The notes under the pieces are model-generated. The model did not search any database. It saw nothing but the letters and a program-made list of their open reading frames with translations, and had not been told where the DNA came from. 39,286 nucleotides of DNA from a virus: the IMG/VR virus record IMGVR_UViG_3300032214_000611, positions 1 to 39,286 of that record, one strand, 5' to 3'. A program made the translations under genes and the position numbers. This document shows positions 1 through 39,286 of the stretch, one piece after another. How positions within the stretch are numbered: the first letter of the stretch is position 1; each line of letters starts with the position of its first letter.

Positions 1-1
1 A

Positions 2-445
2 GCACAGGCCGAGGCCCAACGGGTGGCGGCAGCACAGGCAGAGGCCCAACGGGTAGCAGCGCAACAAGCTGAGGCCCAACGCATAGCAGCGCAACAGGCT
101 CAAGCACAGGCCGAGGCCCAACGGGTGGCGGCAGCACAGGCCGAGGCCCAACGGATGGCAGCGCAACAGGCTGAGGCCCAGCGGATGGCGGCAGAGCAAG
201 CTCAGGCGGCGCAGGCTGAAGCCCAGCGGATCGCGCAGGCCGAGGCCCAACGCATAGCGGCGCAACAGGCTGAGGCCCAGCGGATAGCGGCAGCACAGGC
301 AGAGGCCCAACGGGTAGCGGCAGAGCAAGCTCAGGCGGCGCAGGCTGAAGCCCAGCGGATGGCCGCGCAACAGGCTGAGGCCCAACGGGTGGCAGCAGCA
401 CAGGCCGAGGCTCAGCGGATAGCAGCGGAACAGGCTCAGGCGGCC
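2..445 (+). repeat. Tandem coding repeat, AQAEAQR(V/I/M)AA type
   Basis: Imperfect units of 24-45 bases built on gcacaggccgaggcccaacg encode AQAEAQR followed by V, I or M, then AA or AAQQ/AAEQ. At least twelve units are visible and the array runs off the left edge. The pattern favours a long alpha-helical coiled coil. Units differ mainly at third positions, as expected of a tandem array that expands and contracts. Confidence 0.9.
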
Positions 446-3400
446 TACACGCCTCCAGTCGAGTATACATCCCCGCTTGATTACGGCACGTCCGACTACT
501 CAGAGCCGGTGTACACGCCCCCGGCCGACTACTCGGAGCCTACGCCCATCTATCCAGAGCCGGCGTACACACCGCCTGTCGAATATTACCCCGAGCCGAC
601 TTACTCGGAGCCTGTCTACTCACCCCCTGCGTACGCAGAGCCGGCGTACACACCTCCGGTCGAGTATGCGCCACCTGTATACTCAGAGCCTGCGTATGTG
701 CCGCCGGTCGAGTACTTCCCTGAGCCGGCGTACGCGCCTCCGGTCGAGTACGCGCAGCCTACGCCCATCTATCCAGAGCCCGTTTACTCGGAGCCTGCGC
801 CCATCTATTCAGAGCCCGTTTACTCGGAGCCTGCGTACACCCCGACATACACACCTCCTGTCGAGTACTCAGAGCCTGCGTACACGCCGCCTGTTGAGTA
901 CTATTCCCCACTCGACTACGGTGCGCCCGATTACTCGGCTCCGGTCGATTACTCGGCCCCGGCCAGCTATCCCGAGCAGACAGGTGCGCCTGTCAGCGCC
1001 GAGCCGGTGTACACCCCGCCGACTGACTATTCGTCACTGGTGAATTACACGCCGCCTGTCGAGTATCCGACACCCGTCACCTATGCCGAACAGACAGGTG
1101 CGCCGGTGGCGGTTGAGCCTGATTACTCGGCACCCGCCACCTATGCGGAGCAGACAGGTGCTCCGGTGGCGGCTGAGCCGTACTACTCGCCCCCTGCCGC
1201 TGTTGAGCAGACAGGCCCGCTGAGCTATGCCGAGCAGACAGGCATGCCCACCGACGTCGGACCGGACTACTCCTCGCTCGTCAACTACCCCGAACAAGTT
1301 GGAGCGCCCGCCGCTGTGGAACCCGTCACCTATGCAGAGCAGACAGGCACGCCGGTTGCCGCAGAGCCGGTTGCCGCAGAGCCTTACGCTTCGCCCCTCG
1401 AACAGGCCGCGCAAACGCCACCGCCGTTGACATACGAGGAGCGGGAAGCGCGCAGGATCGCGGCGAACACCCCGCCAGAAGGCACCTTCATCACCGCCCC
1501 GTTGAGCAACACAGGGGAAGCCACTGGTTTTGGCGACCGAGGGCAGACCAACGCGTTCCAGTATTGGGGCGGCCCCATCCGCGTCACAGACCGCAATGGC
1601 AAAGTCCTGTTCAGCGGTGAGGGACCGGAGGCTGCCGTAGAGGCTGTGAAGTTCGCACAGAACCTGAGCGACACCAAGGGCGCGAACGCCGCGTGGGATA
1701 TCCAACAGGGCGAGCGGACGATCAATCCAGACGGCTCCGTAGGGGAGATGCGCTGGATCTCAGGCCCGTCCGACGCCAAAGACGGCAGGGGCATCATCGG
1801 CGACATCGGGGGCTTCTTGATACCGGCTCTTACGGCACTCGCCACCGGGGGCCTCAGCGTACCTGCGCAAATCGCGGCAGCCGCAGCGGCGGGCGCGGCG
1901 GGTAACGCCTTCGCAGATAAAGACCCGCTCAAGGGCGCGGTCATGGGTGCCCTGACGACCGTAGGCGGCAAGGTTCTCGGTCCTGTTATCGACGATGCTG
2001 CGGACCTCGGCGCGAAGGCGGCTGGCGCGATCGGCACCGGCCTCGGCGCGACTGCGGGCGGCCTTGCCACTGGTCAACCCCTTCAGAACGCTCTGCTAGG
2101 TGGTTTGGCTTCGGGCGCTTCCGCCTACTTGCTGCCCGGTGTCGCCGAGGAGATAGGCCTCACAAAACCTTGGACCCCGTCCTCCCCGACGGGTGGCGAT
2201 ACGTCGGGTGCTTTCGACGGCAACGCTATAAATGTCACAGGCGGCACCTCGACAAGCGGCACCCCGGTATCGATCAACGGTGGTAAAGGCTCCGCACCCT
2301 CGGGTGATACAAGGCAAGACGTCATTGACGACGGTATTGTCGTATCTGGCGCGCCTCCCGTGTCGGCATATACACCCGTTCCGGGTCTTGAAGCCGCCGA
2401 CACGCTAGGTTTAACCGGTGCGCAACTGCCTCCTGTGCCTGAAACGCCGCCGGAAACGCCGCCCGAGGAACTTATCAATGTGACAGGCGCAAAAGTACCG
2501 CCGCTGTCTCTTCCCGCCTCCATCTTTACCGGCCAGCCGCAGGCGGTCGAGCCGGTCAGCACCGATCCTAAAGATGGCGGCTTGATCGACGTCATCGCAC
2601 CGAGGCAGCCGTCACTGCCGATACCCGCCCCGACGCAGGGCGGCCTACCGCCGATCACTAACCCGCTCGACACCGGACTGATCGACGTCATCGCACCCAG
2701 ACAGCCATCGCTTCCGATACCCGTCACGACGCAAGGGCCGACAGCCGCCGACACGCTGGGCCTTGCTGGTGCGCAAATGCCGCCTCAGCCTGAAACTTTG
2801 CCTGAAGAGCGGGATATCGTTGTGTCTGGATCACCTACGGTGTCGACGCCCGTCGCACTACCCGGTGTTGAAAATCTAATCAATTCACCTGAATTTCAAG
2901 AAACCGTTACCGATGAGAAAGCGCCCGAACCCGAGAGGAACAGGCTCAAAGACATCATCGACTACCTGCGCCTCGCAGGCCTCGCCACCAGCACGCTGGG
3001 CGCGCTGTTCGAGGGTGGCGGCGGTGGCGGCGGCAGCAAGTTCCGCGTGCCGGTACGCTCGAGCCCGTTCAGCTCAGTCTTCTCGGCGAAGCTCCCGCCA
3101 CCCAATTTGCCGGGTGGTGTCGGTGGTGGCGGCACAGGCGCACGTCCCCCGAGCGACCTCGCTGTGCAGGGCCTGCGCGACCCGATGGACTATTACCGCT
3201 ATGGCTACGGCCCCGAGCAGAGCTTCTTCAACTACGTGCCGCAAGGCGCACCGAACCGGAGCCGAGCCTACACCGGATACGCCCGAGGCGGCTTCGCCGT
3301 CGAGGGGCCGGGCGACGGCCGCGACGATAAAATTCCGGCGCTGCTTTCCGACGGCGAATATGTTATGGACGCCGAAACGGTCGCGCTCTTGGGCAACGGA

Positions 3401-3538
3401 TCGAACAAGGCGGGGGCGAAGATGCTCGACAAGTTCCGCGTGAACGTAAGGAAACAAAAGGGCCGGAAGCTGGCGCGAGGCGAATTTAGCGCCAAGGCGA
3501 AGCGGCCCGAACACTATATGGCCGGAGGGCGAACATAA
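2..3538 (+). CDS. Large repetitive virion protein, 5'-truncated
   Basis: The frame is open from the window edge, so the true start lies upstream; the first in-frame start-like codon (GTG at 23) sits inside a repeat and is not credible. Order of parts: Ala/Gln/Glu/Arg repeats with AQAEAQR cores (predicted coiled coil), a long Pro/Tyr/Glu-rich stretch (YTPPVEY, YSEPVY, EQTGAPV), a small globular part beginning near LTYEEREARR, a Gly/Ala-rich hydrophobic stretch (about 1810-2150) that could insert in a membrane, then Pro/Ser linkers. One linker segment, LIDVIAPRQPSLPIP, is duplicated 96 bases apart (from 2582 and 2678). The C-terminus carries YARGGFAV and DKIPALLSDGEYVMDAETV, a pattern I associate with virion proteins of marine podoviruses. 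The stop overlaps the next ATG (TAATG). Probably a tail-associated or internal ejection protein; the exact role is inference. Confidence 0.75.
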   Translation, partial: AQAEAQRVAAAQAEAQRVAAQQAEAQRIAAQQAQAQAEAQRVAAAQAEAQRMAAQQAEAQRMAAEQAQAAQAEAQRIAQAEAQRIAAQQAEAQRIAAAQAEAQRVAAEQAQAAQAEAQRMAAQQAEAQRVAAAQAEAQRIAAEQAQAAYTPPVEYTSPLDYGTSDYSEPVYTPPADYSEPTPIYPEPAYTPPVEYYPEPTYSEPVYSPPAYAEPAYTPPVEYAPPVYSEPAYVPPVEYFPEPAYAPPVEYAQPTPIYPEPVYSEPAPIYSEPVYSEPAYTPTYTPPVEYSEPAYTPPVEYYSPLDYGAPDYSAPVDYSAPASYPEQTGAPVSAEPVYTPPTDYSSLVNYTPPVEYPTPVTYAEQTGAPVAVEPDYSAPATYAEQTGAPVAAEPYYSPPAAVEQTGPLSYAEQTGMPTDVGPDYSSLVNYPEQVGAPAAVEPVTYAEQTGTPVAAEPVAAEPYASPLEQAAQTPPPLTYEEREARRIAANTPPEGTFITAPLSNTGEATGFGDRGQTNAFQYWGGPIRVTDRNGKVLFSGEGPEAAVEAVKFAQNLSDTKGANAAWDIQQGERTINPDGSVGEMRWISGPSDAKDGRGIIGDIGGFLIPALTALATGGLSVPAQIAAAAAAGAAGNAFADKDPLKGAVMGALTTVGGKVLGPVIDDAADLGAKAAGAIGTGLGATAGGLATGQPLQNALLGGLASGASAYLLPGVAEEIGLTKPWTPSSPTGGDTSGAFDGNAINVTGGTSTSGTPVSINGGKGSAPSGDTRQDVIDDGIVVSGAPPVSAYTPVPGLEAADTLGLTGAQLPPVPETPPETPPEELINVTGAKVPPLSLPASIFTGQPQAVEPVSTDPKDGGLIDVIAPRQPSLPIPAPTQGGLPPITNPLDTGLIDVIAPRQPSLPIPVTTQGPTAADTLGLAGAQMPPQPETLPEERDIVVSGSPTVSTPVALPGVENLINSPEFQETVTDEKAPEPERNRLKDIIDYLRLAGLATSTLGALFEGGGGGGGSKFRVPVRSSPFSSVFSAKLPPPNLPGGVGGGGTGARPPSDLAVQGLRDPMDYYRYGYGPEQSFFNYVPQGAPNRSRAYTGYARGGFAVEGPGDGRDDKIPALLSDGEYVMDAETVALLGNGSNKAGAKMLDKFRVNVRKQKGRKLARGEFSAKAKRPEHYMAGGRT
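446..1400 (+). repeat. Pro/Tyr/Glu-rich coding repeats
   Basis: Degenerate short repeats encode YTPPVEY, YSEPVY, YPEPAY and, from about 960 onward, blocks of the form YAEQTGAPVAAEP. The composition predicts an extended, non-globular stalk or linker between the coiled coil and the C-terminal parts of the protein. The two repeat families are distinct from the upstream coiled-coil array. Confidence 0.85.
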
Positions 3539-5148
3539 TGGCGCTGAGTGATTTCTTGAACAACGGGGAGCTGCCGGCTGGCTCGACCTACACGTCGAAA
3601 GTCAGCGAGACGGTGCTGCCCGATTGGTACACCAACTACGCGATGCAGCTGCTTTCCAATCAGCAGGCGCTGAGCGCGAACCCGCTGCAGCTGTATCAAG
3701 GCCCACGCGTCGCCGAGTTCTCGCCCACGCAGCAGCAGGCCTTCGGAATGACCGGTCAGGCCGCCACGGCCTACCAGCCCGCCCTGACGCAGGCCACACA
3801 GGCCACGCAGGGTGCCATGGCCGCGCCGGGCGCTCTGGCGACTGCCCAGCCCTTCATCGGGCAGGCCACGGCCCTGAACCCGGTCGCCGAGGCGGCGACT
3901 GACTTCGGCACGGCTCGCGGCCTCACAGGGCAGGCCGCGCAGGCGACGCAGGGGGCCATGGCCGCGCCCGGCGCTCTGGCGGCCGCGCAGCCCTACATCC
4001 AACAGGCGATGGGCCTCAGCCCGAGCGGCACGGCGGAGGCCGACTTCGGCACGGCTCGCAGCCTCGCAGGGCAGGCCGCGTCTGCGAACATCTCCGGCGC
4101 AGCTGAACCCTATTTGGCGCAGGCAGGCCAGACCAGTGTCGCCAACATCGGCCAGTATATGAACCCCTACACCGACGCGGTCGTCAACCGCATCGGCGAA
4201 CTGGGCGCGCGCAACCTGTCCGAGAATATCATGCCCGGCATCGAGGGCCGCTACATCGCCGCAGGTCAGCTTGGCTTCGGCGGCCGTCAGCTGGGGGCGG
4301 GCACGCCGTCGGGAATGATGACCGACACCGCCCGCGCAGTCCGCGACGTCAGCAGCGACATCCTCGGCAAGCAGAGCGAGGCCCTGCGGGCTGGCTACGG
4401 CGAGGCCGCCGCCCTTGCTGGCACCGACCTGTCGCGCATGGGCCAGTTGGCCAGCACGGCGGGCAACATCGCCGAGGCGCAGCAGCGTGGGACACTGAGC
4501 GCCGCGCAGCAGCTGCAGGGCCTCGGCACTGCGGGCGCGAACCTCACGCAAGAGCAGCAGCGCATGCTGGCCCAGATCGGCCAGACTGCAGGCGGCTTCG
4601 CCGGTCAGGACATCGCGCGCAACCTCACAGGGGCGCAGCAGCTCGGCAGTCTCGCCGAGACGGCGCGCGGCCTCGGCACGGCAGGCGCAGGCCTCACACA
4701 AGAGCAGCAGCGCCTCCTCGCCAGCATTGGCCAGACCGCCGGCGGCTTTGCCGGTCAGGACATCACGCGCAACCTCGCTGGGGCGCAGCAGCTGGCAGAA
4801 ATGGGCGGGACGGCGCAGCAACTCGGCCTCACTGGCGCAGGCGCTCTGCAGCAAGTCGGCGGCATGCAGCAGGGTCAGGCGCAGAAGAACCTCGACCTCG
4901 CATATGGCGACTTCCTCCGCCAACAGGGCTACCCGCAAGAGCAGATCAACGCGATGCTCCAGACCTTCGGCGGCGTCAAGGCAGGCGTACCCGGCGCGGC
5001 GAGGGAAGAGGGCATCGTGCCTATGAATTACCAGTCGAAGCTGCAGCCCAGCACCGCCGAGACGATCGGCGGCGCGCTGACGGGCATCGCTGGCATCCTC
5101 GGCCAAGCTCAGGCCGGCAGCGCTCTAGGCAAGCTACTCGGAGTTTAA
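3538..5148 (+). CDS. Repetitive virion structural protein
   Basis: 536 residues beginning ALSDFLNNGELPAG, followed by an Ala/Gln/Gly-rich helical body. It contains two internal duplications: a 47-residue unit around AMAAPGALA (copies near 3811 and 3952) and a 51-residue unit around GLGTAGANLTQEQQR and QIGQTAGGFAGQDI (copies near 4519 and 4672). The C-terminus (ETIGGALTGIAGILG) is mildly hydrophobic. The start ATG overlaps the preceding stop (TAATG), so the two are probably translationally coupled. Proteins with this opening occur, as far as I recall, in uncultured marine podovirus genomes without an assigned function. Its place among late virion genes suggests a tail or internal virion protein. 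Confidence 0.75.
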   Translation: MALSDFLNNGELPAGSTYTSKVSETVLPDWYTNYAMQLLSNQQALSANPLQLYQGPRVAEFSPTQQQAFGMTGQAATAYQPALTQATQATQGAMAAPGALATAQPFIGQATALNPVAEAATDFGTARGLTGQAAQATQGAMAAPGALAAAQPYIQQAMGLSPSGTAEADFGTARSLAGQAASANISGAAEPYLAQAGQTSVANIGQYMNPYTDAVVNRIGELGARNLSENIMPGIEGRYIAAGQLGFGGRQLGAGTPSGMMTDTARAVRDVSSDILGKQSEALRAGYGEAAALAGTDLSRMGQLASTAGNIAEAQQRGTLSAAQQLQGLGTAGANLTQEQQRMLAQIGQTAGGFAGQDIARNLTGAQQLGSLAETARGLGTAGAGLTQEQQRLLASIGQTAGGFAGQDITRNLAGAQQLAEMGGTAQQLGLTGAGALQQVGGMQQGQAQKNLDLAYGDFLRQQGYPQEQINAMLQTFGGVKAGVPGAAREEGIVPMNYQSKLQPSTAETIGGALTGIAGILGQAQAGSALGKLLGV

Positions 5149-5152
5149 GGCT

Positions 5153-5818
5153 ATGGACGAAGAAGAGACGATGGGCGAGGACGTCGGTGCCCTGAGCGCC
5201 ATGGATGGCATCGACTTTGCGCAACTAAAGTCGGATCCGATGGGTCTTATCCAGAGCGTATACGACCGCCAACTTGCGGCAGAGGCGGCGCGAGAAAAGA
5301 CGCAACGAGAGTTATTCGAGCGCGGCGAGGAGAATATACGGGCGCGCAACGCCGGCATGACCCAGTCCGAACAGCTGCTCGCCATCTCGCAGGCCCTCCT
5401 CGCACCGCGTTACCATCGTGGTATCGCCGGCACGATCGGCAAGCTGTCGGGGGCGTTCGGCGATATCGCAGAAGCCGACCGCAAGGCGCGCTTGGCCCGT
5501 GAAGCCGAGCTGGAGCGCTTCCGCAATAGCTATCTGTCGGGCGTGGCTGATCGTGGCGTCGCCAGTGCGAAGACGGCCGCCGACCTCGTACAAACGGCCG
5601 CCACTTTGAGTAAGCCTGCGGGATCTGTGTGGGACAGCAACCTCAGACGCTTCATACCTAAAGGCACTCCAGTCCCAATCGAAAAGTTTGATTTGGACGG
5701 CCGCGAACTCATAAAATATTCGGACGGGACCAGCAGATTGTATGGTCTAGACGGAAACACCGAGGCATATGAGATCCTCGACGCGACGGGTAAAGTCATC
5801 GGTAAAGGGGCTGACTAA
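5153..5818 (+). CDS. Hypothetical virion-cluster protein
   Basis: 221 residues. The N-terminal half is acidic and then helical (residues about 20-140, many Glu/Arg/Ala heptads such as AREKTQRELFERGEENI), consistent with a coiled coil. The C-terminal third looks like a small beta-rich domain (KFDLDGRELIKYSDGTSRLYGLDG). It begins four bases after the previous stop and ends in TAATG with the next gene, so it belongs to the same late operon. I do not recognise a family; a structural or assembly role is inferred only from position. Confidence 0.7.
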   Translation: MDEEETMGEDVGALSAMDGIDFAQLKSDPMGLIQSVYDRQLAAEAAREKTQRELFERGEENIRARNAGMTQSEQLLAISQALLAPRYHRGIAGTIGKLSGAFGDIAEADRKARLAREAELERFRNSYLSGVADRGVASAKTAADLVQTAATLSKPAGSVWDSNLRRFIPKGTPVPIEKFDLDGRELIKYSDGTSRLYGLDGNTEAYEILDATGKVIGKGAD

Positions 5819-8800
5819 TGGAAAAATCTTACGATCTCAGCCGAGCCAAACCGGTGGGGGTCCCCACGCCTGCGCAACGCCGTGCTGGCGCAGAGGCTAC
5901 AACGGCAGAGGCCCAAAGCAATGTCGCCCCTGAAGCCGCCGCTGCGAACGTCGCACAGAGCCAAGGCTCGGCTGCGTCCTCGGCCGCGACTGCGGCCCGT
6001 ACGGAGGCGCTGACACCTCTCGAAGTCGAAGAGATGCAAGAGAAACTGCGCAAGATGCGCATTGAAAATCTTGTTGCGGAGAGGGCTGCGGCGCAGGAGC
6101 CTGCACCCTCTGCCGAGCGGGTGGCACAGCAGACCAAACTGGCTAACATGAACGCCGCTGTGGATGCCATCAACCTGTTGACGAAGCAGTTTAACGACCA
6201 CCTATCTGGTCAGGGCCTCGTAAAATCTACCCTCGAATATTTCCCCTCGAAGGTGAAGGGAGCTATAAATTCTACGTCTGCAGGCCTAGCAGATGTCGGC
6301 TTGGCTGTCTTCAAGGTGCCCGGCGCTGGTTCGCAGTCCGACGCCGATGCGGTGCGGTTCGTGGAGGCCAACCAGCCTTCCACCTTCGATACCGACCTCA
6401 CCTTCCTAGGTAAGACATACAACTTGCGTCGGCGACTTGATGCGCATGCGCGGGCTATGGGTCTGCCGGCTATTCGTTGGACCGAACCTGTCGAGATTGC
6501 TGCACGCCAGTATCTCTCGCTTCCTGAAGAAGAGCGCAGCAAGCTGGGCGTGCGCGAAGTCGGCACGTTCAAAGACGTGCCCGCTGATTTGCTACCGCCG
6601 CAAGGTGAAGCGCCGGCAACAGCCGACGCCTCCGCACCGCTAGAGATGAACGAGGCGTTCTCCGCGCCTGTGCCAATGGAGGCCGCCGCCTTCGGCGCTA
6701 AGGAAACAAGCATTCGCATTCCGCCCGAGATGCAGGCGGAAATGGATGCTTGGTTCGAGGAACACCCTCGCGGCACTGTAGGTTTGAAAGAGTACGCCAA
6801 TTTCCGTCGCGCTCTGGACGACAAGTACGGTTTCCGGCCCGGCCTTAAGTACGAGGACGACCCGCGCACCACTGAGTTCCTGAAGCAGTACAACGACCCT
6901 GACAGCCCGGTTAACACCGCGATACCGCCCGTGCTTGAGAAAGACACGCGCAACGTGGTCGAGCGGGCCGCCGGCACCGCCGTGTCGAGCCCGGTAGGAA
7001 CAACACTCGCAACCGGTGTGTCTGGCTTAGGATTGAACGCGCTCGACGCCGTAATGCCTAGGATGGCCGAACTCCGCGAGCTTAACCCGACTGCCGCCAC
7101 GGTCGGCGATGTTCTGGGTAGCATTGGCGGGAACGCGGTTCTGCGAAATACCGCTGAATTTGTCGCGCCTAAAGTTTTGAGCAGCGCCCCCGACGTTTTG
7201 AATTATCTACAGTCAAGCCGTAAAGGTGTGGATTTCACCCGCAACCTGCTCGGTGACGTGACGCAAGGTGTGACTTACGGTGCGGCCGTTGAAGACGACC
7301 CCTACGGCGGCGCAGCGTCCGCCACGACAAGCAATATTCTCAGCAATCTCGGAGGCAAGTTCGGCCGGTTTGTCACACAAGGTGCGGATCGCTCCCCCGT
7401 AGCCCAAGAGCTTATGGACCGCTACGGCATAACAGATTTAACTATCGGCCAGCAGTCAGGGGGCTTCCCCAAGGCGATCGAGGACGCAGCGACTTCCGTT
7501 CCCGTGGTTGGGGACATCATCAACGCCCGCCGTGCGGAAAGCATGCTCGACCTTAACAAGGCCGCTTTCCGCGAGGTCGGCGGACAACCCATAGGCTATG
7601 GCGACCCCGCAGTCGCCTCGCTCGCCGGCCTCCGTGAAAAAGCGTATACAGACGCCCTCGCGGGAAAAGAATTTGACCTCGAAAACCCAGTATTCGTGCA
7701 GGGTATGGAGGACGCCCTCGGGGCCCGCGACACGTTGACCGATGCGCTCGCCCGCGATTTCGACATCGCGGTCCAGAACAGTCTGCGGGGAACTCGCATT
7801 GGTGACACCGGTACTATGTCCGGCGAGGGGTATCAGCAGGCGCAACGCGCTCTGAGCGGATACAAAAGCGCCGCTCAGAGACCGGGTTTCGAGAAGGACT
7901 ATCGGGACGCCCTGAGCGGCGTCAGCGGCGTGCTGCGCGAGGAGGTCGAGCGGCAGTCCCCCGACCTCGTACCCCTGCTCAGAGAAGCCGATACGATGTA
8001 TCGCGGGGAGAAAATACTGCAAGACGCCGTAAGTCGGGCGAAGATGGATCCCACGGGTTTAGGGGCCGACGTCTTTACTCCGGGCAATCTCACGCAAGCG
8101 GTGGCAGCCAGCGGGCGTAGGTACCCGGGCACACCCCCGCTGAAGCCTCTGTCTCGCCTCGCACAAAACGTCATACCCTCCGACTTGCCGGATAGCGGCA
8201 CTGCGCGACGGACCGCCATTGCAGCCCTTGGGACTGCGGGTCTCGGGGGTGTCATCGGTGCTGGCGCAGGGTACTCGCCTGAGCAGGGCGTCTCTATCGC
8301 GGACATCGGGCAGGGTGCGCTCACGACGCTGTCCCCGCTCGCTCTTCTGGCACTGGGTGGAACGCGTCGGGGGCAGAAGATGCTGTCGAAGATGATGTTC
8401 GATCGCCCGGAGATGCCCGAGACGGCCGTAAAAGTCGCCGACCTCTACAAGAAGTACGCGCCCTCTCGGGTGGTGGCACCGGGCCTAACTCCGGTTCTCA
8501 TGCCTGAAGAGCAGGAAGAGCCTGTGGTCAGGTCTGCGGGTGAAAAGGCTGCGCCTGCTGCGAAGGCCGCGCCTGCTGCGCAAGAAGGTGCGGGCCCCGA
8601 GATCATCCAAGTCGGCAGGTTTAAAGCCTACTATGATCCGACTATCGATAAGCTGGTCGACGTCGAAACAGGTCAACCGTTCGACATCGGCGACGGCGAC
8701 GTGGGTGAAGCAACCGAGACTGGTACGGTCATGTACAACGGACGCGAGGCCTATGTAGACCCGAAAACCGGCGAGTATAAGGACGCGAAAACCGGTAAGG

Positions 8801-9381
8801 TGCTGGCCAAAGCCCGTGGCGGCTCTGTGCAGCGTCTCAACAAGGGTGGCCAGCCGAAGCGGAAGCAGGGTTATGACTACGCCAACGCGGCCCGCACCCT
8901 TTTAGGCAGCGCGGCGTTTGACTGGGGCGACGAGATCGAAGCCCGAGTACGCGCTCCCTACGGCGGCAAGATGTACGAAAATGAGCTTGCGCGGATCCGC
9001 AAAGCCAAGGAGGATTACGCCGCTCGCAACCCGAATACAGCTATGGCCCTCGAAGGCGCAGGCATGATTGGCTCGGCTTTCGTTCCGGGCCTCGGCTCTG
9101 TCCGCGCTATAAATAGCGCCGGAAAGGCCGCCAAGTTAGGCGCTGGTCTCGCCGACACTTTGATCCAAGGCGGCGTGGCTGCCGCAGGTCAGGCCCCGAC
9201 CATGTCCAACGTGCCCGCAGCCGTTCGCGAAGATGCTCTCCGCAATGCGATAGATTACGGCATCATGGCGGGCGCAGGCGCTACCGGTAAGAGGCTCGCA
9301 AAAACGAAGCCCGGACAAGCCGCTATAGGTTTGGCAGCGCGACCGGTTCGGTACGCGGTACAAAGAGTACGAGGACGATAA
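5818..9381 (+). CDS. Large internal virion-like protein
   Basis: 1187 residues with an Ala-rich coiled-coil N-terminus, a middle section of mixed helical domains, a Gly/Ala hydrophobic segment near residues 795-825 (IAALGTAGLGGVIGAGAGYS), a short beta module around NGREAYVDPKTGEYKD, and the tail motif KARGGSVQRLNKGG. The last ~150 residues hold AAFDWGDEIEARVRAPYGG and PNTAMALEGAGMIGSAF, a pattern I associate with very large phage proteins that travel inside the virion. Size, membrane-prone glycine stretches and location support an ejected internal protein. No catalytic motif is obvious. It overlaps the previous gene (TAATG) and is followed after one base by the next ATG. Confidence 0.7.
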   Translation: MEKSYDLSRAKPVGVPTPAQRRAGAEATTAEAQSNVAPEAAAANVAQSQGSAASSAATAARTEALTPLEVEEMQEKLRKMRIENLVAERAAAQEPAPSAERVAQQTKLANMNAAVDAINLLTKQFNDHLSGQGLVKSTLEYFPSKVKGAINSTSAGLADVGLAVFKVPGAGSQSDADAVRFVEANQPSTFDTDLTFLGKTYNLRRRLDAHARAMGLPAIRWTEPVEIAARQYLSLPEEERSKLGVREVGTFKDVPADLLPPQGEAPATADASAPLEMNEAFSAPVPMEAAAFGAKETSIRIPPEMQAEMDAWFEEHPRGTVGLKEYANFRRALDDKYGFRPGLKYEDDPRTTEFLKQYNDPDSPVNTAIPPVLEKDTRNVVERAAGTAVSSPVGTTLATGVSGLGLNALDAVMPRMAELRELNPTAATVGDVLGSIGGNAVLRNTAEFVAPKVLSSAPDVLNYLQSSRKGVDFTRNLLGDVTQGVTYGAAVEDDPYGGAASATTSNILSNLGGKFGRFVTQGADRSPVAQELMDRYGITDLTIGQQSGGFPKAIEDAATSVPVVGDIINARRAESMLDLNKAAFREVGGQPIGYGDPAVASLAGLREKAYTDALAGKEFDLENPVFVQGMEDALGARDTLTDALARDFDIAVQNSLRGTRIGDTGTMSGEGYQQAQRALSGYKSAAQRPGFEKDYRDALSGVSGVLREEVERQSPDLVPLLREADTMYRGEKILQDAVSRAKMDPTGLGADVFTPGNLTQAVAASGRRYPGTPPLKPLSRLAQNVIPSDLPDSGTARRTAIAALGTAGLGGVIGAGAGYSPEQGVSIADIGQGALTTLSPLALLALGGTRRGQKMLSKMMFDRPEMPETAVKVADLYKKYAPSRVVAPGLTPVLMPEEQEEPVVRSAGEKAAPAAKAAPAAQEGAGPEIIQVGRFKAYYDPTIDKLVDVETGQPFDIGDGDVGEATETGTVMYNGREAYVDPKTGEYKDAKTGKVLAKARGGSVQRLNKGGQPKRKQGYDYANAARTLLGSAAFDWGDEIEARVRAPYGGKMYENELARIRKAKEDYAARNPNTAMALEGAGMIGSAFVPGLGSVRAINSAGKAAKLGAGLADTLIQGGVAAAGQAPTMSNVPAAVREDALRNAIDYGIMAGAGATGKRLAKTKPGQAAIGLAARPVRYAVQRVRGR

Positions 9382-9382
9382 T

Positions 9383-10834
9383 ATGGCACGAAAACCATCC
9401 AGACCGAGCCCGAGCCGCCTCATCGAAAAAGGCCTGAGAAGCGCCGTCCAGTCCGGCTCGGAGTATATCCCCGACGCCGTTGAAAAGCCGCTGCGGCGTG
9501 CTTTGGACTTGCCGGATCTCTCGGCGAAACCCACGAAACCTTTGGCGGCGAAGACCGAAAAGCCTGCAACGCCGCCCGCAGCCACCTCGAAGCCTAAGAC
9601 TAAAGCTAAAACCAAAGCTAAAACCAAAGCTAAAGCCTCCCAGCCGGATCTCAGTGTGGTATCCGAGCCTGTTCCGTCGCCCTTTGCGATCACAGGTAAA
9701 GCGGACGCCGGGCAAGAAGTCCTCCGCCTGAAGGCGAAGGAGATGGAAATCACCGATCCGAAGAAGCGGACGCAGCCGACTGGGACGGAACCGGTTTTCG
9801 ATCTTAGCCAAGCCGCGTACGAGGAGACCCCCGGTCTCCTTCGACAAACCAACCCCCTCGCCGTTCAGGCTTTACTGCCCCGAGCGCAACCCGGCGCGAG
9901 GTATCCGCTTGGTGACCGCATGCGCAACGTCATCGATCTAACCCCTCAGATTGCGGACCGGTTGGTCGAAAAAGCGCAGCAGGGCCGAGGCACCGCGCAA
10001 GAGTATTTCTACCATACCGCTCCCATCGTTCGCGGTTTAGAAGCCCTCGACACGCCTCAAGGCGAGGCGATAAGCTTCTTGTCGGAAAAGTTTGCACCCG
10101 CCTTTGCTGGTACGTCTCCCCGGACCAATACCGAACAGAACATGCGCAACGCCAGCCTCATGATGTATCTACGCGAAAAAGGTGTGCCGATTTCCAGCGA
10201 GCTTTACAACACCTTCGGCAATGCGCGTGGGTATAATATGATGGGGTCGCACCAAGATCTGACGGGCCAAATGTTCGCGGGGACGCACGACCCTTTGACC
10301 AATCCTAAGCCCAGTGCTTTTCTGCCCAACACTGCAGGCGACCTTGGCTACGTCACCGCCGATACGCACAATATCCGAGGTGCGCTACTCGCTATGAACG
10401 AAGTCGAGCCGGGGTCTATCAACCCTAGTTGGTTCAGGACGCCCGAGGCTCGGAGCCGTTACGCCGAAACGGCGGAGTTTGACCCGTCTAGAGACATCAA
10501 CGATAGTCTGCAATCGGCCGTGAGTGGTGGTCGCGAGATGCAGGTCGAATACGGACCTATGGCGGACGTGACATTTGAAGCGGCGCGACGTGGCGGTATC
10601 GCACCCGGTCCGATGCAGTCACTTGGCTGGTTCGGCTCGGGAGCCGACACGGGCCTTGCGTCGGCGACAAAAACTATCCCCGAATTGATGAACGAGCGCG
10701 TCAACGTCACCGCGCAAGCTCTTGGCATATCCCCAGCGGAAGTGCTGCGCCTTTTCCGAGACGGTAAAATCCCTCTAATGGCTGAAGGGGGCTCGGCCGA
10801 CGCGGAAAAACTGGCGTCTAAGTACGGAGAATAG
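9383..10834 (+). CDS. Virion-cluster protein with shared N-terminal module (first of pair)
   Basis: 483 residues. Residues about 8-46 (from SPSRLIEKGLRSAVQSG to EKPLRRALDLP) match the N-terminus of the next gene at about 33 of 39 positions by my count. A basic linker follows with a TKAK tandem repeat (about 9597-9640), then a globular domain (about residues 165-400) containing SPRTNTEQNMRNASLMMYL, HDPLTNPKPSAFLPNTAGD and GDLGYVTADTHN. The domain resembles conserved phage domains of unknown function found in large polyvalent proteins; I am not certain of the family. The C-terminus ends in MAEGGSADAEKL. Given the context, a protein packaged in the virion and delivered into the host is plausible but is inference. 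Confidence 0.72.
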   Translation: MARKPSRPSPSRLIEKGLRSAVQSGSEYIPDAVEKPLRRALDLPDLSAKPTKPLAAKTEKPATPPAATSKPKTKAKTKAKTKAKASQPDLSVVSEPVPSPFAITGKADAGQEVLRLKAKEMEITDPKKRTQPTGTEPVFDLSQAAYEETPGLLRQTNPLAVQALLPRAQPGARYPLGDRMRNVIDLTPQIADRLVEKAQQGRGTAQEYFYHTAPIVRGLEALDTPQGEAISFLSEKFAPAFAGTSPRTNTEQNMRNASLMMYLREKGVPISSELYNTFGNARGYNMMGSHQDLTGQMFAGTHDPLTNPKPSAFLPNTAGDLGYVTADTHNIRGALLAMNEVEPGSINPSWFRTPEARSRYAETAEFDPSRDINDSLQSAVSGGREMQVEYGPMADVTFEAARRGGIAPGPMQSLGWFGSGADTGLASATKTIPELMNERVNVTAQALGISPAEVLRLFRDGKIPLMAEGGSADAEKLASKYGE

Positions 10835-10835
10835 C

Positions 10836-12497
10836 GTGTCGCGTAAAAAACCAAGCCCGAGCCGCCTCATCGAGAAGGGTCTGCGGAGCGCCGTTCAAAG
10901 CGGTGGGGATTACATCCCCGACGTCCTCGAAAAGCCTCTGCGCCGCGCTTTGGACCTACCAGAAATATCGACAAAGAAGCGTCGTCGGCGGTCTCTGGCC
11001 GCCACCTCGACCCCCTCAGAGCCGAAAGTCGAGTATACCCGTCGGGACGAAGGGTCGAAGCTGCGCGTCGAGCGCAAGGGGTTGAAGCGGCGCACTGTGC
11101 CCGAGGCAAAGGAGGCGCAGGATATCACCGAGCTGCGCGAGATCTTAAAAGATCCCAAACGCAATATCCCAGCGCAGGCGGCTGATGAATACACCCAAGC
11201 GGCTTTCGGCCGTCCGTACAGCGCCGACATCCCCGAGCCCGGCACCTCGCTTGAAAAGCAGAGCGGCATCGCCCGCGTGTTCAGCGAGGCTGCAGAAGGT
11301 TCGCCCGAGTACAAGCAGCGCCTGTTCGAGGCCTATGGCAACGCGATGCCGGAAGTCGTCGAGCGTACTGGCGCGCAGAATTACGACCAGCTGACTGAGG
11401 CGGCCTACCGCCAGCTGGGCGACGAAACCAAGCAGCAATTTGCCTCGCTCCCGGTGAGCACCTCTTACCATTACGGAGAGGGCGAATACGCGCGCCCCAG
11501 TGCGATGCTGCGCGACATACTCGGCGAGGGCAACCTCAACGTGTTTCGCGGTGGCGATCCCCATGAGTTTCTCGGCGAAGTAGACCCCGACACGGGTCTC
11601 AGCCTCAATGAGATGTTCCGCGCCGTTCACGACTTCTACGGCCATGGCACCACCGGCGCGACCTTCCGCCCGGGTGGCGAAGAGCTGGCTTACGCTTCCC
11701 ACAGCCAGATGATGTCGCCCCTCGCGCGGATGGCGCTCCTTAGCGAGACACGCGGCCAGAATAGCCTCGTCAATTACTCGCCGCTCAACGCGCGGGTCAT
11801 CGCCGCGCAGAAGCGGATCCAAGCCGAGATCGACGCCGAAAGGTTCAACCTTCCGATCAAGCCGGGCATGTTCGACGAACAGAACGCGCGTCTGCGTGAG
11901 CTTGGGGCTGAGTTCCAATACGCTCCGCAGACGCCCGTCCTGTTGCCCCCCGAATATCTGCCGCCTGATATGCAGCGTGGCATCCCTGAGTACGTCCAAG
12001 AAATTATCCAGCCCCGCGCGCCGAGTGGGCCGGAACGGGCGGTTCACTTCAGCCAGATATCAGATCTCGAGGCTACAGATCCCGCGTTCTACGGCTCGGG
12101 ACACCGGGGCGACGACTATGCTCTGCGGGGCCTCAAAGGCAGCCCAAAAGCGCACACCAGTTTCTATCTCGGCCCTGAAGGCACAGTGATCCCGGAAGAT
12201 GCTGTTTTCGCAAAAAACCCGTATGCCTACGAAACAGAACTTTCTGGATTGTACGACATGGCTTCCGATCCCGAGGGGCTGGTACAGTTAGCTGCGGCCC
12301 ACAACCCCGCATCGACCGGGACATCGGATTTCGCGCGCATGGTGAAAGAGTACGGGTACGGCGGTTACCGCGCCCCCTTCGGCCCCAGTTGGCGACCGGG
12401 TGAAGCCGCTAACATCTTCAGCCCGACGCTGTTGCGTCGGCGTATAGAACGTGGGCGTGACGGCTACGCGGAAGGCGGCCTCGCCCAAGTGGCTTAA
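10836..12497 (+). CDS. Virion-cluster protein with shared N-terminal module (second of pair), HDFYGH domain
   Basis: 553 residues from a GTG start one base after the previous stop. The first ~45 residues repeat the preceding gene's N-terminal module, followed by an Arg/Lys-rich linker (KKRRRR). The central domain includes VFRGGDPHEF, FRAVHDFYGHG (H265 to H270), LAYASHSQMMSPLARMALL and SETRGQNSLVNYSPL (about residue 303). I recall this conserved His/Asp/Arg set in large polyvalent phage proteins, where its activity is not established. A C-terminal domain (residues about 395-545: VHFSQI, FYGSGHRGDDYALRG, YETELSGLYDM, GYGGYRAPF) has features of a second polyvalent-type domain. The protein ends YAEGGLAQVA. 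Its stop overlaps the convergent gene's stop. Likely an ejected effector; inference. Confidence 0.75.
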   Translation: MSRKKPSPSRLIEKGLRSAVQSGGDYIPDVLEKPLRRALDLPEISTKKRRRRSLAATSTPSEPKVEYTRRDEGSKLRVERKGLKRRTVPEAKEAQDITELREILKDPKRNIPAQAADEYTQAAFGRPYSADIPEPGTSLEKQSGIARVFSEAAEGSPEYKQRLFEAYGNAMPEVVERTGAQNYDQLTEAAYRQLGDETKQQFASLPVSTSYHYGEGEYARPSAMLRDILGEGNLNVFRGGDPHEFLGEVDPDTGLSLNEMFRAVHDFYGHGTTGATFRPGGEELAYASHSQMMSPLARMALLSETRGQNSLVNYSPLNARVIAAQKRIQAEIDAERFNLPIKPGMFDEQNARLRELGAEFQYAPQTPVLLPPEYLPPDMQRGIPEYVQEIIQPRAPSGPERAVHFSQISDLEATDPAFYGSGHRGDDYALRGLKGSPKAHTSFYLGPEGTVIPEDAVFAKNPYAYETELSGLYDMASDPEGLVQLAAAHNPASTGTSDFARMVKEYGYGGYRAPFGPSWRPGEAANIFSPTLLRRRIERGRDGYAEGGLAQVA

Positions 12498-12721
12498 TCC
12501 TCGGGCTCAGGCTCTGGGCCCGCTGCTCGGGCAACCGCTATGACGTTGTGGAACCACTTGTAAGCGCGGTAGGGGCGCGTCCAATCCCCTGATCGCAGGA
12601 ACGCGTGCGCCCACTTCCCGGGGTCCAAACTGAACGGGTCGTCTTTGGGCCAACAGCCGTCGAGTAGCCCCACTGGGTCTGCATCGACGAGGCTCGCCGG
12701 GTTAAAGGGTTCGGTATTCAT
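12494..12721 (-). CDS. Small hypothetical protein
   Basis: 75 residues starting MNTEPFNPASLVDADP. The ATG overlaps the helicase stop as ATGA, which decides this start over longer in-frame extensions buried in the helicase gene. It contains a compact Trp/Lys-rich core (DPGKWAHAFLRSGDWTRPYRAYKWFHNVI) and an acidic tail. It is the last gene of the leftward early operon, and its stop overlaps the stop of the convergent virion gene. I do not recognise a family. Confidence 0.7.
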   Translation of the reverse strand: MNTEPFNPASLVDADPVGLLDGCWPKDDPFSLDPGKWAHAFLRSGDWTRPYRAYKWFHNVIAVARAAGPEPEPED

Positions 12722-14085
12722 TTCTTCCTCCGTTTCATCGCTTCCAATAATATTTCCTGCACGCTCTTCTTCGACTGCAGGCGCTCCATAACCATGTCGT
12801 CGACCGTCTCGCGGGCGAGGATCGGGTAGACCATCACCGGCCGGTCGTAGCCCGCCTGCTTCTGCCGCATGGGGCCGATGCGCTCGATGATCTGCATGTG
12901 CTCCTCGAGGTTCCAGTTCACGCCGAAGAAGGCGAGGATGTTGCCTCCGTCGGCGAGGTTGAGGCCGTGCCCCGCCGACGCAGGGTGAGCGAGTAGTATC
13001 GGGATCCTTCCGGTGTTCCACTTCCTGATCGTATCAGGGTCAGCGTCCAGCACCCGAGCGTTACGGAAACGAGCCTGTAGTCGCTGGAGATCGTGCTTGA
13101 AGTTATACGCCACCAGCACAGGCGCTCCGTTAGCCTCCTCGATGATGCTCTCCAGTGCGTCGAGCTTCGCGTCATGCACTTCCTCCCACGTCTTGTCCTC
13201 GTCCACATAGATCGCGCCATTGGCCATCTGCAGGCACTTCTGGGTGCGCACGGCTGCATTGGCCGCCTCGACCTCATTCTCCTGCAGGATGGCGTACATC
13301 TCCTCCTCAAGGCTGTCGTACGCCTTGCGCGCCTTGGGCGGCAAGTCGACATAGATCGGCAGCGTGTTCGGCTCGTCAACCGCCAGCGCCTGCACGGTCA
13401 GGCAGATGTCCTTGAGCTGCGCCTCGACCTCGGACTGCGTGTGTTCGTAAGGCACGAGGCTGTAGCCGTCATAGCCCTTGCGGAACCACCGCTGCTCGAA
13501 GGCGCTGAACGTGCGCCCGAGGCGCTGGCCCTTGTCGAGGAACCAGATCTGACCCCACAGATCCTTCACGCCGTTTGGCGCAGGCGTGCCGGTCAGGCCG
13601 ATGAAGCGGTTGACGCGCGTGTGCGCCACCCTGCCCAGCGCACCGGCGCGCTTGCTGCCCTGCCGCAGGCGGAAGGACTTCAGGCGGGTGAACTCGTCAG
13701 CCACGACGGTCTTGAACGGCCACGCGTCGCCGAGGCGGTCGCAGAGCCAGACGAGGTTGTCGAAATTAGTAGTATAAATATCCGCATCCGCTGCGAGCGC
13801 CTGCTCACGTTCCTTGGCGTTTCCGCATACTGTGCTGATGCGCAGGTGCGACAGGTGGCTCCAGCGGTTCGGTTCATCAGGCCATGTCGACTTAGCCACA
13901 CGCAATGGGGCGAGCACGAGAGCCGGATAGATATCCTCAACCAAATTCAACTCGTCCAGAGCGGTTAAGGTTGTCACCGTTTTTCCGCCGCCCATTGGCA
14001 TCCATAAGGCGCACCGCCTATTTTTCTGCAGAAAGGAAACGGCTACGTTTTGATAGTCGTGGAGGTGCTGCCGACCGCGTGTCAC
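12718..14085 (-). CDS. SNF2/DEAD-like DNA helicase
   Basis: About 455 residues. Numbering from an in-frame TTG four codons upstream (14097), Walker A is MPMGGGKT (33-40), the Walker B/DEAH-type box is ADEFT (133-137), motif III is LTGTPAPNG (168-176). A C-terminal RecA-like lobe includes HPASAGHGLNL and the motif V/VI region QIIERIGPMRQKQAG. This is the phage SNF2-like ATP-dependent helicase family usually found with a VRR-NUC nuclease and family A polymerase; it presumably remodels or unwinds DNA in replication or recombination. I place the start at GTG 14085 because it overlaps the endonuclease stop as GTGA and leaves the usual short lead to LHDYQ. TTG at 14097 is the alternative. No good Shine-Dalgarno sequence is visible for either. 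Confidence 0.88.
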   Translation of the reverse strand: MTRGRQHLHDYQNVAVSFLQKNRRCALWMPMGGGKTVTTLTALDELNLVEDIYPALVLAPLRVAKSTWPDEPNRWSHLSHLRISTVCGNAKEREQALAADADIYTTNFDNLVWLCDRLGDAWPFKTVVADEFTRLKSFRLRQGSKRAGALGRVAHTRVNRFIGLTGTPAPNGVKDLWGQIWFLDKGQRLGRTFSAFEQRWFRKGYDGYSLVPYEHTQSEVEAQLKDICLTVQALAVDEPNTLPIYVDLPPKARKAYDSLEEEMYAILQENEVEAANAAVRTQKCLQMANGAIYVDEDKTWEEVHDAKLDALESIIEEANGAPVLVAYNFKHDLQRLQARFRNARVLDADPDTIRKWNTGRIPILLAHPASAGHGLNLADGGNILAFFGVNWNLEEHMQIIERIGPMRQKQAGYDRPVMVYPILARETVDDMVMERLQSKKSVQEILLEAMKRRKK

Positions 14086-14573
14086 CCGTGCACCCAATAG
14101 TACCCGCGACAGGTGCCCCCTCTTGAAATAGCAGATTTTACCGCAGCCAACGTAACACCGAAGTGTTTTGCCGCAGCAGTCATACTCCCAAACTCAAGAC
14201 GCACTTCTCCATCACCGTCTACAGCGCAAACCCGTTTGCAATTATAGTTGATGCGACCGTTGTGCTGATAGCCATGCGAGATGTTTTCTCCGGGAGTACA
14301 CCACTCTAGGTTTTCTACTCGGTTATCGGACGGATCCCCATTTTTGTGGTTCACCCATATGCGCGAGGGGTCCGGGGTTTCCAAAAAGGCTTCGGCCACC
14401 AAACGGTGGACGTAAGTCCGGCGATGAAGCCCTAGATTTATCTGATGGTGGCCTCCTTTTCGCGCCGGAAATGCCTTCAGAATACGCGGTTTCGTTCGCA
14501 CGAGGCCGGTATTGCTGACCTCGTACAGAGTTTCCAAGCCTTTTACCGGCCGCCAAATTATTTCGTTGTCCAT
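14082..14573 (-). CDS. Free-standing NUMOD4/HNH homing endonuclease
   Basis: 163 residues from MDNEIIWRPV. It has an N-terminal NUMOD4 module (WRPVKGLETLYEVSNTGLVRT), then the HNH fold with VHRLVAEAF and VNHKNGDPSDNRVENLEW (74-91; catalytic-type His and Asn residues present), and a NUMOD1-like DNA-binding tail (SMTAAAKHFGVTLAAVKSAI, GYYW). An alternative ATG at 14642 would overlap the upstream stop as ATGA and add 23 residues; neither start has a strong ribosome site. The gene is visibly more AT-rich than its neighbours and is wedged between a 50-residue gene and the helicase, which fits recent acquisition as a mobile gene. No split host-gene halves are evident, so I do not call an intron. 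Confidence 0.9.
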   Translation of the reverse strand: MDNEIIWRPVKGLETLYEVSNTGLVRTKPRILKAFPARKGGHHQINLGLHRRTYVHRLVAEAFLETPDPSRIWVNHKNGDPSDNRVENLEWCTPGENISHGYQHNGRINYNCKRVCAVDGDGEVRLEFGSMTAAAKHFGVTLAAVKSAISRGGTCRGYYWVHG

Positions 14574-14638
14574 GTATCGGTGTTTAGTGACAGATTGACA
14601 TATGGTCAAGAACACATCTCGGCCTTTCTCGATTGAGA

Positions 14639-14791
14639 TCATTTCGCCATCTGCAATAGGGCCAGCCGCTGGCAAGCGGCGTAGGACAGTTTCGGCGACC
14701 GCTGCCAGATCGCCTCGGCGCGGGTCTCAATCTCATCGGCGAGGGCGTAGGCCATGGCCTTGAGTTCGGCTTCGGTGCGTTTCTTTGTCAT
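14639..14791 (-). CDS. Small protein, 50 residues
   Basis: Reads MTKKRTEAELKAMAYALADE and continues as one predicted helix-rich peptide ending ALLQMAK. The ATG has the full early leader AGGAGTACCATCCAATG, strong evidence that it is translated. Its stop overlaps an upstream-extended ATG of the homing endonuclease (ATGA at 14639-14642), suggesting that the endonuclease inserted directly behind this gene. Family unknown; the charged helical sequence could be a small adapter or inhibitor, but nothing supports a specific role. Confidence 0.7.
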   Translation of the reverse strand: MTKKRTEAELKAMAYALADEIETRAEAIWQRSPKLSYAACQRLALLQMAK

Positions 14792-14805
14792 TGGATGGTA
14801 CTCCT

Positions 14806-14840
14806 GAAAGGGTGGGGGCCGAAGCCCCCGGTTAAAGTTG
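14806..14840 (-). terminator. UUCG-capped hairpin between early genes (copy 1)
   Basis: On the minus strand GGGGGCTTCGGCCCCC (14814-14829) forms a 6-bp GC stem with the very stable UUCG tetraloop. It lies 13 bases after the upstream stop and just before the next gene's leader. There is no U-tract, so it may act as an attenuator, processing site or mRNA-stability element rather than a classic intrinsic terminator. A nearly identical copy, including flanks, is at 29504-29519. Confidence 0.6.
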
Positions 14841-14841
14841 T

Positions 14842-15186
14842 TTAGAACCCAAGGCGCTCCTTGAGGTCCGCATTGTACGCGTCGCTGTACTCTGTCACGC
14901 GGGCGTCGAGCTTCTCAACTTCATAGCGCAGCCGCTCCGCATGGTCCCAGTATCGATCGCGCCGGTTATGGCCGAGGCTACACTTCGCCGCATCTCGAAA
15001 CGCGTCAGCCGCGAGAGACAGCAGCTGTATGGCCGGGATCAGGTGGGTGTAGTGTTTCTTAGTGTCGGACGCGTCGAAGGCGGCAATGCGCTCCCGAGCG
15101 ACTTTCTCCAGAGTGTTGCCGAGATCTTCGCCGGTCGAAGGCACGCGGCTGGAAACGGCTTTAAGCTCATAAGATGCATACGTCAT
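14842..15186 (-). CDS. Hypothetical early protein
   Basis: 114 residues from MTYASYELKAV, preceded by AGGAGTACC and by a full copy of the repeated early promoter. The start is chosen on that ribosome site; an in-frame upstream extension would run through the promoter. The body is helical and charged (LGNTLEKVARERIAAFDAS, DHAERLRYEVEKLDARV). No catalytic motif is visible and I do not recognise a family. Followed by a UUCG hairpin. Confidence 0.75.
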   Translation of the reverse strand: MTYASYELKAVSSRVPSTGEDLGNTLEKVARERIAAFDASDTKKHYTHLIPAIQLLSLAADAFRDAAKCSLGHNRRDRYWDHAERLRYEVEKLDARVTEYSDAYNADLKERLGF

Positions 15187-15200
15187 GTTGGTACTCCTTT

Positions 15201-15244
15201 GTTGCTGAGGACTACCGTATACCAGATGCAACTCAGGGTTGCAA
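15201..15244 (-). promoter_or_regulatory. Repeated early promoter module, copy A
   Basis: Minus strand: -35 TTGCAA (15239-15244), 17-base spacer, -10 TATACG (15216-15221), 7 bases, then TCAGCAAC (15201-15208), which probably marks the transcript start. A second box, TTGCAT, lies 13 bases inside the -35 box. It drives the 114-residue early gene and downstream genes. Confidence 0.65.
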
Positions 15245-15526
15245 CATGTTTTTTATCATGGACAAAACAACGTCAACATCCTCGACGGTCGAGACGGTGT
15301 AGACGGGGATCCCGCAGTCGCGCATGCGGGCGATCTCACGCGCCTGCAGGGGGTGTAAGCGATCGCGGCCAGCCTTGACCTCGATGAAGGCGGCCATGGG
15401 CCACTGCCACCAGACGAAGCAGTCAGGGCAGCCACGCCGCCCCTCCCAGCGCACCTTACGGTAGCTCCCGCCACTCCCCTGCACGCGCTTCTTGATGTAT
15501 TCCTGTATCTTGGCCGCCGGTGTCAT
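15233..15526 (-). CDS. VRR-NUC domain nuclease
   Basis: 97 residues from MTPAAKIQEYIKKRVQ. The single-domain VRR-NUC (PD-(D/E)XK superfamily) signature is clear: GCPDCFVWW (32-40), FIEVKAG (47-53) with E49 and K51, and LHPLQAREI (58-66) with Q61. Stand-alone phage VRR-NUC proteins are structure-specific endonucleases thought to act on branched replication intermediates. The start has a good site (GGGAGG) and is preferred over an extension into the neighbour. It overlaps the 3' end of the upstream gene by about 70 bases in another frame. It sits between polymerase and helicase, a conserved phage arrangement. Confidence 0.9.
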   Translation of the reverse strand: MTPAAKIQEYIKKRVQGSGGSYRKVRWEGRRGCPDCFVWWQWPMAAFIEVKAGRDRLHPLQAREIARMRDCGIPVYTVSTVEDVDVVLSMIKNMLQP

Positions 15527-15716
15527 GTCGCCTCCCTGCCGTCCAGTTCTTCTGCGCCCGCACCTCGGCGTTTGGCACGCACCAGACCTCGCCGCCCTCG
15601 TCCAGCGCCACGACCCAGAGTAGGTTGTGCTCCATGCCGTAGTCGATGACTGCCAGAGCGTAGCCCCGCCCGCGCGACGTCTCAAGTGGTATCGTCGGGT
15701 TGAGCTGGGTCAGCAT
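15456..15716 (-). CDS. Conserved small phage protein after polymerase
   Basis: 86 residues from MLTQLNPTIPLETSRGRGYA. The core IDYGMEHNLLWVVALDEGG and VWCVPNAEVRAQKNWTAGRR is a pattern I have seen in small phage proteins encoded next to family A polymerase and VRR-NUC genes; function is not known to me. It starts 2 bases after the polymerase stop, so it is probably coupled to it, and its last 24 codons overlap the nuclease gene in a different frame. That tail may be under weak constraint. Confidence 0.75.
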   Translation of the reverse strand: MLTQLNPTIPLETSRGRGYALAVIDYGMEHNLLWVVALDEGGEVWCVPNAEVRAQKNWTAGRRHDTGGQDTGIHQEARAGEWRELP

Positions 15717-15718
15717 GC

Positions 15719-17686
15719 CTATTCCTTCCGGTATCGTCGCGTCTCGAAGCCTGCGGCCGACAGGGGTAGGCCGATCGCCCAGCCCGGGTTGGTCGACATC
15801 AGGCCGGCCAGAACTTCGGCCGTGTAGCCGGCATGGTCAGGCACCTCGCACACCAGCTCATCATGCACGCGCAGGACGACAGGATAGTCGTGCTCCTCCG
15901 CCCGGCGCATGCCCGTCATGAAGACGTCGCGTGCGATGGCCTGCACCGCATTCTCGGTCAGCTTGCCGCCGTACGTGTCGAGGGTCTGACACTTGCGCGT
16001 GTACTGGTTGACGCCGCTGTAGGTGATGCGCCCCTCCTCGTCGATCTCCGCGTCGACATAGCACAGGAACCGGCCCGAGGGCAGGCGCATGCGCAGCCAG
16101 CTGCGATCAAAGGCGTCGGCCTTCACGTCGAAGCGCAGCAGGCCGCCGCGCACCTCGGTTACAGTGCCGGGCTTCTCTATCGCCCCCTTGGCTGCGGCCT
16201 CAATGTCGTACCACAGCGATTTGGTCTTCGGATGCTCCTTGCGCCACGCCCAGACGATCTCTTGGATGGCCGTGTCGTCCATCGCCTCGAAGACTGGGCC
16301 GCCCATGACACGGTACGCGCCGACGCCGCCCTGATAGCCTCCGGCGAGTTCTGGGGTCTTGCCCTGCAGCTGTCGCTCCTCCTTGGTCACGTCGGCCGGA
16401 TCCTTGCCGAGGATCTTGCCCGCCGTCACCTTGTACAGGTCGTGCCCTTCGCCGTTATCATACGCCCTGAAGGCCTTGATCTTCCACTCCTCGCCAGCCA
16501 GCCACGCCAGCACGCGGCCCTCGATGTTCGACAGATCGGCGATGACGAGCTTCCTGCGCCGTGGCGCAATCAGGCAGCCGCGCACGGCCATGCTGCAGCG
16601 CTCGCTGACATTGTCCCAGATGAGGTGGTCCGCGTCGGCCTTGAAGGCGCGCACGGTGATGTCCTGCACCTTCTCGTCGAACCAGTCGGGCGTGCGTGGC
16701 AGGTTCTGCGGCTGGAAGATCCGCCCCGCGTCACGCGCCGTGCGCGCCGCGCCCGAGAACTGGATCGTGCCGCGCAGGCGGCCGTCAGACGATACGGCGT
16801 CGATCAGGGCCTTGTACTTCGCTGGGCTGGTCGCAGCGGCCTGCTGGCGCACCTCGAGCAGCTCACGCACCTCCGGGTCCAGATCGCCTCTCAGCAGGCT
16901 CTCTACGGTCCCCTTGGTAAGGTCGGCGAGTTCCATGAAGTGCATGCGGCGCAGGTAATTAACCGTCGCGTTGCGCTGCGTGGCGCTCTTCACCGCGCCG
17001 TCCGTCAGTCTCTCGATACGAGCGGCCAGAGTTCCGAAAGCTCGGTCGAAAGCTCGGAGAGCAGATTGCGCGAGTTCAACGTCGACGGCGATACCACGGT
17101 CGTTAATGTTTTGGTCGTGTCGCCATAGTTCGCGCTCACTTGGAGTATCATTCCATCGAGGCAGACGCCCCAATACGTCTCGCATCGCGTCCACGTCGAG
17201 TGCGGCGTATTCGATGAACTCTTGCCATTCATCCGGGTGGGTCTCCGAGGTAGCCCTACGGACCTTCATATTCTTCGGCTGGGGCTTTGTGAAGCGGTTA
17301 ATGAGGCGCTTGCCCCTTTTGTCCTTGGCCTTGTCCTGCGGCACGCCCAGAGCCTCACAGAGCTGCCCCAGAGAGCCGGGCAGGCCGTGGAGCAGTGCGA
17401 GGACCATCGTGTCGATAATCTTCTCCACGGGCACGTCTACGCCGACGTGGCGCAGCACTGTGCGGTCGAAGGCGCTGTTGTGGATGACGACGCGGTCGGC
17501 GTCGTCGATCGCGGCCTGCAGGGCGTCACGCCAGTGCGGCAGGCGCTCGGTCTCCCAGACGGTCACAGGGTCGTCGTTCGACGCCCACGCGACCAACAGC
17601 ACCTCGGCATCTTCGGCGTAGCGGTGCGCGCCGGCCTTGATACTGGTCGTGCTGAAGGTCTCGAGATCGAGATGTAAAATTTTCAT
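15719..17686 (-). CDS. Family A DNA polymerase with 3'-5' exonuclease
   Basis: 655 residues. The N-terminal DEDDy exonuclease carries D7/E9 (HLDLET), D74 (HNSAFDR) and Y160-x3-D164 (EYAALDVDA). The polymerase domain carries motif A (D384 in IADLSNIEGR), motif B region (R438, K443, Y451 in ERQLQGKTPELAGGYQGG) and motif C (H608-D609-E610 in RVHDELVCEVPD). No 5'-3' nuclease domain is present, as usual for phage replicative enzymes of this group. It replicates the phage genome, presumably with the primase-helicase. The start ATG has AAGGA about 10 bases upstream. Directly upstream is an unusual 166-base spacer with two long hairpins, and downstream a stop/start gap of 2 bases. Confidence 0.95.
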   Translation of the reverse strand: MKILHLDLETFSTTSIKAGAHRYAEDAEVLLVAWASNDDPVTVWETERLPHWRDALQAAIDDADRVVIHNSAFDRTVLRHVGVDVPVEKIIDTMVLALLHGLPGSLGQLCEALGVPQDKAKDKRGKRLINRFTKPQPKNMKVRRATSETHPDEWQEFIEYAALDVDAMRDVLGRLPRWNDTPSERELWRHDQNINDRGIAVDVELAQSALRAFDRAFGTLAARIERLTDGAVKSATQRNATVNYLRRMHFMELADLTKGTVESLLRGDLDPEVRELLEVRQQAAATSPAKYKALIDAVSSDGRLRGTIQFSGAARTARDAGRIFQPQNLPRTPDWFDEKVQDITVRAFKADADHLIWDNVSERCSMAVRGCLIAPRRRKLVIADLSNIEGRVLAWLAGEEWKIKAFRAYDNGEGHDLYKVTAGKILGKDPADVTKEERQLQGKTPELAGGYQGGVGAYRVMGGPVFEAMDDTAIQEIVWAWRKEHPKTKSLWYDIEAAAKGAIEKPGTVTEVRGGLLRFDVKADAFDRSWLRMRLPSGRFLCYVDAEIDEEGRITYSGVNQYTRKCQTLDTYGGKLTENAVQAIARDVFMTGMRRAEEHDYPVVLRVHDELVCEVPDHAGYTAEVLAGLMSTNPGWAIGLPLSAAGFETRRYRKE

Positions 17687-17700
17687 GAGGGCTGATCCTT

Positions 17701-17794
17701 CCTCTCTTTAGGTGAAGGCCGCGAGAAGGATCAGCAACAACCGAAGGAGTACCAGCCTAGGTCGTTAATCTCGCGGCCCTCGCCTAAAGAGAGG
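17701..17794. repeat. Long inverted repeat upstream of polymerase
   Basis: Arms 17701-17726 and 17769-17794 are complementary at 24 of 26 positions and enclose a 42-base loop. The loop holds TCAGCAAC and AGGAGTACC, the early leader signals, but on the plus strand, opposite to all other copies, with no reading frame behind them. Possible roles: RNA structure controlling polymerase expression, replication origin element, or invertible segment. Confidence 0.8.
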
Positions 17795-17797
17795 GTG

Positions 17798-17833
17798 GTG
17801 TCGCTGCGGTCCGAGGGGGGCCCACAGCGACAC
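17798..17833. repeat. Second hairpin in the GapR-polymerase spacer
   Basis: GTGTCGCTGCGG (17798-17809) and CCACAGCGACAC (17822-17833) form 12-base arms with one mismatch around a 12-base loop containing a G-run. It is adjacent to the larger inverted repeat. The 17687-17852 spacer holds no gene that I can support. Confidence 0.7.
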
Positions 17834-17852
17834 GCGTCCTATAGTGTTGGGC

Positions 17853-18092
17853 TTAGATTAAGTCTAGGCCAATCTGCTCGCCGTAGAGGCGAAGCAGGGC
17901 GTTACGGTGGTCGAGATCGTCCTTGCTCATCTTGCGCAGGCGCAAGACTTCGCGGGTGATTTTGACGTCGTAGCCGTTGCTCTTCATCTCGCTGAAGACG
18001 CACTTGATGTCCTCGGCGACGCCCGCCTTCTCCTCCTCAAGACGCTCGATGCGCTCGATGAAGAGGCGGAACTGATCGTTGGCTGTAAGCAT
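17853..18092 (-). CDS. GapR-like (DUF2312) nucleoid protein
   Basis: 79 residues. FRLFIERIERLEEEKAGVAEDIKCVF and NGYDVKITREVLRLRKM match the DUF2312/GapR pattern: an N-terminal helix with IERIERLEEEK, then a long helix ending in an RLRK segment. GapR of Caulobacter binds overtwisted AT-rich DNA ahead of replication and transcription and stimulates type II topoisomerases. A phage copy beside the polymerase suggests supercoil management at phage forks or replacement of host GapR; that is inference. The ATG overlaps the upstream stop (TGATG). The family is essentially alphaproteobacterial, which supports the host assignment. Confidence 0.9.
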   Translation of the reverse strand: MLTANDQFRLFIERIERLEEEKAGVAEDIKCVFSEMKSNGYDVKITREVLRLRKMSKDDLDHRNALLRLYGEQIGLDLI

Positions 18093-18667
18093 CAGAGGAA
18101 GTCCTCTGCGTCCTGCGCCAGATCCGCGAACTCGTTCGCCGATGCCGGGGCCGAACCGCCGCCGAAGTTCTCACCCTTGCCGGTGAGCATGATGCCGCGC
18201 AGCGTGCAGTTGATGCGGCGGCCCCACTTGTTGTCCTGTGCCCAGATCTCGAGCGAGGCGTGGACCACAGCGCCGCTGAACGCCATGCGCTCAATCGCCT
18301 TCTTGTCGTCCACTTCCTGACCGAACTGGTCGACGACCGTCGGGGCGGTCTTGGCGTTGCGCGCCGACAGGTAGTGCGTGCCCTCGAAGCCCTGATAAGG
18401 CTCGCCGGTCTTCTTCGAGCGGTAGACCTTCTTGATGAAGGCGACCTTGCCGTCATCGATCAACATCTTCAGGACTGCGTCGCCTTTGTCCTTCCACTCT
18501 TCTACCGCGACCGCGCGCATGGCGGTCTCGATCTTCTTCTCGGCATCGGAGCCGGGCTCGATCGGGAACTTGGCACCGTAGGCCGGTTCGCCGTCGCCGT
18601 AGGACTGCGGTTCGGCAATCGCGGGGAAGGACATCACGAGGTTCGTAAGTCGTATAATTTCTGCCAT
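18092..18667 (-). CDS. DUF2815 family, putative single-strand DNA-binding protein
   Basis: 191 residues from MAEIIRLTNLVMSFPAIAEP. The pattern (FPAI, AYGAKFPIEPGS, GDAVLKMLIDDGK, FEGTHYLSARNAKTAPTVVD, DNKWGRRINCTLRGIML) is that of DUF2815, an OB-fold-like phage family encoded beside DUF2800 and thought to bind single-stranded DNA. The acidic C-terminus (AQDAEDFL) is typical of ssDNA-binding proteins that recruit partners. I choose ATG 18667; an in-frame TTG two codons earlier is the alternative. Located between the DUF2800 nuclease-like gene and GapR, forming a replication/recombination group. Confidence 0.9.
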   Translation of the reverse strand: MAEIIRLTNLVMSFPAIAEPQSYGDGEPAYGAKFPIEPGSDAEKKIETAMRAVAVEEWKDKGDAVLKMLIDDGKVAFIKKVYRSKKTGEPYQGFEGTHYLSARNAKTAPTVVDQFGQEVDDKKAIERMAFSGAVVHASLEIWAQDNKWGRRINCTLRGIMLTGKGENFGGGSAPASANEFADLAQDAEDFL

Positions 18668-18669
18668 TT

Positions 18670-19932
18670 TCAATTATCCAATTCTGTCTTCTCAGTTATC
18701 ACAAGGTCACGGAAATCATCCGCAACCGAACTTACGGCCAATGCTGGCCGCTTGTCAGTGGCCGGAGCCACAGACGGCTTGCCCTCGCTCTGGGTGACGT
18801 GCGCAAGCACCTTCGCCCATTGCTGCGGGGATCCCTTCAGACGCTTCTCCGCCTCGGTCGGCGAGATCAACATCTTCTTGTACATGTCGGCGTCCTTAAG
18901 TCTAGCCGCCTTCAACGCCTTGGCAGCGTCTTCTTCGTCGGCCCACTTGCGGTTGCCGCGCTTGCCCTGCACGAGCTTGTAGCCCGGCACGTCCTTGCCC
19001 TCGAACAGGCGACGCTCGACCTCCGCGCGGACGGCCTGGCACCAGTCCTCCACCAGACCGACCTTGCTCATGGCGATCGACAGGTAGTTGTCGCCGAAGC
19101 CATCCGACACGTCGACCGGCACAAGGTCACGGAAGTCGTCGATCGTCGCCGCGCCGCTGTTGGCGACGACCTCGGCCATCTCCGCACGTAGGGCTGGGCA
19201 GTCTGCCTTCGCCTTGCAGAAGCGGCACTGCTTCTCGCCGGGTTTGAAGAAAGGCCCGGTCATGTCGTCCCCTACGGTCAGATCGAGGCTCTCCGCCAGA
19301 CGTACAAAGCCAGCGGCAGTGCGGACCTCTACGGCGAACTCCCGCAGTTCTTGCGCCGAGATGACGTGCTCACTGACGTGGTTGAGGCGCGGCATGTGGA
19401 TGACCATGACGATCTCGTCGAAGTCAGCCAGCACCGATGCGTACTCATACGCGCCGAGGGCGTACATCATCGGCTGCGGGTTGTCCTCGGCGTCGACGCG
19501 CACGCCCATGCCATACTTCAGGTCGACGACCGTCAGGCGGCGTGCGCCGGCGTGCATGATGATCGCGTCGGACGTACCCGTCGCGCCATGCTCACCGGTC
19601 AGGTGATCGATCGGCACGGCCTGCTCGACGAGCAGCTCTCCGCCTTCCGCATACTCTCGTACCAGAAGCGTGTAGCTACGCACGTAGTCGCACATGTCTG
19701 CGTCGACGACGAAGCTGTTCTCCCCCACGCGAATAGTCTCGCCCAGATAGTTGCTGGGGTCGAGCCTATCGCGCAGGGCCCAAGAAGCGAGCAGGTGCGC
19801 GGCGGAGCCTTCGTCCGCGTACACACTCGACTTGTCGGGATAGGAAGCCTCAAGGACGATGCTCCCCGGGCACGCCATCCATCGATGTGCGCCCGAGGGG
19901 CTCAGTTTTGCGTGATACTCACCGTCGCCCAT
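18670..19932 (-). CDS. DUF2800 PD-(D/E)XK nuclease-like protein with Fe-S cysteines
   Basis: 420 residues. RecB/Cas4-type features: EGSAAH (41-46), GTSD (119-122), VVDLKYG (135-141) with D137 and K139, and NPQPMMYALGA with Q153. Four cysteines are placed as in Cas4/AddB iron-sulphur nucleases: C21 near the N-terminus, and C236, C239, C245 in KQCRFCKAKADCPAL. The family is paired with DUF2815 in many phages and is expected to act as an exonuclease in phage recombination or replication. The ATG overlaps the upstream stop (TAATG), and it ends 3 bases before the DUF2815 ATG. Confidence 0.9.
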   Translation of the reverse strand: MGDGEYHAKLSPSGAHRWMACPGSIVLEASYPDKSSVYADEGSAAHLLASWALRDRLDPSNYLGETIRVGENSFVVDADMCDYVRSYTLLVREYAEGGELLVEQAVPIDHLTGEHGATGTSDAIIMHAGARRLTVVDLKYGMGVRVDAEDNPQPMMYALGAYEYASVLADFDEIVMVIHMPRLNHVSEHVISAQELREFAVEVRTAAGFVRLAESLDLTVGDDMTGPFFKPGEKQCRFCKAKADCPALRAEMAEVVANSGAATIDDFRDLVPVDVSDGFGDNYLSIAMSKVGLVEDWCQAVRAEVERRLFEGKDVPGYKLVQGKRGNRKWADEEDAAKALKAARLKDADMYKKMLISPTEAEKRLKGSPQQWAKVLAHVTQSEGKPSVAPATDKRPALAVSSVADDFRDLVITEKTELDN

Positions 19933-20321
19933 TACGCGTCCTTCAGGGCGGCGATCAGCTCAGGCCAGAGCTTCTCGTCAAGCTGTGAGGCCTTGGCCAC
20001 GCCGAACTGGCTTAGGATACCGCTGACGACGTCCCTGCCCTTGACGGCCAAGGTTTCGAGGACGAGGGCGGCGACGTCCTTGTCGAAGTCGAGGGTGGCT
20101 GTCTCGGGTTCGGGGGTCGGCTCAGGCTCGGGCGCGGCTGCCTCGGGCTCAGGCGCGGCCGCTACCGGCTCAGGTGCAGGTTCGGCCGCCTTGGCCTTGC
20201 GTGCCGGAGCCTTGGCCACTGGGGCCTCGGCCTGCGTCACTTGGAACTGGGCCGCGAGGGCCAGCACCTTGCCAGCCAGTTCGGACAGGCTGTCGGCCGT
20301 CACTTCTATTTTGTACGCCAT
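19932..20321 (-). CDS. Two-part early protein with Ala/Pro/Glu linker
   Basis: 129 residues: a short N-terminal helix (MAYKIEVTADSLSELAGKVL), a linker of AP/EP repeats (about residues 30-75) and a C-terminal helical domain (DKDVAALVLETLAVKGRDVV, ILSQFGVAKASQLDEKLWPEL). The C-terminal pattern resembles small phage proteins next to DUF2800/DUF2815 genes that are sometimes mislabelled as rRNA biogenesis proteins. Its role is unknown; proximity suggests an accessory of the recombination pair. It overlaps the upstream coiled-coil gene by 16 bases and the downstream ATG by one. Confidence 0.75.
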   Translation of the reverse strand: MAYKIEVTADSLSELAGKVLALAAQFQVTQAEAPVAKAPARKAKAAEPAPEPVAAAPEPEAAAPEPEPTPEPETATLDFDKDVAALVLETLAVKGRDVVSGILSQFGVAKASQLDEKLWPELIAALKDA

Positions 20322-20599
20322 TCTTCTATCTCCTTTGTCAGTTCTTCAATTTGCCATTCGAGCTTCATGAGGTCGTTGTCGGCGCGGTAAAGTTTGTCGT
20401 CGAGCTGGTTCGCCTGACGTTCGAACTCGGCGGCGCGTTCGCGCTGCTCTTCAATCTCCGCCTCATACTCTGCCGAGGATGCCTCTAGGCGCTCGGCCAA
20501 CACGATGGCAAGTTCGACGGTCGGGTCGTTATACGCGCGGCGGATCAGCTCGATGTCTTCGAGCTGCCGCAGGAAGTTGCGGTCGTTCAGAAGTTCCAT
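20306..20599 (-). CDS. Coiled-coil protein
   Basis: 97 residues, MELLNDRNFLRQLEDIELIRR followed by an almost continuous heptad region (residues about 30-95: AEYEAEIEEQRERAAEFERQ, DNDLMKLEWQIEELTKEIE). No catalytic motif. The start lies within the last codons of the upstream 59-residue gene, and its end overlaps the next gene. Likely a small scaffold or partner-binding protein; function unknown. Confidence 0.72.
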   Translation of the reverse strand: MELLNDRNFLRQLEDIELIRRAYNDPTVELAIVLAERLEASSAEYEAEIEEQRERAAEFERQANQLDDKLYRADNDLMKLEWQIEELTKEIEEWRTK

Positions 20600-20766
20600 G
20601 GTTGAGCCTTATACTGCTTGGCAAGGGCACGCGCCTCGCGCTTGCCGGTTACCCTGAAAGAGATGACGTGCGTGCGGTGCCCGTCGACGATGCGGTTGAG
20701 GTCCAGCACAGGGGAACGACTGGCGCTCCCCTGTGTGTATTCGGCGGCAAGTACGTTACAGATCAT
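20587..20766 (-). CDS. Small early protein, 59 residues
   Basis: MICNVLAAEYTQGSASRSPV, then LDLNRIVDGHRTHVISFRVT and a basic tail GKREARALAKQYKAQPWNF. It fills an otherwise empty slot between two coding genes, has a G-rich ribosome site (GGGGGGTG) 3 bases from ATG, and overlaps the next start by 13 bases. The mixed strand-helix pattern suggests a real small domain. No family recognised. Confidence 0.65.
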   Translation of the reverse strand: MICNVLAAEYTQGSASRSPVLDLNRIVDGHRTHVISFRVTGKREARALAKQYKAQPWNF

Positions 20767-20778
20767 AGCACCCCCCTG

Positions 20779-21093
20779 TTACGACTTGCGCGCCGAAACG
20801 CGGACCGACGTGCTGCCGCGCGTCGTCTTCTGGTTCTTGGAGAACCAGCGGCCGTCGACGCCAAGCTCACGCAGCTTGGCCTCTGCAGCCTTCGGGTCGA
20901 GCGACTGGCGATCGGCCGTGGTCGACACGGCTGCGCGGTAGTTGCTGCCCTCGATGACCTTGTCACCGGTGTTGATGAGCAGGGCGACGAGGTTGGCCTC
21001 GACCTGCTTGAGTTCGGCGATCTGCGCCTTGATGTCGCCCAAGCGGTCGACGACCGAGCCGGCCAGATCGATGGTGTTTGCGTTGGTAGCCAT
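20779..21093 (-). CDS. Conserved small phage protein
   Basis: 104 residues from MATNANTIDLAGSVVDRLGD. The N-terminal half is a coiled coil (DIKAQIAELKQVEANLVALL), followed by EGSNYRAAVSTTADRQSLD and a basic C-terminus (KTTRGSTSVRVSARKS). This layout is common among small early phage proteins of unknown function. The start follows AGGAGTACC and is preceded by the repeated early promoter, which argues against the longer in-frame extension. First gene of the transcript that runs toward DUF2800, GapR and polymerase, so it may be replication-linked. Confidence 0.85.
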   Translation of the reverse strand: MATNANTIDLAGSVVDRLGDIKAQIAELKQVEANLVALLINTGDKVIEGSNYRAAVSTTADRQSLDPKAAEAKLRELGVDGRWFSKNQKTTRGSTSVRVSARKS

Positions 21094-21113
21094 TTGGTAC
21101 TCCTGTCTTTCGT

Positions 21114-21157
21114 GTTGCTGACACACGTCATATAGGGACTGCAATTTTAGATTGCAA
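21114..21157 (-). promoter_or_regulatory. Repeated early promoter module, copy B
   Basis: Minus strand: -35 TTGCAA (21152-21157), 17 bases, -10 TATATG (21129-21134), 7 bases, TCAGCAAC (21114-21121). A second box TTGCAG is 13 bases inside the first. It sits just behind the primase-helicase stop and drives the conserved 104-residue gene and the replication genes beyond it. Confidence 0.7.
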
Positions 21158-21165
21158 TACCCTTT

Positions 21166-23202
21166 TTACTCAAAAAAGAAAATTTTTCCGTTCTCCATTT
21201 TAAGGGGCCCGTCCTTCTCGCGGCTGAGGCTGTGTATCGCCCGCACCAGCGACTGCCGTCGGATGTCGCGCTTGCCCGGTTCGGGCTCCGGCAGATCGGC
21301 GACGGCCTTGTCGATAAGCTCGTGCGCCGGGACGACGCTGCGGTCGTCGAACAGGGTCATGACCTCGAGGACGTGGTTCTCCATGCGCCCGCGCTTCTTG
21401 ACGCCCTTGCGATCATCCGCGTCCTCTTTGCGCTTCACGCCCTCGGCTGGGACTGCGACGCAGCTGGTCACGGGGTCGCCGTCTAGGTCGATGCCCAGAT
21501 CGATGACTTCGAGCTTCAGGCCCCAGCGCAGGCCGTCCTCGCCATCCTTCATCTTCTCGATGACGATCTCGCGCTCGCCGCTCTCGTGACGCAGCACTTC
21601 GATCTGGACGTCGGCGGCGGCCTTCAGGCCAGACCAGCCGCGCGAACCCTTGCTGAGATCCTTGCCTGCGTGGTGGACGACAAGGTTCATGGCCTCCGTC
21701 GCGTCGTGCAGCAGGTTGATGTTGCCGAGCGCGCGGCCCATGTCCTCGGACGTGTTCTCGTTCGCGCCGGGCGTGACCTGCGCCAGCGTGTCGATGATAA
21801 TCAGATCGATGTCCACGCCGAGGTTCTTGATCTCGGCCAGCACTTCGGAGATGTCGTCCGCGTCGAGGAAATTAGGCGCGGCCGTTATGACGTGCAGATT
21901 GGCCACCTCGCGCAGGTCGAAGCCGTAGTGCTGCGCATAGGCCTCGGCGCGCTTGCCGATCCCGCTGCCACCCTCTGCGGCGATGATCACGACGTTGCCC
22001 TTGCCCGTGCGTCTCTCACGCCACGCGACGCCGCGCGCGATTGAGAAGGCCAGATCCAGAGCCACGAAGGTCTTGCCACTGCCCGACGCGCCGAACAGGA
22101 CGCCCAGACGCGCCTTGGGCAGCACGCCCTTGATGAGCCACGACATGGGCGGGCGCTGGGTGAGGTCGTATATCGGCACTGGGCCGAAGCGGCCTAAACT
22201 CTTTTTCGGCAGGTCAGCCATGATCGCCTCGGCCTTGGCGAGCACTTCTTTGCGGCTACCTGCCTCGGAAGGGCGGGCTCCGGCATCCTTGGCCATCTTG
22301 ATGACGGACGCCATGGTCACCTGCCGCCGGCGCTGCCCTGCGCGACGCTCGAAGCTATCCCAATGCGTGCGCAGGCCTTCGGTGCTGGGGTAGGAGTACC
22401 CGCCCGAGGACCACTCGTCCCACAGCTCGAAGCCGGTGTCGTCACCGTCTGTCTCGTGGTGCAGGGCCATGCCGACGCGGATCCAGTCGTCCCGGCCCAT
22501 GTCGGCGTCGAGCGCAGACAGCAGCTCCTCCATCTGCTCGACCGACAGGCCGAGCCGTGGCTCGCGGCCGAGCATAAAGTCTTCGGGGTCGACCTCGGCC
22601 TGCGGCTGGGCGCAACCGAAGCGTTTTTCGGATAGGTTGCGCACATCGTCGCCCGCAGGCGCGATGTAGTTCGGCCCGACCACTAGGTCTGACACGGGCA
22701 GGATGTTGCCGGTGAAGGTCACGAAGCCCGAGGAGCTGAAGGTCTCGAAGCCGTACTGGTCTTCGGTCGCCTTGCTCTTGCGGTTGCCCAGATCGCCCTT
22801 CAGGGCGGCCCTGATGCCCTTCCCGCTCGGGCTGTACTCGGCATAGGTGCGGCCGACGATCTGCTCGATCTCGGTCGGCAGAGAGCCGTCGACGCCAACG
22901 CAGTTGTCGAAGTCGAGGAAGGTGTAGCCGCAGCCCGGCAGCGGTGCGAAGCCCACGCCGTCATAGCCCATGCGCACAGCGGCATCGCGCGCTGCGACGA
23001 AGGTGGTCAGGCGTGCCCGGTCGACCGAGCCGCCTTGCTGGCCGTGCCTCCGGCTGCCGTCGGCCCAATAGGGCACCTTGCGCGGCTTCGGCTCGTCCTC
23101 ATACTGCTCGAAGCGCCAGATCAGCCACGACGATAGCTCGCGCAGCTCCTCTGGCACCTCGACCGCAGTGAGGTGGGGCGTAATCGCCCTGACGTTGTTC
23201 AT
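21166..23202 (-). CDS. Primase-helicase (AEP-like primase, PriCT-like, RepA-type ATPase)
   Basis: 678 residues from MNNVRAITPHL, chosen for its GGAGGA site. The N-terminal primase-polymerase-like domain has the acidic pair in FLDFDN (D97, D99) and YSPSGKGIR (123-131), where many relatives have His in place of R131. A PriCT-like segment follows (WIRVGMALHHETDG, FELWDEWSSGG; 240-268). A RepA/DnaB-like AAA ATPase has Walker A GASGSGKT (371-378) and Walker B DLIIIDT (466-472). The C-terminal ~76 residues (RGRMENHVL, GKRDIRR, SLSREKDGPLK) form a separate winged-helix-like module that is also present in the plus-strand gene at 30214. It likely primes and unwinds at the phage fork. Confidence 0.9.
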   Translation of the reverse strand: MNNVRAITPHLTAVEVPEELRELSSWLIWRFEQYEDEPKPRKVPYWADGSRRHGQQGGSVDRARLTTFVAARDAAVRMGYDGVGFAPLPGCGYTFLDFDNCVGVDGSLPTEIEQIVGRTYAEYSPSGKGIRAALKGDLGNRKSKATEDQYGFETFSSSGFVTFTGNILPVSDLVVGPNYIAPAGDDVRNLSEKRFGCAQPQAEVDPEDFMLGREPRLGLSVEQMEELLSALDADMGRDDWIRVGMALHHETDGDDTGFELWDEWSSGGYSYPSTEGLRTHWDSFERRAGQRRRQVTMASVIKMAKDAGARPSEAGSRKEVLAKAEAIMADLPKKSLGRFGPVPIYDLTQRPPMSWLIKGVLPKARLGVLFGASGSGKTFVALDLAFSIARGVAWRERRTGKGNVVIIAAEGGSGIGKRAEAYAQHYGFDLREVANLHVITAAPNFLDADDISEVLAEIKNLGVDIDLIIIDTLAQVTPGANENTSEDMGRALGNINLLHDATEAMNLVVHHAGKDLSKGSRGWSGLKAAADVQIEVLRHESGEREIVIEKMKDGEDGLRWGLKLEVIDLGIDLDGDPVTSCVAVPAEGVKRKEDADDRKGVKKRGRMENHVLEVMTLFDDRSVVPAHELIDKAVADLPEPEPGKRDIRRQSLVRAIHSLSREKDGPLKMENGKIFFFE

Positions 23203-23213
23203 GTCGTCCTCCA

Positions 23214-23444
23214 CTAGCCTGCGCTGTGCATGGCGGTCAGCAGCTGGGCGATGTCCGACCGGACCATGGTCTTGTGGTCGACGCCATACTTGTTCTGGAT
23301 GATGAGGGCGCGGTCCATCGGCACGTACCCGCGCTTCTTCCACTGGTAGATGACTTGGTGCGACACGCCCATGTCCTGCGCGAAGGCGATGATGCCTCCG
23401 TTGTCGCGGATGGCGGCGTTCAGGATCTCGATCTGCGGTGTCAC
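23214..23444 (-). CDS. Cro/YdaS-like HTH regulator
   Basis: 76 residues from a GTG that overlaps the upstream stop as GTGA. AAIRDNGGIIAFAQDMGVSH, QVIYQWKKRGYVPMDRALII and QNKYGVDHKTM fit the Cro/YdaS helix-turn-helix pattern (helix, AxxMGVSHQxIYQWKKRG turn and recognition helix, then xxP-x-RA). It probably binds operator DNA as a dimer. No integrase or second repressor is visible, so a lysogeny switch is not supported; control of early promoters is more likely. Ends 12 bases before the primase-helicase start. Confidence 0.85.
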   Translation of the reverse strand: MTPQIEILNAAIRDNGGIIAFAQDMGVSHQVIYQWKKRGYVPMDRALIIQNKYGVDHKTMVRSDIAQLLTAMHSAG

Positions 23445-23617
23445 TGCGCCGCCCTCACTTCTTGGCGGAAGCGTTCCTCGCTGATGCCCCAGACACGTTC
23501 CTCGGCCATGAAGCGGGCGCGCAGGGTGCGCAGGTTGTTGTCGATCTCGTGCTTGCGGCGCTCGAGCTTGTCGCGCTCGTTGAATAGGCGCTGGGCCTCC
23601 TTGGTAATGTCACTCAT
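23441..23617 (-). CDS. Small charged helical protein, 58 residues
   Basis: MSDITKEAQRLFNERDKLER, then a coiled-coil-like stretch and EERVWGISEERFRQEVRAAQ. It exactly fills the space between two genes, overlapping the upstream stop region and the downstream GTG (GTGA). Heptad spacing suggests a dimerising helix. Function unknown. Confidence 0.65.
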   Translation of the reverse strand: MSDITKEAQRLFNERDKLERRKHEIDNNLRTLRARFMAEERVWGISEERFRQEVRAAQ

Positions 23618-23813
23618 AGCTGACGCCTTTCTTGCCTATGCGGCCGGTCTCTGGGTTGCGGAAGTGCGCCTTGCTGAGGCGCTCCTCCAGCTGCTTGATG
23701 GTGGCGACGCGCTTGAAGTACTCGCGCGTCAGGTTGTCGATCTCGCGATCGCGTCGGGCCAGCGTGCGCTTGAGATTGCGCAGCGCCAGCCATGGTAGAA
23801 ATATATCGAGCAT
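23610..23813 (-). CDS. Small protein with hydrophobic N-terminus and coiled coil
   Basis: 67 residues: a hydrophobic start (MLDIFLPWLALRNLKR), an amphipathic helix with heptads (REIDNLTREYFKRVATIKQL) and a basic end (NPETGRIGKKGVSYE). The ATG overlaps the upstream stop (TGATG), and its end overlaps the next gene by 8 bases. The N-terminus is short for a membrane anchor but could bind a membrane or partner. Function unknown. Confidence 0.65.
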   Translation of the reverse strand: MLDIFLPWLALRNLKRTLARRDREIDNLTREYFKRVATIKQLEERLSKAHFRNPETGRIGKKGVSYE

Positions 23814-24088
23814 CAGTCCTTCTCCCTCAAAAGGTCAATGAGTTCCGCGATGACGTCCTTGGGGCGCGGGGCCGACACCTCTTGGGTGTAGGCGCGGCTG
23901 CCGGGCACGGAGTGCCAGATCTCGAACTCGCGGCCAATGTCGTGGATGGTGTAGGGCGTCAGCTCCTCTTCGAAGAACACTTCGAAGGTGGTGTTCTCGT
24001 CGTCCCCGTCCCAGCGGACATAGATGTCGGCGTCAAGGTCGCGGGCGGCGCTGTTGAGAAGCTCTGCGGTGTATTCTTCGTGGCACAT
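23813..24088 (-). CDS. Hypothetical early protein, acidic
   Basis: 91 residues from MCHEEYTAELLNSAARDLD. Strand-rich middle (DADIYVRWDGDD, TTFEVFFEEELTPYTI, EFEIWHS) and a C-terminal helix (KDVIAELIDLLREKD). Strongly acidic, a feature shared by DNA-mimic proteins, though the evidence here is composition only. It has a ribosome site (GGAGAG) and a copy of the repeated early promoter upstream. Confidence 0.7.
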   Translation of the reverse strand: MCHEEYTAELLNSAARDLDADIYVRWDGDDENTTFEVFFEEELTPYTIHDIGREFEIWHSVPGSRAYTQEVSAPRPKDVIAELIDLLREKD

Positions 24089-24102
24089 GATTACTCTCCG
24101 GT

Positions 24103-24159
24103 GTTGCTGATAGGCGACCTGTAATCAATGGGGAAAGGCTTTGCAAGCCTAAATTGCAA
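24103..24159 (-). promoter_or_regulatory. Repeated early promoter module, copy C
   Basis: Two perfect TTGCAA boxes lie 13 bases apart (24154-24159 and 24141-24146). Using the inner box as -35, a 17-base spacer leads to TACAGG (24118-24123), then 7 bases to TCAGCAAC (24103-24110). The box pair overlaps the last codons of the upstream gene. Confidence 0.55.
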
Positions 24160-24439
24160 ACCGGTTGGGGTGGTGCAGTTTGATCGCCTTGAGCAGGGCT
24201 GCGGACCCGTTGGCGGCGCTGGTGCGGGCCGTGCGCTCGTAGTTGTCGGTCGAGATCGGCGGGTTGCGTTTGGCACGCTTGGCGCGCTTCTCCTCGGCCT
24301 CCGCCGCGTTCTTGATCTTCTTGCGCATGTCGACGATGTAGCTGCGCTTCACGCCGAAGATCGAGGCGAGGTAGGTGTCGTCGCTGATGTACCCGCAGGC
24401 GCGGATGATGTCTTCGTCTGTTGCTGATTTCCAAGTCAT
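24149..24439 (-). CDS. Small HTH-like basic protein
   Basis: 96 residues. DEDIIRACGYISDDTYLASI and FGVKRSYIVDMRKKI resemble a helix-turn-helix (turn near FGVKRSY), followed by a basic helix rich in Lys/Arg/Ala and a Ser/Thr-Asn tail (RTARTSAANGSAALLKAIK). Ribosome site TAGGAGA is 6 bases before ATG. A DNA-binding role is plausible but not proven. Its 3' end contains part of the next promoter. Confidence 0.7.
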   Translation of the reverse strand: MTWKSATDEDIIRACGYISDDTYLASIFGVKRSYIVDMRKKIKNAAEAEEKRAKRAKRNPPISTDNYERTARTSAANGSAALLKAIKLHHPNRFAI

Positions 24440-24540
24440 GATTGTCTCCTATGTTGTCGCCACGTTGCTAGGCATTCGCACCATACCATGTGGTGCCCAT
24501 CTCTCCCCCTTGGTGCTTGATACTTCCGCTGCCTAGCCAT
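24436..24540 (-). CDS. Possible 34-residue basic peptide
   Basis: Reads MARQRKYQAPRGRDGHHMVW and continues CECLATWRQHRRQS. The stop overlaps the next ATG as ATGA, and GGGGTAA precedes the start. It is short and its composition is biased, so this could be chance. The gap from 24541 to 24585 contains only a short CCCCG/CGGGG stem. Confidence 0.35.
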   Translation of the reverse strand: MARQRKYQAPRGRDGHHMVWCECLATWRQHRRQS

Positions 24541-24585
24541 TTACCCCGCCGTGGCTGTCGGGGTCAAAAGGAGACGGGGGTGGGA

Positions 24586-24663
24586 TTAGAAAATTATGTC
24601 GGCGGGATCCCATTCATATATGTCCCAACCGAAATTTTCTTGAAGGAAGCGGCGTAGGGTCAT
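24586..24663 (-). CDS. Possible 25-residue peptide
   Basis: MTLRRFLQENFGWDIYEWDP followed by ADIIF. The ATG overlaps the upstream membrane-peptide stop as ATGA, the usual coupling pattern in this region. The amphipathic, aromatic-rich sequence is not low complexity. Too short for family assignment. Confidence 0.45.
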   Translation of the reverse strand: MTLRRFLQENFGWDIYEWDPADIIF

Positions 24664-24791
24664 TTCATTAGCCACTGCATGATGGCGTCATACAGGTCGT
24701 ATTTCGCGTTGTTGAAGTTGTAGAATAGGAAAAAGCACATGCCGATGAAGCCCACCCCACTGCTTACGTTCACTTCGCTTTTGTTGCTCAT
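24660..24791 (-). CDS. 43-residue single-pass membrane peptide
   Basis: MSNKSEVNVSSGVGFIGMCF, then FLFYNFNNAKYDLYDAIMQWLMK. One hydrophobic span (about residues 13-26) follows a polar N-terminus. A GGGAGA ribosome site lies 7 bases from ATG. Could be a holin-like or superinfection-exclusion peptide; only the membrane segment is visible. Confidence 0.6.
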   Translation of the reverse strand: MSNKSEVNVSSGVGFIGMCFFLFYNFNNAKYDLYDAIMQWLMK

Positions 24792-24812
24792 GTCAAAAAT
24801 CTCCCGCTTTCT

Positions 24813-25085
24813 TTACGTGTCGCTGGAACGTGTAAAGGTTTCGTGTTCGCCTGCTTCAATATCGTCGGCGGCTTCCTCGTAAATGTCGTCATGGTGACCG
24901 CCTTGCGACCGCAGCCACGCCACGATTTTGGCGCGTTCTTCTGCACCATCGGCTTGCCGTCCGTCGTAATACCCTTGGTCGTATCCGTATTGGCGGTGAC
25001 GGGCGAAGGCTCGGACGCGGCGGTCATCGTTGTGTTTTTCATTTAGCAGCGGCTGTCGCTTTGTCGTGAAGGCTGGATGGTTCAC
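24813..25085 (-). CDS. Small conserved-looking protein, start uncertain
   Basis: Up to 90 residues. The credible part is RAFARHRQYGYDQGYYDGRQ followed by EERAKIVAWLRSQGG and EEAADDIEAGEHETF. I recognise the IVAWLR...IEAGEH pattern from small bacterial and phage proteins of unknown function. The only in-frame start upstream is GTG at 25085, inside the preceding gene and without a proper ribosome site. An ATG at 25042 that overlaps the preceding stop as ATGA opens a different frame. A frameshift or non-standard start is possible. Confidence 0.55.
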   Translation of the reverse strand: MNHPAFTTKRQPLLNEKHNDDRRVRAFARHRQYGYDQGYYDGRQADGAEERAKIVAWLRSQGGHHDDIYEEAADDIEAGEHETFTRSSDT

Positions 25086-25341
25086 CCTCAGTCTTTAGGT
25101 AAAGCGAGGCAGCGGCGTTGCGGTCATCTTGCGTTACAGCCATTAGAACCTCACGCAGCGCCATTGCTTCATTGAACGCATCACGCTCTTTGGCGACCTT
25201 CGCAACGCGCTCGAAACTTTCACTTAATGGAAGGTTGTGGAAATTGTCGGCTGTCGGGTCAATAGCCAGCTTACCTGCACCTATGTCGCCTTCCTCTTGC
25301 TTCGCCATGTTGATGCACCATTCCTTGCTGATTTCAGTCAT
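25039..25341 (-). CDS. Hypothetical protein
   Basis: 100 residues from MTEISKEWCINMAKQEEGD, helical, with NLPLSESFERVAKVAKERDA and LREVLMAVTQDDRNAAASLY. Ribosome site GGAGAAGAG. It belongs to the 24586-26064 patch whose genes use GGAGA-type sites, not the AGGAGTACC leader, and which looks less GC-rich. Function unknown. Confidence 0.65.
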   Translation of the reverse strand: MTEISKEWCINMAKQEEGDIGAGKLAIDPTADNFHNLPLSESFERVAKVAKERDAFNEAMALREVLMAVTQDDRNAAASLYLKTEGEPSSLHDKATAAAK

Positions 25342-25389
25342 CGCTCTTCTCCCTTATCTCCAGCCCACGGGCTTCCAGTGCGGTGCGGG

Positions 25390-25689
25390 TCACAGCGACC
25401 TCATGACAAGCGAAAGGTTGTCCAGTCCGTCCACGCGCGCCATTGGAACCTTGCTATCAAAATAGTGCGTAGCGTAGTTGTTCGCGCCGACTATCTCGCC
25501 GTCGCAGTCAACCGTGACTGTGCAATATCCTGAATATCGACAGGCACCTTGCACCTTGTCATAGTGCGAAACGATAACGTGCATATGCCCGTTACGAGCA
25601 CCAAAGCCGCCCCGAATAGGGTAAACGTTTCCAACCATATCTGGGCCCGTTGCGGGAATGGGGATGTTCGTATCAATTTCGATTTTCAT
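25390..25689 (-). CDS. Hypothetical protein, beta-rich
   Basis: 99 residues: MKIEIDTNIPIPATGPDMVG, then NGHMHVIVSHYDKVQGACRY, TVTVDCDGEIVGANNYATHY and a C-terminal helix. Alternating hydrophobic strands suggest a small beta fold. A GGGAGAA site lies about 5 bases from ATG. The start overlaps the stop of the upstream gene (ATGA). No family recognised. Confidence 0.68.
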   Translation of the reverse strand: MKIEIDTNIPIPATGPDMVGNVYPIRGGFGARNGHMHVIVSHYDKVQGACRYSGYCTVTVDCDGEIVGANNYATHYFDSKVPMARVDGLDNLSLVMRSL

Positions 25690-25967
25690 TTCGTTTCTCC
25701 CAAGGCTGCGCTGATTGCGTCATCTACAACAGATGCACAGCGGTCGTAGGTGTCTACCTGCCACCAATCCCATGCGTCCTTAATCTCCTTCACCGCCTCA
25801 CGCAGCCGCGCATTGTCGGCTTGCAGGGCTTCGATGCGACCAGTGGCGTCGGCTTTTGCTTGATTGAAGGCGATAACCCATCTTTCATTTGCGGCTCGCA
25901 GCTCTTCAATGGTGTTTGCCTGTGCCTCGCAGTTGGGGCAAAAGTTGGTGCGGATGTTAGGTATCAT
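25686..25967 (-). CDS. Coiled-coil protein with N-terminal CPNC knuckle
   Basis: 93 residues: MIPNIRTNFCPNCEAQANTI, a coiled coil (EELRAANERWVIAFNQAKAD, RIEALQADNARLREAVKEIK) and a Trp/Asp-rich end. A lone CxxC could bind metal as a dimer. The start overlaps the stop of the upstream 31-residue membrane peptide region by a few bases. This resembles short phage proteins of unknown function that carry a RIEALQADNARLREAV helix. Confidence 0.68.
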   Translation of the reverse strand: MIPNIRTNFCPNCEAQANTIEELRAANERWVIAFNQAKADATGRIEALQADNARLREAVKEIKDAWDWWQVDTYDRCASVVDDAISAALGETK

Positions 25968-25968
25968 G

Positions 25969-26064
25969 TCAATATATCCCTAAAAAGTAGACCCCGATCG
26001 CCCAGACGGCCAATATGCTGGCGCTGACGATCAGGATCCCGGCGACTGTGCGTAGGCTATTCAC
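25969..26064 (-). CDS. 31-residue hydrophobic membrane peptide
   Basis: MNSLRTVAGILIVSASILAV then WAIGVYFLGIY, almost entirely one transmembrane helix with a positively charged N-terminus. The GTG start lies 8 bases inside the upstream regulator gene, and the stop overlaps the next ATG region. The strong hydrophobic pattern makes chance less likely. A holin-like or signalling peptide is possible; no direct evidence. Confidence 0.55.
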   Translation of the reverse strand: MNSLRTVAGILIVSASILAVWAIGVYFLGIY

Positions 26065-26659
26065 CGCTGCGATCTTTAGATAGCAGTTGCGACGCGGCGA
26101 GGATGGCGTCGATGCGCTGTTTCTCAGCGTAACCTAACGCCCCGCCAGCCTCGATGTCGTCGGCGATGTTTGACCATCCGCCTATGCGGTAGAATGTCGC
26201 CAGAACCTGCCGATGGGCTTCATAGTCGACGTCCAAGTCGGGGTATCTCGCGATCGCCCGAGTTTTGAAATCATCAAGATCTTCAATCAGCAGCATCTGG
26301 GCAGTGATTTCCGAGAGATAATTTTGCAAATGCTTCCTCAGTTCGTCGATCAAAGCCTGTTGGTCTTGGTCGTTCTCAGGTGGCACTGTCGCCTCAACCT
26401 CCAACTTGTTCTCAGGCGGCTGTACGCGGATACGATAGGCCTTGATGGCGTCGCGGTGGTGCGTGTCTCCGTTGCTCTTCGTGACCTTCACCGGACGCTT
26501 GATGAGTTCGAGTAGGCCCGCGTCATGCATGCTGCGACACTTGGCGTGTATCTGCGTCTCACTGCACTTAAAGTGGTTGGCAATCTCCGTGACGGAGCAG
26601 GTGCCGCGAGCCGCCAAGTGCTGGCGGATCTGGTCTGTGGTTACAGCTGTTCTAGTCAT
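26057..26659 (-). CDS. Winged-helix regulator-like protein
   Basis: 200 residues. The N-terminal HTH is clear: VTTDQIRQHLAARGTCSVTE, IANHFKCSETQIHAKCRSMH, DAGLLELIKR followed by a wing-like KVTKSNGDTHHRD. The C-terminal two thirds is a helical domain (DQQALIDELRKHLQNYL and IADDIEAGGALGYAEKQRID). The ATG is preceded by AGGAGTACC. It probably controls early or middle transcription, or host genes. Confidence 0.78.
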   Translation of the reverse strand: MTRTAVTTDQIRQHLAARGTCSVTEIANHFKCSETQIHAKCRSMHDAGLLELIKRPVKVTKSNGDTHHRDAIKAYRIRVQPPENKLEVEATVPPENDQDQQALIDELRKHLQNYLSEITAQMLLIEDLDDFKTRAIARYPDLDVDYEAHRQVLATFYRIGGWSNIADDIEAGGALGYAEKQRIDAILAASQLLSKDRSGE

Positions 26660-26685
26660 TGGGGTACTCCTCTTTCAGTTGGTGG

Positions 26686-26964
26686 TCATATCAGCCCGGC
26701 CAGCGCCTCGTTGACGCGGCCGATGTTCACGTTGAAGATATGCGCGATCTCCTGCTGCGTGAAGTGCCGCTGCCACGCGAAGAAGGTGCGGATCTCGGTC
26801 GCCAGCTCCGGCGTCATAGGCTCGCTGGCGTTGGGCCTGCGTGCGTTCTTGCGCTGCTTCTTGCGGTAGACGGTGTAGCCCCTCTTCTCCAGCGATGCCA
26901 GCAGCGTGCGGGCGTGGTCCTCGGGCATGCCCGCGTCCATCAATGCTCTCAAACCTTCCTTCAT
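26686..26964 (-). CDS. Small protein with C-terminal HTH
   Basis: 92 residues from MKEGLRALMDAGMPEDHART, chosen for its GGAGA site. The middle is basic (RKKQRKNARRPN). The C-terminus WQRHFTQQEIAHIFNVNIGR then VNEALAGLI is a textbook helix-turn-helix (QQEIAxxFNVNxGRVNEAL). Likely a DNA-binding accessory. The upstream 25-residue peptide's TGA runs directly into the ribosome site. Confidence 0.72.
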   Translation of the reverse strand: MKEGLRALMDAGMPEDHARTLLASLEKRGYTVYRKKQRKNARRPNASEPMTPELATEIRTFFAWQRHFTQQEIAHIFNVNIGRVNEALAGLI

Positions 26965-26975
26965 GTCGTGTCTCC

Positions 26976-27053
26976 TCACCGACGCAGTTCGTCGATCGCT
27001 ACAGGGAGCATGCACAGGATGATCCCGATTAGTATGAATGCTTCAAGGGGCAT
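26976..27053 (-). CDS. 25-residue membrane peptide
   Basis: MPLEAFILIGIILCMLPVAI then DELRR. One hydrophobic helix with a charged C-terminus. The upstream leader (AAAGTACCgccATG) is a degenerate form of the early ribosome leader, and a weaker copy of the early promoter stands before it. The stop is followed directly by the next gene's ribosome site. Confidence 0.5.
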   Translation of the reverse strand: MPLEAFILIGIILCMLPVAIDELRR

Positions 27054-27068
27054 GGCGGTACTTTCGTT

Positions 27069-27111
27069 GTTGCTGATGCGCCTGTGTGGCACAGACGGTG
27101 GCCGGCCGCAA
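27069..27111 (-). promoter_or_regulatory. Degenerate early promoter module, copy D
   Basis: TTGCGG (27106-27111), 17 bases, CACACA (27083-27088), 6 bases, TCAGCAAC (27069-27076). Spacing and the final motif match the other copies, but the hexamers are poor and the inner TGCA box is missing. Confidence 0.35.
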
Positions 27112-27149
27112 GACGGTGGGTTTTGTCCAGTGTCGTCTAGCGACGTCTG

Positions 27150-27389
27150 CTATTTGATCCGCCACACAATTAAGGTGTGGACAAGATTATTGATGACCGT
27201 CTTTTTCCTGCTCTTGGTCTTGGCGCGGACCATCGTCGTGCGCCACTTCCAGCCTGCGGCGTTGTCCTTGTTCAGGGCGTAGACGCGTGCCCGGACGCGG
27301 ATGATGTCGAGCTGGTCGAGTTGGTAGCGTGCACCCTCTGCCAGTGGCAGGCGGAGGATGTCGTCGGCGGATGGTGGGTTGTTGGTCAT
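27150..27389 (-). CDS. Small basic hypothetical protein
   Basis: 79 residues. An N-terminal acidic/hydrophobic half (PSADDILRLPLAEGARYQLD) and a basic strand-rich C-terminus (GWKWRTTMVRAKTKSRKKTV then VWRIK). Full early leader AGGAGTACCGACCAATG. The composition suggests nucleic-acid binding; family unknown. Confidence 0.7.
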   Translation of the reverse strand: MTNNPPSADDILRLPLAEGARYQLDQLDIIRVRARVYALNKDNAAGWKWRTTMVRAKTKSRKKTVINNLVHTLIVWRIK

Positions 27390-27406
27390 TGGTCGGTACT
27401 CCTTGT

Positions 27407-27868
27407 TTATGGGCGGTCTGCGAAGGCGAGGATCAGCTCGCGTACCTTGTTGATAGAGGCCTTGCGCTTGGCGATCGAACCCCCGACGTCGATACCCAGA
27501 AAGTCCTCGGGGCGCGCATCGGCGTTCTGGTAGGTATACAGTGCGAGCACATGCATCTCGTAGGCCAGCAGCAGGCTGTTAAGCTCAAGGCGGCGCTGCT
27601 GCCTTGCGACCTCCGCTGGTGGCGGCAGGGCGGCAGTGACGTTGAAGATGATCTCCTCGACCTCACGGATCGCCTTGGGGCCGATGCCGGGCTGCTTACC
27701 AAGTTGGCGGTTGATCAGCGCCATCTGGGCTTCGTGTAGGGTGCGCACGCCGCAATCCTTAAGCGCCTTCAGGGTGCGTACGCTCAGTTCGACATCGTCG
27801 ATGCTGACTGTCTTCAGTCGCTCGTCGAGGGCGCGGATCATCGCCTGCAGTCGGACGTCTGTGGTCAT
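27407..27868 (-). CDS. RNA polymerase alpha-CTD-like protein
   Basis: 153 residues. Residues about 22-75 (SIDDVELSVRTLKALKDCGV, RTLHEAQMALI, KQPGIGPKAIREVEEI) closely follow the alpha C-terminal domain of bacterial RNA polymerase: LSVR, GxRTLxE, PxxGxKxxxEVEE. Aligned to the E. coli alpha-CTD, the DNA-contact positions R265, G296, K298 and E302 are kept as R31, G63, K65 and E69; N268 and S299 become K34 and A66. A helical C-terminal region follows (RRLELNSLLLAYEMHVLALY). It may bind UP-like DNA or compete with host alpha-CTD to redirect transcription; that is inference. Leader AGGAGTACTGAGACATG. Confidence 0.75.
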   Translation of the reverse strand: MTTDVRLQAMIRALDERLKTVSIDDVELSVRTLKALKDCGVRTLHEAQMALINRQLGKQPGIGPKAIREVEEIIFNVTAALPPPAEVARQQRRLELNSLLLAYEMHVLALYTYQNADARPEDFLGIDVGGSIAKRKASINKVRELILAFADRP

Positions 27869-27871
27869 GTC

Positions 27872-28138
27872 TCAGTACTCCTCTCCACAGGTTTCGCAGA
27901 ACTCCGGCAGCCCAATCTCGACAGTGAAGCCCGCCGCGCGCAGGACGCCGACGGTCAGGCGCGATGTCAGGGTGTCGTAGCGGGCTTGCAGCGCGTGCAG
28001 TTCCTCTACTTTAGCGGCACGTTTCTGGTACTCACGCTCCAGACTTGCAGATTGCTGCTCGACTTTCTCGGTGAGCCGGTCGATCTTCCACTGCAGCTCC
28101 TCTGGGCCGCCTTCAGGCGTGTCTTCGGTCATGATCAT
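27872..28138 (-). CDS. Coiled-coil protein with C-terminal CxxC
   Basis: 88 residues: MIMTEDTPEGGPEELQWKID, a long coiled coil (TEKVEQQSASLEREYQKRAA to LQARYDTL) and an end FCETCGEEY with a CxxC pair. The start overlaps the upstream stop as ATGA, and the leader GGGAGTACCGACCAATG is itself the last codons (GSTDQ stop) of that gene. It sits next to the alpha-CTD-like gene, a possible partner. No family recognised. Confidence 0.7.
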   Translation of the reverse strand: MIMTEDTPEGGPEELQWKIDRLTEKVEQQSASLEREYQKRAAKVEELHALQARYDTLTSRLTVGVLRAAGFTVEIGLPEFCETCGEEY

Positions 28139-28524
28139 TGGTCGGTACTCCCTTTGTCGATTTCGTCGGCCAGCTCACGCAGCATGGCTGACACGTCAGA
28201 GGGAGGGAGGCCCACATACTCTTTGGCCGTATGCGCTGCGGAGAGCACCAATTCGGCCAAGGGTAAGCGGAAGTTGGCGAGGTGGTCGTCGGAGGTCGGT
28301 GAACTGACGTAGATATCTATCACTCTATCGGGGATGTCTAATTTACAGCACACCACGCCCGGGCGCGTGAACCACTTCGAGACGACCTGTTCGAAGACAT
28401 CATAGGCCGCGTCGCTCATGACGCGGCTATACTCTTCGTTATCGGAGATCGCCTCGCACAATTCGCTGTTTCTCGTATCGCAATAGTCTAGGGCGGCGTC
28501 GCGGTAGGGGTTGTCGTATGCCAT
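28135..28524 (-). CDS. Hypothetical early protein
   Basis: 129 residues from MAYDNPYRDAALDYCDTRNS. Helical N-terminus, central strands (VVCCKLDIPDRVIDIYVSSP) and a C-terminal helix (VSAMLRELADEIDKG). Leader AGGAGTACTGAGACATG. Its last five codons form the next gene's ribosome leader. Function unknown. Confidence 0.7.
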   Translation of the reverse strand: MAYDNPYRDAALDYCDTRNSELCEAISDNEEYSRVMSDAAYDVFEQVVSKWFTRPGVVCCKLDIPDRVIDIYVSSPTSDDHLANFRLPLAELVLSAAHTAKEYVGLPPSDVSAMLRELADEIDKGSTDQ

Positions 28525-28527
28525 GTC

Positions 28528-28788
28528 TCAGTACTCCTTCTGCTGTTGCTTGATGGCGATCGCCTCGGCGTAGATGTCGTCGCGGATGACGGTCAGTAGG
28601 TTGAGGCGGCTGGTCATGATGCCGCGATCGTAAGTGCACTTGCTGGGCTCGGTCGGGTAGTCGCGGCCGTTCGGCATGACCTGCCGCAGGGCCTCCATGG
28701 CGTCGATCAGGTGGTCGAGGGCCTTGAGGCGCGGCTCGATCAGGTCGGCGGCGCTGGATCCGTTGATGTTGAGCTGGGGGGTGATCAT
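28528..28788 (-). CDS. Hypothetical early protein
   Basis: 86 residues from MITPQLNINGSSAADLIEPR, helical (LKALDHLIDAMEALRQVM; SRLNLLTVIRDDIYAEAIAI). The start follows AGGAGTACCATCCAATG, so longer in-frame extensions upstream are rejected. Its last codons AAG GAG TAC TGA create the next gene's leader AGGAGTACTGAGAC. Function unknown. Confidence 0.7.
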   Translation of the reverse strand: MITPQLNINGSSAADLIEPRLKALDHLIDAMEALRQVMPNGRDYPTEPSKCTYDRGIMTSRLNLLTVIRDDIYAEAIAIKQQQKEY

Positions 28789-28801
28789 TGGATGGTACTC
28801 C

Positions 28802-29035
28802 TTACCATTCGTAGCTGGTGACGGTGACGCCGAAGGCGACGTCAAGGAACTTGTGGGCCCACGCTGCGGTGACGGGCTTTTCGACGCGCTTGGCGTTCGG
28901 GCGGTAATCCCAGATCGTGAAGCTCTCGCCGCGATCCGAGACCAGCAGCTCCACCTTGTCGGCGAGGCGGCAGCGCGCAGCGCCGCTCTCGTTGTTCGTG
29001 GCGATCTCGATTGCGTCGTCGTAGTGGTAGGGCAT
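28802..29035 (-). CDS. Hypothetical early protein
   Basis: 77 residues from MPYHYDDAIEIATNNESGAA; strand-rich middle (KVELLVSDRGESFTIWDYRP) and a short helix (VTAAWAHKFLDVAFGV). Leader GGAGTACCATCCAATG and a copy of the early promoter upstream. No family recognised. Confidence 0.7.
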   Translation of the reverse strand: MPYHYDDAIEIATNNESGAARCRLADKVELLVSDRGESFTIWDYRPNAKRVEKPVTAAWAHKFLDVAFGVTVTSYEW

Positions 29036-29053
29036 TGGATGGTACTCCGTGTT

Positions 29054-29094
29054 GGTGTTGAACAGTCTATGGACGATGCCACGAAGCATTGCAA
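29054..29094 (-). promoter_or_regulatory. Repeated early promoter module, copy E
   Basis: TTGCAA (29089-29094), 17 bases, CATAGA (29066-29071), then TCAACACC (29054-29061). The inner box is degenerate (TGGCAT) but again 13 bases inside. The final motif variant TCAACACC is shared with copy F. Confidence 0.55.
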
Positions 29095-29097
29095 TAG

Positions 29098-29280
29098 CTA
29101 ATTTGAAAAAAGGCGCGCGTCGATCTCGATCTGCGCCTCCTGCAGCGTCGGCGCGGTGAAGCGCTCGCCGTCCAGCCAGCCGGCGTCCTCGCCCAGCCAT
29201 ACGGGCTCGTAGTCAGGCGACACGGCCTCGTAGGCCTGCTGGTAGGGGCACCAGTCGATCGTCCAGTTGCGGTAGTCCAT
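29098..29280 (-). CDS. Small acidic protein, 60 residues
   Basis: MDYRNWTIDWCPYQQAYEAV, SPDYEPVWLGEDAGWLDGER and TLQEAQIEIDARLFSN. The pattern (short strands, then TxxEAQxEID) resembles small phage proteins of unknown function. The ATG is 4 bases after the upstream stop. No strong ribosome site, so probably translationally coupled. Confidence 0.65.
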   Translation of the reverse strand: MDYRNWTIDWCPYQQAYEAVSPDYEPVWLGEDAGWLDGERFTAPTLQEAQIEIDARLFSN

Positions 29281-29283
29281 GGC

Positions 29284-29481
29284 TCAGGCCCCCTTCCGAG
29301 CGGCGCGTTCGCGCAGGTAGCGGCGGATGGCCTTGAGGCGACGCTCGTGGCGGTAAGCTGCGCCGTCCGCTTCGAGGCGCGCGTCGCGCTCGGCGACATA
29401 GGCTGGGAAGCTGTTGAGCCACCTCTGGGCGCGGGACATCTCGTCGATCGAGGCGAGGGTGAGGGTTTGGTAAATGGACAT
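29284..29481 (-). CDS. Small basic helical protein
   Basis: 65 residues: MSIYQTLTLASIDEMSRAQR, WLNSFPAYVAERDARLEADG and a basic end (RRLKAIRRYLRERAARKGA). The early leader AGGAGTACCATCCCATG and the second UUCG hairpin stand upstream. A nucleic-acid or partner-binding helix is possible; function unknown. Confidence 0.68.
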   Translation of the reverse strand: MSIYQTLTLASIDEMSRAQRWLNSFPAYVAERDARLEADGAAYRHERRLKAIRRYLRERAARKGA

Positions 29482-29494
29482 GGGATGGTACTCC

Positions 29495-29525
29495 TGAGAG
29501 GGTGGGGGCCGAAGCCCCCGGTTGG
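29495..29525 (-). terminator. UUCG-capped hairpin between early genes (copy 2)
   Basis: Same stem GGGGGCTTCGGCCCCC (29504-29519) as at 14814, 8 bases after the upstream stop. The shared block extends through the next gene's leader, roughly 45 bases nearly identical between the two sites. Confidence 0.6.
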
Positions 29526-29526
29526 G

Positions 29527-30027
29527 TTAGAGGGCTGCGTACTTGGCGGCGGGGGTGAACTTGCCGTCAACGTAGATGCGGGCTGGGAACTGGTTGAACA
29601 GCGTGCCCCTGCTGCTGACGTTGACGATCATGTCCTGCTCGATGAGAACCTTGCGGTCGCCCTTGCTGCCGGTGACCGCGAAGCGGTAGCCGTCGAGGTG
29701 GCGGACTTCGGCGTTGTCCAGTTCGCCCAACTTGGCGGAGATCTTATCGGCCCACGTCGCGACGGTTGCGTCGGCGAAGGCGGTCGCTGCGGCTGCGACG
29801 CGGCCCGCGTCGAGGCTGTACTCGCTGTTGATACGGTCACCGTCGCAAACGGTCAGCGAGCTGATGGCGCGCCAGTTGTTAGCCAGATGGCTGTTGTACA
29901 CGCCACGCAGGGCGGGGCCGAAGTGGCGGACGAGGGCGGCGAAGCGACGCTCGGTAAAGTCGACGAAATATGCTTCGAGGGCGGGCTTGTGGGCTTCAAG
30001 TGCGGCGATGTCGGTGGTGAAGGTCAT
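29527..30027 (-). CDS. First early gene, hypothetical
   Basis: 166 residues from MTFTTDIAALEAHKPALEAY, selected by the leader AGGAGTACCATCCAATG; an in-frame extension would read through the promoter. N-terminal helical half (VDFTERRFAALVRHFGPALR; AAATAFADATVATWADKISA) and a C-terminal beta-rich half (DGYRFAVTGSKGDRKVLIEQ; NVSSRGTLFNQFPARIYVDG). It is the first gene of the leftward early block and is thus likely expressed soon after entry. No family recognised; a host-takeover role is inference from position. Confidence 0.75.
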   Translation of the reverse strand: MTFTTDIAALEAHKPALEAYFVDFTERRFAALVRHFGPALRGVYNSHLANNWRAISSLTVCDGDRINSEYSLDAGRVAAAATAFADATVATWADKISAKLGELDNAEVRHLDGYRFAVTGSKGDRKVLIEQDMIVNVSSRGTLFNQFPARIYVDGKFTPAAKYAAL

Positions 30028-30045
30028 TGGATGGTACTCCTCGTT

Positions 30046-30088
30046 GGTGTTGATGCCCCCTCTTAGACGCTGCAACGCAGGGTTGCAA
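30046..30088 (-). promoter_or_regulatory. Repeated early promoter module, copy F (first leftward promoter)
   Basis: TTGCAA (30083-30088), 17 bases, TAAGAG (30060-30065), 6 bases, TCAACACC (30046-30053). Inner box TTGCAG is 13 bases inside. It is the outermost copy, next to the divergent control region. Confidence 0.65.
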
Positions 30089-30127
30089 TACACAAAATGC
30101 ACAGGGGTGAAAAAAAGTTTGGGGGCT

Positions 30128-30213
30128 GGATTGCATCACGGCGCAGCACGCCGTATCACGCTGTTGTGCGTCGCATTTAGGCACGCACGATACCTATGGA
30201 AAGGTCCGCCACT
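30128..30213 (+). promoter_or_regulatory. Divergent control segment before the zinc/primase-tail gene
   Basis: ACGGCG and CGCCGT (30137-30153 area) form a short stem. A plus-strand promoter is possible (TTGCAT, 17 bases, TATCAC), but the match is modest. The TTGCAT box repeats the motif of the leftward promoters. Confidence 0.3.
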
Positions 30214-30807
30214 ATGGCATATTTGAATAAAAGTGAAGCATTTGCGTTTATTAGCTCCCGCTACCCGCGTGGAGCCGATGTCGGGACGAAGGTCTACTAT
30301 CACGGCGACAGCACGCAGCGGCGTGTTGAGTTCACTGTTGCAGCCGAACAGGTGTGGCGCACAGACACAGGCGAGCGGGTCATGGGCCTCATTTGGTCTG
30401 GCGTATGCGCTACGTGCCAAGAGGGCTTCTTCCAGCCTTCACCTACGCACCCCAAGGAGCTGAACGAGCATTGCTCCTTCTGCTGCTCGCAGCGGTACGA
30501 CACTTATAACGAGGCTGACATTAAAATGTTCGACCCGAGGAAGGTCGCGGGGGTCGGCGGGCGTGCGGCCGTCAAGAGGCGTGGACGCATGGAGAACCAC
30601 GTCCTCGCGATCTGTAGCCTGTTCGTAGACATGGCTGTCGTAGACGCCGGAACGCTGGTGGATAGGGCGGTTGAGGCCCTGCCGCCGCCGGAGGCAGGAA
30701 AGCGGGACATCCGCCGACACAGCATCGTTCGCGCTATACAGAGCCTTAGCCGCGAGAAGGATGGGCCGCTGAAACTGGAAGGTGGAAAGATCTTCTTATT
30801 TGAGTAA
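30214..30807 (+). CDS. Zinc-knuckle protein carrying the primase-helicase C-terminal module
   Basis: 197 residues from MAYLNKSEAFAFISSRYPRG. ATG 30214 has AAAGG 9 bases upstream; ATG 30196 would add six residues. The N-terminal ~110 residues carry C65-A-T-C68 and H86-C87-S-F-C90-C91, consistent with a zinc-binding domain. Residues about 121-197 match the last ~76 residues of the minus-strand primase-helicase at roughly 53 of 76 positions by my count, including RGRMENHVL, GKRDIRR and SREKDGPLK. It is isolated on the plus strand in the control region. It may bind the same DNA or partner as the primase-helicase and act as a loader, competitor or regulator; that is inference. Confidence 0.82.
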   Translation: MAYLNKSEAFAFISSRYPRGADVGTKVYYHGDSTQRRVEFTVAAEQVWRTDTGERVMGLIWSGVCATCQEGFFQPSPTHPKELNEHCSFCCSQRYDTYNEADIKMFDPRKVAGVGGRAAVKRRGRMENHVLAICSLFVDMAVVDAGTLVDRAVEALPPPEAGKRDIRRHSIVRAIQSLSREKDGPLKLEGGKIFLFE

Positions 30808-30834
30808 AAAAGGCGCTGCAATTTAAGGCTGCGA

Positions 30835-30867
30835 TTTACATCACGTAATTTTATTACGCGGTGTAAA
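30835..30867. repeat. 33-bp imperfect palindrome
   Basis: Arms 30835-30849 and 30853-30867 match at 13 of 15 positions around TTT; the core CGTAAT-TTT-ATTACG is perfect. Typical size and symmetry for a dimeric regulator operator. AT-rich in a GC-rich genome. Confidence 0.7.
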
Positions 30868-30994
30868 TTGCGGTGTAAATACACGCTGGGGGGCAAAAAG
30901 GCGTGATGCAGCGATGCGGCGAGGGGAGTGTGCAGCACGGGGGTCGCGCTGCATATTTGACGGAAATCAGCCGTTTTTTGGCAATTTACACCGC
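30858..30994. repeat. Separated 14-bp inverted repeat
   Basis: GCGGTGTAAATTGC (30858-30871) and its exact complement GCAATTTACACCGC (30981-30994). A further partial copy GCGGTGTAAAT begins at 30870. The pair could support looping between two bound proteins. Confidence 0.65.
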
Positions 30995-31044
30995 GAAAAT
31001 CTCTGCACGCTGCAAAACGCGATGTACGCTGCAATGCATCAGGA

Positions 31045-31080
31045 GCTGGGGGAGGGGTTGGTTATGACCAACCCCCCAGC
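31045..31080 (+). terminator. GC-rich hairpin before the terminase genes
   Basis: GGGGTTGGT (31054-31062), loop TATG, ACCAACCCC (31067-31075), with outer pairing of GCTGG and CCAGC. Very stable but no T-tract follows, so termination is uncertain; it could also be a processing or packaging-related structure. Confidence 0.5.
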
Positions 31081-31221
31081 CGTGATGCACGCGATGCGAT
31101 GATGTGATGATGCGCCCCGGGGTGCTGACCCCCTCGGATTTGGTGGGCTTGCACGTCGGCCGGATCGGTCGTATATGTGGGGCGACTGGAAGCACTGTCA
31201 CGATTACGGAGCAAGCAGACG

Positions 31222-31656
31222 ATGGCCGGCGGACGACCGAGTACCTACACCGAAGAGATGGGCAACCTGATCTGTGACAAGCTCACAGAGGGCATGAGCG
31301 TGCGCAAGCTGTGCAAGATGGATGGCTTCCCGAACCCGTCGACGATCTATGTGTGGATCGATCGCTTCCCCGAGTTCGCCGAGCGCTACGCCCGCGCGCG
31401 CGAAACCGCCACGGAGGACATGCTCGAGGACATCCTCGAGATCGCCGACGACCCCACGATCGACACGCAGGAGAAGCGCGTGCGCATCGACACGCGCAAG
31501 TGGGCCATGGGCAAGCTCAAGCCGAAGAAGTACGGCGAGAAGACCACGCACGAGGTCGGCAACAAGGACGGCGAGACGCTGAAGGTCGACAACGGCATCG
31601 ACACCGTCGCCCTCACGCTGCAGATCGCCGATGCGCTGCTCAACAAGGGTGAGTGA
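31222..31656 (+). CDS. Terminase small subunit
   Basis: 144 residues from MAGGRPSTYTEEMGNLICDK. Helix-turn-helix near the N-terminus (GMSVRKLCKMDGFPNPSTIY, VWIDRFPEFAERYARARE), then a helical middle and the KWAMGKLKPKKYGEKTTHEV segment typical of small terminases. It binds the packaging site and feeds DNA to the large subunit. ATG 31222 has GGAG 13 bases upstream and is preferred to an in-frame extension. Its stop overlaps the large-subunit GTG (GTGA). Confidence 0.9.
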   Translation: MAGGRPSTYTEEMGNLICDKLTEGMSVRKLCKMDGFPNPSTIYVWIDRFPEFAERYARARETATEDMLEDILEIADDPTIDTQEKRVRIDTRKWAMGKLKPKKYGEKTTHEVGNKDGETLKVDNGIDTVALTLQIADALLNKGE

Positions 31657-33128
31657 CGCACGTCGTCATGCTCGACATCGAGGCCGCCCTAAAACAGCTC
31701 AAGCCGCTCGAACTGGTCCACGTCGACTGGCAGGCGCGCTGGCGTAAGACCGCGCGGCCGAACCAGATCGTACCTAAGACTGACTGGACCGAGTGCGGCT
31801 ACCTCGCCGGGCGCGGCTTCGGCAAGACACGCGTCGGCTCTGAGTGGCTCACACGCGCCGTCTATCAGGATCCGAGCGGCTTCGACAGCTGCGTGATCGC
31901 GCCGACCTATCAGGACGTCAAGTTCACCTGCTTCGAGGGTGAGAGCGGGATCCTGTCCGTGCTGCCGCCCGAGCTGCTCGTCGAGCACAACAAGTCCGAC
32001 ATGATCATCAAGATGCGCAACATCGCCGGCGGCGTCAGCACGATACGCGGCTTCACGGCCGAGAAGCCCGAGCGACTGCGCGGGCCGCAGCACACGCGCG
32101 GCTGGTTCGACGAGCTGGCGGCGTGGCAGTATGACGAGGACACGTGGGACATGGCCATGATGGGCCTGCGCCTCGGCACCGACCCGCAGGTGCTGTGGAC
32201 GACGACGCCCAAGCCCAAGGAACTGATCCGTCGCCTGAGCGCGCCACAGGACCAGCGCATCATCGTGCGCGGCTCGACCTTCGACAACAAGGCCAACCTG
32301 CCCGACAGCTTCTTCAAGCAGCTCGAGCAGTACGAGGGCACGACGATCGGCAGGCAGGAGCTGTACGGCGAGCTGATCGACCCCGAAGAGAGCGGCATCA
32401 TCAAGCGCAGCGACTTCCGCCTGTGGCCGTCCAAGCAGCCGCTGCCCGCCTTCGACTACATCATCATGAGCCTCGACACCGCCTTCACCGAGGCGACGTA
32501 CGACAAGAAGAAGGGCGACCCCGACAGCACGGCCTGCGTCGTGATGGGCAGCTTCCACGACAAGGAGGGCAACAGCCACCTCATCGTGCTCGACTGCTGG
32601 TCGGAGCAGCTCGGCATGCCCGACCTGATCAAGCGCGTGAAGCGCGAGCTGAACACGGCCTATGGCGGCGACGAGGACGCGGCGCTGGTCAAGCCGCTCT
32701 TCGGCAGCGACAAGCCCCGCACGTCGGGGCGCAAGCCGGACATGCTGCTGATCGAGGACAAGGGCAGCGGCATCAGCCTGCGGCAGATGCTCGAGCGTGA
32801 GGGGATCCTCGCCTACGCCTACAACCCCGGCCGCGCCGACAAGCTGGCGCGTCTGCACATGGTCAGCCACATCTTCGCCCGCAAGCGCGTCTGGCTGCCT
32901 GAGAGCGACGCGCACCCCGGCCGACCGCGCAACTGGATCGAGCCGATGCTGGCGCAGGTGTGCGCCTTCACCGGCCCGGGCAGCATCAAGCACGACGACT
33001 ACGTCGACGCCCTGACGCAGGTCGTCAGGCTCTGCATCGACAAGGGGCTGGTCTCCGTGCTAAAGACTAAGAAAGACGAGCAGCAGCGGCCCCCGCCCAG
33101 CGCGGCGGTAAATCCGTACAGCCAGTAG
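31653..33128 (+). CDS. terL: Terminase large subunit
   Basis: 491 residues. ATPase: Walker A GRGFGKTR (53-60), Walker B WFDELAAW with D153/E154, coupling motif LWTTTPKP (181-188). Nuclease (RNase H-like): D275 in IMSLDTAFTEA, E368/D369 in LLIEDKGSG, and the late acidic cluster KHDDYVDALTQ (447-456). This is the packaging motor and genome-cutting enzyme. The GTG start couples to the small subunit; ATG 31668 is an alternative. The portal follows after 11 bases. Confidence 0.95.
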   Translation: MTHVVMLDIEAALKQLKPLELVHVDWQARWRKTARPNQIVPKTDWTECGYLAGRGFGKTRVGSEWLTRAVYQDPSGFDSCVIAPTYQDVKFTCFEGESGILSVLPPELLVEHNKSDMIIKMRNIAGGVSTIRGFTAEKPERLRGPQHTRGWFDELAAWQYDEDTWDMAMMGLRLGTDPQVLWTTTPKPKELIRRLSAPQDQRIIVRGSTFDNKANLPDSFFKQLEQYEGTTIGRQELYGELIDPEESGIIKRSDFRLWPSKQPLPAFDYIIMSLDTAFTEATYDKKKGDPDSTACVVMGSFHDKEGNSHLIVLDCWSEQLGMPDLIKRVKRELNTAYGGDEDAALVKPLFGSDKPRTSGRKPDMLLIEDKGSGISLRQMLEREGILAYAYNPGRADKLARLHMVSHIFARKRVWLPESDAHPGRPRNWIEPMLAQVCAFTGPGSIKHDDYVDALTQVVRLCIDKGLVSVLKTKKDEQQRPPPSAAVNPYSQ

Positions 33129-33139
33129 GATCGAGCACG

Positions 33140-35677
33140 ATGGACGAAGACGAAATGCCCGAGGGCGAGTATCAGGAACTGCCCGAAGTCGGGGACGATG
33201 TCGAAGACACGCCCGACGGCGGGGCGATCGTCCGCCTCGATGACGAGGACGAGCCTCGCCCAGCCGACAGTGAGTTCTACGCCAACCTCGCCGAGGACAT
33301 GTCCGAGACCGAGCTGTCTCACCTGTCGACCACCTACCTCGACCTGATCTCACGCGACAAGGAGGCGCGCAAGAAGCGCGACGAGCAGTACGAAGAGGGC
33401 CTACGCCGCACCGGTCTGGGCGACGACGCGCCCGGCGGCGCGTCCTTCCAAGGCGCGAACAAGGTCGTCCACCCGCTCATGACCGAGGCCTGCGTCGACT
33501 TCGCGGCACGTGCCATGAAGGAGATCTTCCCGCCGCAGGGCCCGGCCAAGGACTACATCCCCGGCGAGGCGACGCAGGAGAAGGTCAACAAGGCCAAGCG
33601 CAAGAGTTCCCTGCTCAACTGGCAGATGACGGTGCAGTGCCCCGAGGTGCGTGCCGAACTCGAGCAGCTAATGACGCAGGTGCCGCTGGGCGGCGCACAG
33701 TACCTCAAGCTGGGCTGGGACGAGCGGCGCAACCGGCCGACGTTCCTGTTCGTGCCGATTGACGACATCTACCTGCCCTACGCCGCCACCAACTTCTACA
33801 CGGCGCAGCGCCGCACGCACGTCCAGTACCTGACGCAGCTCGACTATGAGGAGCGCGTGGCCGAGGGCATGTACCGCGACGTCGAGCTGACGCTGTCGGG
33901 CATGGAGCCCGAGCAGTCCGTCGCCGGTGTGGCCAACGACAAGATCGAGGGCCGCGACCCGACCAGCTACAACGAGGACGGCCTGCGCATCGTCTACGAG
34001 ATCTACGCCATGACGCGGATCGGCGAAGACGAGGAGGCCTACCCCTACATCATCAGCATCGACAAGCCGAGCGGCAAGGTGCTCTCGATCTACCGCAACT
34101 GGATCGAGGAGGACGAATACCCCGAGGAGATGCAGTGGTTCGTCGAGTGGCCCTTCATCCCGTGGCGGGGCGCGTACCCGATCGGCCTGCCGCACATGAT
34201 CGGCGGCCTGTCCGGCGCGGCGACGGGCGCACTGCGCGCCCTGCTTGACAGCGCGCACATCCAAAACAGCCAGACCATGCTCAAGCTCAAGGGCGGCACG
34301 GCCGGCGGGCAGAGCCTGTCGATCCAGCCCGGCCAGACCGAGGAGATCGAGGGCGGCCTGAACGTCGACGACGTGCGCAAGCTGGCCATGCCGTTGCCGT
34401 ACAACCCGCCTTCGCCGGTCCTGTTCCAGCTGCTGGGCTTCCTCGTCGAGGCGGGCAAGGGCGTCGTGCGCACGTCCATGGACGACATCGCCGACGGCAA
34501 CCCCAACGCGCCGGTCGGCACGACGCTGGCCAAGCTCGAGCAGGGCGCGGTCGTCTACTCGGCCATCCACGCCCGCCTGCACGACGCCATGGCGCGCATG
34601 CTGCGGATCCTCGACCGCCTCAACGGCCACAACCTCGACGACGACCGCCTCGAGCAGGACGCGGGCGAGGAGCTGGCGTCGCGCGCTGACTTCGACGGCG
34701 TCCTCGACGTCGTGCCGGTGTCCGACCCGAACATCTTCAGCGAGGCGCAGCGCTATGCGCAGGTGCAGGCCGTGGCCCAGCGCGCGGCCGCGATGCCGCA
34801 GCTGTACAACATGCGCAAGGTCGAGGAGCGTATCCTTGAGACGCTCAAGATCCCGAACGCCAAAGACCTGCTCAACCCGCCGGTGGAGCCGACCGAGCAG
34901 AACGCCGTCAACGAGAACGTCGCGGCGTCACTGGGCCGGCCGGTCACGGCCTTCCCCGAGCAGGACCACCTCGCCCACCTGCAGACGCACATCTCATACC
35001 TGATGAGCCCGACGTTCGGGTCGAACCCGATCTTCGCGCCGGTGTACATCCCCAACATCCTTAACCACATCAAGGAGCACGTCGCCCTGTGGTACGCCTC
35101 GACCGTCTTCGACGTGTCGACCGAGGCCATGGGCGGCAAGGATCTGGGCGACGCCATGCGCGAGATGGACAAGAAGGACGTGCAGGGTCGCAAGGCCCTC
35201 GACCGCATGCTCTCCGAGGCCAGCACGGCCGCCCTGACCGAGGGCAGCCAGCTCTTCCAGCAGGTGCCGCAGATCATCCAGCAGGCGCAGCAGATCATGC
35301 AGCAGTTCCAACAGCCGCCGATGCAGGATCCGCGCCTCGCCATCGAGACGCAGAAGCTGCAGCTCGAGGGGCAGAAGGCGCAGCAGGACGCCCAGAAGGC
35401 GCAGATGGACATGCAGATGGACGGCCAGCGCATGCAGATGGCGGCCCAGAAGATGCAGCAAGACGCCCAGATGGACGCCGCAGAGCTGCAGGCCAAGGTC
35501 GCCATGGAGCAGCAGCGTCAGCAGTCCGAGGACGCGCGCACGGCCGCAGAGCTGCAGGCGCGCATGAGCATGAACAGTCAGGACAACCAGACGGCCATGG
35601 CGCTCGCGCAGGCCGAGATCGTGTCCGGCGAACGCATCGCGGTCTCCACGGGGACCGGGATAAACCCCAACCCGTAG
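33140..35677 (+). CDS. Portal protein
   Basis: 845 residues, in the size range of podovirus portal proteins. An acidic N-terminus (about 50 residues), then RDEQYEEGLRRTGLGDDAPG, GANKVVHPLMTEACVDFAAR, PIDDIYLPYAATNFYTAQRR and FVEWPFIPWRGAYPIGLPHM, as expected for the portal ring. The C-terminal ~120 residues are Gln/Met/Ala-rich coiled coil (QKLQLEGQKAQQDAQKAQMD), likely the barrel or a flexible tail inside the head. It forms the dodecameric DNA channel at the head vertex. Position after the terminase supports the call. Confidence 0.92.
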   Translation: MDEDEMPEGEYQELPEVGDDVEDTPDGGAIVRLDDEDEPRPADSEFYANLAEDMSETELSHLSTTYLDLISRDKEARKKRDEQYEEGLRRTGLGDDAPGGASFQGANKVVHPLMTEACVDFAARAMKEIFPPQGPAKDYIPGEATQEKVNKAKRKSSLLNWQMTVQCPEVRAELEQLMTQVPLGGAQYLKLGWDERRNRPTFLFVPIDDIYLPYAATNFYTAQRRTHVQYLTQLDYEERVAEGMYRDVELTLSGMEPEQSVAGVANDKIEGRDPTSYNEDGLRIVYEIYAMTRIGEDEEAYPYIISIDKPSGKVLSIYRNWIEEDEYPEEMQWFVEWPFIPWRGAYPIGLPHMIGGLSGAATGALRALLDSAHIQNSQTMLKLKGGTAGGQSLSIQPGQTEEIEGGLNVDDVRKLAMPLPYNPPSPVLFQLLGFLVEAGKGVVRTSMDDIADGNPNAPVGTTLAKLEQGAVVYSAIHARLHDAMARMLRILDRLNGHNLDDDRLEQDAGEELASRADFDGVLDVVPVSDPNIFSEAQRYAQVQAVAQRAAAMPQLYNMRKVEERILETLKIPNAKDLLNPPVEPTEQNAVNENVAASLGRPVTAFPEQDHLAHLQTHISYLMSPTFGSNPIFAPVYIPNILNHIKEHVALWYASTVFDVSTEAMGGKDLGDAMREMDKKDVQGRKALDRMLSEASTAALTEGSQLFQQVPQIIQQAQQIMQQFQQPPMQDPRLAIETQKLQLEGQKAQQDAQKAQMDMQMDGQRMQMAAQKMQQDAQMDAAELQAKVAMEQQRQQSEDARTAAELQARMSMNSQDNQTAMALAQAEIVSGERIAVSTGTGINPNP

Positions 35678-35690
35678 AAAGGCACGGACG

Positions 35691-35831
35691 ATGAAAAAGA
35701 ATGACGCAGTCCTGAGCAAGGGCAAGGCAGCCGGCGGCATGACCGCCAAGAACACCAACATGCACAAGCTGATGAAGATGGGCCAGCACCCCAAGTTCGA
35801 AGTCAGCGGAGGCAAGAAAACCCCCGCATGA
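35691..35831 (+). CDS. 46-residue basic protein
   Basis: MKKNDAVLSKGKAAGGMTAK, NTNMHKLMKMGQHPKFEVSG, GKKTPA. Highly basic. The ATG stands 13 bases after the portal stop, and the stop overlaps the next ATG as ATGA. It lies within the head operon, so it may be a small head-interior or assembly factor; function unknown. Confidence 0.7.
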   Translation: MKKNDAVLSKGKAAGGMTAKNTNMHKLMKMGQHPKFEVSGGKKTPA

Positions 35832-36022
35832 AAATCGAAGTCCTCCTCCAGCGTTTCGAACTTGAGCAAGCAAGGCTCGCGGCCGAGGCGCTGGAACGTC
35901 CAGCGGGAAAGGACGGCTTCGACTACGGTCGGGCCGTCGGGATGTATGCGGGCCTCGAACAAGCAAAGCGTATCCTGATCGACCTTGTGGCCGAGAGGGA
36001 GCGCAAAGACTTTAATCTCTAA
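35828..36022 (+). CDS. 64-residue helical protein
   Basis: MKIEVLLQRFELEQARLAAE, ALERPAGKDGFDYGRAVGMY, AGLEQAKRILIDLVAERERK. Two helices around a GxDYGRxxGxYxGLEQA motif; small proteins of this type occur near the portal in related phages, without known function as far as I recall. Coupled to the previous gene. Confidence 0.75.
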   Translation: MKIEVLLQRFELEQARLAAEALERPAGKDGFDYGRAVGMYAGLEQAKRILIDLVAERERKDFNL

Positions 36023-36043
36023 CCCTGCAAAAAGGAGCGCAAC

Positions 36044-36472
36044 ATGCAGGAACTGGCAAATAAAGTAGAGTTTGGCTACGACAGCGAGGACGAGGCGTTT
36101 CCGCCTTGCGATCCGGGCGTACAGCCGTTCGGCAGCCGCGTACTGGTTCAGATACGCACGCCGAAGCAGAAGACCAAGGGCGGGATCATCCTGACCACGG
36201 AGACGCGTGAAACGGACGCGTGGAACACGCAGATCGCAAAGGTGATCGGCGTGGGCGAACTGGCATTCAAAAACCGCACGAGCATGGAGCCGTGGCCCGA
36301 AGGGAGCTGGTGTAAGCCCGGCGACTTCGTCCGCGTGCCCAAGTATGGTGGCGACCGCTGGACCGTCAAAACCGCCGACGGCGCAGATGAAGCGCTGTTG
36401 GTAATCTTCAACGACCTCGATCTGATCGGCAAGGTGACGGGCGACCCGCTCGGCATCAAGGCCTTCATCTGA
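36044..36472 (+). CDS. GroES-like co-chaperonin
   Basis: 142 residues. After a ~25-residue N-terminal extension comes the Cpn10 pattern: PFGSRVLVQI (28-37), mobile loop TPKQKTKGGIIL (39-50) whose I48-I49-L50 corresponds to the IVL that binds GroEL, AKVIGVGELAF (65-75) and KPGDFVRVPKYGG (91-103). It probably caps host GroEL to fold the capsid protein, as T4 gp31 does. The position between portal and capsid genes fits this. It has a GGAG site 6 bases before ATG. The tail beyond residue 120 is longer than in host GroES. Confidence 0.88.
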   Translation: MQELANKVEFGYDSEDEAFPPCDPGVQPFGSRVLVQIRTPKQKTKGGIILTTETRETDAWNTQIAKVIGVGELAFKNRTSMEPWPEGSWCKPGDFVRVPKYGGDRWTVKTADGADEALLVIFNDLDLIGKVTGDPLGIKAFI

Positions 36473-36500
36473 TCGATAAGGCTACAACAGGGAGCCGGTT

Positions 36501-37418
36501 ATGGCAGACAATGTAATGACGGAAAACGACGACGAGGAACTGGTCCCCGTCGAAGAGCAGCCCGAGGAGGGCGAAGAGCAGGCCGCCGACGAGGCGGACG
36601 AGGATGACGACGAGGATGCACGCCTCGCCGCCAGCGAGGACGACAGCGACGAGGAGATTACGGCCAGTAATCGACGCCGCCGCGAGCGTCGCCGCGATCG
36701 CGTCCGCAAGGCACGGGACGACGCCGAACGGCAGATCCAGAACCTCAAGCAGCAAAACGCGGAGATGCTCCGCCGTCTTGCCGCCGTCGAGGGGCACGCG
36801 GTCAACAGCAACGCCAAGACGCTGGATGAGCGCATCGCCAAGACGCAGCGCGACATCCAGCAGGCCGAGCACTTCATCGCCAAGGCGACTGAGGCGGGCA
36901 ACGGGGAAGACGTCGTGGCGGCCATGCGCATCCGCGATCAGGCGATCGCCGAGGCGCAGCAGCTCGTCGGAGCGAAGCAGCAGTTCGAGCAGGCTCGCAA
37001 ACAGGCTGCCGCACCGCGCGTCGACCCGAACGTGGTCAACTACGCCAAGGAGTGGATGAGCGCGAACCCGTGGTACGACCCCAATGGTCGCGACCGCGAC
37101 AGCGCTCTGACCAAGGCGATTGACAACGAACTGGCGCAGGAGGGCTTCAATCCCGCCTCACGCGAGTACTGGGAAGAGCTTACGTCGCGGGTCGCTGAGG
37201 CCTTCGACGGTGGCGAAGAAACCTCCGCCGCAAAACCGAAACGGCGTGGTCCGCCCATGGGCAAAACCCGTGAGCATGCACCGCGCAGCACTAAGAACGA
37301 AATATACGTGACACCCGAACGGAAACAGGCTATGATCGACGCTGGCGTATGGGATGACCCTGCACAGCGCCAACGCTATTTGAAGGCGTACAAGGCCTAC
37401 GACAGTTCGGCTCGCTGA
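36501..37418 (+). CDS. Capsid scaffolding protein
   Basis: 305 residues: a very acidic N-terminus (about 1-55), a basic patch (NRRRRERRRDRVRKARDDAE), a long coiled coil (about 65-175) and a C-terminal basic/globular end (TPERKQAMIDAGVWDDPAQR). Acidic plus coiled-coil composition and location just before the head proteins are typical of scaffolds that guide procapsid assembly and then leave. Site AGGGAG precedes ATG. Confidence 0.85.
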   Translation: MADNVMTENDDEELVPVEEQPEEGEEQAADEADEDDDEDARLAASEDDSDEEITASNRRRRERRRDRVRKARDDAERQIQNLKQQNAEMLRRLAAVEGHAVNSNAKTLDERIAKTQRDIQQAEHFIAKATEAGNGEDVVAAMRIRDQAIAEAQQLVGAKQQFEQARKQAAAPRVDPNVVNYAKEWMSANPWYDPNGRDRDSALTKAIDNELAQEGFNPASREYWEELTSRVAEAFDGGEETSAAKPKRRGPPMGKTREHAPRSTKNEIYVTPERKQAMIDAGVWDDPAQRQRYLKAYKAYDSSAR

Positions 37419-37434
37419 GAAGGAGTGAGACAAC

Positions 37435-37989
37435 ATGACGAATGGTACTGAAGACAGCCGCCTGAAAAAAGCACCGGACTTTGACGTAGTCGGTCGCCGG
37501 GATACGCGAGGACAGGAGAACCGAGAGGTTACCGAAAATCGCGACGTGTCCGAGGATGATCGCTTGGAGATGTTCCGAAACCAACTGTTTAACGACGCAC
37601 TGCCTGACCTGCCGGAAATCCCGGGCTATCATCTGTGCTGGCTCACCACAACCAACCCGCGCGACCCCATCCATCGGCGCATGCAGCTCGGCTACGAGCC
37701 TGTTAAGCCGGAAGAGGTTCCGGGAATGGAATATGCCTCAATGAAGACTGGCGAATGGGTCGGCTTCATCGGTGTGAACGAGATGCTCGCGTTTAAGCTG
37801 CCCTTGAGCCTTTACCATAGGTTCATGCAGGAAGCTCACTACGACGCTCCGAAGCGTGAAGAGGACAAGATCGCCGACGTCGCGGACATGCTCCGTGAAC
37901 AGGCGGAGAGAGCCGGTGCAAGGTTGATTGAGGGTGACGGGATGCAGGACATGCGTTCGCATTCGACGCAGAGGGTGACTTTCTCCTGA
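37435..37989 (+). CDS. Head-operon protein of unknown function
   Basis: 184 residues. N-terminal charged segment, then a conserved-looking core: LPDLPEIPGYHLCWLTTTNP, RMQLGYEPVKPEEVPGME, KTGEWVGFIGVNEMLAFKLP and a C-terminal helix (DKIADVADMLREQAERAG). I have seen the GYHLCWL...LGYEPV pattern in podoviruses next to capsid genes; function not known to me. Good AAGGAG site. Confidence 0.75.
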   Translation: MTNGTEDSRLKKAPDFDVVGRRDTRGQENREVTENRDVSEDDRLEMFRNQLFNDALPDLPEIPGYHLCWLTTTNPRDPIHRRMQLGYEPVKPEEVPGMEYASMKTGEWVGFIGVNEMLAFKLPLSLYHRFMQEAHYDAPKREEDKIADVADMLREQAERAGARLIEGDGMQDMRSHSTQRVTFS

Positions 37990-38025
37990 CGCGTTTCTCG
38001 CAACCCAATTTTGAGGTAAATGGAT

Positions 38026-38586
38026 ATGAGCACTGTATCTCAGCCGTTTGGCCTTCGCCCCGCATACTCGCCGAGCGGTGTGGTTCGCCCCACCGCTTAC
38101 TCGATTGCGTCGGCGTATGCCGCCAATATCCTTCAGAGCCAGCCGGTTAAGATCGGCACTGACGGAACCATCCAAGCGGCCGCCATCGGCGACCGTTTCA
38201 TCGGCACGTTCCAAGGCGTCGAGTTCACCGACACCGACGGCCGTCGCCGCGTCAGCAATAAGTGGACTGCGTCCACCACTGCAAGCAACATCGTTGCCTA
38301 CGTCACTCTCGACCCGACCATCGTCTATGAAATTCAGGCGAATGGCTCGATCGCGGTGACTGACATCGGTAAGCAGGCTGACTTCACCACCATCACTGCA
38401 GGCTCGACCGTCACCGGTCTGTCGGCGATGATGTTGGACACTGCTACGTTGACCGACAGCGCCAACGCTTCGATGCGCATTATTGACGTGGCCCCCGGCC
38501 CGGACAATGCGTTTGGTGATAACTTCACGATCGTTCAAGTTCAGATCTCTGAACACCAGAACGTCGCTGACCGCGCCGCTTACTAA
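38026..38586 (+). CDS. Head decoration/stabilisation-like protein
   Basis: 186 residues from MSTVSQPFGLRPAYSPSGVV. ATG 38026 is preferred over ATG 38020 because GAGGT is 8 bases upstream of it and only 2 from the other. Beta-rich, Ser/Thr/Ala-rich (GTFQGVEFTDTDGRRRVSNK, TASNIVAYVTLDPTIVYEIQ, FTIVQVQISEH). Such proteins immediately before the major capsid gene commonly decorate or stabilise the head. No enzymatic motif. Confidence 0.78.
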   Translation: MSTVSQPFGLRPAYSPSGVVRPTAYSIASAYAANILQSQPVKIGTDGTIQAAAIGDRFIGTFQGVEFTDTDGRRRVSNKWTASTTASNIVAYVTLDPTIVYEIQANGSIAVTDIGKQADFTTITAGSTVTGLSAMMLDTATLTDSANASMRIIDVAPGPDNAFGDNFTIVQVQISEHQNVADRAAY

Positions 38587-38600
38587 GGAGGGCTTGAACA

Positions 38601-39286
38601 ATGGCTACCCCAATGCGGAGTACTGACTTTCGCTCCATCGTCGAGCCGATCCTGAACGAAGAGTTCGACGGCGTTTACAACCAGCGTGCCGATGAGTGGT
38701 CGCAGGTCTTCAAAGAGTTCAAGGGCATCCCCCGGAACTACCACGAAGAGCCTGTCCTCTATGGCTTCGGCGCTGCACCGGAACTGCCCGATGGCATGCC
38801 GGTCACCTACCAGTCGGGCGGCGTGCTGTTCATCCAGCGCTACGTCTATCAGGTCTACGGCCTCGCCTTCGCTCTGACGAAGGTTCTGGTCGAAGACGGT
38901 GACCACATCCGCATCGGCCAGACCTATGCCCGCCACCTCGCGCAGTCGCTTGTTGAGACCAAGGAAACCCTCGGTGCCAACATCCTCAACCGCGCATTCA
39001 CCGGTGGTGCATATGTCGGCGGCGACGGCGTCAGCCTCGTCAACACGGCGCACCCGATCGCGACCGGCACTTTCTCGAACCAGCTCTCGACGGCCGCAAA
39101 CCTGTCGCAGACCTCGCTTGAGCAGCTGCTGATCCAGATCCGCAACGCAGTGGACAACAACGGCAAGCGCATCCGCTTGACGCCGAAGAAGATCGTCACC
39201 GGTCCTTCGAACGTCTTCCAAGCGGAAGTTCTGCTGAAGTCTGCACTGCGTGCCGGCACTGCCAACAACGACGTCAACCCCGTCAA
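38601..39286 (+). CDS. Major capsid protein, 3'-truncated
   Basis: 228 codons visible, open to the window edge. It starts MATPMRSTDFRSIVEPILNE with GGAGGG 8 bases before ATG. Features: YHEEPVLYGFGAAPELPDGM, RYVYQVYGLAFALTKVLVED, ETLGANILNRAFTG, LVNTAHPIATGTFSNQLSTA, TPKKIVTGPSNVFQAEVLLK and GTANNDVNPV, the pattern of the phage head subunits that share the HK97 fold. It forms the capsid shell. Context (terminase, portal, scaffold, decoration) confirms the call. Confidence 0.9.
   Translation, partial: MATPMRSTDFRSIVEPILNEEFDGVYNQRADEWSQVFKEFKGIPRNYHEEPVLYGFGAAPELPDGMPVTYQSGGVLFIQRYVYQVYGLAFALTKVLVEDGDHIRIGQTYARHLAQSLVETKETLGANILNRAFTGGAYVGGDGVSLVNTAHPIATGTFSNQLSTAANLSQTSLEQLLIQIRNAVDNNGKRIRLTPKKIVTGPSNVFQAEVLLKSALRAGTANNDVNPV

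Follow-up and report, generated by a model that had tools for sequence, protein, structure and literature searches.

We analysed a window of 39,286 nt, the whole stretch of DNA under study, which covers positions 1-39,286 of the IMG/VR virus record IMGVR_UViG_3300032214_000611. It contains a small gene, here called gene X, whose product ends in a copy of the C-terminal module of the primase-helicase encoded by the same genome (Table 1). By BLASTP, X residues 117-197 and primase-helicase residues 598-678 were identical at 56 of 81 positions (69%, E 3e-34), which rules out chance similarity; the roughly 53 matches over the last ~76 residues reported in the initial annotation proved to be exactly 53 of 76. 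As that annotation also stated, the N-terminus is different: the first 115 residues of X showed no similarity to the window's primase-helicase and carry cysteines arranged as C65-x2-C68 ... C87-x2-C90-C91. The opposite strands and isolated site of X were likewise confirmed, with a 414-nt non-coding region adjoining the gene. The primase-helicase itself belongs to a leftward early block that also encodes a DNA polymerase, an exonuclease, a ssDNA-binding protein and a helicase. X is a real gene, since its homologues were 46-99% identical and their differences fell preferentially at third codon positions. Elsewhere in the window, the minus-strand genes at 14828, 28825, 29072, 29518 and 30064 have a common leader, GGAGTACCATCC(A/C)ATG, and the same GGGGCTTCGGCCCCCACCCT stem precedes those at 14828 and 29518.

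Table 1. Features of the gene X locus and of the primase-helicase gene in the window
Feature	Position	Strand
Gene X, 197-aa protein with a zinc-ribbon-like N-terminal domain and a C-terminal winged-helix module (predicted)	30214..30807	+
RBS-like GGAAAGG ahead of X	30198-30204	
X N-terminal domain, about residues 1-115: predicted helix and small beta-barrel, C65/C68/C87/C90; orthologous among X proteins	30214..30558	+
X C-terminal module, residues 117-197, predicted winged helix; RDIRRHSIVRA signature in predicted recognition helix	30562..30804	+
Primase-helicase, PriCT_2 and AAA_25, 678 aa; bears the parent copy of the module	21166..23202	-
Primase-helicase C-terminal module, residues 598-678	21169..21411	-
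Terminase small subunit (terS), conserved neighbour downstream of X	31222..31656	+
Iteron region between X and terS, 9 TGCANC sites on both strands	30808..31221	
TACATCACG	30837	
TACACCGCG	30857 and 30987	
TGCATCACG in iteron region	30902 and 31081	
GC-rich palindrome, core 31047-31083, inverted TGCATCA iterons on its flanks	31030..31095	
More TGCA-type sites, located between X and the first early gene; one is TGCATCACG at 30132	30065..30145	

An AlphaFold2 model of the X module, built with 48 aligned sequences, confidently predicted residues 121-197 to form a winged helix of three helices and a beta wing (pLDDT 93-98). Its closest structural neighbour was the C-terminal winged helix of MCM4 (8b9d_4; Z 9.0 over 66 residues, rmsd 2.0), and further neighbours included the winged helices of ORC2 and MecI, as well as cullin and MukE. 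Across X proteins and primases, conservation within the module was highest at RDxRR....R, which lies at the predicted recognition helix. We regard the module as a predicted winged-helix domain that would bind DNA. The cysteine spacing of the N-terminal domain is of the zinc-ribbon type, and one relative weakly matched Zn_ribbon_8; the name 'zinc knuckle' given earlier refers to the wrong fold, as X lacks the CCHC pattern C-x2-C-x4-H-x4-C. In the model this domain (pLDDT mostly 74-90 to residue 90, pTM 0.67) looks like a helix and a small barrel with Cys pairs. It had no clear structural match (Foldseek E > 0.2; best VIA Z 3.9), which is no proof of a new fold, and full-length X was not named by any profile in Pfam, PHROGs, NCBIfam or PADLOC.

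The 414 nt separating X from terS hold 9 TGCANC sites where 1.65 are expected (P 0.001, dinucleotide shuffles), and no other 300 bp of the window are as dense in these iterons. The palindrome and its inverted iterons together form a long dyad (z -6.4), and inverted iterons around a palindrome of differing sequence were also present in G052, G004, G030, G003, G034 and G053. Iteron arrays also occur in relatives that have no X. GC skew followed transcription direction and was for this reason uninformative. In the more distant L085, L089, L090 and L092, TGCA-A/C-C arrays lie downstream of the primase gene and away from terS, a SaPI-like layout.

About 80 relatives of the primase-helicase were found in IMG/VR, and in 8 of the 50 records of theirs that we examined for a second module, a second copy lay on the opposite strand. 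With the addition of a profile search, the zinc-plus-module architecture that the initial annotation proposed to look for in other phages was found in at least 12 further distinct proteins, and two proteins consisted of the module only (short-X); a search for more short-X members returned only these two. In every contig that was long enough, X proteins were encoded directly upstream of terS and opposite to the primase, with a gap of -4 to 461 nt. Thus, the two-gene arrangement, whose absence from relatives would have spoken against the earlier idea, is kept in many of them. Among 25 terS-flanking regions, this slot held a zinc-X in six, a short-X in two, a stand-alone AAA_25 ATPase in three and none of these in 14. 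The three ATPases (L083:1019-2149:-, G045; L077:609-1766:-, G040; L078:609-1766:-, G041) replace X before terS in slots where TGCANC iterons are absent; the gene in L077 is accompanied by inverted repeats of the TGTCCGGA type. X was absent from cultured-phage records, including the Caulobacter phages RW, KcrB, RLK and GB2A, whose primase is about 50% identical to that of the window, and a scan of phage RW located the module in the primase only. No prophage copies of X were found in GTDB genome contigs. Phage RW does encode an unannotated protein, GP013c (L106:4225-4803:-), which has a CATC...CEAC zinc-ribbon motif without the module and stands alone on the minus strand amid early genes.

The history of the module was examined in a maximum-likelihood tree of 61 modules, in which row L002 has the same sequence as the primase module of the window. 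Twelve X modules formed a group of their own. The X module of the window joined its own primase module (98/90), that of L093 joined the L093 primase module (100/98), and that of L191 joined primases of the L005/L009 type (99/66). The module thus grouped with the primase of its own genome in both testable cases, the window and L093, and for both the own primase ranked first of 47. A single clade of all X modules was rejected (AU p 0.0023), which rules out one ancient duplication kept in parallel, and so was a single clade of the window, L093 and L191 X modules (AU p 0.0026). However, the zinc domains of these same three proteins formed one clade (98/96). This indicates that, on more than one occasion, a primase module has replaced or converted the module of one and the same ancestral X gene. 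In the window the event was not recent, since only 40 of 81 third codon positions are identical between the X and primase modules. The X module of subfamily 2 is distant from the module of its primase.

Comparison of close relatives revealed that X and the neighbouring repeats change while the primase stays constant. L068, L069 and L070 share the primase recognition helix, and identity among them is 97-99.9% for the primases and 90-98% for the flanks. The stretch from the first early gene to terS nevertheless differs in all three: it holds an N=A array and no X in L068, a short-X and an N=C array in L069, and a zinc-X and a dyad in L070. Similarly, L072 and L073 have primases that are 99.7% identical and X is present in L072 only. 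To judge from these sequences, gene X and the repeats act as a specificity cassette that is exchanged as a unit. The nearest relative of the window, G002 (L032), lacks X, and window position 30115 is joined there to 30839. The two share 98% identity in the early region and the C-terminal half of the primase, but only 68.5% in the array segment. To the right of X they are therefore not isogenic, and no excess divergence of iterons over spacers was found between them (p 0.49). The primase gene of L032 is a mosaic when compared with window 18693-29282, its N-terminal half being clearly different.

In homologous arrays, TGCA-C was retained and base N was altered in concert at about ten sites. Between G003 and G034, N changed from G to A at 9 of 10 sites, and between G006 and G032 at 8 of 9, while in same-type control pairs it was unchanged (G003/G006, 12/13; G034/G032, 11/11). 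A conserved dyad, CACTTAA...AAGTTG, whose covarying arms are made of GCANCA repeats, lies upstream of X in L035, L040, L051, L070, L227, L228, L239, L241 and L245. In subfamily 2, the arms of a dyad just upstream of X covary, with 99% of cells paired, nine double changes and none of 500 shuffles as high, and the covarying positions are of the same kind as the switching base N. When the primase helix residue after RD was set against iteron base N in 27 genomes, 15 combined I with G, 11 T with A or C, and one (L093) T with G, an association that comes down to 3 independent contrasts after phylogeny (sign test p 0.25). L068 and L069 count against specification of N by this residue: their N differs and the primase helix is the same. 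The primase module alone therefore does not dictate the array type.

On balance, we favour a reading in which X is an accessory protein that binds the iterons through its copy of the helicase tail and regulates how the helicase is loaded at a probable origin. We propose such an array-binding loading gate because initiator DNA-binding domains on other proteins, and regulatory short forms, are known. The C-terminal winged helix of X, copied from the origin-recognition tail of its own primase-helicase, would bind the iteron/dyad region at 30.07-31.2 kb. The zinc-ribbon N-terminus would stand in the place of the helicase and may provide a protein-protein or oligomerisation function. X could then block the helicase tail from its sites by occupying them, or hold the helicase there, and in either way gate its loading. 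The probable replication origin at which this control would act has the early block on one side and the packaging genes on the other. Here we infer DNA binding by X, the origin function and the direction of regulation, and roles as accessory activator and as competitor appear about equally likely. The recognition of the same DNA site by both modules, suggested in the initial annotation, gains indirect support from the recurrent renewal of the module from the own primase, the adjacent iterons and the exchange of gene and repeats together. As to its suggestion that X could mark the origin, X is not needed for this in general, since arrays are also present in relatives without it, and X is thus dispensable. 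Because some near-identical phages have no X, it cannot be a loader on which the whole group depends. Nor can it be a mere duplicate: array and X are swapped jointly, with the primase unchanged. A bolder version, which we hold only tentatively and rather doubt, is that the exchangeable cassette sets origin specificity in an incompatibility- or immunity-like way. It would combine an iteron array carrying a phage-specific code base with an orphan copy of the origin-recognition domain of the helicase, which would be re-copied again and again from the resident helicase, would thereby track helicase specificity and would decide which co-infecting relatives fire.

It is also conceivable, although we consider it unlikely, that X is a transcription regulator, either a repressor or an early/late switch, of divergent early and terminase promoters, with the repeats as its operators and the module as a reused DNA-binding domain. 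X does sit between divergent transcription units, several structural neighbours of the module, such as MecI, are repressors, and the exchange of a DNA-binding protein and its sites as a cassette resembles that of immunity regions. However, arrays persist without X, in genomes where the primase-helicase is the only known protein to bear the module, the X module is renewed from the helicase, and in three relatives the same slot holds a helicase-like AAA_25 ATPase. Furthermore, a search for sigma70-like promoters near X found none, which is weak evidence.

Two further explanations seem improbable to us, and to a similar degree. X might be an origin-directed weapon or interference factor, comparable to ICP1 Odn, whose helicase-like tail would recognise the origins of competitors or satellites and whose zinc domain would be the effector. 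It shares with Odn the combination of an initiator-type DNA-binding domain and an unrelated domain (PMC8263062), and the rapid, concerted switching of iterons among close relatives would fit escape from attack; yet such a factor would hit its own origin, since its specificity is closest to the primase of its own genome. X also matched no nuclease family in the profile libraries, its N-terminal fold was unmatched (best Z 3.9), and it has no conserved nuclease-like residues besides Cys/His. Alternatively, the module may serve mainly as a protein-protein interface, for instance with the polymerase, the ssDNA-binding protein or the primase-helicase, while another factor binds the repeats. Winged helices often make protein contacts, as the cullin, MukE and ORC neighbours illustrate, and genomes with an unchanged primase module can differ in array type. 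Against this, the invariant residues of the module are RDxRR...R, at the predicted recognition helix, and array and X are exchanged together.

The favoured reading, that of a loading gate, suggests that a phage may control the loading of its own helicase through a decoy or partner made from the tail of that helicase. The relatives provide a near-isogenic natural series in which the same primase is combined with no X, a short X or a zinc X and with matching repeat types. This makes it possible to test directly how AAA_25 primase-helicases recognise origins and which code underlies their specificity.

Phage P4 also combines an origin-recognising primase-helicase, alpha, with a small accessory regulator, Cnr, which resembles X in function only. 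Cnr is not known to be a copy of the tail of alpha. The P4 cnr gene controls plasmid copy number (PMC8628076). In plasmid pIGRK, a long and a short protein have a common DNA-binding region, and the short form RepR' is a negative regulator that antagonises the long RepR (PMC6854812); RepR' comes from the same gene, whereas X is a separate gene with a domain of its own. ICP1 Odn (Gp88) is an origin-directed nuclease that carries the DNA-binding domain of a replication initiator, and together with PLE RepA_N it offers a precedent for an initiator domain on another protein and for modular exchange of origins and initiators (PMC8263062). In contrast to X, which has no recognised nuclease domain and whose module matches the helicase of its own genome, Odn targets the origin of a parasite. 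SaPI Rep and SCCmec Cch2 are similar in that a mobile-element helicase directs its C-terminal domain to short origin iterons, and the isolated domain binds specifically (PMC7581432). X, too, has a repeat cluster in the non-coding DNA beside it (9 sites, 1.65 expected); the AAA domain that would provide the ATPase/helicase core of the SaPI Rep/Cch2 type is absent from X and present in the window's primase-helicase. The helicase family here is AAA_25/RepA-like, unlike SaPI Rep and Cch2. In those systems the tail exists only within the helicase and the origin lies downstream of the helicase gene, whereas here a second, free-standing tail is fused to a zinc domain and encoded beside the repeats, 7 kb from the helicase. 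X is thus an undescribed form of a known theme, that of the iteron-binding tails of SaPI Rep/Cch2 and of Odn-type chimeras.
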